A stretch of 64,000 bases of DNA from Limosilactobacillus fermentum (GTDB lineage: Bacteria; Bacillota; Bacilli; Lactobacillales; Lactobacillaceae): the NCBI RefSeq assembly GCF_013394085.1, contig NZ_CP040910.1:1337418-1401417 (forward strand), read 5' to 3'. Positions 1-64,000 of this stretch are shown here, piece after piece (the first letter of the stretch is position 1; every line of letters starts with the position of its first letter). The notes beneath the pieces were generated by a model that was given only the letters and a program-made list of their open reading frames with translations, searched no databases and was not told the DNA's origin. Position numbers and translations under genes: made by a program.

Positions 1-12
1 ATACAAAAATAC

Positions 13-57
13 AAAAACGGCTAAGAGAAACCCTACTTTCTCTCAGCCGTTTTTTTG
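13..57. terminator. Bidirectional terminator after recN
   Basis: An inverted repeat (AAAAACGGCT then AGAGAAA, pairing with TTTCTCT and AGCCGTTTTTTT) with a short loop and T-runs on both sides. It lies 25 bases beyond the recN stop and would end the minus-strand folD-to-recN transcript. Confidence 0.85.
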
Positions 58-81
58 TTCACACCAAGGAGAACGGTCCCG

Positions 82-1776
82 TTAGTCCTGGGCCTTTTGC
101 TTAGCCATCGTTAACAATTCCGACGCGTGCTCGCGAGCAAGCTTGGTGATCGTATCACCCGCCAGCATCCGGGCCAACTCTTCAACCCGTTGGTTAGTGT
201 TTAACGGCGTTACGCTAGTCGTGGTCCGTTGGTCGTGCACCCGTTTTTGGATTAAGAGGTGGTGTTGGGCAACCGCCGCCACCTGTGGTAAGTGAGTAAT
301 GCAAAGGACCTGTGAGCCCTCGGCAATCAAGCGAATCTTATCAGCAATGGCTTGGGCGACCCGCCCGGAAACCCCGGTATCGACTTCGTCAAAGATGATG
401 CTAGTAACCCCTTCGCCCTGGGCAAAGATCGTCTTTAAGGCCAGCATCACCCGGGAAAGTTCCCCCCCGGAGGCGATCCGGGCCAAGGGTCCCATTGCCT
501 CACCAGGGTTGGTTTGAATGTAGAATTCAACCTGATCGATCCCGGTGGCAGAGAAGACCGGCTTCTTGGTTTTGGCAAAGTTCACTTCAAAAACCGCCTT
601 ATCCATGTACAGTTCCTTTAGTTGGGTGTGAACCTGCTTGGCTAATTTGCGGGCCGCCGTTTGCCGCACTTGACTCAGGGCGTTCCCTTGGTTTAACAAA
701 TCGGCCTGGACCGCATTTAACCGCTCTTCCAAATCGGAACCTGAATCGGCCGCGGCCTCCATATCGGTAAGCTCTTCTTTGATCTGGTCGTAGTACGCCA
801 AAACGTCGGCTAAGCTTTCACCATACTTGTGCTCCAAGTCGGCAATCGTCGCTAAGCGGGCATTGATCGTGGCCAGTCGCTCCTCATCAAACTCGAGGCT
901 ATCCAACTGGTGGCCAGCTTGGTTGGCAACGTCTTGCAGTGAATAGTAGGCGTCGGAAAGGGACTGGGCCAGGTCATCGTATTCGGGATCGAAGGGCGCA
1001 ATCTCTTGGGCTGCATTCATGATGGTGGCGACCTGGTCTAAGACCGGCGCCTCTTCGTCATCGTTCAACACCCCAACCACCTGCTGGAGGGTGGTGGCGA
1101 TCTGTTGGAAGTGTTCCAGTCGCTCACGTTCGGCGATTAATTCATCTTCTTCGTCGGCCCGCAAGTCGGCGTCACCAATTTCTTTAACTTGGTAGCGCAA
1201 CATGTCGAGGCGCTGGGCCCACTGTTGCTCGTTGGCCTTCTTTTGGTTAACCGCCGCCTCCAAACGCCGGTACTCTTGGTACTGCTCTTGGTACGACGCT
1301 AGTAGGGGCTGAACCTTAGCGTTAGCAAACTGGTCGAGCATTCCTAAGTGCGCCTCCGGGCGTAAGAGCAACTGGTGCTCATTTTGACCTTGGATATCAA
1401 CCAGCCCGCTTCCTAATTGCTTAAGGGTGGCGGCGTTGACCAAGGTCCCGTTAACCCGGATCGTGTTCCGCCCGCTACGGTGGATTTCACGGGAAATAAT
1501 CAAGGTCCCGTCGTCGTGGCTGATTCCTAGCTCATCTAATTTGGCGACGTAACCCGGCAGTTTGGGAATTTCAAACTGCCCTTGCAAGGAGAGCTTCTCT
1601 TCTCCCTTGCGGATGAACTCCTGGGACCCCCGTCCCCCGGCCAGTAGGCTAACGGCATCAATGATAATTGACTTTCCGGCCCCGGTTTCCCCGGTCAAGA
1701 CCGTCATGTGGTCGTCAAACTCCAGGGATAGGTGGTCAATAATCGCCAAGTTGTCGATCGTTAACTCTTGTAACAC
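82..1776 (-). CDS. recN: DNA repair protein RecN
   Basis: RecN is an SMC-like ATPase that acts early in double-strand break repair by holding DNA ends. At 564 aa it has the usual family length. The Walker A motif GETGAGKS lies at residues 29-36, long coiled-coil segments fill the middle, and the C-terminus carries the ABC signature SGGELSRVMLA followed by Walker B IIFDEVDTG. I take a GTG start at 1776 because GGGGG lies 7 bases upstream. It is the last gene of the folD-xseA-xseB-ispA-tlyA-argR-recN run, 17 bases after argR, an arrangement widely conserved in Firmicutes. Confidence 0.97.
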   Translation of the reverse strand: MLQELTIDNLAIIDHLSLEFDDHMTVLTGETGAGKSIIIDAVSLLAGGRGSQEFIRKGEEKLSLQGQFEIPKLPGYVAKLDELGISHDDGTLIISREIHRSGRNTIRVNGTLVNAATLKQLGSGLVDIQGQNEHQLLLRPEAHLGMLDQFANAKVQPLLASYQEQYQEYRRLEAAVNQKKANEQQWAQRLDMLRYQVKEIGDADLRADEEDELIAERERLEHFQQIATTLQQVVGVLNDDEEAPVLDQVATIMNAAQEIAPFDPEYDDLAQSLSDAYYSLQDVANQAGHQLDSLEFDEERLATINARLATIADLEHKYGESLADVLAYYDQIKEELTDMEAAADSGSDLEERLNAVQADLLNQGNALSQVRQTAARKLAKQVHTQLKELYMDKAVFEVNFAKTKKPVFSATGIDQVEFYIQTNPGEAMGPLARIASGGELSRVMLALKTIFAQGEGVTSIIFDEVDTGVSGRVAQAIADKIRLIAEGSQVLCITHLPQVAAVAQHHLLIQKRVHDQRTTTSVTPLNTNQRVEELARMLAGDTITKLAREHASELLTMAKQKAQD

Positions 1777-1793
1777 ACTCTTTCCCCCGCTTC

Positions 1794-2243
1794 CTAACGA
1801 AGACTATCAATCCGTTCTTCAAATTCCGCGGCGGCCGTTTGGGATTGGCAGACCACCAAAACGTTGGCGTCATCACCAATCGCCATAAAGACCTCCGGGA
1901 ACTTAAGGGAATTGACTAACAGCGCCATTAACGGTCCGTGCCCCGGCTGCATAACCAACCCCACCATTCGGTCACTGCGCTTTAGCTCCACCAAGTTGCT
2001 CTTGATCGTCGCCGTCAGTTGCGCTTCTTTATCCTCTTGGTGATAGTTAGGGAGGCTGTAGTGGTAGCCGCCGTGGGTCGACGGCACCTTAATCAACTTC
2101 ATTTCTTTGATATCCCGCGAAATCGTCGCTTGGGTAACCTGAATGCCCGCTTCCCCCAAAAGGCGGACCAAATCATCCTGACGCTCAACATCGTTTTCTT
2201 CAATGATTTGCTGAATTTGGCGTTGCCGATCGACCTTTTTCAT
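1794..2243 (-). CDS. argR: Arginine repressor family regulator
   Basis: A 149-aa ArgR/AhrC-type repressor. Its N-terminal winged helix (residues 1-70, with the typical TQATISRDIKEMKLIKVP recognition segment) binds ARG boxes. Its C-terminal domain (about 80-149, ending GDDANVLVVC and a short tail) binds arginine and forms the hexamer. ATG at 2243 has GGAGG 8 bases upstream. In this conserved position next to recN it is a classic Firmicute neighbour. Lactobacilli often carry several argR copies, so this one need not be the main regulator of arginine catabolism. No arginine genes lie in the window. Confidence 0.95.
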   Translation of the reverse strand: MKKVDRQRQIQQIIEENDVERQDDLVRLLGEAGIQVTQATISRDIKEMKLIKVPSTHGGYHYSLPNYHQEDKEAQLTATIKSNLVELKRSDRMVGLVMQPGHGPLMALLVNSLKFPEVFMAIGDDANVLVVCQSQTAAAEFEERIDSLR

Positions 2244-2256
2244 TGCACGTTCCTCC

Positions 2257-3072
2257 TTAGCTATTTAACTCCGCGTACGCGGCGTCAATAACGTGGTTAA
2301 TATCAATCTCGGGAGCAATTTGAGCGGGACCCGTAGCCAACTTAAGGTGCGCCAAGAATTCGACGTTCCCTTGCCCCCCCTTAATCGGTGAGTAGTCCAG
2401 TCCTAAGACATCAAAGCCATCCGCGGCCATGAAGGACAAAACCCGCGTCAAAACCTCCTCGTGAACCTTACGCTCGCGAATGATCCCATGTTTTCCGACG
2501 TGTTCCTTACCGGCTTCAAACTGGGGCTTGATCAGCGCCACCACTTCGCCACCGGGGGTGAGGATCTGAGCCAGCGGGGGTAGGATCATCGACAGTGAAA
2601 TGAAGGAGACGTCAATTGACGCAAACTCCGGCTGCCCCGCCGTAAAGTCCTCTTTTTTCGAGTAGCGGAAGTTGGTTTGTTCCATCACCACCACCCGGGG
2701 GTCATCCCGCAGCTGCCACACTAACTGGTTGGTCCCCACGTCAAGGGCGTAGGAGCGCTTAGCCCCGTTTTGCAACATGACGTCGGTAAAGCCCCCCGTC
2801 GAACTCCCAATGTCTAAGACCACCTTGTTTTCAACGCTGATCTTAAATACTTGGAGGGCCTTAGCAAGCTTCAGTCCCCCCCGTGACACGTAGGGCATCT
2901 TCTTGCCCTTCATGTGTAAGGTAGTGGTGACGGGAATCTTTTGCCCCGGTTTATCGAGGCGCTCGTTGTTGAGCCCCAAAATTTCGCCGGCCATTACCGC
3001 CCGCTTGGCTTGTTCACGCGAATCAAACAATCCCTGTTTGACTAAGAGAATGTCCACCCGTTCTTTTTCCAT
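2257..3072 (-). CDS. tlyA: TlyA family rRNA 2'-O-methyltransferase
   Basis: A 271-aa protein with an N-terminal S4 RNA-binding domain (residues about 5-65, starting RVDILLVKQGLFDSREQAKRA) and a FtsJ/RrmJ-type methyltransferase domain with the SAM-binding motif DIGSSTGGFTD near residue 86. Family members, once called haemolysin A, methylate ribosomal RNA in the small and large subunits. The ATG at 3072 is preceded by AGGGG. It lies 9 bases after ispA and just before argR in the same transcript, matching the B. subtilis yqxC position. The rRNA target in this organism is an inference from the family. Confidence 0.93.
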   Translation of the reverse strand: MEKERVDILLVKQGLFDSREQAKRAVMAGEILGLNNERLDKPGQKIPVTTTLHMKGKKMPYVSRGGLKLAKALQVFKISVENKVVLDIGSSTGGFTDVMLQNGAKRSYALDVGTNQLVWQLRDDPRVVVMEQTNFRYSKKEDFTAGQPEFASIDVSFISLSMILPPLAQILTPGGEVVALIKPQFEAGKEHVGKHGIIRERKVHEEVLTRVLSFMAADGFDVLGLDYSPIKGGQGNVEFLAHLKLATGPAQIAPEIDINHVIDAAYAELNS

Positions 3073-3081
3073 ATTTTACCC

Positions 3082-3957
3082 CTAGATGCGATAGTACGCT
3101 AAAAAATCATCCAAAATTACAGTCTCTTTACCAGTCAGGCGCCCCAGTTCGGCCGCGGCGCCCCGGGCGGTGGTTAAGGCCGCCTCTAATTCCCCTTTGG
3201 CCCCCGCTAAGCCTAACAAGCCCGGGTAGGTGTTTTTTTGCTCAGCTTGGTCCTTATGGGTCGCCTTGCCCATTTCCGCCGTGGTCGCCGTCACATCTAA
3301 GATGTCATCGTAGATCTGAAAGGCCAACCCGTAAGCTTCGCCAAAGGTGGTTAAGCAATCAAGCACCGCCGTTTCTTGTTCCGCAATCAAGCCCCCGGCT
3401 AAAACAGCGTAGCGCAAGAGGGCGCCCGTCTTTTGCCGGTGAAGCTTCTTTAACTGGGCCAAGGATAACTCCTGGCCGGTGGCTGACACATCGGTGGCTT
3501 GTCCCGCTACCATCCCGGCTGGCCCCGCCGCCTTAGCTAATTCTTGAACCAGCCGCAAGCGAACTGGCGCTTTTAACTGGTTATCACTAACCCACTCAAA
3601 GGCGAGGGTTAATAACCCGTCCCCAGCCAAGGTGGCTACCCCCGGGCCATAAACCCGGTGGTTAGTTGGCTTCCCGCGACGAAGGTCATCGTTATCCATG
3701 GCTGGTAAATCGTCGTGGATTAACGAGTAGGTGTGGATCAGCTCCAAAGCACAAGCCGCCCGCACCAAGTCGTCATCAATGGTCTTTCCCAGCAGTTCGG
3801 CAACCGCAATCGTTAGGGTGGGCCGTAGTCGCTTGCCCCCTGCTAACAGGGAATAGGCCATACTCTTTTCCAGGAGCGGCTGATCGCAAGCGCCGGCTAG
3901 GTGGGTCGCCAAGTAGTCATCAACCACAGCCACTAGTTCTTGTAACTGCCGTGCCAT
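3082..3957 (-). CDS. ispA: Polyprenyl (farnesyl/geranyl) diphosphate synthase
   Basis: A trans-prenyltransferase of 291 aa that joins isopentenyl diphosphate to allylic diphosphates, making the farnesyl diphosphate used for undecaprenyl carrier lipid. Both aspartate-rich motifs are present: the first as DDLPAMDNDD near residue 80 (followed by LRRG) and the second as DDILD near residue 217. The lysines of the GGKRLRP segment are also present. The ATG overlaps the xseB stop by one base (TAATG), so the genes are probably translationally coupled. Chain length cannot be read with certainty; C15 is the usual product in this position. Confidence 0.95.
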   Translation of the reverse strand: MARQLQELVAVVDDYLATHLAGACDQPLLEKSMAYSLLAGGKRLRPTLTIAVAELLGKTIDDDLVRAACALELIHTYSLIHDDLPAMDNDDLRRGKPTNHRVYGPGVATLAGDGLLTLAFEWVSDNQLKAPVRLRLVQELAKAAGPAGMVAGQATDVSATGQELSLAQLKKLHRQKTGALLRYAVLAGGLIAEQETAVLDCLTTFGEAYGLAFQIYDDILDVTATTAEMGKATHKDQAEQKNTYPGLLGLAGAKGELEAALTTARGAAAELGRLTGKETVILDDFLAYYRI

Positions 3958-4250
3958 TAGAAAACGTCCCCATCCAAGAATTGCGACTTGTAGCCCTGGT
4001 TTTGCACCCCGTTATTTGAAACGTCATCGCCCTTTTCTTCGGCCGGGTGCAGCTGCCCATTTTCGTCCATCATCTGGGCTAGGGTCGTTTCGGCTTCATT
4101 AAGTTGCCCCTTCAGGTCGTTAGAAAGGGTCATCCCCTCCTTAAATAGTTCAATCGAGTCGTTAAGCGACACGTTGCCTTGTTGGAGCTTGGTGACGATT
4201 TCTTGTAGTTTCGCTAGTTGTTCTTCAAAGCTCTTTGGTTGACTTGCCAT
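3957..4250 (-). CDS. xseB: Exodeoxyribonuclease VII small subunit
   Basis: At 97 aa this is slightly longer than the usual 70-85 aa. Residues 7-75 are the helical family core (FEEQLAKLQEIVTKLQQGNVSLNDSIELFKEGM), and the rest is a poorly conserved acidic tail. Several XseB chains coat the coiled coil of XseA to form the single-strand exonuclease that trims DNA in repair. The start overlaps the xseA stop by one base (TAATG), and the stop overlaps the ispA start in the same way. Confidence 0.96.
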   Translation of the reverse strand: MASQPKSFEEQLAKLQEIVTKLQQGNVSLNDSIELFKEGMTLSNDLKGQLNEAETTLAQMMDENGQLHPAEEKGDDVSNNGVQNQGYKSQFLDGDVF

Positions 4251-5698
4251 TAGTTGTTCCCCTTTTCAATTTTGGTAACCGTTACTTGGGCTTGGCCCTG
4301 TTCAAACTTAACCGTCGCCTCGTCACCAACCGCCAGTTGGTCAACGCCCGCCACCACTTGTTCATCCTTGGTGACCAAAGCAAAGCCACGCCCTAACACC
4401 TTGAGCGGACTCAGGGCATCCAGCTGCTTTATTAACGTGTCTAAGCGTTGCGCTTGCCCCCGTTGGTAGTTTTGGGTGGCCTGAAGTAGCAAGTTAGTTG
4501 AAGCCCGGCGCCCCTCTTCTAAGCGAATCAAGCGGCCCCGCTCTTCTTCCAAGTGCCCGCGCATTCCGGCACGTAGGCCCTGTTGCAACCGGGCTAATTG
4601 CATCTGTTGCTTAGCTAGCTGGGCCCGCGGCGAGTGATGCTCCAAGCTGGTTTGCAGCTCTTGAACCCGCCGGCTCCTGGACGCTAGCAGTAACCGGGCC
4701 CCGCTCTGCAGTCGGCCAGTTAGTTCATCGACTTGTTGGACCTGGCGTTCGTACAAGCGCTCAGGTTGCTTCAAAAAGTAGCTTTCGGTCAGGGCCAAGA
4801 GGCGTTGTTTTAGGTTCGCCAGTTGGCTCTTTTCGGCGGTATACAGCAGGGTTTGTTCCCTTTCCACTTCGGCAATGACGTCGGCCAGGGGCCACTTGGT
4901 CACCGCCTCGGCCGCAGCCGTTGGGGTCGCCGTCCGTACGTCGGCCACCAAATCGGTAATGGTCGTGTCGGTCTCGTGGCCAATCGAAGAAATTACCGGT
5001 AGGTTGGCCTGGTTGATCGCCCGGGCCACCACCTCTTCGTTAAACGGCCACAGGTCCTCTAAAGAACCACCCCCGCGGGCCACAATCACGGCATCGTAAT
5101 CGTTAGCGTCGCTGACCCGCTTAATCTGGGCGGCGATCTCACCGGCCGCTTGTTCCCCTTGCACCCGGGTCGGGTAAAAAACAAGTTGAACTAGGCGGTT
5201 ACGGCGCCGGACGGTGGTAATGATGTCGTGCTTGACGGCCGCATCGTTAGACGTTACCACCGCGATCCGCTTGGGGAAGGGGCGCACCGTTTTTTTCGGT
5301 CGGTCAAAGAGCCCCTCTTGGCGCAGTTTCTTGTACAACTGCTCAAACTGCACCTGCAGGGTCCCGACCCCGGTCACTTCCATCGCCTCGGCGTAGAGTT
5401 GGTAATTACCACGGGCTTCGTAGACGGACAGGCGTCCCCGAATGATCACCCGCATCCCGTTTTCCGGCGTGAACTTAACCTTGGCAAAGGCACTTTGAAA
5501 CATCACCACGGAAAGCTGGAACTTCCCATCGGCTTGATCGTCTTTTAAGGAGAAGTACTGGTGGGTTTTACGCAGGCGAAAGTCGGTCAACTGCCCAACC
5601 ACGTAAACGTTACGGTTCAGGTAGGGATCGGCATCAAACTTGCGCTTCACGTACTTGGTAAGTTGGGCCACCGTTAAACAGTTCTTCTCCGCGATCAT
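4250..5698 (-). CDS. xseA: Exodeoxyribonuclease VII large subunit
   Basis: This 482-aa catalytic subunit of ExoVII degrades single-stranded DNA from both ends into short oligonucleotides. It has an N-terminal OB-fold (residues about 5-100, starting LTVAQLTKYVKRKFD), the nuclease domain (about 130-330, with the conserved RGGGSLEDLWPFNEE, SSIGHETDTTI and DLVADVRTATPTAAAE segments) and a long C-terminal coiled coil. The start codon abuts the folD stop and the stop overlaps xseB. The family is normally metal-independent. Confidence 0.97.
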   Translation of the reverse strand: MIAEKNCLTVAQLTKYVKRKFDADPYLNRNVYVVGQLTDFRLRKTHQYFSLKDDQADGKFQLSVVMFQSAFAKVKFTPENGMRVIIRGRLSVYEARGNYQLYAEAMEVTGVGTLQVQFEQLYKKLRQEGLFDRPKKTVRPFPKRIAVVTSNDAAVKHDIITTVRRRNRLVQLVFYPTRVQGEQAAGEIAAQIKRVSDANDYDAVIVARGGGSLEDLWPFNEEVVARAINQANLPVISSIGHETDTTITDLVADVRTATPTAAAEAVTKWPLADVIAEVEREQTLLYTAEKSQLANLKQRLLALTESYFLKQPERLYERQVQQVDELTGRLQSGARLLLASRSRRVQELQTSLEHHSPRAQLAKQQMQLARLQQGLRAGMRGHLEEERGRLIRLEEGRRASTNLLLQATQNYQRGQAQRLDTLIKQLDALSPLKVLGRGFALVTKDEQVVAGVDQLAVGDEATVKFEQGQAQVTVTKIEKGNN

Positions 5699-6556
5699 TT
5701 ATTCTTCACTCCACTCTGCTAAGTCTACGGTTTGGGCCATCAAGCTAGCGATCGTCATTGGTCCCACCCCTCCCGGTACCGGGGTAATCAGGCTAGCCTT
5801 TTCCTTCACGTTTTCAAAGTCAACGTCTCCGCACAGGCTACCATCTTCTAAGCGGTTAATCCCCACGTCAATCACCACGGCGCCCTCTTTGACGTCTTGG
5901 GCCTTAACGAACTGGGGGTGACCAATCGCCACGATTAAGATGTCGGCGTGCCGCATGTAAAATTCTTCGTCCTTGGTGTGGGCCGACAGCATCGTTACCG
6001 TTGCGTTCCGGTTCTGCAAGAGTGATTGCATCGGCTTGCCGACCAGGATCGAACGTCCCATTACCACCACGTCCTTGCCATCCAGGTCAACGTTATAGTG
6101 ATCAAGCATCTTTAACACCCCACGTGGCGTACAAGAGACCGGGTATCGCTTGTCGGGATCGTCATTATAGAGCCGGCCAACGTTATAAGGGTGGAAACCA
6201 TCCACGTCCTTTTCCGGAATAATCGCGTTGTCGAGCGCTTTTTCATCGAAGTGCTTCGGTAAGGGCGATTGGACCAAGATGGCGTGAATACTCGGGTCGT
6301 TGTTTAACTCCTGTACACAGGCCATAACCTCTTCTTGGCTGGCATCGGCCGGGAAGGTCTTTAACACCGACTTCATCCCGAGCTTTTCGGCCTTGCGGTG
6401 CTTGTTGCGGGTGTAGATGGCGCTAGCCGGGTCATCACCGACTAAGATCACGGCGATTCCCGGGGTGATCCCCCGCTTTTTTAACGCCGCTACCCGAGTC
6501 GCAGTTTCTTCGTTTAGCTGCTTGGCTAATTGCTTGCCGTCAATTAATTCTACCAT
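5699..6556 (-). CDS. folD: Bifunctional methylene-THF dehydrogenase/cyclohydrolase FolD
   Basis: This enzyme interconverts 5,10-methylene-THF and 10-formyl-THF using NADP, supplying one-carbon units for purine synthesis and formyl-Met. I choose the ATG at 6556 ([13 protein letters not shown], 285 aa) over an upstream in-frame start at 6625, because GGAGG lies about 9 bases before it and the family begins here. Visible motifs are the active-site [20 protein letters not shown], the nucleotide-binding [12 protein letters not shown], and the C-terminal [14 protein letters not shown]. It heads the seven-gene run ending at recN. Confidence 0.97.
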
Positions 6557-6693
6557 GGTAAATGGTTCCTCCCTCACTGTGGTTACTTTCTGGTTAATGT
6601 TCGGATTATGATGTGAGATTAACAACCAACTCCCACCAAAGTTCCGTTTTTACCATGGACTGATTTTAACACGCCCAACCAGTGCTTGAAAAT

Positions 6694-6727
6694 AAGAAAA
6701 GGGCGCCTTGCTAATCGCTTGGCTCCC
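6694..6727 (-). terminator. Terminator after nusB
   Basis: On the minus strand an interrupted stem (GGG-a-GCC-aa-GC, then GC-aa-GGC-g-CCC) is followed by TTTTCTTATTTT. It lies just after the nusB stop and separates the pepP/asp23/nusB transcript from folD. The 6557-6693 stretch is the folD leader; I see no recognisable riboswitch in it. Confidence 0.65.
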
Positions 6728-6733
6728 CTCTCC

Positions 6734-7153
6734 CTAGTTACTAGTGGTTTTCGGCCCCCCAATGTGGCCCAACACCCCGTTGATAAACTTACGCGATTTA
6801 TCATCGCTAAATTTCTTCGTCATTTCCAGGGCTTCATCAATGGCCACGGCCACTGGGACGTCATCAACGTACTTCATTTCGTAAAGGGCCAAGCGTAGGA
6901 TGATTAAGTTCGGCTTTTCCACCCGCGAAAGGCTCCAACCCGCCGCTAGTGAGCCTTCAATCTCTTGGTCAAACTCGGCTTGGTGTTCACTAACCCCAGT
7001 TACCAGCTCTTCCAAGTAGGCCGGCACCTCTTCTTGAGGAGCGAGGGGAAGGAGCTCCTTGTATAATTGCTCCCGGTCAACCTCTGGGTCCGAGGCCATG
7101 GCAAACAAGGTCTGGAAGGCCACTTCCCGGATTTTGCGTCGTTTAAAAGTCAC
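6734..7153 (-). CDS. nusB: Transcription antitermination factor NusB
   Basis: A small all-helical protein of 139 aa that binds boxA RNA with S10/NusE and supports antitermination of rRNA operons. The family pattern is clear: RRKIREVAFQTLFAM at the start, VEKPNLIILRLALYEM in the middle, and PVAVAIDEALEMTKKFSDDKSRKFINGVLG near the end. It starts with GTG that overlaps the stop of the Asp23-family gene (TAGTG), so it is likely translationally coupled. The asp23-nusB pairing is standard in Firmicutes. Confidence 0.96.
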   Translation of the reverse strand: MTFKRRKIREVAFQTLFAMASDPEVDREQLYKELLPLAPQEEVPAYLEELVTGVSEHQAEFDQEIEGSLAAGWSLSRVEKPNLIILRLALYEMKYVDDVPVAVAIDEALEMTKKFSDDKSRKFINGVLGHIGGPKTTSN

Positions 7154-7593
7154 TAATCTTCACCATCTTCACTTTCTTCTTGTCCGAATAAATTATCAGG
7201 GTCGACAACCTGTTCTTCTTTTGGCGTTACCACCCCTTGAACGTGAACGTTGACTTCGCTCACCGTCAAGTCGGTCATCAGGGCCACTTGTTGGGTAACC
7301 TTATCCTGGATTTCAGCCGCCACTTTCGGTAGTTGGGCACCATAATCGAGGTAAACGTCGACGTCAATGGCCAGGGTTTGGTCGTCCTTGTTGAACAACT
7401 TAACCCCCCGGCGCCGGTCGGAGCGACCCAGCAGTTCCCCAACGTTGTTTGCTAAGGAACCGTGCATCTTAGAAACCCCATCAATCTCATTGGCCGCAAT
7501 CCCGGCAATGATTTCGATAACCCGGGGGGCAATTTGGATCTTGCCCAAGGACTGGTCGTCACTATTTAAAATAATCGTTGAATCTTCAGCCAT
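7153..7593 (-). CDS. Asp23/Gls24 family envelope stress protein
   Basis: A 146-aa Asp23/Gls24 family protein, equivalent to B. subtilis YqhY by context. The core (residues about 15-110) shows the family pattern GKIQIAPRVIEIIAGIAANEIDGVSKMHGS and a later LAIDVDVYLDYGAQLPKVA; the tail is acidic. YqhY-type members are cytosolic or membrane-associated and have been tied to fatty-acid synthesis control, but the role is not settled. GGAGG lies 8 bases before the ATG. In many Firmicutes efp sits between the upstream peptidase and this gene; it is missing here. Confidence 0.9.
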   Translation of the reverse strand: MAEDSTIILNSDDQSLGKIQIAPRVIEIIAGIAANEIDGVSKMHGSLANNVGELLGRSDRRRGVKLFNKDDQTLAIDVDVYLDYGAQLPKVAAEIQDKVTQQVALMTDLTVSEVNVHVQGVVTPKEEQVVDPDNLFGQEESEDGED

Positions 7594-7683
7594 CGGTTTG
7601 GCCTCCTATCTACATTAAATCGGGCACGCCACGCATGCGTTATCTTTTACATTTTGCACTATTCATGGGCAAATTGCAAATTC

Positions 7684-8760
7684 TCACCCAATCACAAACA
7701 GGCCGGTGGGGGCCTTAGTTAACACTTCCGCGCCCATGTGGGTCACCAAAACATCATTTTCAATCCGAATCCCGCCAACTCCCGGCAGGTAAACCCCCGG
7801 TTCGACAGTCACCACCTCGTTGTTACGGAACTTATAGCGGTTAGTGGCCGGGCCAAAGGAATCCGGAAACTCGTGGACCGCCATTCCAATCCCGTGACCC
7901 ATCCCGTGGTTGAAGTAGTCGCCATACCCGGCGTCTTCTAAGGGTTTGCGCCCTAACATATCCGCTTCGTTACCCGTCATCCCCACCTTAAGTTGGCTAA
8001 TGACGTTCTTTTGGGCGGCGTCGATCAGGTGGTGGAGCTCAACCAGGCGTTGGTCAAGCTGACCCACGGCGAAGGTCCGGGTCATATCGGCCGTGTAGCC
8101 ATCTACGAAGTAGCCAAAGTCTAGGGTCACCAAGTCCCCTTCCTTTAAGTGGCGGGCCGAAACGGTAGCGTGCGGCTTAGCCGAATTCGGGCCACTGGCT
8201 AAGATGGTTGGAAACGAAGCCCGGCTGGCCCCGTTTTTTTTCATCCAGTAGTCTAGCTCCAGGGCTAGCTCTCGTTCACTCATTCCCGGGTGGGCAATCG
8301 ACAAGAGGTAGTTGTAACCCCGGTCGTGGAGTTGCGTAGCCTTACGCAGTTTTTCAACCTCGCCAGCGTCCTTGACCCGGCGCATCTTTTCCACCACCCG
8401 GTCAAAGGGCACGATGGCGGCTTCCATCAGGTCGTCCAACCGTTCAAAGGTCCGGTAACTAAGGGTGTCTTCAAAGCCGAGCACCGACACCTTCATTCCC
8501 TTACAAATCTTATTTAGATCCCCCCAGTAATCCTGGGTGATCGTTGCGACCACTTCATCTGATTTAAACTCCCGTAAGGCTTCTTGGTAGCGGCTATCCG
8601 TAATAATCACGGCGTCGGTGTTGGTAACTAACAGCCCCCCGTCCCCCTGTTCTAGGTCAAAGCCAGTTAGGTAGCGGAGGTTCGTTTTATCGGTCACCAA
8701 AAACGCATCAATGTATTGCTTTTCGAAGCCGGCCCGGAGTCGTTCAATTCTTGTCTTCAT
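7684..8760 (-). CDS. pepP: Xaa-Pro aminopeptidase (M24 family)
   Basis: A cytosolic dinuclear-metal peptidase of 358 aa that removes N-terminal residues before proline. An N-terminal creatinase-like domain (residues 1-125) precedes the pita-bread domain. The metal ligands are visible in order: LDFGYFVDGYTADMTRTF (two Asp), GHGIGMAVHEFP (His), VEPGVY (Glu) and IRIENDV (Glu). The longest frame opens at 8964, but MKTRIERLRAGFEKQ at 8760 is the true start: AGGAAGGGG lies just upstream, and the extra 68 residues run back over the rpmA terminator and gene. Whether it favours dipeptides (PepQ) or longer peptides (PepP) cannot be told from sequence alone. Confidence 0.93.
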   Translation of the reverse strand: MKTRIERLRAGFEKQYIDAFLVTDKTNLRYLTGFDLEQGDGGLLVTNTDAVIITDSRYQEALREFKSDEVVATITQDYWGDLNKICKGMKVSVLGFEDTLSYRTFERLDDLMEAAIVPFDRVVEKMRRVKDAGEVEKLRKATQLHDRGYNYLLSIAHPGMSERELALELDYWMKKNGASRASFPTILASGPNSAKPHATVSARHLKEGDLVTLDFGYFVDGYTADMTRTFAVGQLDQRLVELHHLIDAAQKNVISQLKVGMTGNEADMLGRKPLEDAGYGDYFNHGMGHGIGMAVHEFPDSFGPATNRYKFRNNEVVTVEPGVYLPGVGGIRIENDVLVTHMGAEVLTKAPTGLFVIG

Positions 8761-8808
8761 ATTGGCCCCTTCCTGAGCGCTATAACTAATTTTGTTTAAA
8801 AACATAAA

Positions 8809-8835
8809 AAAACCGCAAGCAAATTGCTTACGGTC
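8809..8835 (-). terminator. Terminator of rplU-prp-rpmA
   Basis: On the minus strand CCGTAAGC and GCTTGCGG pair around AATTT and are followed by TTTTTT, 10 bases after the rpmA stop. Confidence 0.88.
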
Positions 8836-8845
8836 TATTATGAGC

Positions 8846-9127
8846 TTATTCAGCCACTGGGTAAACGGAAACCTTACGCTTGTCCCGGCCAAGGCGTTCG
8901 AACTTAACAACGCCGTCAACCAGTGCAAACAAGGTGTCGTCGTTACCGCGACCAACGTTTTCACCTGGGTTGATGTGGGTACCGCGTTGACGGTAAAGAA
9001 TTGAACCGGCAGTAACTACGGAACCATCAGCAGCCTTAGTACCAAGACGCCGACCGGCGGAGTTACGACCGTTGGCAGTGGAACCGCCCCCCTTGTGGTG
9101 GGAGAAGAATTGAAGATCCATAATCAT
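8846..9127 (-). CDS. rpmA: 50S ribosomal protein L27 (with cleavable N-terminus)
   Basis: L27, 93 aa, sits at the peptidyl-transferase centre. The sequence [20 protein letters not shown] has the Firmicute N-terminal extension that ends in LQFF. In Staphylococcus aureus the Prp protease cuts just after this FF to expose the functional N-terminus, and the gene for that protease lies directly upstream here. The rest is canonical ([25 protein letters not shown], then [19 protein letters not shown]). I use the ATG at 9127, 9 bases after GGAGG; a second ATG two codons later is less well spaced. Confidence 0.97.
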
Positions 9128-9150
9128 AGTTGTTCACCTCCAGCAAAAGA

Positions 9151-9474
9151 TTAATAAAACATTTTAACCTCAAGGAATTCTCCGTAGCGCTCTTGAAGAT
9201 CCATAAGGCCACTCGCAAAGACTCGGAGAATTAATTGAGCATCGTGACCCTGATCAATGTAGGTAACCTCGAGGTACCCCCCATTGGCCACATCCTGGGT
9301 AACGGTGGCTTCTTTTTTCAGCACCCGTTCCAAACCATTTACAGTGGTAATTGTCAGAGCCGAGACCGCGGCACACACAATATCTTGCCCATCAGGACCA
9401 GATTCAGCGTGCCCGGTCATCTTAAACGATGTAATTTTCTGATCCGGCGTCACCGTAAATGAGACTCGAATCAT
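9151..9474 (-). CDS. prp: Ribosomal-processing cysteine protease Prp
   Basis: A 107-aa member of the YsxB/Prp family, the cysteine protease that removes the N-terminal extension of L27. The catalytic pair is in place: His22 in GHAESG and Cys34 in DIVCAAVSAL, at the same spacing as in the studied S. aureus enzyme. It lies between rplU and rpmA, with GAGGTG before its ATG. The pairing of an intact Prp with an LQFF-bearing L27 means the cleavage pathway is probably active; this is an inference from family knowledge. Confidence 0.95.
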   Translation of the reverse strand: MIRVSFTVTPDQKITSFKMTGHAESGPDGQDIVCAAVSALTITTVNGLERVLKKEATVTQDVANGGYLEVTYIDQGHDAQLILRVFASGLMDLQERYGEFLEVKMFY

Positions 9475-9486
9475 TTTAACACCTCA

Positions 9487-9795
9487 TTAAGCGTTGATCG
9501 CGTCGATCGTTACCTTCGTGTACGGTTGACGGTGACCTTGCTTAGTGTGGGTGTGCTTCTTTGGCTTGTACTTGAAGGTTACGACCTTCTTTTCCTTGCC
9601 TTGCTTGTCAACAGTTCCTTCAACAGAAGCGCCGTCAACAAATGGCGTGCCGATCTTAGTGTCGTCACCGCCTACGAAGACAACCTTGTCAAAGGTAACC
9701 TTGTCACCTGCTTGAGCATCGAGCTTTTCAACGTAGATTGCTTGACCTGCTTCTACCTTGTATTGCTTGCCACCAGTTACGATAATTGCGTACAT
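9487..9795 (-). CDS. rplU: 50S ribosomal protein L21
   Basis: L21 is a 102-aa early-assembly protein of the large subunit. I use the ATG at 9795 ([18 protein letters not shown]), which matches the family start and has AAGGAGG 8 bases upstream; an in-frame GTG three codons earlier falls inside the spacer. The C-terminal [19 protein letters not shown] is the usual rRNA-binding tail. It heads the rplU-prp-rpmA transcript and is preceded by an L21-type leader. Confidence 0.97.
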
Positions 9796-9893
9796 TCTGT
9801 GCACCTCCTTAAATTAAGACTCGCCAAGACGAGTAGCGAATGCTTTTAAACTCGCCATCGTGCGGTTGTAGTTGTGGGGTCACAAATACAACG
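9796..9893 (-). promoter_or_regulatory. L21 leader RNA (5' UTR of rplU)
   Basis: About 95 bases lie between the predicted transcription start and rplU. They can form local hairpins, for example around ACTCGTCTTGGCGAGT on the minus strand. Firmicutes carry a known ribosomal-protein L21 leader at this site that is thought to mediate autoregulation. I assign it by position and length; I have not matched it to the Rfam model. Confidence 0.55.
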
Positions 9894-9898
9894 TTTTG

Positions 9899-9927
9899 AT
9901 TTTACCAAAGAACCGCCCCTTCGTCAA
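9899..9927 (-). promoter_or_regulatory. Promoter of rplU operon
   Basis: On the minus strand the -35 TTGACG (9922-9927) and -10 TAAAAT (9899-9904) are separated by exactly 17 bases. The -35 lies in an imperfect ACCGCC/GGCGGT hairpin after the TetR gene, which may also end that transcript. Confidence 0.75.
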
Positions 9928-9958
9928 CTCAATAACGAAAAGGCGGTCCCAATTTTAT

Positions 9959-10600
9959 TTAAATTTCTAAGCCGTTATGGGTTTGAAAATCCAAGAAGGA
10001 GATAATCAACAGGTGACTGCTAGCAAAGTTGTTGAGCATCTTCTCCAAGCTGCTGGTCATGTAACGTGGTGTGTAGATTAACCCCCCATCCAACCAGCGG
10101 ATGATCAACCCCAACAGCGCCGAGGTAATAAAGGCGACCTGGATCCGCAGGGGAACGTCAATTTCCTCTAGGTCGGTCCCGAGCCCCTTGGCGTAATTGG
10201 TAATTACTTCGGTTAGCCGGTTATACAACTGTTGGTAGAAGTAACGGTTTTGTTGGCCACTCAACAAGACCGTAAAGACATCGGCATTTTTCTTGATATA
10301 AGAAAAGGTCTCGCTAACGCTCATGGTCTGCAAAATCTTACCGTCAGTGACTTCACGGGGGGTCCCCTTCTCCAAGACGTGTTCAAAGAGCTGGTCGATA
10401 ATCCCATTCATCGCCGCTTCGACAAAGTCCTGCTTATCCCGGTAGTGGAGATAAAAGGTCCCCCGTGTGATATTGGCGGTCTTCGTGATTTTTTGGACGG
10501 AAATATTTTCCAGCTTTTCGTGTTGCATCAGGTAAACTAATGCCCGGCGTAAGTTTGTTTGGGTCTTAACAACCCGTGGATCTTGTTTAATGACTGTCAT
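9959..10600 (-). CDS. TetR/AcrR family transcriptional regulator
   Basis: A 213-aa regulator with a clear N-terminal TetR helix-turn-helix (residues about 12-60: LRRALVYLMQHEKLENISVQ, then ANITRGTFYLHYRDKQDF). The all-helical C-terminal ligand domain resembles the type found beside DhaS/dihydroxyacetone regulators. The ligand and targets are unknown. There is no divergent transporter or enzyme: the nearest gene upstream is tRNA-Arg. It may therefore control distant genes and itself. A near-perfect palindrome lies 28 bases before its ATG and its own promoter is visible upstream. Confidence 0.92.
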   Translation of the reverse strand: MTVIKQDPRVVKTQTNLRRALVYLMQHEKLENISVQKITKTANITRGTFYLHYRDKQDFVEAAMNGIIDQLFEHVLEKGTPREVTDGKILQTMSVSETFSYIKKNADVFTVLLSGQQNRYFYQQLYNRLTEVITNYAKGLGTDLEEIDVPLRIQVAFITSALLGLIIRWLDGGLIYTPRYMTSSLEKMLNNFASSHLLIISFLDFQTHNGLEI

Positions 10601-10627
10601 CTTACCGAACCCCCATTCAAGAACCTT

Positions 10628-10643
10628 GACACTAGCTGGTGTC
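10628..10643. promoter_or_regulatory. Candidate TetR operator
   Basis: GACACTAGCTGGTGTC is a 16-bp palindrome with a single broken pair, between the TetR gene's promoter and its start codon. Size and position fit an autoregulatory operator; this is an inference. Confidence 0.5.
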
Positions 10644-10681
10644 TTTGATATAAAACGTACCTTCTCTATCCCTTACTCCCT

Positions 10682-10710
10682 ATTATATGTTCATTACAAA
10701 CCGTCGTCAA
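10682..10710 (-). promoter_or_regulatory. Promoter of the TetR gene
   Basis: On the minus strand the -35 TTGACG and -10 TATAAT are separated by 17 bases. Transcription would begin near 10675, upstream of the palindrome at 10628-10643. Confidence 0.72.
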
Positions 10711-10759
10711 ACGCTTACTTGAAATACTTGACTATTATTATGGTGGTTTCTGATCGTGA

Positions 10760-10788
10760 TTGACAAGTTCCGGTCCGCTCTTTATACT
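10760..10788 (+). promoter_or_regulatory. Promoter of tRNA-Arg
   Basis: Consensus -35 TTGACA and -10 TATACT with a 17-base spacer, ending 10 bases before the tRNA. Confidence 0.88.
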
Positions 10789-10798
10789 AAGATGGTCC

Positions 10799-10872
10799 GG
10801 GACGGTAGCTCAACCGGATAGAGCATTGGTCTTCTAAACCAAAGGTTGTGGGTTCGATTCCCACCCGTCTCA
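10799..10872 (+). tRNA. tRNA-Arg (anticodon TCT)
   Basis: The cloverleaf folds completely. The acceptor is GGGACGG with CCGTCTC (one G-T pair). The D stem is GCTC/GAGC and the anticodon stem TTGGT/ACCAA closes the loop CTTCTAA, giving anticodon TCT. The T stem GTGGG/CCCAC closes TTCGATT. The discriminator is A at 10872 and CCA is not encoded. It reads AGA/AGG arginine codons. It is a single-gene transcript with its own strong promoter and terminator. Confidence 0.96.
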
Positions 10873-10905
10873 TCAGCATTAATTTAAAACGGTAACGTTA
10901 CACTT

Positions 10906-10945
10906 TCAGCTCCTTGCCCCCGTGGTAAGGAGCTGAATTTTTTCT
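10906..10945 (+). terminator. Terminator of tRNA-Arg
   Basis: A perfect 10-bp stem (TCAGCTCCTT/AAGGAGCTGA) with an 11-base loop followed by a T-run. Between this and the next promoter near 11123 the DNA is AT-rich and I see no gene in it. Confidence 0.88.
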
Positions 10946-11122
10946 ATCTCTTACCTGCACACTCCCGCAGCGCTGGTTCACCGTAAGATCAAGGATAACG
11001 ACTAATTCATCTTCGATCGGTTATATTATAACTTTTTTCATCGAATAACTTGCAAATAGCCGGCGATTAAATTCTTTATTTCAAATAAATTAATCCAATG
11101 TAACAAAAAGTTTACAAAGCTA

Positions 11123-11150
11123 TTGCATTTTTTGCAAAATGGGCAATAAT
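11123..11150 (+). promoter_or_regulatory. Promoter of the 38-aa peptide gene
   Basis: TTGCAT and AATAAT with a 16-base spacer, 31 bases upstream of the start codon of the small ORF. Confidence 0.5.
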
Positions 11151-11181
11151 AAGGATAGGCAATGTTTATGGGGGTGAAAAG

Positions 11182-11298
11182 ATGCTACCGTTCTTTATCA
11201 TTGTGTTAATTCTTTCTTTATCTGTAGCAGGTCAAATTTACTTTGGCAATCCATCTCGAAGCCACCCCGTTGGAAAACATTTCCAACGAAAAGCATAG
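11182..11298 (+). CDS. Small hydrophobic peptide, 38 aa, unknown
   Basis: I do not recognise this peptide. The ORF encodes MLPFFIIVLILSLSVAGQIY followed by a short, basic, polar tail ending FQRKA. Residues 2-20 form one membrane-spanning or signal-like segment. It looks like a real gene because GGGGGTG lies 6 bases before the ATG, a promoter-like pair lies upstream, and a strong terminator follows 16 bases after the stop. The N-out or C-out orientation and any role (membrane-protein modulator, toxin or signal) are open. Confidence 0.6.
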   Translation: MLPFFIIVLILSLSVAGQIYFGNPSRSHPVGKHFQRKA

Positions 11299-11313
11299 TC
11301 TTTGCTCTCACTC

Positions 11314-11349
11314 AAAAAGGGAAACCGTTCGCTCGCGGTTTCCCTTTTT
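11314..11349. terminator. Bidirectional terminator
   Basis: AAAAAGGGAAACCG pairs with CGGTTTCCCTTTTT around an 8-base loop. It serves the small peptide gene on the plus strand and the dUTPase-like gene on the minus strand. Confidence 0.9.
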
Positions 11350-11351
11350 AG

Positions 11352-11885
11352 TTAGTTTGTTTTGGCAATGGTTCTTTCAGCCCGTTGGATTAGTTGTTGA
11401 TGGGCGGCCATGATTTGGTCAGCCGAAACGCCGAGGTCCACCAGCCCCAGCTTCAAGAGCAAGTGCCAGGCGTGACGGAAGTCTTCTTGGCGGTGGCTGA
11501 AGTAACTGCCCAAGGTAAAGTTTTTGATGGCCAAGTACTCCTTGTTGAGATCCGCTACCTTGGTGGCCGGCTTGACCGCTAACAAACGGGTGAAGGCCTG
11601 GTCATCTAAAACTACCAAATGCGTCCATTGCTTACGCGCCGCCATCAGCAGGGCCGCGTGGAGAACCTTGGTGTACTGGCCGGCTAGGTCGGTAGCTGCT
11701 GGTTTTTCACCCTCATCGTACACCCGGCTCCAACCAACTAGGTTTGCTAGCTTGGCCAGCTCAATGTCGAGGGTGGTGACAACGTTAGCTAAGCGTGCCT
11801 CAGGACCCAGCATGACGTCCTTTGCTTCAAAGAGGCGGTTGTCAGTTGCGATGACGTCCTGCAGTAAAACGGTGATGTTAAGCAT
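11352..11885 (-). CDS. dUTPase-like (dimeric, all-alpha NTP hydrolase fold) protein
   Basis: This 177-aa protein resembles the dimeric dUTPase family (Pfam dUTPase_2, MazG-like fold), seen in RLANVVTTLDIELAKLANLVGW and in GQYTKVLHAALL, which aligns with the family EEYVDGLHF segment. The metal-binding pattern is degraded: the first ExxE reads ELAK, and the second E..D pair reads Q..K. If the alignment is right it is probably not an active dUTPase. It overlaps the preceding 325-328-aa gene by 8 bases and ends at a shared terminator. The assignment is tentative; an unrelated helical protein is possible. Confidence 0.45.
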   Translation of the reverse strand: MLNITVLLQDVIATDNRLFEAKDVMLGPEARLANVVTTLDIELAKLANLVGWSRVYDEGEKPAATDLAGQYTKVLHAALLMAARKQWTHLVVLDDQAFTRLLAVKPATKVADLNKEYLAIKNFTLGSYFSHRQEDFRHAWHLLLKLGLVDLGVSADQIMAAHQQLIQRAERTIAKTN

Positions 11886-12837
11886 CTTCTAAGGGCGCCT
11901 CCTCTTTTACCTGGGCCCGGGGTGCAAAATGGGTGGTTTGAATGGCCAACGCTGCGCGGTTCTTTAAGTACCAGTCCCGCACAATCGGGTAGTGTAACAA
12001 AATACCGAAGAACGAGGAACGCTCATTTTCGTCCAGAACCCTAAAGCCCCACTGCTGGCTGTAATCCTCGGGATCAAAGCCCAGTTGCAGTTTGATACCG
12101 CGGTCTAAGTTCAGCTGGGCACCGTTATTTTGGGGCAGACTCATCAAGAAGTAATCCGTCTCGGTTGTATCGATGAAGAGCTTGTCGATTACGGCCATAT
12201 CGAGGTCTGGTTTTTGTAAGCCAAAGACGGTCTGGTTGCTCGTCGAAAGCATCCCGAGGTCAATCCGAAAGTCTAAGCGGTCTTTTAACAGCTTTGCAAA
12301 GGAAATTAGCGGTGCCAAGGCCTCTTCTAAGTCCAAGTCGTTATAGTTGTTGACCTGCTTAACAATAAAGAAGTCGACCAGGGCCTGGTTTGAAAAGTTC
12401 AATAACCGGTTCTCCAGGTCAATGTAAAAGAGTGGTTCGTGGTGACGCTGGTCGGCGAAAAAGGCCCCCGCATGCTCATTGGCTGGCTCAAACTTAAAGG
12501 TTAAACCCTCTTCTAGTGGTTGAATGTTCGCTTGTAAGGCGTGGTTGTGTTGGCTAATCGCCACCCCGTTGATGGCGTTTAGCTCCAGCATGCGACTCAT
12601 AAACAAGAGGTAGTAATCAGCCGGTTGGTAGTGTTGGGGGAATTTCACGAAGGCGTTGGTCAAGTTTAAGTTGACTAACTCCTCGGTTGCCGACAACAGA
12701 TCCTGGGGTTCATTGGTTTCCACCAATTCGTTTAAGAGGTCCACGTAGCGTTTCCCCACTAACAAACCATCCTTTAAAGAAGCTGACAAGGCCCGCACCT
12801 TATCGGTGGCCGTGGAAACAATTTGGCTGTTACTCAT
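11878..12837 (-). CDS. Hypothetical protein, second gene of a three-gene unit
   Basis: I do not recognise this protein of 319 aa. I start it at the ATG at 12837 (MSNSQIVSTATDKVRALSAS), 7 bases after GGGGGAG, rather than at the longer frame beginning at 12864. It is soluble-looking with no signal peptide, membrane span or cysteine-rich motif. A helical N-terminus (to about 95) is followed by a mixed region containing LFYIDLENRLLNFSN. The start overlaps the end of the coiled-coil gene by 8 bases and its end overlaps the dUTPase-like gene by 8 bases, so the three are one translationally coupled unit. Confidence 0.72.
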   Translation of the reverse strand: MSNSQIVSTATDKVRALSASLKDGLLVGKRYVDLLNELVETNEPQDLLSATEELVNLNLTNAFVKFPQHYQPADYYLLFMSRMLELNAINGVAISQHNHALQANIQPLEEGLTFKFEPANEHAGAFFADQRHHEPLFYIDLENRLLNFSNQALVDFFIVKQVNNYNDLDLEEALAPLISFAKLLKDRLDFRIDLGMLSTSNQTVFGLQKPDLDMAVIDKLFIDTTETDYFLMSLPQNNGAQLNLDRGIKLQLGFDPEDYSQQWGFRVLDENERSSFFGILLHYPIVRDWYLKNRAALAIQTTHFAPRAQVKEEAPLEDA

Positions 12838-13723
12838 TGTTACTCCCCCGCTTTCCCTCGTCACTGGCCCCGCTACTCAGGCTAGCTAAATAGTTGGCAT
12901 ACAGGCTCCGGTTGGCTAACTCAAAGTCTTCAAAGGAGCCAAAGACGTCGTTAATCGACTTTTGCTCGTAGGAAAGGATCGTGTTTTCCTTGGACAAGTC
13001 GAGTATCGTGCGTTCGTTTTGCTTAATGTTTTCCGCCGCCGTCCGCGCCTCTTGATCGAGGTCTTCGAGGTGAGCAATCTCTTCGACAATCGACTCCCGG
13101 CTCTCCCGGTTGCGGCTGGATTCAAAGATCCCGCTACGGGCGGTGATGTCTTTTAGTTCCTCTTGCAATTCGGCCCGCCGCTGTTCGCGAGTCGTCGCAT
13201 CGTCAATTAAGGATTGTAGCCGTTCGTTTTCCTTGGACAATTCCCCGATCCGCTTGCTGTTGTAACGCTTGCCGGCTTGGGACAGCTTGAAAGCCTGGGC
13301 GAGCTTATCGTATTCTTCTCGGTTAAAGATGAAGCGAATGTTTAACACGTCCAGCTCCCCGAACTGGCGGCGGTCCCACCAGTTCCCAAAGTAAACCCGG
13401 TAGTGGCCGGTCTGGTATTCTTCATAGTAAAAGAAGGGGTAGGCCTTGCCGAGGTATTTAATCAGGTTGCTGCTTAAGTAGTTGCTGAGTTGGTCAGCCA
13501 AGTTATCCACTAGGTTCATCACCCGCGAGTCGTTTGGTTGCTGCTCACGGTGTTCGATTTCGGCAGCGTAGCGCTGGTTATCGAGCAGCTGGTAGACCTG
13601 GCAGTCATCATGATCCGCAATGGCGTTTTGTAACTGTTGCAGATAATCAATTTTGGTCGCAATCTGACCGTTAATCACTTCTCCAATGCTAACGGCGCCG
13701 TGCTGTTGTTCTTCATTCGCCAT
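12830..13723 (-). CDS. Hypothetical coiled-coil protein, first gene of a three-gene unit
   Basis: A 297-aa protein I cannot assign. Residues 1-150 are globular and rich in aromatics (YPFFYYEEYQTGHYRVYFGNWW). Residues about 160-265 are a charged coiled coil (KRIGELSKENERLQSLIDD, then RRAELQEELKDI). Coiled coils like this attract 'exonuclease SbcC' labels, but there is no Walker motif or nucleotide-binding head, so I reject that. AAGGAG lies before the ATG. It could be a scaffold for its two downstream partners; that is only a guess. The 13724-13896 gap upstream shows no clear feature. Confidence 0.72.
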   Translation of the reverse strand: MANEEQQHGAVSIGEVINGQIATKIDYLQQLQNAIADHDDCQVYQLLDNQRYAAEIEHREQQPNDSRVMNLVDNLADQLSNYLSSNLIKYLGKAYPFFYYEEYQTGHYRVYFGNWWDRRQFGELDVLNIRFIFNREEYDKLAQAFKLSQAGKRYNSKRIGELSKENERLQSLIDDATTREQRRAELQEELKDITARSGIFESSRNRESRESIVEEIAHLEDLDQEARTAAENIKQNERTILDLSKENTILSYEQKSINDVFGSFEDFELANRSLYANYLASLSSGASDEGKRGSNNE

Positions 13724-13896
13724 ATGAGTTTCTCCTTATCATGGTTATAGCTTTATCTTAGCTAATTTCCGCCCTTTTTTAAAGTCAGTTCACCATTAAT
13801 TCTAATCCGCTTCGCCAAACGGTCTGAAACAAGGCGCACTGGCCCAACTAAAAGGGGTTCTCGCCGGTCCGATATCAAAATAATTATCAAAGTAGC

Positions 13897-13924
13897 TTGC
13901 AAGTTATTCAATTCGCTCTATAAT
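13897..13924 (+). promoter_or_regulatory. Promoter of the 42-aa peptide gene
   Basis: TTGCAA and consensus TATAAT with a 16-base spacer, about 65 bases before the start codon. Confidence 0.6.
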
Positions 13925-13990
13925 AATCGTATTCAGTACTTTACAAATGTAGAGTATTGAATGGCTAATTCGAAAAGAGGCGAATAATCA

Positions 13991-14119
13991 ATGGCACTTA
14001 GCAAGCAAGAACGTAAGGAAATGGCCAGAAAGGCGATGGAAAAGCGTGGGAGCAAGAAGCCAGATGGCTCTGGTTTTGCCCGGATTGACGCTGACGCGAA
14101 GAAGTTAGAAAACGAATAA
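13991..14119 (+). CDS. Small charged peptide, 42 aa, unknown
   Basis: The ORF encodes MALSKQERKEMARKAMEKRG followed by SKKPDGSGFARIDADAKKLENE. It is highly charged and helical at the N-terminus with no membrane span. It looks expressed: AGAGG lies shortly before the ATG, a consensus -10 lies upstream, and a strong terminator follows 6 bases after the stop. I do not recognise the family. The length and Lys/Arg/Glu content resemble small cytosolic or nucleic-acid-associated proteins of lactobacilli, but no function can be assigned. Confidence 0.65.
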   Translation: MALSKQERKEMARKAMEKRGSKKPDGSGFARIDADAKKLENE

Positions 14120-14125
14120 TTGCTT

Positions 14126-14161
14126 AAAAAAGCTCCCGCCACAACCGGCGGGAGCTTTTTT
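14126..14161. terminator. Bidirectional terminator
   Basis: AAAAAAGCTCCCGCC pairs perfectly with GGCGGGAGCTTTTTT around a 6-base loop. It ends the 42-aa gene on the plus strand and could end glnA transcripts on the minus strand after they pass the repeat element. Confidence 0.92.
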
Positions 14162-14171
14162 ACTATTATAC

Positions 14172-14280
14172 GGGGGCAATAACCGCAGACCTAGTGCCTA
14201 AGCAAGCCGAAGAACGGTGCGTGACGCACCAACCGTTCATTCGATCTTACATACGGCCTGCCGAGTAGGTTATTTCCCAC
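14172..14280 (-). repeat. Structured 3'-UTR repeat element, copy A (glnA)
   Basis: Copy A of a three-copy family. The ends GGGGGCAATAACC and GGTTATTTCCCAC pair at 11 of 13 positions. Inside, GAACGG/CCGTTC and TGCG/CGCA form a hairpin, and flanking TAAG/CTTA and CGA/TCG also pair. Bases 14195-14223 are identical over 29 nt to copy C. The element starts 12 bases after the glnA stop and ends before the terminator, so a minus-strand glnA transcript would include it. I assign the minus strand on that basis; the strand is not proven. Confidence 0.8.
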
Positions 14281-14292
14281 TCTCAGTCGTGT

Positions 14293-15645
14293 TTAGTATT
14301 CGCTCATGTACTTGTCTTGTTCCCACTTGGAAACGGATTGGCGGTAGCCTTCGTATTCCAAGCTCTTAGCCTCATTAAAGGAGCGGTAGAGGTGGTCACC
14401 TAAGGCCGCCTTAATCACGTCGTCTTGGGCCAGGCTCTTCAAGGCGTTGTGCAGGGTGTCTGGTAAGTCGTGGATCCCCTTGGCTTGCCGTTCTGCTTCG
14501 GTCATAGCGTAGATGTTTTCGTCAACGCTGTCAGCCGGCTTTAAACCACGCTTCAAACCGTCCAGCCCAGCGGCTAAGATGGCAGCAATGGCCAGGTACG
14601 GGTTAGCGGACGGGTCAACGGACCGCAATTCCAGCCGGGTCCCCATCCCACGCTCGCTTGGAATCCGGACCATTGGGGAACGGTTAGAGGCAGACCAAGC
14701 AACGTAAACTGGTGCTTCATAGCCCGGAACCAGGCGCTTGTAAGAGTTGACGATCGGGTTGCAGACCGCCGTCACACTACGGGCGTGGTCCATCACCCCA
14801 GCCAAGAATTGGTATGCGGTTTGCGAAAGTTGAACCTTGTCTTGTTCGTCGTAGAAGGAGTTGACTACCTTGCCGCCTTCTTCTTTAAACAAGGACATGT
14901 TCATGTGCATCCCGTTCCCGTTGATGCCGGCCAGTGGCTTTGGCATGAAGGTGGCGTGGAAGCCGTACTTCTTGGCGATCGTCTTCACCACTAACTTGAA
15001 GATTTGGATGTTGTCGGCCGCTTCTAAGGCGTCGGAGTACTTGAAGTCAACTTCGTGTTGGCCCGGTGCAACTTCGTGGTGGGCAGCTTCAACGTTGTAA
15101 CCCATGGATTCCAGGGCCAAAACGATGTCGCGACGGCAGTCTTCACCCTTATCAGCTGGTTCCAGGTCAAAGTAGTTTTCTTGGTCGTTAACCTTGGTGG
15201 TCGTGTTGCCGTTTTCGTCGGTTTCAAAAAGGAAGAATTCTGGTTCTGGACCGATGTTGAAAGCAGAGAAGCCGGCGTCGTTCATTTCCTTGATGACGCG
15301 CTTTAAGTTGTTACGTGGGTCCCCAGCAAATGGCGTCCCGTCCGTCAGGTGAACGGAGCAGATCACTTGGGCAACCTTACCGTGTTCTGCCCCCCATGGG
15401 AAGACCAGCCAGGTCGACATGTCCGGGTACAGGTACATGTCACTTTCTTCGATGCGAACAAACCCATCGATCGAGGAGCCGTCAAACATCACCTTGTTTG
15501 CTAATAATTTGTCAAGTTGGCTAATCGGTAAGTCAACACTCTTCATCGTGCCAAAGAGGTCTGAGAAGGTCACCCGCAAAAAGCGAACATTTTCCTCCTT
15601 AACCAGGGCGTGTACTTCGTCATTCGTGTAAACATGTTTTGCCAT
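14293..15645 (-). CDS. glnA: Glutamine synthetase, type I
   Basis: GlnA (450 aa) makes glutamine from glutamate, ammonia and ATP. It is the short GSI-alpha type typical of Firmicutes, without the adenylylation insert of enterobacterial enzymes. Conserved segments include [21 protein letters not shown], the ammonia/metal region [29 protein letters not shown] and [17 protein letters not shown] precedes the ATG. In many relatives glnR sits directly upstream; here miaA does. A promoter is visible about 125 bases upstream with a structured leader. The 3' side carries the repeat element. Confidence 0.98.
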
Positions 15646-15765
15646 TGTCTGCTATTCCTTCCTCTGTATCATCAAGTAACATCGCCGATCATTAGGCGAT
15701 TGGTCTAGGTCATATCCTTAACCGCCGCCGCCGTTATTGATCGGCTTTTTTAAATCGATGGATCA

Positions 15766-15794
15766 ATAATAACAACCCCACCCGTTAAAATCAA
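15766..15794 (-). promoter_or_regulatory. Promoter of glnA
   Basis: On the minus strand TTGATT and TATTAT with a 17-base spacer. The resulting leader of about 110 bases contains the perfect inverted repeat GCCGATCA/TGATCGGC spanning a GGCGGCGGCGG tract. Confidence 0.6.
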
Positions 15795-15843
15795 TCGATT
15801 CTCGCTGGTTTGAAAAGAGAATGGATTGCTAAGCGCTTTCACT

Positions 15844-16767
15844 TTACTTTTTTAACCAACCGTTAATCAAGGCTTCAATTTCTTCAGTCGTGTTTTGCTG
15901 GCTGACCAGATCAAACCAGTGGACCGTCATTTGGTTGCGAAACCAGGTCAATTGACGCTTGGCGTAGTGGCGCGAATCAAGCTTGATCTTTTCTAGCGCT
16001 TCTTGGCGGCTAACCGTCCCCGCAAAGTAGGGGAACAGCTCCCGGTAGCCAATTCCCTTGCCGGCCTGTTCGTTTTCGCCCCCCTGGTCATATAACCACT
16101 TTGCCTCTTCAAGGAGCCCGTTGGCGACCATTTGATCCACCCGCTGGTTAATTCGCTGGTATAAGACGGGGCGTTGCGTGGTCAACCCAATGATCAAGAA
16201 GTCGTTTTTAGCCGGTGGTTGGGGTTGGGTGGAAAAGAGTGCACCCGTCTTTTCAATCACTTCCAGGGCCCGAATCACCCGCCGTAAGTTCGCCACCGGA
16301 ATCTTAGCGGCCGCCGCGGGGTCGCGCTCGTTTAGCTGCTCCCAAACAAATTGCTTGCCCCGCTCGGTCGCAATTTGGTGCCAGTGATCCCGAATCGCCG
16401 CCGATTCCTGATCGAACTGGTCGCGGCCCAGGGCCAAGTTTTCAACCAGGGCCTGAAGGTAAAAGCCGGTCCCACCAACCACCAATGGCAAATGCCCCCG
16501 GTCTGCAATTTGGTCAATCTCACGCTCAGCGGCGACCTTAAAATCAGCCACCGAAAAGCGGTCGTGAATGTCTTTTACGTCGATCAAGTGGTGCGGAACC
16601 AAGCTCCGTTCTTCCGTCGTCGCCTTGGCGGTCCCAATGTCTAGGCCCCGGTAAACTTGCATCGAGTCACCAGAAATCACCTCCCCACCAAACTTTTGGG
16701 CCACCCGAAGTGACAGGGCGGTCTTGCCCACCGCCGTCGGGCCCACAATTGCCACTACCTTTGCCAT
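15844..16767 (-). CDS. miaA: tRNA dimethylallyltransferase
   Basis: A 307-aa enzyme that adds a dimethylallyl group to A37 of tRNAs reading UNN codons. It has the P-loop GPTAVGKT (residues 9-16), the conserved SGDSMQVYRGLDIGTAK, PHHLIDV, the VGGTGFYLQAL segment, and KGIGYRELFPYF and RHYAKRQLTWFRNQ near the C-terminus. GAGGGA precedes the ATG. It uses dimethylallyl diphosphate, the same isoprenoid pool that feeds ispA. It is probably its own transcription unit, with glnA having a separate promoter downstream. Confidence 0.97.
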   Translation of the reverse strand: MAKVVAIVGPTAVGKTALSLRVAQKFGGEVISGDSMQVYRGLDIGTAKATTEERSLVPHHLIDVKDIHDRFSVADFKVAAEREIDQIADRGHLPLVVGGTGFYLQALVENLALGRDQFDQESAAIRDHWHQIATERGKQFVWEQLNERDPAAAAKIPVANLRRVIRALEVIEKTGALFSTQPQPPAKNDFLIIGLTTQRPVLYQRINQRVDQMVANGLLEEAKWLYDQGGENEQAGKGIGYRELFPYFAGTVSRQEALEKIKLDSRHYAKRQLTWFRNQMTVHWFDLVSQQNTTEEIEALINGWLKK

Positions 16768-16865
16768 CGCTGATCCCTCTTTCTTTGATTAATCTAGATT
16801 TAACTGGTAAAGCCCCTTCAAATCTTGCATAATGATGTTAATTAGAATTGAAGGGGGTATTTTTG

Positions 16866-17042
16866 ATGAAGCACTTTACGCGTGGTTTCTTCTTTGGTAG
16901 CTTAACGACCCTCGGTGCGATCGTCAGTGGGGCACTTGCCTTCCACAAGACCGTGATCAAGCCGATTGAAGAAGAAGAAACCAAGTTCGATGAAAACCGC
17001 CGTTCTGCTACCCGCAAGAACCGTTCGGCACACCAATTGTAA
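16866..17042 (+). CDS. DUF3042 family small membrane protein
   Basis: A 58-aa protein matching the DUF3042 pattern of lactobacilli: MKHFTRGFFFGSLTTLGAIV, one hydrophobic segment at residues 6-27, then HKTVIKPIEEEETKFDENRR and a basic tail. I start at the ATG at 16866 because AGGGGG lies 8 bases upstream; an in-frame TTG at 16848 lies before that site. The function is unknown. It faces away from miaA and converges with the rhodanese gene. A strong terminator follows at once. Confidence 0.88.
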   Translation: MKHFTRGFFFGSLTTLGAIVSGALAFHKTVIKPIEEEETKFDENRRSATRKNRSAHQL

Positions 17043-17087
17043 AATTAAAAGGGGAACGTCGCAATGCAACGTCCCCCTTTTAATTTT
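17041..17087. terminator. Bidirectional terminator
   Basis: AAAATTAAAAGGGG-ACGT pairs with ACGT-CCCCTTTTAATTTT across a short loop, directly after the DUF3042 stop. Confidence 0.9.
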
Positions 17088-17106
17088 CGACGGTTACACA
17101 GATAAC

Positions 17107-17216
17107 GTGGAAACCAACCGCAGGCCTAGTGCCTAAGTACGGGCGGAGAACAGTACGTACCGTACTAACCCCGCCCTAGCTAAGTCATACGACCTGCATA
17201 GGAGGTTGTTTCCCAC
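17107..17216 (-). repeat. Structured 3'-UTR repeat element, copy B (rhodanese gene)
   Basis: Copy B. The ends GTGGAAACCAACC and GGTTGTTTCCCAC pair at 11 of 13 positions. Relative to copies A and C the ninth pair changes from T-A to C-G, a compensatory change. The internal hairpin is GGGCGG/CCGCCC with AGTACG/CGTACT, different bases from copy A but the same layout. The stretch CCGCAGGCCTAGTGCCTAAG is nearly identical to copy A. It ends 5 bases after the rhodanese stop, before the shared terminator. Confidence 0.8.
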
Positions 17217-17221
17217 TTCTC

Positions 17222-17641
17222 TTAATCAATGTACTTGGCCTTTTTAGTCTTCCCTTCCCAGCGAACGTAGCCATCCTTTAAGATGTACAGTTGCTTGAAG
17301 CCGTGCTTGTTCAAGTACACCGCCGCTTGGGTTGACACCGTCATCCCTTCATCGTAGAGGTAAATTGGCATATCGGCACGAAGGTCGACCCCTTGCTGGC
17401 GAAGCAGGGCGTAGGGAACACTGCGGGCGCCTAGAATGTGGCCCCGGTCGAACTGATCCTTTGGCCGTAAATCAATCACCTGGGCACGGCGAAGTCCCGC
17501 TTGGAATTCCTCTTGGCTGAGGACCGTTGCGTAATGGCGCCGGCGCCATGCACCAAGGCCCCAGACCCCGACCCAGACAATCAACAAGACCAAGATAACA
17601 ATGTTTAACATCATCAGACCAGAACTAACTGCTAAAACCAC
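17222..17641 (-). CDS. Membrane-anchored rhodanese-like protein without catalytic Cys
   Basis: A 139-aa protein with one N-terminal transmembrane segment (residues about 10-32), then a rhodanese domain (about 40-135) recognisable by VIDLRPKDQFDRGHILGARSVPY. The active-site loop reads IYLYDEGMTVS, so the usual cysteine of a sulfurtransferase is an aspartate. It resembles B. subtilis YqhL-type proteins next to glcK. It is probably not a sulfurtransferase and may bind a ligand or partner at the membrane. The GTG start at 17641 has GGGGG 8 bases upstream, 24 bases after glcK. Confidence 0.85.
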   Translation of the reverse strand: MVLAVSSGLMMLNIVILVLLIVWVGVWGLGAWRRRHYATVLSQEEFQAGLRRAQVIDLRPKDQFDRGHILGARSVPYALLRQQGVDLRADMPIYLYDEGMTVSTQAAVYLNKHGFKQLYILKDGYVRWEGKTKKAKYID

Positions 17642-17665
17642 GATTCAATCCCCCACTAACATTTT

Positions 17666-18628
17666 TTATGCAAACCGGCGTGCCAAGGAAGCCGCCCCGA
17701 TCACCCCAGCGTCGTTACCTAATTCGGCTAACTTAAGTTGGGTCGTCGTCCGAACGGTTGGGAAGGCAAATTCTTGGAAGTTCTTTTCCACCCGCTTGAG
17801 CAAGAAGTCACCGGCAGCGGAAACCCCACCACCGATTACCAGGAATTCTGGGTTCAAGGCGTCGGCTAAGTTAGCGCATGCCAGACCCAGGTAGAAGGCC
17901 ACTTGGTTAACAACTTCGTTACCTAAGAAGTCGTTTTCCTTGGCCAGGTCAAAGACGATCTTAGAGGTAATTTCATCCCCGTTATCGATCATCGCCTTCA
18001 AGCGAGAATTACCTTCGTATTCTTCCGCCTTGTCTTGGGCAATGTGAACCACCCCGGTTGCCGAAGCGTATTGTTCTAAGCAACCGTGGTTCCCACAGGT
18101 ACAAAGGTAACCGTTCGGTTGAACGATCATGTGGCCAACTTCACCACCGGCACCCAGCCCGTGGATCAATTCACCATTGGCGATCAAGCCACCACCGACC
18201 CCGGTCCCCAGGGTGATGAAGGCCACGTCGTCACCATCGTTACCGGCACCCTTCCAGCGTTCACCGAGGGCCGCTACGTTGGCGTCGTTGTCCAGGGCAA
18301 ACTTCAGGCCGGTACCTTCTTCGATTTGGTCCTTGACGTTTTGCGTCGTCTTCCAGTTCAGGTTGTAAGCACCCTTAACGGTCCCCTTTGCCAGGTCGAT
18401 CGTCCCGGGCGTCCCCATCCCGATCCCGATGAATTGATCCTTACTCATCTTGTAAAGGTCGATGTGGTGGTTGATGGAGTCAATAATGTCCGGCACAATG
18501 TGGGAACCTTCATCCAAAATGTTAGTCCGAAGTGACCACTTTTCTTGGATTTCCCCTTCAGCCGTCAGGATAGCGAACTTAATCGTCGTCCCACCTAAGT
18601 CAACACCAATCAGCTTCTTGTTCGTCAT
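17666..18628 (-). CDS. glcK: Glucokinase, ROK family
   Basis: A 320-aa ROK kinase that phosphorylates glucose with ATP. It has the N-terminal phosphate-binding GVDLGGTTIKFAI, the sugar-binding DNDANVAALGE, the second nucleotide motif LGTGVGGGLI and the zinc/ROK signature GHMIVQPNGYLCTCGNHGCLE with its cysteines intact. It sits in the common Firmicute order rhomboid-yqgQ-glcK-rhodanese. GAGGGA lies before the ATG. A heterofermenter would use it for non-PTS glucose. Confidence 0.97.
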   Translation of the reverse strand: MTNKKLIGVDLGGTTIKFAILTAEGEIQEKWSLRTNILDEGSHIVPDIIDSINHHIDLYKMSKDQFIGIGMGTPGTIDLAKGTVKGAYNLNWKTTQNVKDQIEEGTGLKFALDNDANVAALGERWKGAGNDGDDVAFITLGTGVGGGLIANGELIHGLGAGGEVGHMIVQPNGYLCTCGNHGCLEQYASATGVVHIAQDKAEEYEGNSRLKAMIDNGDEITSKIVFDLAKENDFLGNEVVNQVAFYLGLACANLADALNPEFLVIGGGVSAAGDFLLKRVEKNFQEFAFPTVRTTTQLKLAELGNDAGVIGAASLARRFA

Positions 18629-18645
18629 AATGAATAATCCCTCTT

Positions 18646-18882
18646 CTAATTTAAGTATTTACCTTCCGGATGCTCTTCTTCGAGACGGTGTTCCTTTCGT
18701 AAAACCAGCTTGGCTTTCATGTACACATCCCGCTCTAAAACGCCGGCTTGGTATAAGTTGTCGAGTTCAATTGCCATCAGTTCAATGTCCCACAAGCGTT
18801 TACCAACGTACACGAAGACGTTGAACTGCTTTAAGAGTTGCTGAACATCGTACAGGGTGCGGAGCTGTTCAATCCGTTTCAT
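18646..18882 (-). CDS. yqgQ: YqgQ family protein (DUF910)
   Basis: A 78-aa member of DUF910/YqgQ, with LYDVQQLLKQFNVFVYVGKR and LDNLYQAGVLERDVYMKAKLVLRKE. B. subtilis YqgQ is a small helical protein of unknown function, with a proposed nucleic-acid-binding role from structure. The ATG overlaps the rhomboid stop (ATGA), and glcK follows 17 bases after its stop. The pairing with glcK is conserved in lactobacilli. Confidence 0.93.
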   Translation of the reverse strand: MKRIEQLRTLYDVQQLLKQFNVFVYVGKRLWDIELMAIELDNLYQAGVLERDVYMKAKLVLRKEHRLEEEHPEGKYLN

Positions 18883-19544
18883 CCCTGGAAAAACACCACC
18901 TTACCCAGTAGTACAAACCCTAACACTAATATCGTGCCACCAAGAAACCGTTTTCGCAAGTGGATTTCCCCTAAAGTAGGAACCCCCACGAGCGCGCACG
19001 CTAAAAAGCCGCCGACCAGTCCCCCCAAGTGACCAAAAATATCAATCCCGGGTGCAATCAAGTCGTAAACCAGGTTGATAATCACCAAGATCAGGTACTG
19101 GCGCGCTAAACCCCGTAGCGCTGGGTACTGGCGAAATTCGCTTCCCATAAAGAGGAAGGCCCCGAAAAGGCCAAAGATCCCCGTTGAAGCCCCCGCCGAA
19201 ATGGTTACCGGATGAACGGCGACGCTAACCAAGTTACCCATCAAGATGCTCACCAAGTAAATCACGGCCATCCGCAAATGACCAGTCAATTCCTCAATGG
19301 TCCGTCCTAAGTAGTAGAGGACCATCATGTTTAAAAAGAGGTGGGTGAGCCCGATGTGCAAAAAGGCAGCGGTGAACACGCGCCACCATTGTCCAGCCCT
19401 AACAAAGGGACCATAATTCGCCCCCAGGTTAAGGAGGGTGGCCGAATTAGTGGCCCCGCCGGCTAGTTCTTCGAGTAGGTAGACAAGTACACACACACCC
19501 ACCAAACAGCAGGTTAGCGGCGCTTGTTGAATGGCCTTTTTCAC
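18879..19544 (-). CDS. Rhomboid family intramembrane serine protease
   Basis: A 221-aa polytopic membrane protease with about six transmembrane segments. The catalytic serine is in GASTGIFGLFGA and the partner histidine in FGHLGGLVGGF. The conserved HIGLTHLFLNM lies in the second segment and WWRVFTAAF before it. Substrates are unknown; B. subtilis GluP (YqgP) sits at the same position before yqgQ-glcK. This protein lacks the long N- and C-terminal extensions of GluP. It overlaps yqgQ by 4 bases and follows fthC by 2. Confidence 0.95.
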   Translation of the reverse strand: MKKAIQQAPLTCCLVGVCVLVYLLEELAGGATNSATLLNLGANYGPFVRAGQWWRVFTAAFLHIGLTHLFLNMMVLYYLGRTIEELTGHLRMAVIYLVSILMGNLVSVAVHPVTISAGASTGIFGLFGAFLFMGSEFRQYPALRGLARQYLILVIINLVYDLIAPGIDIFGHLGGLVGGFLACALVGVPTLGEIHLRKRFLGGTILVLGFVLLGKVVFFQG

Positions 19545-19546
19545 TT

Positions 19547-20101
19547 TTAATCACCACTTGGGGTCAGCACTTTGTTCACCGTGATGTCAAACGGGTCAGC
19601 TTCCCATTCATCTTCCGCGGCTACTTGAGTGTTTAAGGCAAGGGAGATGGTTGCTCCCTGGTAGTTGGCTAAGTAGCGGTCGTAATAGCCCCCCCCAAAG
19701 CCCAGGCGCTTCCCAGTCGTGGTGAAGGCCACGCCAGGAACCACCATCAAATCAATCTCTTCGGCGGGAATGACGGTCCCGTCCACCGGTTCTAACACCC
19801 CGAAGCTCGTTTCTTCAAAGGTGGTATCTTCGTCGATGGCCACGAACTCCATTTGCCGATGGGGAAGTGTTCGTGGCACCACAACCGTTTGACCTTTATG
19901 CCGGGCGTGCAGGATCAGCGGGGCGGTGTCAACTTCAAAGGATTGACTAAGCGTTATCGCCACCGTTTTAGCGCTAACCCATTCCGGTTGGTCGTATAAC
20001 CTACTTACCAGCCGCCTTTCTTCTCGAACGCGCGTGTTCAGATCCAGTTGCTGGAGCCGGGCAATGTAAGCCTTGCGCATCTCTTTTTTTGTATACGTCA
20101 T
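19547..20101 (-). CDS. 5-formyltetrahydrofolate cyclo-ligase
   Basis: A 184-aa enzyme that converts 5-formyl-THF to 5,10-methenyl-THF with ATP and so rescues a folate by-product for the FolD reactions. It shows the family start KKEMRKAYIARLQQL, the substrate-binding MEFVAIDED and FGVLEPVDG, and the ATP-binding LMVVPGVAFT and LGFGGGYYDRYL. AAGGAG lies upstream of the ATG, and a TTGCGT/GATAAT promoter precedes it. It starts the rhomboid-yqgQ-glcK transcript. Confidence 0.95.
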   Translation of the reverse strand: MTYTKKEMRKAYIARLQQLDLNTRVREERRLVSRLYDQPEWVSAKTVAITLSQSFEVDTAPLILHARHKGQTVVVPRTLPHRQMEFVAIDEDTTFEETSFGVLEPVDGTVIPAEEIDLMVVPGVAFTTTGKRLGFGGGYYDRYLANYQGATISLALNTQVAAEDEWEADPFDITVNKVLTPSGD

Positions 20102-20140
20102 CTCAAATCTCTCTCCTTTGTCAAACGTTTACAAAGATCT

Positions 20141-20169
20141 ATTATCACAGTTTCCCCCAGGGGACGCAA
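20141..20169 (-). promoter_or_regulatory. Promoter of the 5-formyl-THF cyclo-ligase operon
   Basis: On the minus strand TTGCGT, 17 bases, then GATAAT with an extended TG (TGTGATAAT). Confidence 0.6.
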
Positions 20170-20279
20170 GCGTTTTTCCCGATTTTGATTGATCGCGGTA
20201 ATAAAAAATAGGTGTAAAAAAACGCTGGTCCCCACTAGCTAGTTTGGTTCTTTCAGGTTAGACAGAAAACGTGGGGAAT

Positions 20280-20311
20280 AAAAAAACGCGACCGATAAAT
20301 ATCGATCGCGC
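20280..20311 (-). terminator. Terminator of rpmG
   Basis: On the minus strand GCGATCGAT pairs with ATCGGTCGC and is followed by TTTTTTT, 14 bases after the rpmG stop. A second possible hairpin with a T7 tract lies just beyond it (20215-20277). Confidence 0.85.
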
Positions 20312-20324
20312 ATGAAGCGAAGAA

Positions 20325-20474
20325 CTACTTCGTTTCGCGGTGTAAGACCACCTTGTGTTCCCGTGGGCAGTACTTGTTTAATTCAAGACGGTCGGGATTG
20401 TTACGACGGTTCTTGCTGGTTAAGTAAGTCCGTTCGTGGCATGAGGTGCATTCTAAAGTAATGTTTACACGCAT
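20325..20474 (-). CDS. rpmG: 50S ribosomal protein L33
   Basis: A 49-aa L33, [20 protein letters not shown] followed by [20 protein letters not shown] and KVVLHRETK. Two of the four zinc cysteines are present as CTSC; the second pair is reduced to one Cys in KYCPREHK. This matches the L33 form common in lactobacilli and streptococci. Bacteria often hold a second paralogue; none lies in this window. It is between pbp2b and the fthC-like operon with its own terminator. Confidence 0.95.
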
Positions 20475-20616
20475 CGTGTTGTGCCTCCAAACTTTGTAAT
20501 TTTATTAAACGGTGTTGTGCTTCACTGGCACAACCCTAACTTGTACAACTATATCATCAATCGGCCGGTTTGGCTAGCCCTTTTGTTAAGGATTTTTCCT
20601 TGACAGAGCTTCACCC

Positions 20617-22701
20617 CTATTCGCTGCTGGACGAGTTTTGGACGTCCTTCCAGTAGGCGGCAAAGATTTCCTTAGCCATCGTGATGTTGGCACCACTGTT
20701 CGAATTGGTTACCCCCGGAATGGCCAGGGCCACTACGACTTGCGGGTTATCCGACGGGGAGTAACCGGCAAAGGACAGGGTGGTCGTCGCCGTGGTACCG
20801 TAGTAGGTTTCGGCCGTCCCGGTCTTCCCGGAGATTGACGGCGTTTCGCTCTTAAGCGAGGAGGCGGTTACGTACGGGCTCGTCCCGTGGGTAACCAGGT
20901 AGAGCCCCTCTTTAACCACGTTAAAGGCCGCCTTACTTGCCGGAATCACTTGTTGGACCTGTGGCTGAGTGGTGTACTTAACCGCCCCCAGGCTCCCGTT
21001 GGACTTAGTCCCCCGAATCTGGGAAACCACGTACGGCTTCATCCGGTAACCACCGTTGGCAATCGTCGACATGTACTGGGCTAACTGCAGGACCGTGTAC
21101 TCATCGTAGTTCCCAAACGATTCGTCCAGGGCCGACCCAATGTGGGACTGAGTTGACGGCCCCTCGTAGCCGGCCGATTCGCCCGGAATGTCGATCCCGG
21201 TCTTTTGGCCCAGGCCAAACATGTTGAAGTAGTAACGTAACTTCTTAAAGATCGATGGCTTCAGGGTGATTTGGGCACCGGAGTAGTATTTCATGCCCCC
21301 TTCTTTCATCGCCAATTGCATCATGTAGGAGTTAGAAGAAACTTCTAGGGCGGTGGAGGCGGTCAGGGAAGTGTTGGCCGACCCGGTCTTGTTGAACCAG
21401 GAGGCCTTAGCCGACGTCCCGGCCACCTTGATTGGCATATCGGTCAAGGTGTTGTTAGACGGGGTAATCACCCCGTCCATCATGGCCCCGAGGACCATGG
21501 CCCCCTTAACAACGGACCCCATCGTGATCGGGTGGTTGATTCCCCCCACTTCATCGACGGTCTGCTTCCCGGTCGTTGGGTCACGATCAATTCCGGCCAT
21601 GGCGTAAATCGCCCCGGTGTTGGGGTTCATCACCACGGCGTAAACCCCCGTTGAATACCCATTACCGGCTGACGAGTAGTTCTTGGTCAAGATCGATTGG
21701 ACCTGCTTTTGGAACTTAGCGTTGATCGTCAAGACCAGGTTGTCGCCCTTCGAACCGGCGTACTTAAGGACCGACTTCGCCACCGTCGAGCCATTGGAGG
21801 TCACTTCGGTCTGCGACTTGGAACCCGCCAGAGTCGACTGGTATTCCTTTTCAATGTAGGATTGACCCACCGAATCGTTACGGGAATACCCCTGGGAAAG
21901 CAGGGTGTTGATCTCATCGGACGGCAGCCCCGAGGTCGTCACCGTCCCGGTCATCGTCTGGAAGTTCTTCCCCTGCGGGTAGTTTCGCGTCCAGGCGGTC
22001 CCGATCTTCACCCCCGGCATCGAGCTCAAGTGTTCCCCGACCTCGGCCAATTCCTTTGAGGTCACGCCGGTTTCCTTGATGTAGGTCGTGGAAAGCGAGT
22101 AGGCCCCGGTCATCGTAGCGTAAATCATCGCCTTGTTCTTTTGCGAACTGGTTAGCTTGTACTGGCTCGGGTGGGCGTTGAGGTACTTGAGCACCTTGTT
22201 GTACTGACTGGTTGAGATCGTATCGGCGGTGACATCCTTGGCCAGCCCCGCCTTTTTGATCATCCGGTTTAAGTTATCGTCATTAGCCAGGAAGTAATCC
22301 TGTTTGTTTCTCGTCGTTAACTTCTCCGTTGACACCGTCAGGTACTTGCCCAACTGGTTGGCGATCTTGTACATATCGGCGTCGGTAACGTCAGACCCCT
22401 TAGTGTAGGTAATGGCTTGGTGAGCCTGGTTTCCTACGATCACCTTGCCAGTGGAATCATAGATCATCCCCCGCTGAACGTTGTTGGTTTGAACGGTCGT
22501 ATCCGATTCTTTAACATCCGCCTTATAGGTTGCCCCGTTTAAAATCTGCAGGTAAAACAACCGAATGGCAAGCATCAAGAGGAGCAGACCCACGATCCAA
22601 AGCAACAAGTTTAACCGGAAGGGAATGACCGACTGGGCACTCCGGTTCTTGTTTTGTGTCCGCGGGCCAAGGATCCTCTTAAAGCGTTTAAAAAAATTCA
22701 C
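20617..22701 (-). CDS. pbp2B: Class B penicillin-binding protein (PBP2B-like transpeptidase)
   Basis: A 694-aa membrane-anchored transpeptidase for peptidoglycan, with one N-terminal transmembrane segment, a dimerisation region, and a transpeptidase domain. The active-site motifs are in order: SxxK as SVVK in MGSVVKGAM, SxN as SSN in VSSNSYMM, and KTG in SGKTGTAETY. I choose the GTG at 22701, preceded by AAGGAG at 9 bases, over a longer frame from a TTG at 22722, which overlaps that site. By type it is the monofunctional PBP2B/PBP2 of the elongation machine rather than FtsI, since it has no PASTA repeats; this is a judgement. Confidence 0.93.
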   Translation of the reverse strand: MNFFKRFKRILGPRTQNKNRSAQSVIPFRLNLLLWIVGLLLLMLAIRLFYLQILNGATYKADVKESDTTVQTNNVQRGMIYDSTGKVIVGNQAHQAITYTKGSDVTDADMYKIANQLGKYLTVSTEKLTTRNKQDYFLANDDNLNRMIKKAGLAKDVTADTISTSQYNKVLKYLNAHPSQYKLTSSQKNKAMIYATMTGAYSLSTTYIKETGVTSKELAEVGEHLSSMPGVKIGTAWTRNYPQGKNFQTMTGTVTTSGLPSDEINTLLSQGYSRNDSVGQSYIEKEYQSTLAGSKSQTEVTSNGSTVAKSVLKYAGSKGDNLVLTINAKFQKQVQSILTKNYSSAGNGYSTGVYAVVMNPNTGAIYAMAGIDRDPTTGKQTVDEVGGINHPITMGSVVKGAMVLGAMMDGVITPSNNTLTDMPIKVAGTSAKASWFNKTGSANTSLTASTALEVSSNSYMMQLAMKEGGMKYYSGAQITLKPSIFKKLRYYFNMFGLGQKTGIDIPGESAGYEGPSTQSHIGSALDESFGNYDEYTVLQLAQYMSTIANGGYRMKPYVVSQIRGTKSNGSLGAVKYTTQPQVQQVIPASKAAFNVVKEGLYLVTHGTSPYVTASSLKSETPSISGKTGTAETYYGTTATTTLSFAGYSPSDNPQVVVALAIPGVTNSNSGANITMAKEIFAAYWKDVQNSSSSE

Positions 22702-22903
22702 TGCAAAACTCTCCTTAGCCAAAATTAGTACTTATTTTAGCAACTCCGGCAAACCCTTTGCCGGTCTAACTACTAGATGATACTCTTTTTAAGGTTGCTT
22801 GGCACCTCTTTGACCACGATTTAAGCAAATTTTATGACCGATTTCTTCACCCCACCGGTATATAATTGACAGCATAAGTTGTAATGGAAAGGACCTAACC
22901 GTT

Positions 22904-25531
22904 TTGCATATTCAACGTCGCCATCGTCGGCTCTGGCTGACGATTAGTTTTTTCCTCCCCGTCTTGTTAATGGGGGGATACTTTGCCTACCGGGGGATGG
23001 CCCCCTTTGGTTCCTCAAGCATCCTGACCGTTGACCTCGGCCAGCAATACGTCGACTTCTTTTCCTACTTACGTTCGACGTTGCTCCACCACCCCACCAG
23101 CATTTTTTACTCCTTTTCTAAGGGCCTGGGCGGTGAAATGTGGGGAACCAACGCCTACTACCTGTTTAGCCCGCTGAACTTAATTCTCCTGCCCTTTGCC
23201 GGCAAGTTTTTGTCAGCGGGAATTCTCATTTTGGTCTTAATCAAGTACGGCTTAGCCGGTCTGTCCATGGCCTGGCTGCTCGACCAGACCACTGAGCAAC
23301 ACGGCGGGCGCCTGCTGGCCTTTTCGACCCCCTATTCGATGATGGGGTGGATGATCGCCAACCAATTAAACGTGTTGTGGCTGGACGTCTTATGGCTTTT
23401 GCCCCTCGTCATCTACGGTCTATTAGCTATTTTAGACGGCCGCGGCTGGCGCTTTTACCTAGCCGCCCTGGCCGTGACCATGATTGATAACTACTACATG
23501 GCCTGGATGGTCGCCCTCTTTACCCTGTTGTTTGCCGGCTGGTATTTGACCACCACCAAGGAGCCTTGGCGCCCCCGGGTAACGGCGTTTTCCCGTTATC
23601 TACTGGCTTCGATCGGCGCCACCACGTTAGCCGCCGTCGTCTTGTTACCCACCGTATTTGCCTTAACCAAGAGCAAGGGGACTTACACCTCAACGTCGGT
23701 CTCGTTTAAGTGGGAATACAACCCCCTCAAGATACTGGCTAAGTTCGTCCCCGGCTCCTTTAACTTCGACCAGATGCCAAGCGGGCAGCCCAACATCTAC
23801 GTTGGCATGCTGATGGTGGCCGGCTTCTTAGCCTACCTACTGAGTCGCCGCGACCGCTGGCCGGCACGCTTAAGCGCCCTCTTGGTTACCGCCTTTTTGG
23901 TGGTTTCCTTCGTCTGGTCACCCTTAGACCTTTTGTGGCACCTCGGCCAGTACCCGGTCTGGTACCCATCGCGGTTCTCCTTTGTCTTTTGCTTCTGGCT
24001 AATCTGGTTGGCCGCCCGGACTCTTGAACCGGGAACGACCTTCTCTTGGCCGGTCGTCTTGGGCGTGGCCCTCATCTTTTTAGTCGGGGCGTTACCGCTG
24101 TTTTTCAACTGGGTGGGCTCCGTTAATTACATTTCTCAAAATCAGCTCTGGATCGGGGCGGGCTTTGCGGCGATCGCGGTGGTGATTTTAACCTTGCGGC
24201 GCCAAACCTCCCCCGCCCTAACCGACGCCTTGATCGTCTTGCTCGCCGTTTGCGACGTCTCCACGAGCGCCTTTACCGCCCTGAATAACATCTCCTACGT
24301 TTCCCAAGCCGAATTTGGTAACTACACAGCCAAACTTGATGCGGCGGTTAACACGATTAAAAAGGGTGACCAGGGTCTTTACCGCATCGCTAAGGACTTC
24401 ATGCGCACCAAAGACGACCCCTTCCAGGCCGACTACAACGCCGCCGATCACTTCAGTTCGACCATGGAACCCAGTGTTTCTAGCTTCGTCGGCTCAATCG
24501 GTCAGCCCGCCGGGGACGGGTTTATCACCTACACCAACGGAACCGAATTGACCGATTCACTGCTGGGCTTTAAGTACTCACTGACGGCCAACAATAATGG
24601 TAAGCAGGCCGGCACCCAAGTCTTACCGCTGACCAGCGCCCGCTACGACTGGAACCGTCAAACTACCCTGTCTTCTTCAAAGCTCATCACGATTAAGAAA
24701 AACCCGACCGCCCTGCCACTCGCCTTTGGGGCCAGCGACCAGATCTTGAGCCTCTCCAAAAACACGTTGGACCCACTCAACTACCAGTCGCAAATTTACC
24801 AAGCACTGGCCGGCAAGTCGACTAACGATTCCTTATTTAAGGTCCAAAACTTTGATCACGTTACCTTCATCAACCTCCACGAGACCACCCAGATTACCGG
24901 GGCCGTCTTAACCAAGGTTGATTCAGCCGCCCCGGCCGCCATCCGGCTGACCTTCAAGCCGACGACTAACGACCCCTACTACCTGACCCTGGGGAACGGG
25001 ATCCTAGACAGCGTGACCATCACCCGGAATGGTAAGGCCCTCAATCAATACGACACCTACCGTGACACCGTAGCCGTTTCAGTGGCCGACCACGCCAAGG
25101 GCAAATCAGTCACCATTACCATGACGCTAAAGAAAAATTCGGCCTGGCTCCAAAACGTCAGCCTGTACCGGCTCAACCAAGCCTCCTTTATGGCTGATTA
25201 CCACAAGCTGGCCCAAAGCCCGTTAAAGATTACTAACTACTCGTCAACCAAGCTTAGCGGAACCGTCAAGCTCAAGAAGGGAGCCACCACCCTGATGACG
25301 ACCATCCCGGCCACCGCCGGGTGGCACGCCATGGTCGATGGTCGCCCCGTTAAGTTACACAAAGTCTTAAGTACCTTTTGGGCCCTGAAATTGACCCCGG
25401 GAACCCACCAGGTGACCTTCTACTTTGTGCCACCGCTACTAATCTGGGGCCTGCTCATTAGCCTAGGCGCCTTCGCCGCTTTCTTTGCCCTCCCGTGGTG
25501 GCAAAAAGTAACAGCTCGCCGCCGGTCCTAA
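22904..25531 (+). CDS. yfhO: YfhO family polytopic membrane protein
   Basis: An 875-aa membrane protein of the YfhO family. The N-terminal half has about 12 transmembrane segments (first at residues 10-30) and carries the family pattern DLGQQYVDFFSYLRS and KGLGGEMWGTNAYYLFSPLNL. The large region from about residue 450 to 845 is extracytoplasmic, followed by a final transmembrane segment and a basic tail. Relatives glycosylate lipoteichoic acid or other wall polymers from undecaprenyl-linked sugars. It starts with TTG, 10 bases after AAAGGA. TATAAT lies about 40 bases upstream but no good -35 is seen. It is monocistronic. Confidence 0.93.
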   Translation: MHIQRRHRRLWLTISFFLPVLLMGGYFAYRGMAPFGSSSILTVDLGQQYVDFFSYLRSTLLHHPTSIFYSFSKGLGGEMWGTNAYYLFSPLNLILLPFAGKFLSAGILILVLIKYGLAGLSMAWLLDQTTEQHGGRLLAFSTPYSMMGWMIANQLNVLWLDVLWLLPLVIYGLLAILDGRGWRFYLAALAVTMIDNYYMAWMVALFTLLFAGWYLTTTKEPWRPRVTAFSRYLLASIGATTLAAVVLLPTVFALTKSKGTYTSTSVSFKWEYNPLKILAKFVPGSFNFDQMPSGQPNIYVGMLMVAGFLAYLLSRRDRWPARLSALLVTAFLVVSFVWSPLDLLWHLGQYPVWYPSRFSFVFCFWLIWLAARTLEPGTTFSWPVVLGVALIFLVGALPLFFNWVGSVNYISQNQLWIGAGFAAIAVVILTLRRQTSPALTDALIVLLAVCDVSTSAFTALNNISYVSQAEFGNYTAKLDAAVNTIKKGDQGLYRIAKDFMRTKDDPFQADYNAADHFSSTMEPSVSSFVGSIGQPAGDGFITYTNGTELTDSLLGFKYSLTANNNGKQAGTQVLPLTSARYDWNRQTTLSSSKLITIKKNPTALPLAFGASDQILSLSKNTLDPLNYQSQIYQALAGKSTNDSLFKVQNFDHVTFINLHETTQITGAVLTKVDSAAPAAIRLTFKPTTNDPYYLTLGNGILDSVTITRNGKALNQYDTYRDTVAVSVADHAKGKSVTITMTLKKNSAWLQNVSLYRLNQASFMADYHKLAQSPLKITNYSSTKLSGTVKLKKGATTLMTTIPATAGWHAMVDGRPVKLHKVLSTFWALKLTPGTHQVTFYFVPPLLIWGLLISLGAFAAFFALPWWQKVTARRRS

Positions 25532-25545
25532 GCACATTTGAACCT

Positions 25546-25580
25546 AAAAAAGCACCGCCCCCACTGGAGCGGTGCTTTTT
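25546..25580. terminator. Bidirectional terminator between yfhO and greA
   Basis: AAAAAAGCACCGC pairs with GCGGTGCTTTTT. It serves both converging genes. Confidence 0.9.
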
Positions 25581-25582
25581 GC

Positions 25583-26059
25583 TTACTTAACGGACAGGAT
25601 CTTAACCTTCATGCTGCCGTTTGGAATTTCAATTTCCACGGTGTCGCCAACCTTGTGGCCCAACAGCCCCTTGGCCATTGGTGATTCGTTGGAAATCTTA
25701 CCGGACAGCGGGTCGGATTCGGATTCACCGACAATCGTGTAGGATTCCGGTTCTTCATCTGGCAATTCTTGGAAGGTAATTTCACGCCCCATCGAAACTT
25801 CGTCGGCGGCAACATCTTCGTTGTCGATGATGACGGCGTATTGCAACATCGTTTCGATTTGGCTAATCCGCCCTTCAACAAAGGCTTGTTCGTCCTTGGC
25901 GGATTCGTACTCGGAGTTTTCGGAGAGGTCCCCGTAGCTCCGCGCAATCTTAATCCGGTTAATGACTTCCGGCCGCCGAACGAGCCGTAAGTCTTCTAAT
26001 TCTTGTTCTAACTTGGCCTTCCCGTCGGCAGTCATCGGGAAGCTTTTTTCTTCAGCCAT
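25583..26059 (-). CDS. greA: Transcription elongation factor GreA
   Basis: A 158-aa GreA that rescues backtracked RNA polymerase by stimulating transcript cleavage. The N-terminal coiled coil (residues about 10-80) ends in the [15 protein letters not shown] tip with the acidic residues that act in the polymerase channel, followed by the FKBP-like domain (about 85-158). I choose the ATG at 26059, with AAGGGG 8 bases upstream, rather than an in-frame GTG three codons earlier. It lies downstream of udk, as in many lactobacilli. Confidence 0.96.
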
Positions 26060-26131
26060 TTTCTGCACCCCTTTTTATTAAAAGATCACTAGCAAACTTT
26101 ACCACAGTGCCCCGGTTGCTTTCAACCAGAA

Positions 26132-26782
26132 CTAACCTAAATTAGTGTGACCGCGTTTGACCAAGATATCGCGGACCTTGGTTGATAACAAGTCAATGGC
26201 CACCCGGTTCTCGCCCCCCTCGGGCACGATTAGATCGGCGTAGCGTTTGGTTGGTTCAACGAACTGGTGGTACATCGGCTTAACCGTCGCTAAGTACTGG
26301 TTAATCACCGAGTCAAGTGACCGCCCCCGCTCCTGGATGTCGCGTTGAATTCGGCGAATGATCCGAATGTCGTCATCGGTATCAACGTAGACCTTGATGT
26401 CCATCAGGCTACGCAACCGTTCATCATCGAGGATTAAGATCCCCTCTAAGATGATCACGTCTTGGGGTTCAACCCGGACGGTTTCCGTCGACCGGGTGTA
26501 TTCCTCGTAGTTGTAAACCGGCATGTTAACGGCCTTGTTGTGGCGTAACTGGTTGAGTTGTTCGTACAAGAGATCACTGTCAAAGGCCAGCGGGTGGTCG
26601 TAATTGACCGCCTTGCGTTCTGCCATCGTCATGTCTGCTTGGTCGTTGTAGTAGGTATCTTGGGTAATGATTTGAATTGATTGGCCGTTTAAGTTATCGT
26701 AAATGGCTTTGGAAACGGTGGTCTTCCCGCTTCCCGAGCCGCCGGTCACCCCAATGATGATCGGGCGTCTATTTTCGTTCAT
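26132..26782 (-). CDS. udk: Uridine kinase
   Basis: A 216-aa uridine/cytidine kinase of the pyrimidine salvage pathway. The P-loop GGSGSGKTT lies near residues 14-22; [24 protein letters not shown] and [15 protein letters not shown] follow the family. I use the ATG at 26782, preceded by AGGA, over an upstream in-frame ATG at 26797 that lies within the same ribosome-binding region. It sits between pheT and greA on the same strand. Confidence 0.96.
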
Positions 26783-26865
26783 GAATGCTTTCCTCATTTC
26801 TTATATCCGCCAAAGTATACCAGAGGGTCTTTCATCGGGCAAGTGGCGCCCGTTGTCCACGCGAA

Positions 26866-26902
26866 GGGCCCCAGGCGTCGGCAAGCCAACGTACTGGGGC
26901 CC
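26866..26902 (-). terminator. Hairpin after pheT
   Basis: GGGCCCCAG and CTGGGGCCC pair perfectly around a 19-base loop that can itself pair. On the minus strand no T-run follows, so it may be an RNA-stabilising hairpin or a weak terminator rather than a classical one. Confidence 0.55.
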
Positions 26903-26914
26903 AATTGGTAATTT

Positions 26915-29353
26915 TTAACGAATTTCTGCTTGGACTTGATCCTTTAAGTGGGCAATCACCTTGTCAAAGGCCTCGTTAACCTGGTCTTCGGTTAAGGTTC
27001 CTTGATCGGCTTGGTAAGTCAAGGTGTAGGCCAAGGATTTCTTATTAGCGGGCAGGAAGTTCCCCTTGTACAGGTCGAAGAGGTGGACGGCCTTCAGGTA
27101 CGGTCCGCCGACTTCTTTGATCGCCGTCACGATTTGGGCGTTGGTTACTTTCTGGTCGACCAAGAGGGCCACGTCGCGCGTAATGGCCGGGTACTTGGAG
27201 ATCAGCTGGTAGTGCTTGTCGCGCTTATCGGCTTGCAGCAGTGGTTCGAGGTTTAATTCGAAGACGTAGGTTACCGGAACCCGGTACTGCTTGGCCACGG
27301 TCGGGTGAACCTGGCCAATGTACCCCACCACTTGGCCGTCTAACAAGACGTCGGCACACCGGCCCGGGTGTAAATCGGCCCGGTCGTGGTTCGCCTGATA
27401 GCTAATTTCGCCTTCCACGGCCATGTTACGCAAGTAGCGCTCCACGATCCCCTTAACGGTGAAGAAGTCGACTTGGTTATCGTCGTCTGCCTGGTTCCAG
27501 GAGGCGGCCGTCAAAGAACCGGTCACGGCGCCGGCGATGTGCTCTTCTTCAGTCGGCCGTTCTTGACCAGCCACCGGCAAGAAGACCCGCCCTTGTTCGT
27601 AAAGGGCTACGTTGTCGACTTGGCGAGCAACGTTATAGGCAATGTCGATCAACAGGCCGGCCACGATGTTCATCCGGGTCGCCACGTGATCAGAACTCAT
27701 GGGGTAATCCAAAAGCATCGGCTGGCCGGCTTGCGGGTTCACTTGGAACTGGGCGGCTTGTTCGGCGGTCAGTAAGGAGTAGGAGATGGCTTGGTTTAAA
27801 CCGACCCCTTGCATTACGTGCCGCGACGCCCGTAAGAAGCGTTGCCGTTCGTTTAGCCCCCCCAGCGTCTGGGTGCCGGTCGGCAGGGTTGATGGGATGT
27901 TGTCGTAGCCGTACAGGCGGGCAATTTCTTCGTACAAATCGGCCTTAATGGCGATGTCCCAGCGGCGGGCCGGCACTTGCACCAGCAGCCGGTCATCGTC
28001 AAGCGCCTGGCTTGCAAAGCGCAGGCGGTCAAAGAGGTTCACCAAGTCGGCTTGGCTCAGTGACAGGCCCAAGACGTCGTTGACCCGCTTGGTGGATAAT
28101 TCAATCGGCGTTACCTGAACGGCTTCTTCGGTCGCCGTAACGATCCCCTTGGTGACTTCCCCGCCGGCCAGTTCGCTCAGCCAGTAGGCGGCTTCGTTGA
28201 GGGCCACTTCCACCGTTTCCGGGTTGATCCCCCGTTCAAAGCGCATGGAGGATTCGGAGTGCAGGTCTAGGCGGCGGGCCTGCTTACGAACCATAACCGG
28301 GTCAAAGATGGCGGCTTCCAAGGCGACGTTGACGGTTTGGTCGGTAACCTTGGTGTCTTGGCCCCCCATCGTCCCCGCCAGGGCGGCCGGGCGGTCACCG
28401 TCACACACCAGAATGTCTTGGCTAGCCAGGGTCTGTTCTTCCCCGTCCAGGGTGGTGAACTGCTCGCCCTCCGCAGCGTGACGGACCTTGATTTCGTGGC
28501 TGGTCAAGCGGTCGTAGTCAAAGGAGTGCAGCGGTTGACCGTACTTAACCAGGATGTAGTTGGTTACGTCCACCACGTTGTTAATTGGCCGGATGCCGGC
28601 GTTCCACAGGCGGATTTGCAGCCACAGGGGACTGTCTTGAATGTGGACGTTTTTGATCACCCGCAGCTTGTAAGTCGGCGCCAGTTGTTGGTCGGCGACG
28701 GTCGCCTTGATCAGGTCGGCAGTCCGTTCGGTGCCGTTTTCAACCACTTCATGGCTGGTGAAACCATTGTCCAGGGCGTAAATGGCGGCCAGGTCGTTGA
28801 CGTTACCGTAAATTGACAGCATGTCGCCCCGGTTTGGCGTCACGTCGGTATCGATGATCGTGTCGTCCATCCCCAGGTATGAAAAGACCGGCGCCCCGAC
28901 TTCGGCGTCGTCCGGCAGGTACCAAAGGCCCTCTTCGTAGGCCTTTGGTGCTACCTTATCGGTGAAGCCGATTTCTTGGAGGGCACACAGCATCCCGTTG
29001 GATTCTTCGCCGCGCAGCTTGCTCTTCTTAATCTTAGTGCCATCGGCCAGCTTGGCCCCGGCCAGGGCGGTGATCACCTTCTTACCGGCGACCAGGTTTG
29101 GCGCCCCACACACGATTTGAACGGTCGTGTCTTCGGCCACCTTCACCTGGGCAATGTGCAAGTGATCAGATTGGGGGTGGTCCTTGATCGATTCGACCAG
29201 GCCGACCACCACCTTTTGCAGGCCGTTTTGCGGTGAGTATACGTCGTTAATGTCCACGGAGGTCCGGGCGATCTTTTCGGCTAACTCCGTCGGGGTGATC
29301 CCGTTTTGTTCAAGCGGCAAGTAGTGGTTTAACCACTGGTATGATACTTTCAT
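26915..29353 (-). CDS. pheT: Phenylalanyl-tRNA synthetase beta subunit
   Basis: The 812-aa beta chain of the alpha2-beta2 PheRS. Its domains run in the usual order: an N-terminal tRNA-binding EMAP-like domain (residues about 40-155, HPQSDHLHIAQVKV), the B3/B4 editing domain that removes Tyr-tRNA(Phe) (about 210-390), B5 (about 405-480), the catalytic-like core, and the C-terminal FDX-ACB domain (SKYPAITRDVALLV onward). It is 5 bases after pheS and shares its T-box control. Confidence 0.98.
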   Translation of the reverse strand: MKVSYQWLNHYLPLEQNGITPTELAEKIARTSVDINDVYSPQNGLQKVVVGLVESIKDHPQSDHLHIAQVKVAEDTTVQIVCGAPNLVAGKKVITALAGAKLADGTKIKKSKLRGEESNGMLCALQEIGFTDKVAPKAYEEGLWYLPDDAEVGAPVFSYLGMDDTIIDTDVTPNRGDMLSIYGNVNDLAAIYALDNGFTSHEVVENGTERTADLIKATVADQQLAPTYKLRVIKNVHIQDSPLWLQIRLWNAGIRPINNVVDVTNYILVKYGQPLHSFDYDRLTSHEIKVRHAAEGEQFTTLDGEEQTLASQDILVCDGDRPAALAGTMGGQDTKVTDQTVNVALEAAIFDPVMVRKQARRLDLHSESSMRFERGINPETVEVALNEAAYWLSELAGGEVTKGIVTATEEAVQVTPIELSTKRVNDVLGLSLSQADLVNLFDRLRFASQALDDDRLLVQVPARRWDIAIKADLYEEIARLYGYDNIPSTLPTGTQTLGGLNERQRFLRASRHVMQGVGLNQAISYSLLTAEQAAQFQVNPQAGQPMLLDYPMSSDHVATRMNIVAGLLIDIAYNVARQVDNVALYEQGRVFLPVAGQERPTEEEHIAGAVTGSLTAASWNQADDDNQVDFFTVKGIVERYLRNMAVEGEISYQANHDRADLHPGRCADVLLDGQVVGYIGQVHPTVAKQYRVPVTYVFELNLEPLLQADKRDKHYQLISKYPAITRDVALLVDQKVTNAQIVTAIKEVGGPYLKAVHLFDLYKGNFLPANKKSLAYTLTYQADQGTLTEDQVNEAFDKVIAHLKDQVQAEIR

Positions 29354-29358
29354 TCAAC

Positions 29359-30405
29359 TTATCCTTTCTGGTCAAACTGGGTCAAGAAGCGGACGTCATT
29401 TTGGTAGAAGTCGCGGATGTCTTCCACCCCGTACTTGAGCATGGCAAACCGGTCCGGGCCCAGCCCAAAGGCAAAGCCGCCGTAAACTTCCGGGTCGACG
29501 CCAGACATCTTCAAGACGTTTGGGTGCACCATTCCGGCCCCCAACACCTCGATCCAACCAGTCCCCTTACAGATTGAGCAACCGGCCCCCAGGCAATTAA
29601 AGCAAGTGATGTCGGCCTCGACGGACGGTTCCGTGAACGGGAAGTAACTCGGACGCAGACGCACCTTGAGCTGGTCGCCAAACAGGTTTTGGGCCACCAC
29701 CTCTAGGGTCCCCTTTAAATCGGCCATCGTGACGTGTTCACCGACCACGATTCCTTCAACCTGGTGGAATTGGTGGCTGTGGGTAGCGTCATCGGTGTCA
29801 CGGCGGTAAACCTTCCCCGGTGAGATCATCTTCAACGGCCCCTTGGAGAAGTCGTGTTGTTCCAGCATCCGGGCCTGCATTGGCGACGTTTGGGTCCGCA
29901 TCAAAACAGACGGGGTCACGTAGAAGGTGTCTTGCATGTCGCGGGCCGGGTGGTCCTTTGGCAGGTTCAACTTTTCAAAGTTGTACACCTCTTGTTCCAC
30001 TTCGTCCCCCACGGCCACTTCATACCCCATCCCGATGAAGAGGTCTTCTAGTTGGTCGATGATTTGTTGTAAGACGTGGGGCTGCCCTTGGGCCACCGGG
30101 GTCCCCGGCAGGGTCACGTCAATGGCTTCAGCCGCTAACTTCGCGTCCAAGACCGCCTTTTCCAGTTGGGCCCGCTTTTCTTCTAGCGCTGCTTTTAATT
30201 CGTCGCGGATTTCGTTAGCGAACTTCCCCACCTTTGGCCGTTCGTCGGCGGACAGGTCCTTCATCCCCCGTAAGACTGAGGTTAACGGGCCCTTCTTTCC
30301 CAACAACTTAACCCGCACGTCATTGACCCGGTCCAGGTCGTCACTTTGCTTGATTTCTTCCAGTCCTTGCTGGCGTAATTCTTCCAGCCGCTCCTTTAAG
30401 CTCAT
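29359..30405 (-). CDS. pheS: Phenylalanyl-tRNA synthetase alpha subunit
   Basis: The 348-aa catalytic alpha chain. An N-terminal coiled coil (residues 1-85) reaches the tRNA, and the class II core includes [23 protein letters not shown]-like [13 protein letters not shown], the motif 2 region [22 protein letters not shown] and the C-terminal [14 protein letters not shown] (motif 3). I start at the ATG at 30405, 5 bases after AAGGAGG. A longer frame from 30501 runs back through the T-box terminator and is not coding. Confidence 0.98.
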
Positions 30406-30429
30406 AAAAGCCTCCTTGTTTTCGATGGT

Positions 30430-30660
30430 AAAGAAAAAGCCCCGTCCAAAAAGGGACGAGGCTTCGCGGTACCACCCTAGTTCTTGACAATTGCCAAACA
30501 CTTTTTTGATTGGTAACGGTAATCAACCGGGTACAAGTACCGACTCCGGAAGTGAAATTCGCTGCTGAAGTAGTGGTTGGGGTTCCAGTTGCTACCCCGA
30601 CCTCCCTGAAACTACTTGTGACAGTTACTAGTTTCCATCACTGTCTTTTTAAACAGTTAA
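30430..30660 (-). promoter_or_regulatory. T-box riboswitch (Phe) of pheST
   Basis: On the minus strand the T-box core AGGGTGGTACCGCG lies around 30463-30476, followed by a terminator AAGCCTCGTCCC/GGGACGAGGC-like hairpin with a T-run ending near 30430. Upstream is a long stem I with an AGTAACTG segment, whose distal loop is closed by GGGGT/ACCCC. The specifier loop contains TTC followed by A, the Phe codon. Uncharged tRNA(Phe) is expected to stabilise the antiterminator and switch on pheST. Confidence 0.92.
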
Positions 30661-30661
30661 C

Positions 30662-30690
30662 ATTGTACTCATTGCCACTGCCTTGGTCAA
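30662..30690 (-). promoter_or_regulatory. Promoter of pheST
   Basis: On the minus strand TTGACC and TACAAT with a 17-base spacer. It directly precedes the T-box and follows the HxlR gene stop. Confidence 0.82.
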
Positions 30691-30695
30691 GGGGG

Positions 30696-31028
30696 TTAGC
30701 ACCACTTATCGCTCCAGTTATGAACGGCCGCCATTACGGGGGCGAGGTCTTTCCCCTGTTCAGTCAGCGAGTAATCAACCCGGCTTTCCCCCGGGTAGGT
30801 GTTACGACTGACAATCCCCTCTTGTTCCAGTTCCTTGAGCCGTTCGCAAAGGACCCGGTCACTGCACCGGTCAATGCTAGATGCTAAATCCTTAAACCGT
30901 TGGCTTTCTTCGTGTAACAAAACTTCGATAATCAACCCGTTCCACTTCTTGCCTAAAATGGAAAAGGTGTGCGAAAAACGGGGACACAAACAGAAGGTGT
31001 CGCTCCGTTCCATCGTTGCTTGATCCAT
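30696..31028 (-). CDS. HxlR family transcriptional regulator
   Basis: A 110-aa MarR/HxlR-type winged-helix repressor. Cys12 and Cys14 are in the DTFCLCPRF segment, followed by FSILGKKWNGLIIEVLLHEESQRFKDLASSI, the recognition helix region, and RLKELEQEGIVSRNTYPGESRVDYSLTEQG for the wing. N-terminal cysteines in relatives can sense aldehydes, disulfide stress or oxidants; here they are suggestive only. I use the ATG at 31028, which has GAGGGGG 6 bases upstream, not the longer TTG frame from 31043. It sits 19 bases after the HD-domain gene. Confidence 0.9.
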   Translation of the reverse strand: MDQATMERSDTFCLCPRFSHTFSILGKKWNGLIIEVLLHEESQRFKDLASSIDRCSDRVLCERLKELEQEGIVSRNTYPGESRVDYSLTEQGKDLAPVMAAVHNWSDKWC

Positions 31029-31047
31029 ACAAATCCCCCTCAAATGA

Positions 31048-31563
31048 TTAACTAATTTGGGTTGCCTTCACCCGTTCACGACGCTTGCGTAAACGTGCCC
31101 GCACTGGGCCAAAGAATTCCTGCTCCGCTTCGTAATCATCAACAAGGGATACAATCAAACTTTCCCAGTAACGGGGGACGGCCACGGTGGCGCCAAACAT
31201 GTGCTTTAAAATAATGTCTTTTTCCTTGTTGGAAAGCGACGTGATTTTTTCGGCATTACGAAGGGCCACCCGGGGGTGGATGAAGGCATGCGTCCCCAAG
31301 TCGAACTTGGTCGTCCGCCAATCGTAGTAAAATAAATCGTGTAGCAAACCAGCCCGCGCCGTTGCCTGGTAATCCAGGTTTAGACGTTTCGCCAGCCGGT
31401 AACTATCGTAAGAAACCGCGATTGAATGTTGCAAGCGGTTGGAGTGGTGGTGCTGCGTGTAATTAGCTAACTTTTGGACCGCTGGTTGTTCCAGCAGGTC
31501 ACTGACAAGTGCAACGTATTCTCCGTCCTGGCGCCATTCGTTCTTTGATTTCATTAATTGCAT
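31048..31563 (-). CDS. HD domain hydrolase
   Basis: A 171-aa HD-superfamily protein. The ligands are His in HSNRLQHSIAVSY and the His-Asp pair in LLHDLFYYDW, with later HPRVALRNAEKI and LKHMFGATVAVPRYWESLIVSLVDDYEA. Similar proteins in this spot (next to spoU/pheS) in lactobacilli are annotated only as HD family; they may hydrolyse nucleotides but the substrate is unknown. A basic C-terminus (RARLRKRRERVKA) is notable. The gap 31564-31667 shows only weak pairing. Confidence 0.88.
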   Translation of the reverse strand: MQLMKSKNEWRQDGEYVALVSDLLEQPAVQKLANYTQHHHSNRLQHSIAVSYDSYRLAKRLNLDYQATARAGLLHDLFYYDWRTTKFDLGTHAFIHPRVALRNAEKITSLSNKEKDIILKHMFGATVAVPRYWESLIVSLVDDYEAEQEFFGPVRARLRKRRERVKATQIS

Positions 31564-31667
31564 TACCCCTTTGCTTGCTTTAGTTTACTTTATTGTACAC
31601 GATTCCTGAACAAAAGGGGAGTTAATCGCCCTTTGTTTTTGTAAGTAAAACCAAATTTAACCGGATC

Positions 31668-32447
31668 TTAACCGTTTAACGCGTCGGCCAGTTCAAACAT
31701 CAAAATGCCGGCCGAAACGGCGACGTTCAGCGATTCCGCTTGGCCACGCATCGGAATGTAGAGGTTGGCGGTCGTCTGTTTCAACAACTCCTCGCTCATC
31801 CCGCGTCCTTCGTTACCCATCACCAGGGCAAAGCCCCCCTGCGGCGTGACGATTCGGAAGTCCTTCGCCGCCGGGTTTAACTGGGTCCCGTAGACCGGGT
31901 ACCCGGCTTGTTTAACGTCTTCAAACCACTTCTTTAAGTCGCCCTCGTACAGGGCCAAGTGAAACTGGCTCCCCTGCATGGAACGAACCACCTTGGGGGA
32001 AAACAGGTCGGCGCTCCCGTCCCCGGCGACCACGCCGGCAAAGCCAGCGGCGTCGGCCGTGCGCACCATCGTCCCCACGTTCCCCGGGTCTTGAACCCGG
32101 TCTAAAAAGAGCCAGGCTCCGCTCAGGTCGGTGGCCACCTGATGCAGATCCGGTAGGTCGGCCACCACCATGATCCCCTGGGGGGTGACCGTTTCCGTAA
32201 CGGCCGCCATGATCGCCGGGGTCACGGAATAGACCTCTTTAAAGCGTGCTACAATATCAGGGTGAGCCGCGAGTTCTTCTTTAGTGCCGATTAACTCGTG
32301 CAGACCGCGGTCGGCCTGAAGGGCTTCGTTAACCAGGTGCCACCCTTCCAGTAGGTAGCGCCCCTGTTGCTTGCGTCCCTTTCTGGTCTGGAGCTTCTTC
32401 CACTCCTTAACCCGGGCGTTTTTGACCGACGTTAATTCCTCTACCAA
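31668..32447 (-). CDS. TrmH/SpoU family RNA 2'-O-methyltransferase
   Basis: A SPOUT-fold RNA methyltransferase. The N-terminal RNA-binding region (ITSVKN-like LTSVKNARVKEWKKL) precedes the catalytic domain with the three SpoU motifs: LFLDRVQDPGNVGTMVRTADAAG, FALVMGNEGRGMSEELL and LYIPMRGQAESLNVAVSAGILMFE. It modifies rRNA or tRNA; the target is not known. The frame is open to an ATG at 32474, but that has no good Shine-Dalgarno. I prefer the TTG at 32447 (GAGGTG 6 bases upstream; start TTG-GTA-GAG), which matches family starts and gives 259 aa. Both starts are possible. Confidence 0.9.
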   Translation of the reverse strand: MVEELTSVKNARVKEWKKLQTRKGRKQQGRYLLEGWHLVNEALQADRGLHELIGTKEELAAHPDIVARFKEVYSVTPAIMAAVTETVTPQGIMVVADLPDLHQVATDLSGAWLFLDRVQDPGNVGTMVRTADAAGFAGVVAGDGSADLFSPKVVRSMQGSQFHLALYEGDLKKWFEDVKQAGYPVYGTQLNPAAKDFRIVTPQGGFALVMGNEGRGMSEELLKQTTANLYIPMRGQAESLNVAVSAGILMFELADALNG

Positions 32448-32512
32448 TTCTTTCACCTCAAAATCCATTTCCATTCATCTTACCACGAACAACACGAAAG
32501 GACGATCTTACC

Positions 32513-32791
32513 ATGATTAACTACCACTTACTTGTTGCCGGCCGGGTGCAGGGGGTTGGCTTTCGCTGGGCGACCCTTGAAATTGCTAACGAACTGGGCC
32601 TGGTCGGCTGGGTCAAAAACCGCGCCGACGGCCAAGTTGAAATCGTCGTTCAGGGCCAGCACGCAGCGGTGCGCACCTTTTTAAAAAGAATCCAAGCTGG
32701 CCCCAACCGCTGGGCCCAAGTCGACCGGGTGCAAGTTAAGCAAGAAAACCTCGCCGACTTCGCCGATTTCAGCATTCGAGAAGGGTTCTAG
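32513..32791 (+). CDS. acyP: Acylphosphatase
   Basis: A 92-aa acylphosphatase that hydrolyses carboxyl-phosphate bonds such as acetyl or carbamoyl phosphate. The phosphate-binding loop VAGRVQGVGFRW and the asparagine of GWVKNRADGQVEIVVQG, the two catalytic features, are present. It is divergent from the spoU gene with 65 bases between the start codons, and yidC follows on the same strand. Confidence 0.95.
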   Translation: MINYHLLVAGRVQGVGFRWATLEIANELGLVGWVKNRADGQVEIVVQGQHAAVRTFLKRIQAGPNRWAQVDRVQVKQENLADFADFSIREGF

Positions 32792-32857
32792 TGGTATTAG
32801 AGCCTTCTTTAGGGTAAGATTGTTCTTATAGTGATTTTTGAAAGGGAACTTTAACAA

Positions 32858-33769
32858 ATGAAGAAAAAACGCTTTTTGGTCGCCGGGGGCCTAACGATGG
32901 CCCTCACCCTCCTTAGTGGTTGTGTCCGCACCACCAAGAGTGGGAAGCCATACGGAATGGTTTACGACTACCTAGCCAAGCCAATGCAACACCTGATGGA
33001 ATGGTTTGCCGGCCTCTTTGGCAACTCCTACGGTTGGGCCATCGTCGCCCTCGTGGTGGTGGTCCGCTTGATCCTCTTGCCGCTGATGATGAGCCAAATG
33101 AAAAAGTCCACCATGATGCAAGAGCGCATGGCGATGCTACAACCACAGATGCGGGCACTCCAGGAACGGCAAAAGCGGGCGAAGACCCCCGAAGAACAGG
33201 CGGCCGCTAGCCAGGCCATGATGTCGTTTTACAAGGACAACAACGTCTCCTTAACCGGTGGGATCGGCTGCTTGCCCCTCTTAATTCAGCTGCCGGTCTT
33301 TTCGGCCCTCTACTTTGCCATCCGCTACTCCCCAGACCTGGCCCAAGCTTCCTTTTTTGGCCTCCAGCTCGGGCAACGGAGCGCCCTGTTAGCCATCATG
33401 GCCTTCGTCGCCTACCTAATTCAGGGCTGGCTATCGATGCTAGGCGTGCCCGAGGACCAAAAAAAGCAGATGCGCATGGCCCTGATGATGAGCCCGATCA
33501 TGATCCTCTTCATCTCTTGGCAAGCATCGGCCGGGTTAGGCCTGTACTTTTTCATCGGTGGGGTGTTTGCGATCCTGCAAACCTGGTTGGTTAACATCTA
33601 CCGGCCACGGATCCGCAAGCAAATCCACGAAGAAATGAAGAAGAACCCACCAAAGCCGGTTGAGCCACTCGTTACCACCCCGGCTAGTGCGGCCCCGGCC
33701 AAGGGTGCCACCAGCGCCCCGCGACCAAGGAAAAACCGCAACGCCGGCAAGCAACACCACCACAAATAA
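32858..33769 (+). CDS. yidC: Membrane protein insertase YidC (lipoprotein form)
   Basis: A 303-aa YidC/Oxa1 insertase. A signal peptide ends in the lipobox LSGC (Cys22), so the mature protein is a lipoprotein as in other Gram-positives. The core (residues about 55-255) shows five hydrophobic segments with YGWAIVALVVVVRLILLPL, GCLPLLIQLPVFSALY and a C-terminal VNIYRPR. The lysine-rich tail (about 265-303) suits ribosome binding, as in YidC2 types. It follows acyP by 66 bases, a common lactobacillus order. Confidence 0.96.
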   Translation: MKKKRFLVAGGLTMALTLLSGCVRTTKSGKPYGMVYDYLAKPMQHLMEWFAGLFGNSYGWAIVALVVVVRLILLPLMMSQMKKSTMMQERMAMLQPQMRALQERQKRAKTPEEQAAASQAMMSFYKDNNVSLTGGIGCLPLLIQLPVFSALYFAIRYSPDLAQASFFGLQLGQRSALLAIMAFVAYLIQGWLSMLGVPEDQKKQMRMALMMSPIMILFISWQASAGLGLYFFIGGVFAILQTWLVNIYRPRIRKQIHEEMKKNPPKPVEPLVTTPASAAPAKGATSAPRPRKNRNAGKQHHHK

Positions 33770-33773
33770 CAAC

Positions 33774-33834
33774 GGTAAGTAAAAATAGCTGGAGATCAAA
33801 GCGACGATCTTCAGCTATTTCTTTATTACTTACC
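33774..33834. terminator. Long hairpin after yidC
   Basis: A near-continuous inverted repeat: GGTAAGTAA and AAATAGCTG pair with CAGCTATTT and TTACTTACC, with GATC/GATC inside. There is no T-run after the stem, so it may be a processing or stability hairpin; termination is likely but not certain. Confidence 0.65.
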
Positions 33835-33884
33835 CGTGTATTAAGTTTAGTCGTTGTCACACCCAACTTTGAAAGGAGCTTTTC

Positions 33885-34295
33885 ATGATTTACCCCATCA
33901 ACCACGATCAACAAGTCCTCCAGCAACCCGCCCGGCCGGCGACAAGCGCCGACCGCCAATTAGCCGAAGCCTTGGTCGCCACCCTCACCGCCCACCAAGA
34001 CCACTGCATTGGCATGGCGGCCAACATGATCGGCTTTCCAGTCTCCATCATCGCCGTTAGCCTCGGCCCCGTTAACGTGGCGATGCTCAACCCGCGGCTG
34101 GTTAAAAAAGCGCACCCCTACCAAACCAAAGAAGGGTGCCTATCGTTAACCGGTACCCGGTCGACCACCCGCTTTGAACGAATCACGGTCGCCTACCAGG
34201 ACCTGACGGGAGCACAACAAGAACTCGAACTAACCGGGCTGGCCGCCCAAGCCGTCCAACACGAGTGCGATCACCTACGGGGGATCCTGATCTAA
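33885..34295 (+). CDS. def: Peptide deformylase-like protein
   Basis: A 136-aa short deformylase-family protein. The metal site is intact: the EGCLS motif (EGCLSLTGTR) and HExxH as QHECDHLRGILI. The first motif reads CIGMAANMIG rather than GxGxAAxQ, so the glutamine that stabilises the transition state is a methionine. It also lacks the usual C-terminal length of the housekeeping enzyme. It is likely a secondary, type III-like deformylase or a protein with changed activity. AAAGGAG lies 7 bases before the ATG. Confidence 0.85.
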   Translation: MIYPINHDQQVLQQPARPATSADRQLAEALVATLTAHQDHCIGMAANMIGFPVSIIAVSLGPVNVAMLNPRLVKKAHPYQTKEGCLSLTGTRSTTRFERITVAYQDLTGAQQELELTGLAAQAVQHECDHLRGILI

Positions 34296-34305
34296 CCCCG
34301 CCTCC

Positions 34306-34335
34306 TTGACCACCGCCGTTACTTCTTGCTAGAAT
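34306..34335 (+). promoter_or_regulatory. Promoter of the MATE exporter gene
   Basis: TTGACC and TAGAAT with an 18-base spacer. The transcript would start near 34342, giving a leader of about 110 bases with GACTTGC/GCAGTC pairing around 34396-34432. Confidence 0.5.
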
Positions 34336-34451
34336 CACAGCTGAAACAAATATGGAACGTTGGGGTCGCCGGGTCCCACACAAATTTCACTAACGACTTG
34401 CTTACAGGCGCCCACTTGGGGGAGGCAGTCTTTAAAGGAGTTAGAATCGCT

Positions 34452-35768
34452 ATGACCAACACCCCCAACATCATCAAGGAAAGTAATCACTACATCACCC
34501 GTAACATTGCGGCCTCACTGGGGCTTTCAATCTACGTAATCATCGATACCCTCTTCATCTCAATTGCCGCCGGGCCGCTGGGACTGACCGTCTTAAACCT
34601 GGCCCTCCCCCTCTTTTCGGCCTTTAACGCAACTGGGCTCTTATTGGGGGTTGGTGGGGCGGCCTACTACTCGTTAAACAAGCTCACCCACCCCGAGCGG
34701 GTCGAGCACTTGTTTAGCCAGCTAATTATCTTCGTGGCTGGACTGGGGATCCTGGTGACCATCCTAATCAACCTCTTTGCCACCCCACTTTTGCACCTAC
34801 TAGGAGCCAACGCCGCCACCTTACCAATGGGGCTAACCTACGTGCGGATCATTAGCCTGGCGGCCCCCTTTTACATGGCCAACTACATTGTGGTCAACTT
34901 CGTCAGAAACGACGGCAACCCTAACCTGACGATGATCGCAACTTTAACCGAAACCACCGGGGTGATCCTCGTCGATTGGTTGTTCATCTTTGGCCTCGGT
35001 CTGCATATGGAAGGGGCGGCCCTCGCCGTCCTCTTTTCACCGGTCTGCAGCCTGACGGTACTGTCTTTTCACCGCCGTTTCAAGGGCCGCCAGCTCCACT
35101 GGTACTGGACTTGGCCGCGCCTGAAAAGCGTCGCCACCGCCGCCCGGCTTGGGGTTGCCGCGGCCTCTAACGAACTGGCTAACGGGGTTTCGATCTACGT
35201 CTTCAACCTCGTCTTGTTGCACCTGGCTGGTAACTACGCCGTGGCGGCCTACGGGGTGATTTCCAACATCGCGATTGTGACGATTGCGATTGCCAACGGG
35301 GTTGCCCTCGGGGCCCAGCCACTAATCTCACGCGAAGTCGGCGACCACCGCTTCACCGCCGGCAAGCAGATCCTAAACCACGCCTTTAAGATCACCATTA
35401 GCCTGGCCCTCTTATTAACCCTGATTTTAGTCCTGTTTAAGGGGCCGATCATCGGAATCTTCAACGCCGAGCACCAGGCCCAACTGGTTAAGTACGCCAC
35501 GGTGGGGTTACCAATCTACTTCACCTCGGCCGTCTTCACCGCCATCAACCTGATGGCAATCATCTTCTTGACCGCCATCGGGTCCTCGCGGTTTGCCTTC
35601 GTCCTTTCCTTTTTACGGGGCTACTTGATCCTCATCCCAATGATCATTGGCCTTGGGGCCATCCTCGGCATTACCGGGGTGTGGGCGGCCGTGCCGATAA
35701 CCGAATTCTTAGTGACCATGCTCGCCCTGCTTTTGATCAGGGCCCGCTTAAAAGAATGGGGACACTAA
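34452..35768 (+). CDS. MATE family efflux transporter
   Basis: A 438-aa protein of about 12 transmembrane segments, matching the multidrug and toxin extrusion family (two repeated six-helix halves, with GLTVLNLALPLFSAFNATGLLLGVGGAAYYS in the first). Members exchange cations or drugs for Na+ or H+. The open frame extends upstream to 34326, but I start at the ATG at 34452 (MTNTPNIIKESNHYITRNIA), 11 bases after AAGGAG. Upstream residues have no family match and would cover the promoter. The substrate is unknown. It follows def by about 155 bases and ends at a strong terminator. Confidence 0.92.
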   Translation: MTNTPNIIKESNHYITRNIAASLGLSIYVIIDTLFISIAAGPLGLTVLNLALPLFSAFNATGLLLGVGGAAYYSLNKLTHPERVEHLFSQLIIFVAGLGILVTILINLFATPLLHLLGANAATLPMGLTYVRIISLAAPFYMANYIVVNFVRNDGNPNLTMIATLTETTGVILVDWLFIFGLGLHMEGAALAVLFSPVCSLTVLSFHRRFKGRQLHWYWTWPRLKSVATAARLGVAAASNELANGVSIYVFNLVLLHLAGNYAVAAYGVISNIAIVTIAIANGVALGAQPLISREVGDHRFTAGKQILNHAFKITISLALLLTLILVLFKGPIIGIFNAEHQAQLVKYATVGLPIYFTSAVFTAINLMAIIFLTAIGSSRFAFVLSFLRGYLILIPMIIGLGAILGITGVWAAVPITEFLVTMLALLLIRARLKEWGH

Positions 35769-35815
35769 AATAAGAGCCTGGGAGAAAACCGTGTTTTCTC
35801 CCAGGCTCTTATTTT
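35767..35815. terminator. Bidirectional terminator after the MATE gene
   Basis: A perfect 23-bp stem (35767-35789 with 35793-35815; ends AAAATAAGAGCC and GGCTCTTATTTT) with a 3-base loop. It overlaps the MATE stop codon. Confidence 0.95.
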
Positions 35816-35838
35816 ATGCTCGAATGTTAGACCAACAC

Positions 35839-35943
35839 GTGGCAACTAACCGCCGGTTGGCTGCCTAAGCAAGCCGAAGAACGGTGCGTGCTACACCATC
35901 CTCCCCCTCTTCCGGCCGGCCCGCCGGAAGGGTTATTTACCAC
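35839..35943 (-). repeat. Structured 3'-UTR repeat element, copy C (ArlS-like gene)
   Basis: Copy C. The ends GTGGCAACTAACC and GGTTATTTACCAC pair at 11 of 13 positions. Bases 35862-35890 match copy A exactly over 29 nt. The inner 3' half differs and contains its own TTCCGGC/GCCGGAA hairpin. Its 3' edge overlaps the last four codons of the histidine kinase gene: the Ser-Gly-Lys-stop codons lie within the repeat end. The order terminator, element, minus-strand stop is the same as for A and B. Confidence 0.75.
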
Positions 35944-37438
35944 TTTCCTTGTTTTTGGCTTCTTTTTCGTCACCTGGTTCCACGATCGGCAGGGTAATCC
36001 GGAACAGCGAACCGGACCCCAGCTGGCTTTCCACCGTCACCGTTCCGTGGTAACCCTCCACCAGGCGTTTGGCGATCGCCAACCCGAGTCCGTTACCACC
36101 CTTCTTACGGCTCCTGGCCTTATCAACCCGGTAGAAGCGGTCAAAGACCCGGTGAAGATCCTCTTGAGAAATTCCTTCCCCAAAGTCTTGCACCCCAATC
36201 TCAACGGCCCGCAGGTTCCGGGAGAGCGACAGGTGGATTTCCTTGCGCTCGTTGGAGTACTTAACGGCGTTATCACAGAGGATGATCAGAATTTGCTCGA
36301 GGTGATCCCGGTAAACCGGCACCAAGACGTCCTCATCTAGGTCATCATCCAGGCTGAAGTGAAAGTCCGGGTGAATCATCCGGAAGTTATCGTAGACCTG
36401 ATTAACTAGCTTTTTGACCGGCGTGGTGGCGTTTCTAAAGTTAACTTCAACCTGGCCCGCCCGGGTCAAATCAAGCATTTCTTTAATCAGGGTGTTCATC
36501 CGGTTCGTTTCGGCTAGGGCCGCTTGAATCGATTCTTCCAGTTGCTTGGGGTCATCCTTACCCCACCGCTCTAGCAGCTGCATGTGCCCCTGAATGATGG
36601 CCACCGGGGTCCGCAATTCGTGGGAAACGTCGCCCACGAACTGGGACTGTTGATCAATGTAGCGCTGGGTGCGGTCGATCATTTCGTTGAACATCCAGGC
36701 CAATTCACCTAATTCATCGTTCCGACTGGTGACCGGCACCCGGCGATTCTTGGTTGGGTCATCAGACAAGACCTCCACCGTTTCCTGGATGTCATTTAGC
36801 GGTCGTAAGAGGAAGTAGGATAAGAAGTAGCCCATCAGGCCCGAAAAGATCACCACTAAGCTGAGGGCCAAAATTGAGATCAGTTGTAGGCGCCGGTAGT
36901 GCTGGAAGTAATTATCCAGGTTGTTTTCCACCTGCAGGTAGCCGATCACTTGGTGGGTCTTGGAACTGCGGATCGGTACCCGCCCGATCAGGTACTGGTG
37001 CTTTTTGCCACTCACCGTTTTAATGGTCTGCTCACTGACCTTTTGAAAGCCCTGATTTTCCTCCCCGGTGGCAAAGAGATCCTTACCACTACGGTTATAA
37101 ACCGTCACGGTCAGGTGGCCATCCGACAGGCCCTGGACAACCGGGCGGCGGTATACCTTTCCACTTCCCGCCTCCTTGGGGGTTAGGGCGTTGTCCTTGA
37201 GGGTTTGGTCAACTTTACTTGCGGTGAGCTCGCTCTCAGACGCCTGGCCTAGCTTTTGGCTAATGGCCATTAACGATTGGGTTAGCGTCTGGCGTTCTTG
37301 GCCGAGCAAGTCCTGGGTGAATGAAGAGAACAAAACCATCACCACCGCCAGCGAGATGATTAACGACCCCAACGCCGTTCCCAGGGCCCACTTTAATTTG
37401 AGGGAGACGAAGCGGTTCCCCCGCTTTCGTTCGTCCAT
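35933..37438 (-). CDS. arlS: Sensor histidine kinase, ArlS-like
   Basis: A 501-aa HAMP sensor kinase. It has TM1 at residues about 15-40, an extracytoplasmic sensor region, TM2 at about 187-210, a HAMP linker, then the kinase: H-box DVSHELRTPVAIIQGHMQLLERW, N-box ILCDNAVKYS, and G-boxes DFGEGIS and GGNGLGLAIAKRLVEG. The order and spacing resemble S. aureus/lactobacillus ArlS. I use the ATG at 37438 with AGGTGG upstream; the gap to the regulator's stop is 13 bases. The stop codon is inside repeat element C. The signal it senses is not known. Confidence 0.92.
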   Translation of the reverse strand: MDERKRGNRFVSLKLKWALGTALGSLIISLAVVMVLFSSFTQDLLGQERQTLTQSLMAISQKLGQASESELTASKVDQTLKDNALTPKEAGSGKVYRRPVVQGLSDGHLTVTVYNRSGKDLFATGEENQGFQKVSEQTIKTVSGKKHQYLIGRVPIRSSKTHQVIGYLQVENNLDNYFQHYRRLQLISILALSLVVIFSGLMGYFLSYFLLRPLNDIQETVEVLSDDPTKNRRVPVTSRNDELGELAWMFNEMIDRTQRYIDQQSQFVGDVSHELRTPVAIIQGHMQLLERWGKDDPKQLEESIQAALAETNRMNTLIKEMLDLTRAGQVEVNFRNATTPVKKLVNQVYDNFRMIHPDFHFSLDDDLDEDVLVPVYRDHLEQILIILCDNAVKYSNERKEIHLSLSRNLRAVEIGVQDFGEGISQEDLHRVFDRFYRVDKARSRKKGGNGLGLAIAKRLVEGYHGTVTVESQLGSGSLFRITLPIVEPGDEKEAKNKESGK

Positions 37439-37451
37439 TGCCACCACCTAC

Positions 37452-38138
37452 CTAGGAGCGGATAACGTAACCGGTCCCACGAACGGTTTGGATGTAGCTC
37501 TTTTCACCCGGCCGGTCAATCTTGTTGCGCAGGTAACGAATGTAGACATCGACCACGTTGGTTTCCACCTTGGAATCGTACCCCCACACCTTGGATAAGA
37601 GTTCCTTACGAGACATGACCACGTTAATGTTTTCCATCAGGATCAAGAGCAGTTCGTATTCACGCTTGGTCAGGTTGATCACCTCGTCGCCGCGCCGAAC
37701 CACCCGGTTTTCCTTTTCAATCGTTAGGTCTTTGTAGGTCACCGTCGTTTGGTGAACGCTGTTGGCGTCGCCTTCAATTGAAATCCGCCGTAACAGTGCC
37801 CGCACCCGAGCCAACAATTCTTCAATGGCAAAGGGCTTAACGATGTAATCATCGGCCCCGTGGTCCAGGCCAGAGACCCGGTCAATGACCGAATCCCGGG
37901 CGGTCATGATGATAATTGGGGTGTCCTTGACTTCCCGCACCCGGCGCGCCACTTCCAGTCCGTTTAATTCCGGTAACATCAGATCCAATAAGATGACGTC
38001 AAAATCCTGGTTTAAAGCCGCATCTAACCCCTGGCGGCCGTCCAGTTCAACATCCGTTTCGTAACCATCATGCTTCAGTTCTAGTTCAACGAAGCGTGCC
38101 AGGTTTTCTTCATCTTCAATAATTAAAATCCGACTCAT
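37452..38138 (-). CDS. arlR: Response regulator, ArlR-like (OmpR family)
   Basis: A 228-aa regulator with an N-terminal receiver domain (acidic pocket EDEE at 8-11, phosphoacceptor Asp52 in ILLDLMLPE, conserved Lys in VKPFAIEELLARV) and a C-terminal winged helix (about 130-226, LTKREYELLLILMENINVVMSRKELL and VDVYIRYLRNKID). It is the partner of the adjacent kinase. In S. aureus and lactobacilli, ArlRS affects autolysis, adhesion and cell-wall genes; the target set here is an inference. ATG at 38138 has AAGGAG upstream. Confidence 0.95.
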   Translation of the reverse strand: MSRILIIEDEENLARFVELELKHDGYETDVELDGRQGLDAALNQDFDVILLDLMLPELNGLEVARRVREVKDTPIIIMTARDSVIDRVSGLDHGADDYIVKPFAIEELLARVRALLRRISIEGDANSVHQTTVTYKDLTIEKENRVVRRGDEVINLTKREYELLLILMENINVVMSRKELLSKVWGYDSKVETNVVDVYIRYLRNKIDRPGEKSYIQTVRGTGYVIRS

Positions 38139-38245
38139 ATCTTTTTCTCCTTACAATCGCACACTATCCTAATTTAACTATCGCCTATTTTATCATAGAA
38201 CTCTCATTAACCCTAGTAAGGATTAATGCAGGATTCCCCTCCCAT

Positions 38246-38291
38246 AAAAAAAGGGCTTCCCCAGGTCCGGCGCCTAAGGGGAAGCCTTTTT
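38246..38291. terminator. Terminator of rpmF (bidirectional)
   Basis: AAAAAGGGCTTCCCC pairs with GGGGAAGCCTTTTT with a 15-base loop. On the minus strand it ends the yceD-rpmF transcript just after the rpmF stop. Confidence 0.88.
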
Positions 38292-38294
38292 GAT

Positions 38295-38480
38295 TTAGTT
38301 GTTTTCAACAACTTGCTTGCCATCGTAGTAACCACAACTTGGGCAAACCATGTGGGACTTACGAAGCTCGCCGCATTGTGGGCAAGGTGCTAAGCCCGGA
38401 ACGGTTAACTTGATGTGTCCCCGACGGTTACGCTTACGGGTCTTTGATGTCTTCCGTGCTGGTACAGCCATGTATGACAC
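38295..38480 (-). CDS. rpmF: 50S ribosomal protein L32
   Basis: A 61-aa L32 with N-terminal basic [20 protein letters not shown] and a zinc ribbon ([22 protein letters not shown], all four cysteines). The family core starts [10 protein letters not shown], so the ATG at codon 4 may be the true start: AAGGAGG lies 9 bases before that site. I keep the longer frame, since both are possible. It is downstream of yceD, the usual Firmicute pair. Confidence 0.96.
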
Positions 38481-38522
38481 CTCCTTAAAAATTTTTATCC
38501 ACTAGTGGTTTCTAACCGTTCG

Positions 38523-39074
38523 CTAATCACGGCTATCCTGATCAGGAAATAAGTTCTTTAACTTAGCGAAACGTGGATCAACTTGATTAGTCTGCTCCTC
38601 ATCAAGGGTTGCCTCATCGACCATTGACCACCCCTTCCCCTCTGGCAAGCGCTCGGCGGCTTCTTCAGCCGGCGTCAACACCCGCAGCGGGACCTGCTCA
38701 ATGATGTTTTCCATCACGATTTCATCTAGATCGATGACGCCGGAAGGACCAAGGGTCAAGACTAGTTGATCTTCTTCTTCGTAGCGCCCGCGGTGACTAT
38801 CATCCGGCAGGTAGGTTTCAGTGATCGTAAAGTTTAGTGGCAACTCTACGGGAGCAAGGGATCGGCTTGAGGGCACCGTCAGCACCAGCTCAACGCGGGT
38901 ACTAAGGGTGGCATTCCCCTTGTCATAGCTTAAATAACCATCGACCGTGACTGGCGTGGCCGCCAGAACGGTTTCAGGAAACCGATCGGTCAGTGATGCG
39001 TTCAGATCCAAAGTACTATTAATGTGCAATGGCTCATCTTGGTAACGATGTAAGTCAGATAATGCCCACTTCAT
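38523..39074 (-). CDS. yceD: YceD family protein (DUF177)
   Basis: A 183-aa DUF177 member, KWALSDLHRYQDEPLHINST at the start and a central RVELVLTVPSSRSLAPVELPL where family members have cysteines. DUF177 proteins are conserved in bacteria and plants, next to rpmF, and are linked to 23S rRNA accumulation. The C-terminus is acidic. AGGAGG lies before the ATG. It forms a unit with rpmF. Confidence 0.93.
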   Translation of the reverse strand: MKWALSDLHRYQDEPLHINSTLDLNASLTDRFPETVLAATPVTVDGYLSYDKGNATLSTRVELVLTVPSSRSLAPVELPLNFTITETYLPDDSHRGRYEEEDQLVLTLGPSGVIDLDEIVMENIIEQVPLRVLTPAEEAAERLPEGKGWSMVDEATLDEEQTNQVDPRFAKLKNLFPDQDSRD

Positions 39075-39159
39075 GGTACTAACCTCCTAATGCAACGTGC
39101 CTAATTATACCCGGGTCCCCGGGCCTTGTCAACGGTTTTCCCTTGACACCACACGGCTT

Positions 39160-40287
39160 TTACACCAGGCGAATTGGCCCCCGGGTTAAATCCTGCTCTG
39201 GGGTGCCAAAGAACTGATAGAGCTTGCCCGCCCGGTAGTCAAGGGCCAATTCGGCGTTTTTCATCCGCTGGTTTACCTTGGTGATTAACGGGTAGGACAG
39301 CTCCTTTTTGACCTGGTGCAAGTAGGCCTGGCCAGCGGCCGTGAAACCTAACACCCGGTGGTAGGGGTGGTAGTTGGCCATGTCCTGGTCGGATAAGTTC
39401 AGCGTCAAGTAAAAGGCTACCCGCATCAGCCGGCCGTACGTGTAGCGCTTGGTCTTGACCGCCTTTAGAAAGGAGGTGAAGTCCCGGTGGCGTTCCGCGG
39501 CCTCCTTGAGCCGGTTCTCTAAGCCTTCTTTGACCTGGTAAGTTTGTTCAAGTAGGGACGCCGGCGTTTGAATCAAGTGGTTGGCTAAGAGCGGGTAGAG
39601 TTGCTCCCAGTTGGGAATCGTCGTTAGCTTGGCCAGGGCGCTAGCCGTTTGGGCGGGTACCGTTTCCGTAACGTCTTGGTGCCCTTTAACCGCCTGGCGG
39701 ATCGCACCAGCCGATGAGATCGCCCCGGTCAACTGCTGATCGGCGTAATGGTTATCAACGCGCTGGATCGGCTGCAAGTGAAAGCCAAAGTCCCCGGCGG
39801 CCTTAGCCCGGTGGTAGGCAAAGGCCAAGATATCGTTGGGATCGGTTAGGGCATGGCCAGTCACCGCTTCCAGTTGCTGATTAAACTGGGTGGCGTAGGT
39901 ATTGTTGAACTGGTGGAAGGCGGCCTGGTTAAAGTCTTGCTCGGCTTTTACCATCGCCGCAAAGTCCCAGTCCGGGTGCTCGGCACCAAACACCACGTCG
40001 GCAACTTGTAAATCATTTAGTAACGATAAGGCCCCCATGGCAAAGCGGTGGGCCGGCTGAACGGCGTCGGCAACCGGTAGCTCCACCACTAGGTCGACCC
40101 CGTTTTGTAAGGCGGCCAGTGTCCGGGACCACTTATCTAAAATGGTCGGCTCCCCGCGCTGGGTGAAGTTCCCCGACATGACGGCCACCACCACGTCCGC
40201 CCCAGTCAGGCGCTTGGCCTGGGCTAGGTGGTAACGGTGTCCGTTATGAAACGGGTTATACTCAACAACAAGTCCCACGGCCTTCAT
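39160..40287 (-). CDS. tmcAL: tRNA(Met) cytidine acetate ligase TmcAL
   Basis: A 375-aa nucleotidyltransferase-fold enzyme that attaches acetate to C34 of elongator tRNA(Met). The HxGH-type site is in EYNPFHNGHRYHL; VAVMSGNFTQRGEP, DLVVELPV and FGAEHPDWDF follow the family, with ISSAGAIRQAVKGHQ near residue 185. This family was formerly called YlbM and seen only as a conserved hypothetical. The start overlaps the yqeM stop by 4 bases (ATGA), continuing the yqe cluster. Confidence 0.95.
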   Translation of the reverse strand: MKAVGLVVEYNPFHNGHRYHLAQAKRLTGADVVVAVMSGNFTQRGEPTILDKWSRTLAALQNGVDLVVELPVADAVQPAHRFAMGALSLLNDLQVADVVFGAEHPDWDFAAMVKAEQDFNQAAFHQFNNTYATQFNQQLEAVTGHALTDPNDILAFAYHRAKAAGDFGFHLQPIQRVDNHYADQQLTGAISSAGAIRQAVKGHQDVTETVPAQTASALAKLTTIPNWEQLYPLLANHLIQTPASLLEQTYQVKEGLENRLKEAAERHRDFTSFLKAVKTKRYTYGRLMRVAFYLTLNLSDQDMANYHPYHRVLGFTAAGQAYLHQVKKELSYPLITKVNQRMKNAELALDYRAGKLYQFFGTPEQDLTRGPIRLV

Positions 40288-41036
40288 TTAATGGTCCCCC
40301 CCTTTTGGCAGACGAAAAACCACCGCGTCGTGTCATCCTTAACCTCGTGGCGGCCAAAGTCGGCGCTGACTTGGACCTGGTCGAAGCCAGCCACCTTTAG
40401 GGCCGTCAGGTAGTCGGCCAGCGGGTAGGTCCGTTCAAAGTGGGTTTCACTCAGGCGCCGGTAGCTGCCGTCGCCCTGTTGAATGAAGAAGGTCAAGTCG
40501 TGAATGACGCCGTGAGCCACCTCTTCGTCGGCAAAGCTTTGCCACATGAAGGCCCGGGTGTGATCCTCGTCTTGGTAATTAAAGGAGTAACCCGGGTAAA
40601 CCTGATCGGTTTGGTAGGGGGTAATCACGTCAAACAAGAACTTTCCGCCCGGTGCCAAGTGCTGGCCGGCCTGCGTCAGGGCCGCGTTCACCTGCGCTAG
40701 GTCATTTAAGTAGCACAGGGAGTCGGCAAAGCAAGTAATGGTCTGAAACTGGCCCAAGCCGGTTAGGTCCAACATGTCGGCCTCCACCAGGGCCAGGTCA
40801 ACCTGAGCACTTTGGGCGTGCTGGTCGGCCAATGACAGCATCTCCACACTCAAATCGGCATCGGTGACGGAAAAACCCTGCTTGGCCAGGCGAACGGCCA
40901 GGCGACCGGCGCCCCCCGCTAGGTCTAACAAGGTCCCCGGCGCTTGCACCTCTCGCATCACAAACGACTGCCAATCAGCGTAGAGCTGGTCGTCAAATAG
41001 TTCGTCATATAGTTGGGCGAAGGTCTGGTAAATCAT
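40284..41036 (-). CDS. yqeM: SAM-dependent methyltransferase, YqeM-like
   Basis: A 250-aa class I methyltransferase. The SAM motif LLDLAGGAGRLAVRLAKQGFSVTDADLS lies near residue 37, with MLDLTGLGQFQTITCFADSLCYL and GGKFLFDVITPY further on. The substrate is unknown: the family is always in the yqeG-yqeM cluster, which suggests an RNA or ribosome-related target, but this is an inference. It overlaps rsfS and tmcAL by 4 bases each. Confidence 0.92.
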   Translation of the reverse strand: MIYQTFAQLYDELFDDQLYADWQSFVMREVQAPGTLLDLAGGAGRLAVRLAKQGFSVTDADLSVEMLSLADQHAQSAQVDLALVEADMLDLTGLGQFQTITCFADSLCYLNDLAQVNAALTQAGQHLAPGGKFLFDVITPYQTDQVYPGYSFNYQDEDHTRAFMWQSFADEEVAHGVIHDLTFFIQQGDGSYRRLSETHFERTYPLADYLTALKVAGFDQVQVSADFGRHEVKDDTTRWFFVCQKGGTIK

Positions 41037-41392
41037 TCGGCTTCAACCCAGGCACTCAGGTTCACCAGTGGCGCTTCGGCCCACAGCTTTTCCAAGTTGT
41101 AAAATTCGCGGGTTTCTTCGCGGAAGATGTGAACGACCACGTCCCCCAGGTCGACCAGGATCCACTGGGCCGCTTCCTTCCCTTCGACGGAGCCGATTTC
41201 AACGTGTTGCTCGTGGGCCTTTTCGACAATGGCGTTGGCGATTGCCTGCACTTGACGATTGGAGCTCCCGGTCATGATCACGAAGTAGTCGGCCATCAGG
41301 CTGATTTGGTCCACCTTTAGGGCGACGATGTCTTCGGCCCGCCGACCGTCCGCGGCCTTAACGACCATTTCTAATAACTCTTTGCTTTGCAT
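41033..41392 (-). CDS. rsfS: Ribosomal silencing factor RsfS
   Basis: A 119-aa RsfS/YqeL protein that binds L14 on the 50S subunit and blocks joining with 30S when nutrients run low. The family core is clear: ELLEMVVKAADGRRAEDIVALKVDQISLMADYFVIMTGSSNRQVQAIA, then EGKEAAQWILVDLGDVVVHIFREETREFYNLEKLW. It follows yqeK without a gap and overlaps yqeM by 4 bases. Confidence 0.97.
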   Translation of the reverse strand: MQSKELLEMVVKAADGRRAEDIVALKVDQISLMADYFVIMTGSSNRQVQAIANAIVEKAHEQHVEIGSVEGKEAAQWILVDLGDVVVHIFREETREFYNLEKLWAEAPLVNLSAWVEAE

Positions 41393-42004
41393 TTAATCTT
41401 CCTTTCCGTTGCTTGGCACCCACGCGTTGTAGGTCGCCAGAGTAGTTGGATAAATGGGCTTGCCCGTTGATACTAAGTACATCAGGGTTTGTTTGGTTTG
41501 CAAGGCGACTCCCTTGGCCAGGCTTTGGTGGGTGACCTGGCGAGCCAGTTCAACCCCCTCAAAATCACGCCCCGGCTCAATGTAGTCGGCCATGTAAACG
41601 ATCTGGGCTAGCTTGGTCATGTACGGCGCCCCGACCGTGTGCTGACGAACGGCGTCTAAAATCCGTTGGTCGTGGCACCCCAGTTCATCGGCCACCAGCT
41701 CGGCTCCCACTACCCCGTGCCAAATGGCGTTGCCGTAGTTTAAGAGTACGGGATCAAGGTGCTTTTCCTTAATCGTTGCAATGAAGTCTTGGTCGGGGCG
41801 TTGCTTAGCGTAATCGTGGCACAAAGCGGCGATGCTAGCTAGTTCCAGGTCGACCCCATTTTCCTTGGCCAATTCGATGGCCGTTTCTTCGACCCGCAAG
41901 ACGTGGTCAAACCGCTTCTTTTTCATGGCGTGGCGAAGCTTATCCACCAATTCGGCACGACTCAGCGGCAGTAACTGTTGGTGATACTCTAATTCGTTAG
42001 TCAA
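41393..42004 (-). CDS. yqeK: HD domain nucleotide hydrolase YqeK
   Basis: A 203-aa HD protein. The metal-binding residues appear as HVLRVEETAIELAK, CHDYAKQRPDQDF, IWHGVVGAELVADELG and VRQHTVGAPYM, with YMADYIEPGRDFEGVE near the end. YqeK proteins cut Ap4A and related dinucleotides into ADP. It overlaps the nadD end by 8 bases and precedes rsfS, the canonical order in Firmicutes. Confidence 0.95.
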   Translation of the reverse strand: MTNELEYHQQLLPLSRAELVDKLRHAMKKKRFDHVLRVEETAIELAKENGVDLELASIAALCHDYAKQRPDQDFIATIKEKHLDPVLLNYGNAIWHGVVGAELVADELGCHDQRILDAVRQHTVGAPYMTKLAQIVYMADYIEPGRDFEGVELARQVTHQSLAKGVALQTKQTLMYLVSTGKPIYPTTLATYNAWVPSNGKED

Positions 42005-42629
42005 TGTATAACTGATGCTCCTTAATGTAATCCTCGACGGCGCGTGGCACCATGTAACGAATCGACTGGCCAGACTTCACCCGGGCCCGGATGTCCGATG
42101 ACGAGATGGCAACCGTCGGCACGTCGACCCAGATAACCGGGTACTGGGCCTCGTTTTTGGCCCCCTTGCGCCGGACCCCCACGAAGTTAACCATCTCCAC
42201 CAGTTGATCGATCTTGTTCCAGGTTGGCAGGTAGTCGACCATGTCACCACCGATAATGAAGTAGTAATCGGTATCTGGGTGACGCTCCTTTAAGGCCTTG
42301 ATCGTATCGTAAGTGTAGGAAACGCCCCCGCGGTTAATTTCTTCCATTTCGATGTCAAAAAAGGGGTTATCGGCAACGGCCAACTTCAGCATATCCACCC
42401 GTAGATCGGCGGCGATCGTGCCCTTGTGATCGCGGTGTGGCGGTTGCATGTCCGGCAAGAAGGAGACCTTATCTAAGGACAGGGTCCGCCCGACTTGCTC
42501 GGCGACCAATAAATGGGCGTTGTGAACGGGATTAAAGGTTCCGCCGTACAAACCGACCCGGCGGTGCCTTTCCGCTTTAACCTGTTGGGGTTGAACCTTT
42601 GGGATAACGTTTACCACTGCTTGCACCAC
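41997..42629 (-). CDS. nadD: Nicotinate-nucleotide adenylyltransferase
   Basis: A 210-aa enzyme that adenylates nicotinic acid mononucleotide to form deamido-NAD. The nucleotidyltransferase motif GLYGGTFNPVHNAHLLVAEQV and the C-terminal VPTVAISSSDIRARVKSGQ are intact. There is an N-terminal extension of about 25 residues before the catalytic start. It begins with GTG (42629), 4 bases after GGGGTG; a second GTG next to it is better spaced, so the true start may be one codon later. It is followed by yqeK. Confidence 0.95.
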   Translation of the reverse strand: MVQAVVNVIPKVQPQQVKAERHRRVGLYGGTFNPVHNAHLLVAEQVGRTLSLDKVSFLPDMQPPHRDHKGTIAADLRVDMLKLAVADNPFFDIEMEEINRGGVSYTYDTIKALKERHPDTDYYFIIGGDMVDYLPTWNKIDQLVEMVNFVGVRRKGAKNEAQYPVIWVDVPTVAISSSDIRARVKSGQSIRYMVPRAVEDYIKEHQLYID

Positions 42630-42644
42630 ATTTCACCCCGCAAT

Positions 42645-42956
42645 CTAGATTTTAGCCACCCGCACTGAGAGGTCTTGGAAACGGGGGTTTTCGGCCACCT
42701 TAAATAGCACCAGGACCCGACCGATTACTTGTACCACTTGAATCTCACTGTTTTGTTCGATGTAGTCCTTGACCTCTTGGGCCGTGGCGTCACTGTTTTG
42801 TAAGATATTCACCTTCATTAACTCCCGCTTATCTAAGGCGCCGGTTAATTGGTCAACCCAGGCCGGCGTCAAGCCGTTTTTCCCGACCGCAAAGAGCGGT
42901 TGTAGGTGATTGGCTTGCGCCCTTAAAAAGCGCTTTTGCTTTCCGCGTAAATTCAT
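42645..42956 (-). CDS. yhbY: Ribosome assembly RNA-binding protein YhbY
   Basis: A 103-aa CRM-domain protein with KQKRFLRAQANHLQPLFAVGKNGLTPAWVDQLTGALDKRELMKVNI, including the GxxG-like GKNG turn. CRM proteins bind the large-subunit rRNA during assembly. It is between yqeH and nadD, where aroE may also sit in some Bacillus species; that gene is absent here. Confidence 0.95.
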   Translation of the reverse strand: MNLRGKQKRFLRAQANHLQPLFAVGKNGLTPAWVDQLTGALDKRELMKVNILQNSDATAQEVKDYIEQNSEIQVVQVIGRVLVLFKVAENPRFQDLSVRVAKI

Positions 42957-42974
42957 TTAATTCTTCCTCACTTT

Positions 42975-44099
42975 CTATATCATGGCCCGCCGTACTAAGA
43001 CGCCGACGCCCTTCGGTGCCCAACCAGCAACCACCAGCCCCGCTGGGACGGTGATCCAGCCAAGCCCTTCAAAGACCAGGTCCGACTTTTCCGTAATCGC
43101 AAATTCAAACCGTTCCAACGGCGGGAACTGATCAATTTCGTTTTGATGCGGCGGAACTAAGAGGCCGCCCAAATGCTTTTCATAAAAGGCATCGGCATTG
43201 GCCAGCTTGGTTCGGTGCAGGGGGAGGTTGTTGTCAAAGTAGGCGGTTAGACCAGCCCGCGGCCCCTTCAGATAGTCAAAACGGGCAATCCCCCCCAAGA
43301 AAATCGTCTGCTGCTCATCCAGCTGGTAGGTCTTGGGCTTGATTTCCTTTTGGGGTGCCACCAGCCGTAGGTCCTCAGCCGGCAAGACGTGGGCCATTTG
43401 CTCTTGGTGGATGATCCCCGGGGTGTCGACCAGTTCGTGACCGTCATCCAGCGGAATTTCGATCTTATCGAGGGTCGTCCCCGGGAAGCGCGAGGTGGTG
43501 ATTAGGTCTTCCACCCCGGTCCGTTGCTTAATGATCTGGTTGATCAAGGTCGACTTCCCCACGTTGGTCACCCCAACCACGTACACGTCGCGACCCTGGC
43601 GGTACTTCTCAATCGTGGCCAGTAATTCTTCGACCTGGTGATTCTTTTTGGCCGAAACCAAGGTTGTCATCAGGGGCCGAATCCCGGCTTGGTTGGCCTG
43701 TTGACGCAGCCAGTCGGTTAGCTTAGAGCGGCGCAGCGACCGCGGCAACAAGTCCTCTTTGTTCCCGACCAAAAGGACCGGGTTCTTACCGACGAAGCGG
43801 TGCAGGCCCGGGATGATCGAGCCGTTGAAGTCGAAGATATCCACCACGTAAACGATCAGGGCGTTGGCCTCGCGGATGTGGCTAAGTAAGCGCAAAAAAT
43901 CGTCGTCCGTCAAGGAAACCGGGGCGATCTCATTATAGTGGCGCAAGCGGAAACACCGCTGGCAGTATAACTCACCGGTTTCCAGCCCTTTGTTCAGTGC
44001 CGACGCCGGCGTGTAGCCCAAGGCGTCCTTGTCTTCGGTTTGAATTACCGCCCCGCAGCCGATGCAGCGCAGTTCTTCGTCCCTATTTAATTCCGTCAT
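42975..44099 (-). CDS. yqeH: Ribosome biogenesis GTPase YqeH
   Basis: A 374-aa circularly permuted GTPase needed for 30S assembly. An N-terminal zinc finger (CIGCGAVIQ, then CQRCFRLRHYNE) precedes the G domain in permuted order: NKEDL (G4), SAKK (G5), then GVTNVGKST (G1), TTSRFPGTT (G2) and DTPG (G3). The C-terminal part (from about residue 260) is the TRAP-like regulatory domain. It overlaps the yqeG stop region by 17 bases. Confidence 0.96.
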   Translation of the reverse strand: MTELNRDEELRCIGCGAVIQTEDKDALGYTPASALNKGLETGELYCQRCFRLRHYNEIAPVSLTDDDFLRLLSHIREANALIVYVVDIFDFNGSIIPGLHRFVGKNPVLLVGNKEDLLPRSLRRSKLTDWLRQQANQAGIRPLMTTLVSAKKNHQVEELLATIEKYRQGRDVYVVGVTNVGKSTLINQIIKQRTGVEDLITTSRFPGTTLDKIEIPLDDGHELVDTPGIIHQEQMAHVLPAEDLRLVAPQKEIKPKTYQLDEQQTIFLGGIARFDYLKGPRAGLTAYFDNNLPLHRTKLANADAFYEKHLGGLLVPPHQNEIDQFPPLERFEFAITEKSDLVFEGLGWITVPAGLVVAGWAPKGVGVLVRRAMI

Positions 44100-44622
44100 T
44101 CAATCCCTCCTGCCAGGTTTGTTCGGGGTACTTCTTTAAGAGGCCCTTTTTGACCCCCTTTTCCATCAAGCGGTTGAGTTTGGTATTCCACTGGTCACTG
44201 TCGAGTAGTGGCCGGACCAATATGCTACGGACGCCGGCAACGTTAGCGGCGGCGATATCGGTCAACAACTGGTCACCCACCATTACCACCTCGCTGGCTT
44301 CAAGGCCCAGGCGCGTCCTGGCCCGGGTAATGCCAAACGAAAGTGGTTTGAGGGCCCGGGAAACGAAGGGCAGGTTCAGGGGTGACACGGCCCGCTCCAC
44401 CCGGCGGTGACTGTTATTGGAAATCACAATCAAAGGAATCCCCGCTTCCTTTAAGGACGTCATCCAGTCCTTTAGTTCCTTGGTTCCGTTCGGGTTATTC
44501 CACGCAATCAGGGTGTTATCCAGGTCGGAAAACACGGCCCGAATCCCGGCTTCCTTCAGTTCCGCCGGACGAACGTGATAAATCGAGTTCACCATCCACG
44601 TTGGTTTGAATTTCTCTAGCAC
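44083..44622 (-). CDS. yqeG: YqeG family HAD phosphatase
   Basis: A 179-aa HAD-IIIA phosphatase with the DxDxT motif in VFSDLDNTLIAW, the conserved LIVISNNSHRRV, and KPLSFGITRARTRLGLEASEVVMVGDQLLTDIAAAN. It starts with GTG after AAGGAG. Phosphatidylglycerophosphate phosphatase activity is known for some relatives, but its role in this cluster is unclear. It heads the long yqeG-yqeH-yhbY-nadD-yqeK-rsfS-yqeM-tmcAL run. Confidence 0.94.
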   Translation of the reverse strand: MLEKFKPTWMVNSIYHVRPAELKEAGIRAVFSDLDNTLIAWNNPNGTKELKDWMTSLKEAGIPLIVISNNSHRRVERAVSPLNLPFVSRALKPLSFGITRARTRLGLEASEVVMVGDQLLTDIAAANVAGVRSILVRPLLDSDQWNTKLNRLMEKGVKKGLLKKYPEQTWQEGLNDGIK

Positions 44623-44655
44623 AATTTTCTCCTTGTGTGTTTAGTCATTACCACC

Positions 44656-44684
44656 ATTATAGTAATTGTCGCCTGGGGCTTCAA
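44656..44684 (-). promoter_or_regulatory. Promoter of the yqeG cluster
   Basis: On the minus strand TTGAAG and TATAAT with a 17-base spacer, 33 bases before the GTG start of yqeG. The -35 overlaps the stop of the DUF1275 pseudogene. Confidence 0.72.
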
Positions 44685-45415
44685 TCTAAGTGACCATCAT
44701 CTTGGCCCGACCGGTAAAAGGGCGACTTAGTGTACTGACTACGCCGGTACAACAAGAACGCGTACAAACCGCTGACGATCGTCAACAGGACCGACGCTCC
44801 CCAAATCGTCGTCGTCCCCCAAACCCGTTGTAAGACTGCCGACAATAAGGCCCCCAGGATAAAGGCGCTCACTAAACCGGTGTAGTTAACCGCCGCCGTT
44901 AGGCCCTGTCGATCCCCTTCCAAGAAGTACGCACACCAACCGGTCACCGCCTTTTTTAGGTTCCCGGTCGAAAAAACGTTGTTATACCCCAGCCCTTCAA
45001 TCTTATCAAAGGCTAGGTTTAACATCGCCATCCCAAAGGCTAGCGGTGGCACCACCAGGTTATTGGACCAGGTGGTGGGGATCAAACCGATCACCAAACA
45101 GATTAAAATTACCGGCAGTAAGCTGACAATGCGCCACTAATGGGTTCGGTGGTGAACCCGGAAGTAGGCAACGGTCACCAGTCCTAAGATAAAGGCCACA
45201 AAGGTCCACAACTTGGTCACCAGGCCTGGTAAGTTGTGTTGCGCTAATTCAACACTGAAAAAAATGATGTTACCAGTCTGACCGGCCGCTAGCGTGTTGC
45301 CGCGCAAGCCATAGGTGTAAGCATCAATGTAGCCCCCGCAAAAGGTGAAGGCGAGCGCTAACCAACGGTACTGGTATAAGTGGTCACGGTTATAGATTGG
45401 GGATTGCTCTTTGAT
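44681..45415 (-). pseudogene. DUF1275 family membrane protein, interrupted by an in-frame TAG
   Basis: The two parts encode one DUF1275 (YoaK-like) polytopic membrane protein. The upstream part has YRWLALAFTFCGGYIDAYTY and TLAAGQTGNIIFFSVELA; the downstream part has GLGYNNVFSTGNLKKAV and the family end. They are in the same frame, split only by a TAG at 45137-45139 (flanked by HHRTH and WRIV). The best start position by family (before KEQSPIYNRD, after GGAGG at 7 bases) is ATC at 45415, so the start codon may also be lost. The frame is otherwise intact. The gene is likely dead unless the stop is suppressed. Confidence 0.8.
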
Positions 45416-45497
45416 GACGTTGCCTCCAATCGTAGTTAGGTGGTAAACAACAATGGCCCCCAGCAGTTCGAAACGAACATTACTGGAGGCCAATTGT

Positions 45498-45530
45498 TAA
45501 AAGCAAGAACCGCCCCAGAGCGGCCTTTGC
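45498..45530 (-). terminator. Terminator after rplT
   Basis: On the minus strand CCGC and GCGG pair around a short loop with G-T pairs extending the stem, then TTCTTGCTTTTAAC. The stem is weak. Confidence 0.45.
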
Positions 45531-45555
45531 CTAATTTATATCCCGACTAATTGAA

Positions 45556-45909
45556 TTAGTTCAGGGCCTTCTTAGCTTCGTCAACCACGGCCTTGAAAGC
45601 GTCGGCGTCGTTAACTGCCAAGTCAGCAAGCATCTTACGGTTGATGTCGATGTTAGCCAACTTCAGGCCGTGCATCAGCTTGGAGTAGCTCAGACCGTTC
45701 ATCCGGGCACCGGCGTTGATCCGGGCAATCCAGAGTTCACGGAAGTTACGCTTGTTCACCTTCCGGTCACGGAAAGCGTAAGTGTAACTCTTCATCACTT
45801 GGTCCTTGGCCGTCTTGAATAAACGGTGCTTAGAACCAGTGTAACCCTTTGCTAACTTCATAATGCGCTTCCGACGAGCGCGCGTAACTGTTCCACCCTT
45901 AACTCGCAT
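45556..45909 (-). CDS. rplT: 50S ribosomal protein L20
   Basis: A 117-aa L20, an early-assembly protein. [53 protein letters not shown] follows the family, with the C-terminal [29 protein letters not shown]. It ends the infC-rpmI-rplT operon. In Firmicutes L20 represses this operon by binding the infC leader, so autoregulation is expected here, given the leader seen upstream. Confidence 0.97.
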
Positions 45910-45958
45910 AGTGGTATCCTCCTACAAATTTAAATAGTTTTCGCTGTGCGTCCCGCAA

Positions 45959-46156
45959 TTACTTAGCAGGAATCATCTTCTTGTAACGCTTTACGTTAGA
46001 CTTGTCCATCATGGAAAGACCACGCAATTGACGGCGTTGCTTCTTGGTCTTACCGTGGAAACGGTGAGAAGTAAATGAGTTACCACTCTTGAAACCACCC
46101 TTAGCGGTCCGCTTGAAACGCTTGGCTGCAGCGCTCTTAGTCTTCATCTTTGGCAT
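45959..46156 (-). CDS. rpmI: 50S ribosomal protein L35
   Basis: A 65-aa L35 (MPKMKTKSAAAKRFKRTAKG and the usual HRFHGKTKKQRRQLRGLSMM segment). It is between infC and rplT, 22 bases after the infC stop and about 50 bases before rplT. Confidence 0.97.
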   Translation of the reverse strand: MPKMKTKSAAAKRFKRTAKGGFKSGNSFTSHRFHGKTKKQRRQLRGLSMMDKSNVKRYKKMIPAK

Positions 46157-46178
46157 AACGAATTCCTACCTTCTTAAT

Positions 46179-46700
46179 TTATTTTTTTGCTTTATCAAGC
46201 GGGGCAAGCGTTAAGAACATGCTCCGCCCTTCCATCTTTGGCCGTTGCACAACCGTGGCGATGTCTTTGGTTTCCTCCGCCATCCGTTCAATCATGTCCC
46301 GACCGATATCCTTGTGGGTAATGGCCCGGCCACGGAACCGTAGGGAAACGCGCACTTGATCACCCTTTTCGATGAACTTCCGTACCCGACCTAACTTAAC
46401 GTTAAAGTCGTTGGTGTCGATCGTGGGGCTTAAGCGAATTTCCTTGACGGCAACCGTCTTTTGGTTCTTGCGGGCTTCCCGTTCCTTTTTTTGCATCTCA
46501 AAACGGTACTTCCCGTAATCCATGATCCGCGCAACCGCTGGGCGAGCCTTGGGTGCAACAAGCACCAGGTCAAGGCCGGCATCCTCTGCAAGTTGCAATG
46601 CTTCACGCTTGGACTTAATACCAAGTTGTTCCCCGTTCTGGTCGATCAGGCGAACTTCCCGCGCACGAATACCGTTATTGACAATCATTCCTTGAGCTAT
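46179..46700 (-). CDS. infC: Translation initiation factor IF-3 (AUA start)
   Basis: IF-3 (173 aa from this start) has an N-terminal domain (VNNGIRAREVRLIDQNGEQLG) and the C-terminal ribosome-binding domain (KEIRLSPTIDTNDFNVKLGRVRKFIEKGDQVRVSLRFRGR). The best start is ATA at 46700: GGAGGTG ends exactly 7 bases upstream, giving AUA-Ala-Gln-Gly-Met-Ile-Val. The ATG four codons later (46688) has no Shine-Dalgarno at the right spacing. Rare start codons (AUU, AUA, AUC) are a known infC feature and let IF-3 repress its own translation. The promoter and leader support this. Confidence 0.93.
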   Translation of the reverse strand: MAQGMIVNNGIRAREVRLIDQNGEQLGIKSKREALQLAEDAGLDLVLVAPKARPAVARIMDYGKYRFEMQKKEREARKNQKTVAVKEIRLSPTIDTNDFNVKLGRVRKFIEKGDQVRVSLRFRGRAITHKDIGRDMIERMAEETKDIATVVQRPKMEGRSMFLTLAPLDKAKK

Positions 46701-46875
46701 GGCAACACACCTCCAATTTGATTAGCGAAAGAAAATTAAGCAAGAAAAAACGGGAGTGCACACACACCCCCGCAAAGCGAACTAACCCTAATGGTCATTC
46801 GGATTTAATCTCGTCAGCCCGGCGACTCCAATCACCTAGGCGAGAAGCGGGTGCTTCTACTTTTTCTTTCAACGT
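46701..46875 (-). promoter_or_regulatory. infC leader with attenuator
   Basis: A leader of about 175 bases. On the minus strand it holds an early AAGCACCCGCTTCT segment typical of lactobacillus infC leaders, other pairing regions, and then a terminator-like hairpin (GCGGGGGTG...CACTCCCGTTTTTT, at about 46748-46775). The rest before infC holds the Shine-Dalgarno. It matches the L20-controlled infC leader concept by position, but I have not compared it with Rfam. Confidence 0.75.
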
Positions 46876-46880
46876 TTACT

Positions 46881-46909
46881 AATATACTAAATCCCCCGCC
46901 CGAAGTCAA
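46881..46909 (-). promoter_or_regulatory. Promoter of infC-rpmI-rplT
   Basis: On the minus strand TTGACT and TATATT with a 17-base spacer. The -35 box overlaps the dnaI stop codon. Confidence 0.75.
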
Positions 46910-47850
46910 GCCCTTTGTTCTTGACGGAGGTTACGGCCGCTGACCGGGACTTCTCGGGCCAAAAAGCGAATCCGTTCCATAATCCGCTTAGCCTTTAGGG
47001 GCTCCTGGTTCCCTTGGGTATCGACCGCCAGGTGGGCCTCTAACTCAACCATGGTGAAGTTGGAAGAGAAAAAGGTCGGTAGCTCCTCTTGCATCCGGTA
47101 CTCCAAGATAACCCCCAAGATATCGTCGCGTAGCCAGGTCGATAAAGCATCGGCGCCGATATCATCGAGCATTAAAATTGGGGCCGCCTTAACCCGGTCG
47201 CGCTTTTGGTCGAGGGTGTTATTGGCGATCGCCCCCTTCATCTGCACCGCGAAGGTGGGGAAGTGAACTAAGGTTGACTCAACCCCGCGGCCGGCCAGTT
47301 CGTTTGCTAAGGCGCCGAGCAAGAAGGTCTTGCCCACGCCAAAGCTGCCGGAAAAGTAGAGGCCTGGAACAAAGCCTTGGTTGGCCAAGTAACGGTTCAT
47401 AAAGTCCGTCACCGCCATGAAGGCCTGCTGGCGACTAGGCGAGGTCCGTTCGGGTTCCATGTAAAAGGTATCAAACGAGGCCTGGCGGATGAACTTGGGC
47501 ATGTTGATGGCTTGGACCCGGTTAAGGCGGGCCTCTTGTTCGCGTTGTGCGTTTAACTGGGCGGTCGGAACGTAGGTCACGGCGATTTGCCCGTTGGCCA
47601 GTTCGAGGCGGGGCGCATACCCCGGGGCGACCGTTGCCCGGCCGGCGCGCATTAACTCCCGTTCCCGGTAGAATTCGTACAGTTTTGAGTAGCCGCGCTC
47701 AATGGTTTCGACCGTTAGGGAGTTCGCGTTTTGCGCCAGAAACTGGTGGACTTCCGGGTCGTTTAAGACGTGGTCGACGAGTTGCTGGTAGGCCTGGTTA
47801 TTATCGCGGGCCTTTAAAGCGGCGCTAACCGCCTGGTTGATTGATTGCAT
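46906..47850 (-). CDS. dnaI: Primosomal protein DnaI (helicase loader)
   Basis: A 314-aa AAA+ ATPase that loads the replicative helicase at oriC and restarted forks. It has an N-terminal helicase-binding domain (about 1-110), Walker A SGSFGVGKTFLLGAL, Walker B PILMLDDIGADALSTW and sensor SSNFTMVELEAHLA. I choose the ATG at 47850 (MQSINQAVSAALKARDNNQA), 9 bases after AAGGA; the frame opens further upstream. It follows dnaB by 32 bases, the classic Firmicute pair. Confidence 0.95.
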   Translation of the reverse strand: MQSINQAVSAALKARDNNQAYQQLVDHVLNDPEVHQFLAQNANSLTVETIERGYSKLYEFYRERELMRAGRATVAPGYAPRLELANGQIAVTYVPTAQLNAQREQEARLNRVQAINMPKFIRQASFDTFYMEPERTSPSRQQAFMAVTDFMNRYLANQGFVPGLYFSGSFGVGKTFLLGALANELAGRGVESTLVHFPTFAVQMKGAIANNTLDQKRDRVKAAPILMLDDIGADALSTWLRDDILGVILEYRMQEELPTFFSSNFTMVELEAHLAVDTQGNQEPLKAKRIMERIRFLAREVPVSGRNLRQEQRA

Positions 47851-47882
47851 GGCCATCCATCCTTTCCGTTGACCACTCGGGG

Positions 47883-49244
47883 TCATTGATTGTGGTGCGG
47901 TTTGTTTTCGCTGGCCCGGAGTTTAGCCAGGGCCTCTTTGGCCGCTTGAATTTGTTCTGGCGACGCCACTTGGGCCGGTTGTTTTGAGTCATCCTGCGCC
48001 CAAGCGGGGAGCTGTTCGACAATTGTTTTACGCCGGCCCTTTTTGGAGGTCGGCCGCTTTGGTTCGCTGGTTTTTTGCCAAAACTTTTGGATCGCCGCTA
48101 CCGCATCGGCGGCCGTCCGCACGCCCTGGCGGGTCCAGTTATTGGCAATCGTGTTGACGAAGTTAGGCGCTAAATTGGCGTTCCCTTGCTCAACCACAAC
48201 GTAGTAACTCAAGACGTTAATCGCCCCGTCGGTTAACGGCGTCTGGCTAACTAGCCGTTCTAAGGTCCGCCGCTCGGTCGGGGTAACAAAGCCCGAACCA
48301 GTCGCCTTCTTGAGGTTCGTTAGGTACTGGAGTGGGGCGCCCTGATCGGCTTCTAGCACGAGGGCCTTTTCCTGGGGCGTCAGTGTCCCCGTTTTGTCGG
48401 CCGGTTGGGGGGCTGGTTTAACCGGCACTGTTTCCTTTGGTGCCGCCCGGTTGGCCACCACCGCCTTAAACTGTTCGGAGTTTAGTTCGCCCGTGGTTAA
48501 ATCGGTGGCCGCCAACAGTAGGGTGGCCAACTCCAGCTCCGTCAAACCGTAAACCCGCTTTTCGGCAATGATCAACTGGCGGTGCTTTGATAGTTGGTCG
48601 CTAGCTAATCCCTGGGCCTGAACCTGGTTGGCCAAGAATTGCCAGTCAACGCTTGGTTCGGGGGCCGTTACCCGTGGTTCGCTCGGCTGGCCCAACTGGT
48701 CCTTGCTTGCCGCCACGGTGTGCTGGTCCGCCGGAGACGCCAGCGGCTTGAAGACCTCAAAAAAGCCCTGGGTTAACTCGTGATAGTCATCGGTAGCCAG
48801 GTGGTAACGGTTAGCCTTGTCCACCAACTGCTGGTAGCGCCGTTCCCCCACGTGTTGTAAAAGAACGACGGCAAACAGGTCCTCGTTAATGAATTCCGCG
48901 GGGCTCTTTAAGGCCTGTAGCTGGTAGATCACTACCGGGCCCAGCTGATCGACCCGAAAGAAGGTCCGCAACAGCCCCAGGGCCTCCAGTTGGCCGCGGG
49001 CCTGGTCAATTTGATTAATCCCCACCCCTAATTGGTCCAACAGGACGGTGTGCTGGTGGCGCTCCGCTGGCATCGGGTTGGGGACCAACCGCCCGCTAAG
49101 TGCCAACAATAAGCTAAGCGCCGTGGGGCTAAGTAGTGGTTGGTAGTAATCCACCAACCACTCTTGAACTATGCCGGCGTAATCCGGACTGGCGGCGACG
49201 AGGTAGCCGGTTTGCGGTTGTAGCTTAAATGGGGTGGTACCCAT
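47883..49244 (-). CDS. dnaB: Replication initiation / membrane attachment protein DnaB
   Basis: A 453-aa Gram-positive DnaB (not the helicase of that name in E. coli). It brings DNA to the membrane and works with DnaD and DnaI to load the helicase. The N-terminal PDYAGIVQEWLVDYYQPLLSPTALSLLLALSG and middle helical domains are followed by a DDBH2-type segment (VLSYYVVVEQGNANLAPNFVNTIANNW) near residue 340-370. ATG at 49244 overlaps the nrdR stop (TGATG); AAAGGAGG precedes it. Confidence 0.94.
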   Translation of the reverse strand: MGTTPFKLQPQTGYLVAASPDYAGIVQEWLVDYYQPLLSPTALSLLLALSGRLVPNPMPAERHQHTVLLDQLGVGINQIDQARGQLEALGLLRTFFRVDQLGPVVIYQLQALKSPAEFINEDLFAVVLLQHVGERRYQQLVDKANRYHLATDDYHELTQGFFEVFKPLASPADQHTVAASKDQLGQPSEPRVTAPEPSVDWQFLANQVQAQGLASDQLSKHRQLIIAEKRVYGLTELELATLLLAATDLTTGELNSEQFKAVVANRAAPKETVPVKPAPQPADKTGTLTPQEKALVLEADQGAPLQYLTNLKKATGSGFVTPTERRTLERLVSQTPLTDGAINVLSYYVVVEQGNANLAPNFVNTIANNWTRQGVRTAADAVAAIQKFWQKTSEPKRPTSKKGRRKTIVEQLPAWAQDDSKQPAQVASPEQIQAAKEALAKLRASENKPHHNQ

Positions 49245-49702
49245 CAACGCTCCTCCTTTTTCATCGATTCAATTTCCTTAAAGAAGGCATCGACGTCTTT
49301 AAACTGGCGGTAGACACTGGCGAAGCGGATGTAGGCAATTTCGTCGACCGGTTTAAGTTCGTTCATGACAAACTCACCGATGACCTGACTGGAGACCTCG
49401 TTTTCACCAAGGCGCCGGACCCGGGCTTCGACGTGATCGGCAATCTTGGTTAGCTTATCCATGCTGACCGGCCGCTTTTCCGCCGAGCGCACGAGCCCGT
49501 TTAAGATCTTTTGGCGGTTAAATTCTTCCCGGGTTCCATCCTTTTTGACCACGAGTAACGGTGTTTCCTCGTATCGTTCAAAGGTGGTAAAGCGGAAGCC
49601 ACAGTTGACGCATTCGCGCCGCCGCCGGATGGACATCCCATCTTCAGCGGGGTGACTGTCGATCACGCGTGATCCATTATGATGACAGTGTGGACAAAGC
49701 AT
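49244..49702 (-). CDS. nrdR: Transcriptional repressor NrdR
   Basis: A 152-aa ATP-cone repressor of ribonucleotide reductase genes. The N-terminal zinc ribbon ([16 protein letters not shown], then [13 protein letters not shown]) has all four cysteines; the ATP-cone ([32 protein letters not shown]) follows. It couples dNTP supply to replication, fitting its place before dnaB-dnaI. No nrd genes are in the window. Confidence 0.97.
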
Positions 49703-49746
49703 CGAAGTTCCTCCTGATTTCCTGACAAATAGTTTCGTAAACTATA

Positions 49747-50367
49747 TTATACCACAGAGTGCAAATCGGCCCCTTCCCGCCAGCTAGCAATCAACTTAGC
49801 CACCTGACGGGCAGTCTTTTCCCTGCTCCCGTTGTTATCAATTACCACGTCGGCGTGGGCCAATTTTTCCGCTAACGGCATTTGGGTGGCGATTCGTTCC
49901 CTGGCTTCTTGGCTACCGTAGTGGTTACGGGCCATCAAACGGTGCAGTTGGGTAAGCGGGTCAACCTTGACGACCACCACCTGATCGCAATAGCGTTGGT
50001 AGCCGGCTTCCAGCAACAAGGGAACGTCTAAGACAACTAGCGGCACCCCTAGTCGTTTCAACGCGGCTAGGCTTGCTTCAAAAACTTGGCGAATCAAGGG
50101 GTGGGTAATGGCGTCAACTTGTTTCCTGGCCGCCGGGTCACTAAAGACCAGTTGCCCTAGTTTGGCCCGGTTTAGGCTCCCATCCGGCTTTAAAATTTGA
50201 CGTCCGAAGGCCCGGGTCAGCGCTAGCAGGCCGGGACTGTCTTTTTGGACCACCGCCCGGGCGACTTGGTCGGCATCAAGGACCACCAGGCCGGCTTGGC
50301 GCAACTGGGCCGCCACGGTCGATTTGCCGCTGGCAATCCCGCCGGTTAAACCAATTACCTTAGTCAT
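49747..50367 (-). CDS. coaE: Dephospho-CoA kinase
   Basis: A 206-aa enzyme for the last step of CoA synthesis. The P-loop is GLTGGIASGKST, with LDADQVARAVVQKDSPGL, ITHPLIRQVF and LDVPLLLEAGYQRYCDQVVVV. The start overlaps the mutM stop by 8 bases, the usual polA-mutM-coaE Firmicute order. Confidence 0.96.
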   Translation of the reverse strand: MTKVIGLTGGIASGKSTVAAQLRQAGLVVLDADQVARAVVQKDSPGLLALTRAFGRQILKPDGSLNRAKLGQLVFSDPAARKQVDAITHPLIRQVFEASLAALKRLGVPLVVLDVPLLLEAGYQRYCDQVVVVKVDPLTQLHRLMARNHYGSQEARERIATQMPLAEKLAHADVVIDNNGSREKTARQVAKLIASWREGADLHSVV

Positions 50368-51199
50368 CTGGTTCCACCAGCGCTTGGCAGTGCGGACAAA
50401 AAGTCGTCCCCCGCTGGGCCACCTTAATTTTGACTAGCTTGGTGCCGCAGCGCGGGCAAGCGTCACCGCTGTGCCCGTAAGCCTGGAGTTCATTTTGGAA
50501 TTGACCAGCGTCCCCGAAGGCGTTTTTAAAGGTGTGGACGGTCGTCCCGTGGCCCGCCGTGGCCCGGGCGATTTCTGCGATGATGTTTTCGCGCAGGCGC
50601 TTAATTTGATCGTCAGTCAGCGAATTAGCCGGTTGCTCGGGGTTAATTTGGGTTTGCCAAAGGACTTCGTCAGCGTAGATGTTTCCTAACCCGGCCACGT
50701 GGGACTGATCCAACAAGAAGGGCTTAATCTTGCTCCGGCTCTTCTTGAGGATCTGCTTGAAGTAATCAAACTGAAAGTCCTCTTCAGTTGGTTCCGGGCC
50801 GATCGTTTTCAGCCCGCCGACCGTCATTTCTTCCCCGGTTTTAACCAGGTGCATCCGCCCAAACTTACGGGTGTCGCGGTAGCACAGGTCGGTGCCGTCG
50901 GTGAAGTGAAAAATCACGTGGGTGTGCTTATCAACTTCGGCGCCGGTCGGTTGGTTAAAGTAACTCCCCTCCATCCGTAGGTGGGAGACCATCGTCAGGT
51001 CGTTGGAAAAGCGGAAGAGCAAGTACTTCCCCCGGCGGTCGATTCGTTCGATGGTTTGGCCGATCAAGGCCTGGCGAAACTCCTCGACGTCATTTTCAAT
51101 CGTCTTCCCGTAATTGACGTCAATCCCCTTGATCTGACGGCCGGCCGCGATTCGCATTAACCCCCGCCGCACGGTTTCAACTTCTGGCATTTCTGGCAT
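50360..51199 (-). CDS. mutM: Formamidopyrimidine-DNA glycosylase
   Basis: A 279-aa Fpg/MutM that removes 8-oxoguanine and cuts at abasic sites. The start MPEMPEVETVRRGL aligns with the family MPELPEVET, so the catalytic Pro2 and Glu3 come from the first ATG and the later ATG is not the start. GKYLLFRFSND, SHLRMEGSY, RDTRKFGRMHL and the C-terminal zinc finger (CPRCGTK, CPHCQ) are intact. It lies between polA and coaE. Confidence 0.97.
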   Translation of the reverse strand: MPEMPEVETVRRGLMRIAAGRQIKGIDVNYGKTIENDVEEFRQALIGQTIERIDRRGKYLLFRFSNDLTMVSHLRMEGSYFNQPTGAEVDKHTHVIFHFTDGTDLCYRDTRKFGRMHLVKTGEEMTVGGLKTIGPEPTEEDFQFDYFKQILKKSRSKIKPFLLDQSHVAGLGNIYADEVLWQTQINPEQPANSLTDDQIKRLRENIIAEIARATAGHGTTVHTFKNAFGDAGQFQNELQAYGHSGDACPRCGTKLVKIKVAQRGTTFCPHCQALVEPDD

Positions 51200-51245
51200 A
51201 CTTAACTCCCCTTTTTGTTTATAATCACTCTAAATTATCAATAAA

Positions 51246-51280
51246 AAAGGCGGACTGGCAAGTAATTTGCCCACCGCCCT
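51246..51280 (-). terminator. Terminator after polA
   Basis: On the minus strand GGCGGTGGGCAA and TTGCCAGTCCGCC pair with small mismatches, then TTTTTTATT. Confidence 0.8.
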
Positions 51281-51283
51281 AGC

Positions 51284-53944
51284 TTATTTTTTCAGGTCGT
51301 ACCAGGTTGCCCCGGACTTGCTTTCCACCTTCAGTGGTACGTCTAGCTTTACGGCCGAGTCCATAATGGAAGGAACCAGCTCCTCTAAGGTGGCGATTTC
51401 TTCTTCCGGCGCTTCAAAGACCAGTTCGTCATGGATCTGCAAGAGCATCCGGGCCCGTAAGCCCCGCTCCTTTAAGGCCTTTTCCATTCGGATCATGGCA
51501 ATCTTGATGATGTCGGCAGCCGACCCCTGAATCGGGGTGTTCATGGCCATTCGTTCGGCAAAGGAACGCTGGGTAAAGGACTTCGCGTGAATTTCCGGCA
51601 GGTAACGGCGCCGGTGGGTCAGGGTTTCGACGTAGCCCTGCTGTTTAGCCAGTTCCACGATGTCGTGAACGTACTTTTCCACCCCCGGGAATTCCTTGAA
51701 GTAACTCTGGATGAATTCGTGGGCCTGTGGGCGGGAGACGTGGATGTTTTGGGCTAGGCCGTAATCGGAAATCCCGTACACAATCCCGAAGTTGACCGCC
51801 TTGGCCTGCCGGCGCATGTTGGGGGTCACTTCGTCTTCGCTTTGCAAGTGGAAGATCCGCTTGGCCGTGGCGGCGTGGATGTCCTTGCCCGCCAAGAAAT
51901 CAGCCTGCATGTTCTTATCGCCGGTGACGTGGGCCAAAACCCGCAGTTCAACCTGCGAGTAGTCCGACGAAAAGATCTTCCACCCCGGTGCCGAGGGGGT
52001 AAAGGCCCGCCGGATTTGGCGCCCTTCTTCCAGGCGAACCGGAATGTTTTGCAGGTTCGGGTCGACTGACGAGAGACGGCCGGTCGCCGTTAGGGTCTGC
52101 AAGTAGCGGGTGTGGATCTTTTGGTCGTCTTGGTGGATCACCTTGAGTAAGCCGGTGATGTAAGTTGATTGCAGCTTGCTGATTTGCCGGTAGGCCAAGA
52201 TGTCTTGGACGATCGGTGCCCGGTCGGCCAGCTTTTCTAAGACGTCGACGGCCGTCGAGTAGCCGGTCTTGGTCTTTTTGATGACCGGTAGCTTCATCTT
52301 TTCAAATAAGATTACGCCCAGCTGCTTCGGGGAGTTAATGTTAAACTCCTCGCCGGCTTCTTGGTAAATTGCCTGTTCTAGCTCCGCCTCACGTTCAACT
52401 AACTTGGAGCCCATCTCCTTTAGGGTCGCTGCGTCGACATGAATCCCGGTGATTTCCATGTGGGCCAAGACCGCGGACAAGGGGCGTTCAATGTCTTCGT
52501 AGAGCGGTAGTTGCTCGTTATCGGTCAGCTGTTGGTATAGGGGTTCTTTAAGGTCCCTAATCGCCCGGGCCTTTTTGGCTAGGTGGGTGAAAAAGACCTC
52601 GTCGTCAGCCGGAATGGCCCGCTTAGCACCCTTCCCGTAAACCTCTTCATCAGTTTGGACCTGGTGGTAATCGTGGGCGGCCGCCAGCACCCCTAAGTCA
52701 TTGGCGTTTTCACTCGTGTTGAGCAGGTAAGAAGCCAAGAGCAAGTCAAAGTTGACCCCGGCCAGGTCAACCCCTAACCGGTGTAAGCCGACCAGCTGGG
52801 CCTTGGCGTTGAAGACGTCCTTTTCAACCGCTGGGTCTTCGAGTAGCTTCTTTAGCGGGGCGGTGGTTAATAGGTCGGCGTTACGGCTGACTAGCCACCG
52901 CTTGCCATCGCCAATTACAAAGCCGGCCAGTGGTGATTCGTGGTAGTTAGCGTCCGGCATTTCTAATTGAAAGCAAACGGTAGCCCCGAGTTGATCAACC
53001 AACGCCATGTTGTCTTCGTCTAACACCTGATATTCGATTGGCGCTTGGTCAACTTGTGCGCCCCCTTCTTGGGCGCCTAGCTCCTTTAAAAAGGACTTGA
53101 AGTCTAATTCTTGGTACAGGTCAATTAGGGCGGCTTCGTCCGGTCCCTGGTAGGCGATGTCTTTTAAGCCGATCGCCAGCGGAGCGTCCCGGCGGATCGT
53201 CGCTAGGTCTTGGCACTCCCGAGCAATCTTTTCTTCGTTGATCAGGTTTTCCTTGCGCTTGGACTTTTTCATCGCGGCGATGTTTTCGTACAACCCGTCC
53301 AAAGAGCCGTATTCCTGAATCAGGGAGACCGCCGTTTTTTCACCAATCTTGGTAACCCCGGGGTAGTTATCGGAGCTATCCCCCATCAGGGCCTTCACAT
53401 CGATGTATTGGCGTGGGGTGACGCCCAGCTTTTCTTGCATGTATGCCGGGGTGAACTCCTCGGTTTGGGTCACCCCGCGCTTGGTAACGGCCACGGTGGT
53501 GTGGTCGGTGGCCAGCTGGGTCAAATCACGGTCCCCGGTCACAATCATCGTCTCAAAGCCGGCCTGGTCCCCTTCCTTGGCCAGGGTCCCAATGATGTCA
53601 TCGGCCTCGTAATTAACTAGTTCGTAAGCGTGGAGGCCACTTGCTTCGACCAGCTTGCGTACGTAGGGCAGTTGTTCCACTAGCTCACCCGGCGTTTTAT
53701 CACGGCTCCCCTTGTAATCGGCGTACTTTTCGGTCCGAAAGGTGGTCTTACCGGCGTCAAAGGCCACCAAGGCGGCGTCTGGTTGAACCTCCTTTAATAT
53801 GTGATCCAGCATCAGTTTGAACCCGTAGATGGCCGCCGTGTGTAACCCCGCCTGGTTGGTAAACTTCTCCATCTGGTTGTGCATGGCGAAAAACGCCCGG
53901 AAGACGATGCTATTCCCGTCGATTAATAAAAGCTGCTTAGCCAT
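51284..53944 (-). CDS. polA: DNA polymerase I
   Basis: An 886-aa PolI. The 5'-3' exonuclease (residues about 1-290) keeps its acidic metal-binding aspartates (MIVTGDRDLTQL, ALMGDSSDNYPGV). The middle 3'-5' exonuclease domain lacks the DEDD catalytic residues, as is usual for Bacillus-type Pol I, so it should not proofread. The polymerase domain has motif A DYSQVELRVLAH, motif B RRQAKAVNFGIVYGISDYGL and motif C IHDELVFE. I use the ATG at 53944 (MAKQLLLIDGNSI), AAGGGA upstream, rather than the longer frame. Confidence 0.97.
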   Translation of the reverse strand: MAKQLLLIDGNSIVFRAFFAMHNQMEKFTNQAGLHTAAIYGFKLMLDHILKEVQPDAALVAFDAGKTTFRTEKYADYKGSRDKTPGELVEQLPYVRKLVEASGLHAYELVNYEADDIIGTLAKEGDQAGFETMIVTGDRDLTQLATDHTTVAVTKRGVTQTEEFTPAYMQEKLGVTPRQYIDVKALMGDSSDNYPGVTKIGEKTAVSLIQEYGSLDGLYENIAAMKKSKRKENLINEEKIARECQDLATIRRDAPLAIGLKDIAYQGPDEAALIDLYQELDFKSFLKELGAQEGGAQVDQAPIEYQVLDEDNMALVDQLGATVCFQLEMPDANYHESPLAGFVIGDGKRWLVSRNADLLTTAPLKKLLEDPAVEKDVFNAKAQLVGLHRLGVDLAGVNFDLLLASYLLNTSENANDLGVLAAAHDYHQVQTDEEVYGKGAKRAIPADDEVFFTHLAKKARAIRDLKEPLYQQLTDNEQLPLYEDIERPLSAVLAHMEITGIHVDAATLKEMGSKLVEREAELEQAIYQEAGEEFNINSPKQLGVILFEKMKLPVIKKTKTGYSTAVDVLEKLADRAPIVQDILAYRQISKLQSTYITGLLKVIHQDDQKIHTRYLQTLTATGRLSSVDPNLQNIPVRLEEGRQIRRAFTPSAPGWKIFSSDYSQVELRVLAHVTGDKNMQADFLAGKDIHAATAKRIFHLQSEDEVTPNMRRQAKAVNFGIVYGISDYGLAQNIHVSRPQAHEFIQSYFKEFPGVEKYVHDIVELAKQQGYVETLTHRRRYLPEIHAKSFTQRSFAERMAMNTPIQGSAADIIKIAMIRMEKALKERGLRARMLLQIHDELVFEAPEEEIATLEELVPSIMDSAVKLDVPLKVESKSGATWYDLKK

Positions 53945-54085
53945 TTTTATCCGTCCCTTCTTAGTCACTGCTCCCATTGTAGCAAACTTTGCGCCCCGCC
54001 GCTTGTCCGCCCCCTTAAATAAAGCGCTTGCCATCGCCTTTTGACCCGGGTATCGTAAGGATAAACATGAAAGTGAGTTGATACA

Positions 54086-54835
54086 ATGGAAGTTGCAATC
54101 AAGAGTGCCGGTCTTACCTTACGGGGGCTGCTCGAGGGGAGCGACCAGGTGCCAAACGACCGGATCGCCATTTTAATGCACGGTTTTAAGGGTGACCTAG
54201 GTTACACCGAGGAGAACCTCTTAAACCAACTGGCCCACCGCTTAAACGACCAGGGCCTGGCCACGTTACGGTTTGACTTTGCCGGTTGCGGTAAGTCCGA
54301 CGGTCAGTTTAGCGACATGACCGTGTTAAGCGAACTTCAAGACGGCATGAAGATCATCGACTACGCCCGCCAGGAGGTTCAGGCAAAGAAAATCATCCTG
54401 GTTGGCCACTCACAAGGCGGGGTGGTGGCTTCGATGCTCGCCGCCTACTACCGCGACGTGATTGACAAGTTAGTTCTCTTGGCCCCAGCTGCCACCCTCA
54501 AAGATGACGCCCTGATCGGGACTTGCCAAGGAACCACCTACGATCCCAACCACATTCCCGACTACGTAACGGTTGGTGGCTTCAAAGTCGGCGGCGACTA
54601 CTTCAGGACCGCCCAACTGCTGCCAATTTACGAAACCGCCCAGCACTACGCCGGCCCGGTTTTGATGATCCACGGCCTGGCCGACACGGTGGTCGACCCC
54701 AAGGCCTCACAAAAGTACAACGTTATGTACCAAAACGGGGTGATCCACTTCCTGGAGGGGGCCAGCCACCAGTTACGTGGCGACGGCGACCAACGGGAAA
54801 CCACCCTTCAATTAGTGGCCGATTTCTTAAACTAA
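54086..54835 (+). CDS. Alpha/beta hydrolase, cinnamoyl (feruloyl) esterase-like
   Basis: A 249-aa serine hydrolase. The catalytic Ser is in VGHSQGGVVASMLAAYYRD, Asp in HGLADTVVDPKAS and His in LEGASHQLRGD. LAPAATLKDDALIGTCQGTTYDPNHIPDYV closely follows the remembered Lactobacillus johnsonii cinnamoyl esterase LJ0536 (LAPAATLKGDAL and TYNPDHIPD). Lactobacilli use such enzymes to free ferulic and caffeic acids from plant esters, but it may act on other short esters. It is a lone plus-strand gene between polA and the Bax-inhibitor gene, with its own strong terminator. Confidence 0.85.
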   Translation: MEVAIKSAGLTLRGLLEGSDQVPNDRIAILMHGFKGDLGYTEENLLNQLAHRLNDQGLATLRFDFAGCGKSDGQFSDMTVLSELQDGMKIIDYARQEVQAKKIILVGHSQGGVVASMLAAYYRDVIDKLVLLAPAATLKDDALIGTCQGTTYDPNHIPDYVTVGGFKVGGDYFRTAQLLPIYETAQHYAGPVLMIHGLADTVVDPKASQKYNVMYQNGVIHFLEGASHQLRGDGDQRETTLQLVADFLN

Positions 54836-54838
54836 CAA

Positions 54839-54871
54839 AAAAGAACCGCGCTTTTGGCACGGTTCTTTTTT
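54839..54871. terminator. Bidirectional terminator
   Basis: AAAAAAGAACCG pairs with CGGTTCTTTTTT around a 9-base loop between the converging esterase and Bax-inhibitor-1 genes. Confidence 0.92.
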
Positions 54872-54872
54872 G

Positions 54873-55583
54873 TTAGTCGCGGTTGCTCATCCCAAAGATT
54901 TGCAAGAGCTGTAAGAATAAGTTAATGAAGTCGAGGTAAAGCTGTAAGGCCCCCATGACGGCCAAGCCGCCCATGGAAACTTCGGCCCCGTAGTTAACGT
55001 AGATGGCCTTCATCTTCTGGGCATCCCAAGCCGTTAAGACCACGAAGATGATCACGGCGATGTAGGAGAAGATGTAGGTAATCGCTGCTGAGTGCAAGAA
55101 CATGTTAATTAAAGAAGCGATGATCAAGGCCACCAACGCCGCCATGGCGTGGCTACCGGCCTTACTGAGGTCGCGCTTGGTGACCGTCCCAAAGACCGCC
55201 ATCGTCACGAAGATCACGGCCGACGAAACGAAGGCCGCCGCAATGTTGGCCGCCGTGTACATTGCCGAGATCAAGGAGAACTCAACCCCGTAGATGATCG
55301 ACACCAACATCAACATGATAAAGGAACCGACCGGATTCCTGGTGGCGCTAAAGCTAATCCCCATCGAAAGGGCGATTGGCAAGAGCAAAATGATCCAGAC
55401 CAAGCCGGCATGCCCAGCAACAAAGGTGAAGACCGCCGCTTTGAAGACGGTCATGGTCAGGTAGGCCGTAATGGCCGAGACGAAGACTGCTAAAGACATC
55501 AACCCGTACATCCGGGTCAAAAAGGTATTTAGCCCGCTGACGTTTACTTCACGCCGTTCGGGCTCACGTGAAAAGTTGTCCAC
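54873..55583 (-). CDS. Bax inhibitor-1 / YccA family membrane protein
   Basis: A 236-aa protein with seven hydrophobic segments, the BI-1/YccA (TMBIM) family, which leak Ca2+/H+ or modulate membrane proteases. The GTG start at 55583 (NFSREPERREVNVSGLNTFL follows) fits best: GGAGG lies 7 bases upstream. The frame stays open to 55673, but that extra sequence contains the tandem repeat at 55609-55644. Typical family motifs SGLNTFLTRMYGLM and the C-terminal AWDAQKMK are present. The substrate in bacteria is uncertain. Confidence 0.92.
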   Translation of the reverse strand: MDNFSREPERREVNVSGLNTFLTRMYGLMSLAVFVSAITAYLTMTVFKAAVFTFVAGHAGLVWIILLLPIALSMGISFSATRNPVGSFIMLMLVSIIYGVEFSLISAMYTAANIAAAFVSSAVIFVTMAVFGTVTKRDLSKAGSHAMAALVALIIASLINMFLHSAAITYIFSYIAVIIFVVLTAWDAQKMKAIYVNYGAEVSMGGLAVMGALQLYLDFINLFLQLLQIFGMSNRD

Positions 55584-55608
55584 GATATGACCTCCCATTA
55601 AATTTTCT

Positions 55609-55644
55609 GTTTTACTAACTAAAAGAGTTTTACTAACTAAAAGA
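55609..55644. repeat. Tandem 18-bp duplication
   Basis: GTTTTACTAACTAAAAGA occurs twice head to tail (55609-55626, 55627-55644) with no change. It lies between the BI-1 start and the murC terminator. It is a simple local duplication; no regulatory role is visible. Confidence 0.85.
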
Positions 55645-55667
55645 ATGGTAGCAAATGCCACCATTCC
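55642..55667 (-). terminator. Terminator after murC
   Basis: On the minus strand AATGGTGGC pairs with GCTACCATT (one mismatch) and is followed by CTTTTAG. The stem is short. Confidence 0.55.
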
Positions 55668-55678
55668 CTTCAACTAAT

Positions 55679-56992
55679 TTACCCCCGCTCTTTCAAACGG
55701 GCCTTGTAATCATCCTCGTACTTTTCGATATCACCGGCCCCCATGAAGACCACCACGGCGTCGTGGTATGCCAACAGCTTGGTAATCGATGCTTGATCGA
55801 TGTCCTCGCTACCCGGGATCAGGTCCTCGAGGTCCTTGGCCGAAACCGACCCGTTTTGTTCACGAATCGAGCCAAAGATCGGCGTCACAAAGACCTTGTC
55901 AGCCCGGCTTAAACTCTGGCCAAATTCCGTCAGGTAAGCGGCTAGCCGTGAGTAGGTGTGGGGTTGGAAGACCACCACTAGTTCCTTTTGCGGGAACTTT
56001 TGGCGGGCGGCGTCAATGGTCGCCTTGATTTCCGACGGGTGGTGGGCGTAATCGTCAATCACCTTCATATCGGCGATGTCTTCTTCGGCAAACCGCCGCT
56101 TCACCCCGCTGAAGTTGGCCAATTCGGCCTTGATCTTTTCCAAGTCGATCTTTTCCATGTAGGCCACGGCCACCACGGCCAACGAATTCAAGACGGAGTG
56201 TTCCCCGTACAAGTGGATGGTAAAGGTCCCCAGCTTTTGATCTTTGTAGTAAGCGTCATAAGTGGAGCCATCCGGGGTCCGGACGATGTTGGCCGCCCGG
56301 AAGTCATCATCGGGTGCCGTTCCGTAGTAGTAAACGGGCACGTCAACGTTTAAGTCACGCAGGCTCTTATCCTCACCCCAGGCAAAGAGACCCTTTTTGA
56401 CTTGCCGGCCGTAGGTTTCAAAGGAATCCTTGACGTCGGCCAAGTCCTTGAAGTAGTCCGGGTGGTCGAAGTCAACGTTGGTCATGATCGCGTAGTCCGG
56501 GTGGTAAGCCAGGAAGTGGTCCCGGTATTCGTCGGCTTCAAAGACGAAGAAGCGGGCGTCCGCCACCCCGACACCGACCCCGTCACCGATCAAGTAGGAG
56601 GTCTGTTCGACGTTGGATAAAACGTGGGCTAATAACCCGGTCGTGCTGGTCTTACCGTGTGCACCGGCCACCCCAATCGAGGTGTGGTTAGCGACCACTT
56701 GTTCCACCGTTTCCGGGTAAGATTGGATCTTGAGGCCCATTTCCTTTGCCCGCACAATTTCTTCGTGGTCATCACTAAAGGCGTTCCCCTGGACCACGAT
56801 CATGCCTTCCTTTAGGTTGGCCGGGTCAAAGGAGAGCACCGGGATCCCGGCGTCTGCTAGTGGTTGTTGGGTAAAGGTTTCTTTTTCGATATCCGAGCCC
56901 AAAACCTCATTCCCCAGGTCCTTTAAGAGACGGGCCAAGGCGGCCATCCCGGTCCCCTTAATTCCGACAAAGTAGTAAGTCTTTTTTTCCAT
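55679..56992 (-). CDS. murC: UDP-N-acetylmuramate--L-alanine ligase
   Basis: A 437-aa Mur ligase that adds L-Ala to UDP-MurNAc. It has the N-terminal Rossmann segment [20 protein letters not shown], the P-loop [53 protein letters not shown] and the C-terminal domain. It is alone with its own terminator, next to ytpR as in many lactobacilli. Confidence 0.97.
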
Positions 56993-57020
56993 GATTGCTT
57001 CCTCTCATACCGTCCGCTCG

Positions 57021-57653
57021 TTAAAACAGTTGGTTACCCTTCTCGAAGTCAAAGGCGTCACCCGGTTGACCAAAGTCAGCTGGTAAAATGACGCACCCCG
57101 GCTTGTCCGGGGCGTTCTTCAGGTTCAACTCGCGCCCAGCACAAATCATCCCGTCGGATTCAACGCCGACCAGTTCCCCCGGCCAAATAATCTGCCCGGA
57201 TGGCATCATGGCGCCGACCTTCGCTACAATCACCTTAACGTGGTTTTCAATGTTGGGTGACCCGCAGACGATCTGCACCGTTTCGTCCCCCAGGTCCACC
57301 TTGGTGATGTGCAAGTGATCGGACTTGGGGTGGTCTTCCATTTCACTGACGTAACCAACCACAAACTTAGGGCTGAGGTCGGCCACCAACGGGGTTGCAA
57401 AGCCGGCTTCTTGAATCGCCTGGTTCAAAGTGGCCACCTGGTCTTCAGTTAGGACTACTTGCCCCCGGTGTCCTTCCAAATCCGGCAGCAGTTGGCTGGC
57501 GTTTTGGAAGTTGTAGCCCAAAAGCTGACCCTGGGCGTCCTTAATCTCGGTCACGTTTTGCTTGGTGGTAACCGTTTGCTCCCCACTGCCGTTGTTGACC
57601 ATCGTCACCAATACGTCGCCCATGCCGGGACGATTGTAACTTGCAATTAGCAT
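57021..57653 (-). CDS. ytpR: YtpR family tRNA-binding domain protein
   Basis: A 210-aa protein with a C-terminal tRNA-binding (EMAP-like) domain (residues about 100-205: HPKSDHLHITKVDLGDETVQIVCGSPNI, then GVESDGMICAGRELNLK). The N-terminal DUF4479 region precedes it. The binding domain is very close to that at the N-terminus of PheT encoded at 29.2 kb in this window, so it may bind tRNA or nucleic acids; function is not proven. It precedes murC by 28 bases. Confidence 0.93.
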   Translation of the reverse strand: MLIASYNRPGMGDVLVTMVNNGSGEQTVTTKQNVTEIKDAQGQLLGYNFQNASQLLPDLEGHRGQVVLTEDQVATLNQAIQEAGFATPLVADLSPKFVVGYVSEMEDHPKSDHLHITKVDLGDETVQIVCGSPNIENHVKVIVAKVGAMMPSGQIIWPGELVGVESDGMICAGRELNLKNAPDKPGCVILPADFGQPGDAFDFEKGNQLF

Positions 57654-57736
57654 GTAAGACTCACATCTCCATTCATTTTTCTAAATAAACCAAACCTAAG
57701 TGTACCATATTCCCCCGCCGGCGGGCAGATAATTAT

Positions 57737-57767
57737 AAAACCCGCCACCACTAAGGGCGACGGGATT
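57737..57767 (-). terminator. Terminator after the thioredoxin-like gene
   Basis: On the minus strand CCCGTCGCC pairs with GGTGGCGGG (one mismatch) and is followed by TTTTAT. Confidence 0.75.
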
Positions 57768-57776
57768 TTCATTAGC

Positions 57777-58094
57777 TTATAAACTGCGTAAGAAGCTTTC
57801 CACCTGTTCCTTGGTCTTGCGGTCCTTGTTGACGAAGCGGCCAATTTCTTGCCCATCCTTGTAGGCAACGAAGGACGGGATGCCCATGATGCCCAGGTCG
57901 GCGGCTAAATCGATGTTTTCGTCCCGGTCGACCTTAATGAATTGGTAATCGGCAAAGTCGCGTTCAATTTCCGGCATCGCTGGCTTAATAAAGGCGCAGT
58001 CTGGGCACCAACCGGCCGTAAAAAAGAGCACGTGCTTACCGTCCTTGACGCGGTCATTTAACCCGGCCAGGTCCGTCTTTGGTAAAGTTTCCAT
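57777..58094 (-). CDS. ytpP: Thioredoxin-like protein (YtpP type)
   Basis: A 105-aa thioredoxin-fold protein with the redox site FTAGWCPDCAFIKPAM and the cis-proline GIMGIPSFVAYKDGQEIGRF. The CPDC motif differs from the classic CGPC and suggests a distinct redox potential. AGGAGG precedes the ATG at 58094 (METLPKT), so I prefer it over the frame from 58115. It is close to ytpR/murC as in B. subtilis ytpP-ytpR. Substrate unknown. Confidence 0.92.
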   Translation of the reverse strand: METLPKTDLAGLNDRVKDGKHVLFFTAGWCPDCAFIKPAMPEIERDFADYQFIKVDRDENIDLAADLGIMGIPSFVAYKDGQEIGRFVNKDRKTKEQVESFLRSL

Positions 58095-58183
58095 TTTGAA
58101 ACCTCCTACTTTCACTTACTATTTATCGGTATCATAGCATAGCCCCCGCCACCTGCCAAGTAATTGAGCCGTGGGGCAATCAA

Positions 58184-58211
58184 TTGCACCACCGGGTCAG
58201 TATGGTACAAT
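58184..58211 (+). promoter_or_regulatory. Promoter of the 110-aa gene
   Basis: TTGCAC and TACAAT with a 16-base spacer, 58 bases before the start codon. Confidence 0.6.
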
Positions 58212-58269
58212 ATAGTCGATTAATCTCAGATCAAGGCATTGCCGATCTAGCAAAGGAAGCGACCTGCTT

Positions 58270-58602
58270 ATGGATAATTTAAATGGTTCCTTAAACCCCT
58301 GGATGATTCCGCTAACCCTCGGGGGAGCGGCGTTGGCAGGCTTTGTCACTGGCAAGATGTTTGGTGACCGTCGCCGTGGGGCTAAAACCATTCTCAAGCT
58401 CGTCACCAACGACTTTAAAAAAGAAGGCCCCCTGGCCGGCTCTTGGATTGACTACCAACCGATTCCCTTCCAACGCTTTGCTTATAAGACCACGGCTTAC
58501 CGCGGTGGCTTGCGGCGCCAAGAAGACGACCAATTGGTCAACTACGAATTTTTAGCCGACGCTTACACCGGTTCAATCATTGAGTTGAAGAGGATGAATT
58601 AA
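58270..58602 (+). CDS. Hypothetical membrane-anchored protein
   Basis: I do not recognise this 110-aa protein. Residues about 10-28 (PWMIPLTLGGAALAGFVTGK) form one membrane segment, followed by a basic RRRGAKT and a polar C-terminal domain (about 40-110) with KLVTNDFKKEGPLAGSWIDY and LVNYEFLADAYTG. GGAAG lies before the ATG and a promoter is present. Its terminator is shared with trmB. Conservation beside trmB in relatives would need a search. Confidence 0.78.
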   Translation: MDNLNGSLNPWMIPLTLGGAALAGFVTGKMFGDRRRGAKTILKLVTNDFKKEGPLAGSWIDYQPIPFQRFAYKTTAYRGGLRRQEDDQLVNYEFLADAYTGSIIELKRMN

Positions 58603-58660
58603 GAAGAAGTGCGACCCAATCTCCTCGACAGGCCGTGAGAAGTACCTTTTCTGCAACATA

Positions 58661-58697
58661 AAAAAGGGTAGCTGGAAATCCAGCTGCCCTTTTTAGT
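58661..58697. terminator. Bidirectional terminator
   Basis: AAAAAAGGGTAGCTGG pairs with CCAGCTGCCCTTTTTA around a 4-base loop between the converging 110-aa gene and trmB. Confidence 0.9.
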
Positions 58698-59340
58698 TTA
58701 CCGGGAAGTGCGCCTTAAGCTTGTAGATGGGTTGACCGAGGCTCGCAAAACGCTGCTCGTATTCGGTCTCCACGTTGCCCTCGTTTTCCGGGCTTTCGTG
58801 CAAGTTTAACCAGACGCCGTCAAAAATCATCCCGAAGTTGTTAAGGCTGGTTAAGGAGTACTCAAACAGCCCCTGGTTGTCAGTCTTAAACTCCAAGCCG
58901 CCCCCCGGCTTAACCACCTGTTGGTAGTTGGCCAGGAAGGTCTTGTAGGTCAGGCGCCGTTTTTCGTGGCGAGTCTTTGGCCACGGATCGGAGAAATTCA
59001 AGTACAGCCGGTCAATGCTGCCGTCTTCAAAGTAGGTGTCCAAGCCGGCCCCGTCGCCGCGGACCAGGGTCAGGTTTGGTAATTGCTCGGGAAGGGCGTT
59101 TTTAAGGGCGATCGCCGCCACCGTCGATTCGATTTCTAAGCCGATAAAGTTAATTTCAGGGTGGGCCTTGGCCATCCCGATAATGAACTGGCCCTTCCCC
59201 ATCCCCACTTCTACTTGAAGCGGTTGGGGCTTGGCAAACCGTTCTTGCCAACGGCCCTTAAAGCTGGCCGGGTCCATCGTCATCATTTCGGGGTGGGCTT
59301 CCATCAGGGGTACGGCCCACTTTTTGTGCTTTACGCGCAT
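58693..59340 (-). CDS. trmB: tRNA (guanine-N7-)-methyltransferase
   Basis: A 215-aa enzyme that methylates G46 in the tRNA variable loop. It shows VEVGMGKGQFIIGMAKAHPEINFIGLEIE (SAM site), the LNFSDPWPKTRHEKRRLTY tRNA-binding block and GGGLEFKTDNQGLFEYS. GAGG lies before the ATG. It is encoded just after ecsB. Confidence 0.97.
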   Translation of the reverse strand: MRVKHKKWAVPLMEAHPEMMTMDPASFKGRWQERFAKPQPLQVEVGMGKGQFIIGMAKAHPEINFIGLEIESTVAAIALKNALPEQLPNLTLVRGDGAGLDTYFEDGSIDRLYLNFSDPWPKTRHEKRRLTYKTFLANYQQVVKPGGGLEFKTDNQGLFEYSLTSLNNFGMIFDGVWLNLHESPENEGNVETEYEQRFASLGQPIYKLKAHFPVN

Positions 59341-59357
59341 GTTAGTTCCTCATTTCG

Positions 59358-60542
59358 CTAGTGAATTCGTGTTTTTAAGTAGTAACGGGTCAACAAGCAC
59401 CCTTCAATTAGGGCGACGACTAGGTTGATTCCCGCTCGTTGCCAGTCCAACCTGACCCCCAAAGAGGCGACCGCCAATAAAACGGCCACCACCACCGCTA
59501 CCTTGGTGGCCACCTTAACAAAGGCGGCCTGGCGCTCTTTTGGTGGGAAGGGGTAGACGTGGGTGAAGACCTTGGCTTCAAAGTGGTCGGCCAGGGGGGT
59601 CAGCTGGGTGATAATCAAATACAGGCCGATCACCAACAGGGCGGTGTTAAGCCAGGCTAGTGGGACAAAGAAGAGCACCACCATCATCAAGGCCGTCAAG
59701 CGGGCAATTAAGCCAGATAACTCGACGTTGCGCACCAGGCCCCGGGCGTACAAGAAGGTCCAGGCATTGCCCTTGGCTAACCAGTTAATCAACCCGTTGG
59801 CCCAAGCGCGGCGCTTAACCTTACCTTGCACTTGCGGTACGTCGGTGAAGAGGTTGAAGAAGCGGTAGACCGATTCCATCCGCTCCCGTTCAAAGCGGAT
59901 CGCCTTGGCCCAATCGGCGTCTTCGGTGACCCGGAGGTGGGCGAAGTGGCCGATGCTCATGACGATCGTTGCTACAAAGCCCCAGGTTGGCGATACCCAC
60001 CAGGTAATCACTTGGGCCACTAAGGGTTCGCCAAAGCCCGCCACGTTGAGCATGGTTAAATTGGCCACCAAGGAGAGGTGGCGCTGGGCCAAGATCAAGT
60101 GGGCAAACTTCAATAATACCATTGAGGCGATGATTTCCCCCACCTCAAAGCCGGTCAGTTTAACGGTCGCCATCGCCAACGGCAACACCACCACGGTGGC
60201 CAAAATTGTGATGGCCTCACCGCCAATCAGGCTGTAGTAACGGGCCCGCCGGAAGTAGTTGATCATCGAGCTGGTTTGCGGCAATAAAAAGACCGGGTCG
60301 GCCGGTTCAACTAGGGTCGCCAACCGGCCAACGTGAACGATCAAGCCTAACCAGAGGGTCAAAAACAGCTTTGCCCACCACTGGCCGGGGCTAACGTGGG
60401 CAATCATCTGGGCGTAGGTGTATGCCAACGCACCAAACAAAAAGAAGAGGGCGATGATGAAGTGGTCGTTGAAGACGAGCCGCCAGTACTTCATTAAGAG
60501 AACGAAGTGGCGGCGCCGCCGTTGTTCAAATAAATCACCCAT
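59358..60542 (-). CDS. ecsB: ABC transporter permease EcsB
   Basis: A 394-aa EcsB membrane subunit with about 9-10 transmembrane segments and the basic N-terminus GDLFEQRRRRHFVLLMKYWRLVF. The frame opens at 60551, but the ATG at 60542, with AAGGGA 8 bases upstream, is the better start; it overlaps the ecsA stop. Together with EcsA it exports peptide or amphiphilic cargo and affects protein secretion, intramembrane proteolysis and sporulation in B. subtilis; the cargo here is unknown. Confidence 0.94.
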   Translation of the reverse strand: MGDLFEQRRRRHFVLLMKYWRLVFNDHFIIALFFLFGALAYTYAQMIAHVSPGQWWAKLFLTLWLGLIVHVGRLATLVEPADPVFLLPQTSSMINYFRRARYYSLIGGEAITILATVVVLPLAMATVKLTGFEVGEIIASMVLLKFAHLILAQRHLSLVANLTMLNVAGFGEPLVAQVITWWVSPTWGFVATIVMSIGHFAHLRVTEDADWAKAIRFERERMESVYRFFNLFTDVPQVQGKVKRRAWANGLINWLAKGNAWTFLYARGLVRNVELSGLIARLTALMMVVLFFVPLAWLNTALLVIGLYLIITQLTPLADHFEAKVFTHVYPFPPKERQAAFVKVATKVAVVVAVLLAVASLGVRLDWQRAGINLVVALIEGCLLTRYYLKTRIH

Positions 60543-61260
60543 GTTGCTCATCCCTTGCTAAGTTCAAGTAGACCTCATCCAGGGTCTGCCCGCCTGCCGT
60601 TAGTTCCGCGAGGGTCCCCTGGGTTTTCACCTTCCCGTCGGCCAAGAGGACGAAGCGGTCACAGTAACGCTGGGCGGTATCCAAGACGTGGGTCGACATC
60701 AAAATACCGACGCCCTGCTCTTTTTTCTCCTGGATCAGGTTCACCAAGTCGTGCACCGCGAGCGGGTCCAAACCGTAAAAGGGTTCGTCGACCACCAAGA
60801 GCTTAGCTTCGGTCATGAAGGCGGCCACGATCATCACCTTCTGGCGCATCCCCTTGGAAAAGTCCACCGGAAACCAGTCCAACTTGTTATCCAGGCGAAA
60901 CATCTTTAAGAGCCGCTGCGCCCGTTGCCAAGCTGCCTGTTCATCCATTTGGTAGGCCCGGATCGTCAGGGCTAAGTGCTCCCGCAGGGTCAACTCGTCG
61001 TAAAGAATCGGTGTTTCGGGAATGTAGGCGATCTGGGCCTTGTACCCCTCGGCGTCGTCTTTTAACTGCTTGCCACCGACCTTAATCGTGCCGGAGAACG
61101 GGTGCAAGAGGCCAATCACGTGGCTGATCGTGGTTGACTTGCCGGCCCCGTTTAAACCGATCAAACCGACCAGTTGGCCCTCTTCAACTTTAAAGGAGAC
61201 CTTTTTTAAGACCGGGACCCGCGAGTAGCCGCCAACCAAGTCATCAATTTCTAAAATCAT
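60535..61260 (-). CDS. ecsA: ABC transporter ATP-binding protein EcsA
   Basis: A 241-aa ATPase. Walker A GLIGLNGAGKSTTISHVIGLL, a variant signature (FSKGMRQKVMI in place of LSGGQ), Walker B KLLVVDEPFYGLD and the switch histidine STHVLDTAQRY. I use the ATG at 61260 with GGAGG 6 bases upstream. The SKGM signature is the EcsA-type variation. It faces hit across 148 bases, the normal Firmicute layout. Confidence 0.96.
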   Translation of the reverse strand: MILEIDDLVGGYSRVPVLKKVSFKVEEGQLVGLIGLNGAGKSTTISHVIGLLHPFSGTIKVGGKQLKDDAEGYKAQIAYIPETPILYDELTLREHLALTIRAYQMDEQAAWQRAQRLLKMFRLDNKLDWFPVDFSKGMRQKVMIVAAFMTEAKLLVVDEPFYGLDPLAVHDLVNLIQEKKEQGVGILMSTHVLDTAQRYCDRFVLLADGKVKTQGTLAELTAGGQTLDEVYLNLARDEQHG

Positions 61261-61408
61261 GGTGTCCCTCCTCATTGCTGTCCAATGTTTGTATTATACC
61301 CTATCTTCTTGTTAACAAGTAGTGGCGCCCTTTCTTCGCCAGTGCCACCCCAGTTCGTGGTAAAATAAACTCATCATTGTAACTTGGTTTTTAAAGCGAG
61401 GTTTTAGT

Positions 61409-61837
61409 ATGAGTGATTGCATTTTTTGTAAGATTATCGCCGGGGAAATCCCTAGCTACAAGGTTTACGAAGACGACCTGGTCTACGCCTTTTTAGACAT
61501 TTCCCAAAACACGCCGGGCCACACCCTCCTGGTGCCCAAAGAACACGTCGCCAACCTCTTTGACTACGACGAACAACTAGCCCAAGACGTGTTTACCCGC
61601 CTGCCAAAGGTGGCCCGCGCCGTTCGTGATTCCAACCCGGCCATCGAGGGGATGAACGTCGTCAACAATAACGGGGCCGTCGCTTACCAGTCGGTCTTCC
61701 ACTCCCACATCCACTTGATCCCACGTTACACCAAGGATGACGACTTCTCCATTCACTTCGTTGATAATTCCGGGGAATACAACGAGGAAAAGTACACCGC
61801 CATCCAACAAGCGATCATCGACCACCTGGAGGACTAA
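61409..61837 (+). CDS. hit: HIT family protein
   Basis: A 142-aa histidine-triad nucleotide hydrolase with the N-terminal CIFCKIIAGEIPSYKVYEDD (zinc-binding Cys pair) and the active-site HSHIHLIPR (HxHxH). Such proteins split AMP-linked substrates such as AMP-lysine or Ap4A. It lies divergently from ecsA in the order seen in B. subtilis (hit-ecsAB). GAGG lies before the ATG. Confidence 0.95.
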   Translation: MSDCIFCKIIAGEIPSYKVYEDDLVYAFLDISQNTPGHTLLVPKEHVANLFDYDEQLAQDVFTRLPKVARAVRDSNPAIEGMNVVNNNGAVAYQSVFHSHIHLIPRYTKDDDFSIHFVDNSGEYNEEKYTAIQQAIIDHLED

Positions 61838-61838
61838 C

Positions 61839-62072
61839 ATGTTTGCTAACCAACGCGCTAAGCTGGCGACGCTAAAGAATCAGGTGCTCGCCCTCAAAAC
61901 CAGCACCGCCCAGCTAGCCCAAAATACCAAGCGCCTCCAAACGGAAGTCGCCCACCTCTCCCCGGTGGTGAGTGACCTGCAAGCGGAAGTCAGCCGTTTT
62001 CAAACCAAGATCGCCCCGCACGTGGAAAAGATCCAAGCCGTGTTAAAGACGGTTCAAGAACGTCAGCAGTAA
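61839..62072 (+). CDS. Small coiled-coil protein, unknown
   Basis: A 77-aa protein beginning MFANQRAKLATLKNQVLALK. Heptad-like repeats (QLAQNTKRLQTEVAHL, VVSDLQAEVSRFQTKI) suggest one long coiled coil with no membrane segment. GGAGG lies 6 bases upstream, and the start codon is one base after the hit stop, so it is coupled to hit. The frame opens earlier inside hit but that part is out of hit frame. I cannot name the family (YtxH-like annotations are sometimes used in this position). A terminator follows. Confidence 0.8.
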   Translation: MFANQRAKLATLKNQVLALKTSTAQLAQNTKRLQTEVAHLSPVVSDLQAEVSRFQTKIAPHVEKIQAVLKTVQERQQ

Positions 62073-62080
62073 CCTACCCA

Positions 62081-62130
62081 ATAACAAAGCCCAGCCAGCT
62101 CGCTGAATGCGAACTGTGCTGGGCTTTTAT
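62081..62130. terminator. Bidirectional terminator
   Basis: ATAACAAAGCCCAGC pairs with GCTGGGCTTTTATT across a loop. It separates the converging hit/coiled-coil and prsA transcripts. Confidence 0.88.
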
Positions 62131-62150
62131 TGTCACCCGTTAATCATTGA

Positions 62151-63107
62151 TTAGTTAGATGACGATAATTCGCTAGCGCTAGAAGAACTGGAGCTAGAAG
62201 TCGTGGAAGACGTTGACGAAGAACTAGTCAAGTAGTCGTCCATGATGTTCTTTAAGTCAGAATCCTTAATCGAAACGTCACCCTTCTTTAAGACCTTGGA
62301 AACAACGTTGTGTAAGAAGGTCGAGTTGTTCATGTTTTGGGTAACGATTTGGTCCTTCAAGTCGCTGATGTGAGAAGAGTACTTACCCTTAGCCGGGTGC
62401 TTGATCATGTAAATGACGTAGTAACCGTTGTCGGTCTTAACCGGTTCGGTCGTGTATTCACCGGTCTTCAAAGCAAAGGCGGCCTTACGGTAAGCAGATG
62501 GCAAGCTAGTATCCGTATTATCAAAGGCGGATAAGACCCCACCGTTAGACTTGGTCGTCGTGTCGGTGGACTTGGACTTAGCCAGCTTCTTGAATTCCTT
62601 AAGCTTGCTTCCCGACGTGTTGTTTAAGGTGTCGATGATGCTTTGGGCCGTTTCCTTTGAACCCACCAGAATTTCGGCGGTCTGAACCTTTGGCTCGTAC
62701 TTCTTCCATTGCTTCTTTAAAGCGCTGGAGGAGAAGGTGGAGTAATTGCGCACGGCGGCCTTTAAGAGCAGGTTAGAACGAATCTGTTGCTTAAAGGACT
62801 TGGCGGTCAAGCCTTCCTCAGATAAAACGGTTGAAAATGAGGAGCCGTACTCCTTTTTGTAGGCGTTGTATTCGGAGTTCACCTCGGAAGTCGAAACCTT
62901 GCTTCCGTACTGCTTTTCCAACACCTTGTCTAGGATCATTTGCTGAAGCACTTGTTTCCCATTGGAGGTTTGCTTCATGCTGGAGTAGTATTCGCTCTCC
63001 GTGATCTTTCCACCACTGGTGGTGGCGACCGCCTTGTTACCGCAGGCGGCCAACGGCAATGCTAGGGCTAACCCAGCGATGATTGCCAACATTTTCTTTG
63101 ATTTCAA
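62151..63107 (-). CDS. prsA: PrsA foldase (peptidyl-prolyl isomerase lipoprotein)
   Basis: A 318-aa extracytoplasmic lipoprotein that folds exported proteins. Signal peptide with lipobox LAAC (Cys22), N- and C-terminal helical chaperone segments, and a parvulin domain (residues about 135-245: [62 protein letters not shown]). The tail is a serine-rich low-complexity run. The TTG start at 63107 has AAAGGA upstream; an ATG at codon 6 is an alternative but trims the basic n-region. It lies between hit and yhaM, as in other lactobacilli. Confidence 0.95.
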
Positions 63108-63198
63108 ACTATCTCACATCCTTTGGATTTTTTCACCAATCTAATATAACACACTCAAAAAGCACGTGCTTGCTCCTTAGAAAGCTTTTAGGCTTTCT

Positions 63199-64000
63199 TC
63201 ACGCTTTCTTCGTGTCTTGTCCGGTTGGGAGCCGGTAGAACTGCCGGCGGCCAAGGGCAAACTGGCGGGGCGAAAATTCACCCGGGGCGGTTTGCTCTAA
63301 CGCCCCGTTAATTTCGGTGATCGCCGCATCGAGCTCATCTAGGCGGTGTAAGACCTCCGCTTCCATTAGCTCCGGTTCAACGGGGGACCCGTACTCACGC
63401 AGGCCGTGGTGGGCCAATATGACGTGGCGAAGCAAGACCACCTGGGGGTTGGTCGGCAATAAACCGACCTCTTGGCAACAGGCGACAATTTCGCCATCAA
63501 CGATGGAAATGTGGCCCAACAAGTTCCCGGTCGTGGTGTACTGGGTCGCTACCGGGCCGGACAACTCGATTACCTTACCCATGTCGTGCAAAAGGGCGCC
63601 GGCGTACAGGAGTTCCCGGTTGATCCCCGGGTACTGGTCGCAAACGTTTTTAGCCAGGCGCAAAATCGACAGGGTGTGAAAGGCCAACCCACCGACCAGG
63701 GCGTGGTGGTTGACCTTGGCCGCCGGGAAGTTAAAGAAGGGCGCTCCGTATTTTTTAAACAAATGATTAACGATCGTCGCCCATTCAACCTGATGAATGG
63801 CCGCTAAAAAGGGCCGCAGGTCATCCTTTAGTTCCCCGTCCGTTTCCGTCACCCGGGGCACAAAGTCTTCCGGTTGGCCCTCCTCTGGGCTAGCCAGGCG
63901 CAGCTCCTGGATCCGAAACTGCAACTGGTCCTGGTAGGTTTCGACCTGGCCGGCGAGCTCCACCACCACCCCGGCCTTAAATTGGGCGACCTGGTTTTCG
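63199..64000 (-). CDS. yhaM: 3'-5' exoribonuclease YhaM (5' part outside window)
   Basis: The frame is open to the window edge, so the N-terminus is missing; about 266 residues are seen. The HD domain is complete: NHHALVGGLAFHTLSILRLAK, LLHDMGKVIEL and HVILAHHGLREYGSPVEP, with RLDELDAAITEINGAL. The visible upstream part (ENQVAQFKAG, then VELAGQVETYQDQLQFRIQE) belongs to the OB-fold nucleic-acid domain. YhaM trims RNA 3' ends. The putative GTG at 63969 is internal and not a start. Confidence 0.95.
   Translation of the reverse strand, partial: ENQVAQFKAGVVVELAGQVETYQDQLQFRIQELRLASPEEGQPEDFVPRVTETDGELKDDLRPFLAAIHQVEWATIVNHLFKKYGAPFFNFPAAKVNHHALVGGLAFHTLSILRLAKNVCDQYPGINRELLYAGALLHDMGKVIELSGPVATQYTTTGNLLGHISIVDGEIVACCQEVGLLPTNPQVVLLRHVILAHHGLREYGSPVEPELMEAEVLHRLDELDAAITEINGALEQTAPGEFSPRQFALGRRQFYRLPTGQDTKKA

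Follow-up and report, generated by a model that had tools for sequence, protein, structure and literature searches.

Structured short interspersed repeats of the pneumococcus, known as BOX, RUP and SPRITE, are called parasitic by their authors; they are enriched between convergent genes, nearly missing from most other streptococci and slow-moving, with a variable number of modules in BOX and a terminator-like form, located near gene 3' ends, in SPRITE (Croucher et al. 2011, PMC3049150). They are the closest described kind to the repeat family of Limosilactobacillus fermentum reported here, the likeness being one of described features. The L. fermentum element differs from what is described there in being a single unbranched rod with genus-wide covarying pairs and letters that turn over, and in the sharp polarity of its 5' end to stop codons. 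With the REP/REPIN-RAYT systems it shares the character of high-copy extragenic palindromes, the fold of which is thought to be recognised as a single strand; it is, however, several times longer than the 20–40 bp of REPs, and Y1 transposase genes do not track it. REPs bear GTAG/CGTC tags. Like MITEs, the element is non-coding and has inverted-repeat ends and many copies without a transposase of its own, but no matching insertion sequence ends (among the Y1 elements examined) and no clear target-site duplication were found.

Integron attC sites consist of a folded strand, an imperfect hairpin with conserved extra-helical parts that lies just past a stop codon and forms tandem arrays; their ends follow the consensus RYYYAAC...GTTRRRY. 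The L. fermentum element resembles them in its folded imperfect hairpin, post-stop location and tandem arrays, but its ends read AGTGSG...CACG and its tandem units showed no cassette gene between them. No account of the family was found in the literature, which was covered largely through openly accessible papers. Lactobacilli are unmentioned in the available parts of a MITE review (PMC10969869, word search) and of PMC3733652, and a survey of stem-loop families (PMC2267715) includes, in its accessible part, L. johnsonii and not L. fermentum.

Structure and Surroundings of the Elements

Three copies of the family are present in the window, the whole 64,000-nucleotide stretch of the L. fermentum genome that was analyzed (NZ_CP040910.1, positions 1,337,418–1,401,417). 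Copy B (17093–17217, minus strand) is a full match to the covariance model R1 (134.0 bits, E 1.5e-35) and comprises a rod hairpin (17107–17217, minus) and a 3' tail with the letters GTTATCTGTGTAAC in sense orientation (17093–17106, minus). On the folding strand it starts 4 nt past the stop codon of a rhodanese-like gene (17222–17641, minus), an open reading frame annotated in strain DR9 as 'rhodanese-like domain-containing protein'. The other flank is occupied by a small convergent gene of the DUF3042 family (16848–17042, plus; open reading frame and DR9 annotation), and a terminator-like hairpin read by eye (17045–17085, no strand assigned) lies between the two genes.

Copy A (14158–14281, minus; 113.5 bits, E 1e-29) is located downstream of glnA (14293–15645, minus; open reading frame and DR9 annotation), the stop codon of which precedes it by 11 nt. 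The public annotation of DR9 shows the same spacings, with 4 nt between the end of the rhodanese gene and the element and 11 nt in the case of glnA. Copy C (35826–35944, minus; 73.4 bits, E 2.6e-18), which carries GGTGCG/TACACC in the hairpin, has lost one pair in the tip, three in helix 2 and one in the outer helix, and is therefore regarded as partly decayed. Beyond its 3' end lies a terminator-like inverted repeat (35766–35816, no strand assigned) with 24-nt arms that are 100% complementary.

All three copies reach their best model score on the minus strand. The weaker mirror matches on the plus strand (42.5 bits for copy B, 26.3 for A and 19.1 for C) are expected of a long inverted repeat. 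Folding of positions 17090–17230 yields -58.3 kcal/mol on the minus strand vs. -46.8 kcal/mol on the plus strand (z -3.8 and -3.6 against shuffles). The better-folding strand is, by these computations, the minus strand of the window, a correction to the initial annotation. Rfam models produced no match at gathering score at the elements of the window or at 15 other loci, and the ten matches obtained around copy B at a relaxed threshold were all far under gathering scores. The leaders found in the window at gathering score are a T-box (30449–30650), L20 (46736–46868) and L21 (9807–9877), all on the minus strand.

Compensatory Changes and the Folded Strand

On the minus strand the element forms an unbranched rod of about 110 nt followed by a tail of about 14 nt. 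Proceeding inwards, the outer helix is separated from helix 2 by a 5' bulge of about 6 nt; next comes a CUAAG/CUUAG helix with an internal loop on either side, and the tip hairpin closes the rod. The outer helix represents covarying inverted-repeat ends, and the whole rod is a single inverted repeat.

The initial annotation had noticed that copy B differs from its neighbours in two places in a way that preserves base pairing. Direct reading of the window bears this out: copy B has CAACC (17115–17119) and GGTTG (17204–17208) where copies A and C have TAACC/GGTTA, and AGTACG (17152–17157) and CGTACT (17161–17166) where copy A has GGTGCG/CGCACC, with pairing kept in both cases. Among 32 copies, namely the 30 best BLAST places (copy B included) together with copies A and C, the helix change is a covarying pair, being U-A in 21, C-G in 11 and broken in none; the same is true of the hairpin change (G-C in 22, A-U in 10, broken in none). 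An additional tip change in copy B, from G-C to A-U at columns 58/67, occurs in 1 of the 32.

Alignment of the genomic copies and counting of covariation indicated that compensatory change is systematic and not an accident of three sequences. Across 37 pairs in the 32 copies, 96.0% of cells are paired, compared to 90.3% in shuffled and 35–44% in slid controls, figures that carry some bias in favour of the structure, above all in the slid control, since the structure was derived from the same alignments. Both sides change at 19 of the 37 pairs, against 9.4 in shuffles, with a covariation score of 0.230 vs. 0.128. None of 500 shuffles matched the percentage paired, the double-change pairs, the double-change cells or the covariation score, while the measure of further pair types was ordinary, being matched by 99 of 500.

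A genus alignment of 26 sequences from 15 genomes drew four on this genome and the remaining 22 on fourteen further ones, the latter sequences being taken from 27 loci fetched from relatives, of which five were omitted as their genomes were already represented. Here 94.2% of cells are paired, vs. 75.0% shuffled and 32–43% slid, with the same bias in favour of the structure, and double changes occur at 33 of 38 pairs; no shuffle attains any of the five measures. The bulge of about 6 nt and the internal loops are retained in most of the sequences compared genus-wide. The excess of paired cells and covariation in both alignments indicates that the fold is constrained. Nor do additional copies break the pairing freely: counted over 148 distinct copies, pairing is kept in 93.6% of 5,329 cells.

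The strand that folds was assessed in these 148 copies at 34 mainly Watson-Crick pairs. Read on the minus strand, 241 cells are G-U and 112 are A-C, compared to 484 and 350 in shuffles; counted by pair the ratio is 20 to 10 (p = 0.10), and three pairs contribute 96 of the 241 G-U cells. This modest excess makes the minus strand the likelier folded strand, with no certainty; it is a modest pointer to that strand and not proof of RNA. The G.U and U.G pairs of the tip are nearly invariant (31/32 and 32/32 copies).

Copy Number and Tandem Arrays

A BLAST search of the genome with copy B as the query returned 48 places. The R1 model, built from the 32 copies, detected at least 150 copies in the 1.89-Mb genome, none overlapping (the best 150 of 817 candidates). 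A 15-letter pattern of the 3' core, with at most one mismatch, occurs at 177 places, vs. 2 for the same pattern written backwards, and 30 of the 100 of these places listed lie outside the 150 R1 copies. Reading of 23 of these 30 revealed two chance-like matches (279564 and 1562634, with flanks not element-like); the rest belong to the family, several of them almost complete and some without an arm or the tip. These counts suggest a family of about 200 copies which, at about 120 bp each, would by estimate make up roughly 1% of the L. fermentum genome. Two copies (loci L297 and L308) have the tip hairpin deleted and the outer parts retained.

Copies within 1.5 kb of each other form 24 sets, 15 of which have a head-to-tail spacing of 118–124 bp. 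One array, at about 1267195–1267617 of the genome, comprises 3.6 units of 119 bp with 99% matches and starts directly past a stop codon. Among dispersed, non-duplicated copies the closest pair is 96.8% alike, and the median similarity to the nearest neighbour is 87%. Identical copies with identical flanks were observed about 14.1 kb apart (404457/418562 and 410727/424810), which suggests a duplicated chromosome segment.

Placement Relative to Genes

Neighbouring genes were taken from a codon-usage gene caller applied to 437,552 bases, in which some distances are region-end artefacts. The 128 copy groups lie between convergent genes (60), between co-directional genes in sense (30) or antisense (32) orientation, or between divergent genes (6). 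Their 5' ends are strongly polarized: in 67 of 90 groups the stop codon of a same-strand 5' neighbour is within 15 nt of the element start, so that the 5' end adjoins a stop codon in about half of all groups, and on the 3' side a facing opposite-strand stop codon lies within 15 nt in 1 of 92 groups. The stop-codon rule is not general, as both neighbours run antisense to the element in 32 of the 128 groups, and in 23 of the 90 the same-strand stop codon is more than 15 nt away. The motif formed by the first 14 nt was found directly past the stop codon at 55 of 389 gene ends, and at 2 of 69 gene ends in the window. Called copies account for 41 of the 55. Some of the other 14 gene ends bear short remnants and some longer copies outside the called set; several of the 14 face a full copy behind the convergent gene.

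A strong hairpin is present past the 3' end in 80 of the 128 groups, with a median start at 17 nt, compared to 23/128 on the 5' side, 7/128 in shuffled flanks and 21/69 at ordinary gene ends of the window. At a laxer threshold, a hairpin no more than 70 nt from the 3' end accompanies 44 of 60 convergent (11 when shuffled), 15 of 30 co-directional (6), 9 of 32 antisense (2) and 2 of 6 divergent groups (0). A rule that insertion always occurs beside a terminator was dropped as a general one, given these counts by context. No bias of orientation with respect to replication was detected (56/128 co-directional, p = 0.18, with the terminus assumed at 0.95 Mb).

Distribution in Relatives, Plasmids and Strain DR9

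The sister species L. gorillae is the nearest relative among the named matches of one protein search (91% protein identity). The element is present at none of the 18 orthologous sites with both flanks, the comparison being confined to 18 of the 128 groups by coverage of 373 kb of the approximately 1.6-Mb L. gorillae genome. A model search of these 373 kb gave no match at E up to 1, and model searches of the whole genome gave none among the candidates scored. At the site of copy B, L. gorillae has the stop codon, a few nucleotides and a near-identical terminator, with no element between. Loss in L. gorillae could in principle also leave such element-free sites. Behind glnA, at 24 of 28 loci read by eye, the element occurs only in this genome; one other locus (L205) carries a rod that is similarly laid out but divergent. 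No R1 match was found at 22 named rhodanese loci of related species.

Among the matches listed, R1 was positive in 14 of the 21 additional genomes searched within the genus and in none of 16 genomes of other families of the order, and a further model, R2, in 32 of 50 genomes of the genus, this one included. Outside the genus, at least four genomes, one of them from another family, contain weak, structurally alike matches, few and of modest score; as one of these searches considered the best 14 candidates per genome, its negatives are weak. The genome of the other family (G234) carries five copies with 89–100% identity. Mixed arrays of different rods with the common ends AGTGCGA...GCACGTTTTAA were seen there (loci L279, L283, L319 and L320), and at L279 the first array unit begins on a stop codon.

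A plasmid collection searched with another copy from this genome yielded 35 records bearing seven genus names, of which four cover at least 80% of the query. Two of the 35 are labelled L. fermentum (760 and 252 kb). The larger, CP033372.1 ('plasmid unnamed1' of DR9), encodes ribosomal proteins, FusA, GlnA and the RNA polymerase beta subunit, and is thus evidently chromosome mislabelled as plasmid; CP033373.1 (252 kb) may likewise be chromosomal. Four copies are found on plasmids of L. sakei, Lactobacillus sp. JM1 and L. gastricus, where the annotated stop codon precedes the element by 2 nt (asnB), 2 nt (thiD) and 4 nt (a substrate-binding protein gene), respectively. The fourth copy, the second on the JM1 plasmid, is antisense and lies in front of thiM. 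A gene annotated as 'putative holin-like toxin' (L327 4621–4710, L328 5471–5533 and L329 4404–4481) is located 0.5–2.4 kb from the element on all three plasmids, which may be chance. No match was found in phage records.

Positions 13900–18700 of the window are 99.7% identical to strain DR9. In 300 kb of one DR9 record 23 sites were comparable: 14 match to within 5 bp, another three deviate by -6, -6 and -11 bp, and three by approximately whole or 1.5 units (-120, +123 and -179 bp, the last in the array of 3.6 units of 119 bp described above). Three are longer in DR9, by 153, 1365 and 2070 bp, with IS200/IS605 genes annotated near the last. None of the 23 was shortened in DR9 as an empty single-copy site would be. 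Together with the 96.8% similarity of the closest copies (median 87%), this reveals no recent jump. The spread of the family thus looks old, and its present change lies mainly in unit number.

Nature of the Element and Alternative Explanations

Taken together, these data are best explained if copy B is a member of an old, non-autonomous, MITE/REP-like family of mobile hairpins that spread long ago in the L. fermentum lineage, a reading to which we assign a probability of roughly two in three. Accordingly placed among described elements, this is a small interspersed mobile repeat, unusual for the genus-wide strictness of its fold and for its stop-codon polarity. An enzyme supplied in trans would recognise the folded single strand, and the copies retaining the fold would be those that are copied, because it is the fold that the enzyme would read. 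Insertion or survival would be favoured between a stop codon and the next terminator, and transcription of the preceding gene probably extends through many copies, which would then form its 3' untranslated end. No transposase, autonomous copy or clear target-site duplication was found for the family; the 18 filled/empty pairs in which the duplication was sought by eye are strongly diverged. The reverse transcriptase family PF00078 has no match in this genome and does not track the element. The DR9 annotation includes a 'reverse transcriptase-like protein'.

The same placement could be expected of an RNA element serving the host, one that spread by mobility and is now selected as RNA, capping mRNAs at the 3' untranslated end as an exonuclease shield or an aid to termination. 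The 67 of 90 groups within 15 nt past a same-strand stop codon, the strong hairpin beyond the 3' end (80/128 vs. 7/128 shuffled and 21/69 gene ends in the window), the rarity of placement between divergent genes (6/128), the modest preponderance of G-U over A-C on the sense strand and the nearly invariant G.U and U.G of the tip all accord with it. We nevertheless consider it unlikely: orthologous genes do not share the element (0/18 in L. gorillae), behind glnA it is confined to this genome in the 24 of 28 loci read, an antisense placement relative to both flanking genes is seen in 32 of 128 groups, and avoidance of promoters also fits a tolerated parasite. A gene-specific conserved RNA function is not supported, given 0/18 orthologous sites. 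The argument of the initial annotation, that paired changes speak against plain duplication without RNA or hairpin function, is upheld as regards constraint on the fold, while host RNA function finds no such backing in an element that is scattered, patchily distributed and missing from the 18 sites. These same properties mean that the constraint may act on the mobility of the element, on folded single-stranded DNA or on RNA.

Mobilization of the DNA hairpin by IS200/IS605-type (Y1) transposases, in the way RAYTs act on REPs, appears very improbable. Recognition of a single-strand hairpin would account for both the constraint and the polarity; moreover, this genome contains 15 Y1 matches, one 200 bp from a copy, and in DR9 one copy has annotated IS200/IS605 genes about 0.3 kb away. 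Against this, five element-bearing genomes lack a Y1 match (G006, G010, G019 and G021, which are 99% complete drafts, and G003, 86% complete), Y1 is present without the element in G008 and G013, and the element-free sister species has five Y1 matches. Proximity in this genome is at chance, with 1 of 15 within 500 bp where 1.5 would be expected, and 5 of 15 within 2 kb where 4.0 would be. When 30 Y1 loci, including two of this genome, were scanned with the model, the element was detected at none, and orientation, as noted above, is unbiased to replication.

Hairpin-templated DNA synthesis (quasi-palindrome correction), for which long imperfect inverted repeats are known substrates and by which repair can yield paired changes without selection on the fold, would agree with repeats whose differing unit number between strains marks them as active in DNA metabolism, but we give it very little credence, as it is expected to perfect the palindrome, while most sequences genus-wide retain the bulge and the internal loops, and weakly similar rods of the same plan occur in other genera.

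The mobile-hairpin reading has a wider form, in which the L. fermentum family would belong to a Lactobacillales-wide class of structure-defined mobile hairpins, delivered in fixed orientation to gene 3' ends, between stop codon and terminator, by a dedicated, undescribed enzyme that would read the single-strand fold; this we put forward tentatively, as somewhat improbable on present data. Within such a class, sequence would drift between species while the AGTGCG...GCACGTT ends and the CTAAG/CTTAG helix are kept, with relatives in other families.

The family clearly illustrates how an interspersed bacterial repeat can keep its fold across a genus without keeping its sequence, and so offers a direct test of how mobile DNA recognised by its fold spreads and of whether such repeats alter mRNA ends. 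L. fermentum is a fermentation species, and the position of many copies between stop codon and terminator makes them probably part of the 3' ends of many of its mRNAs, which the elements may affect.
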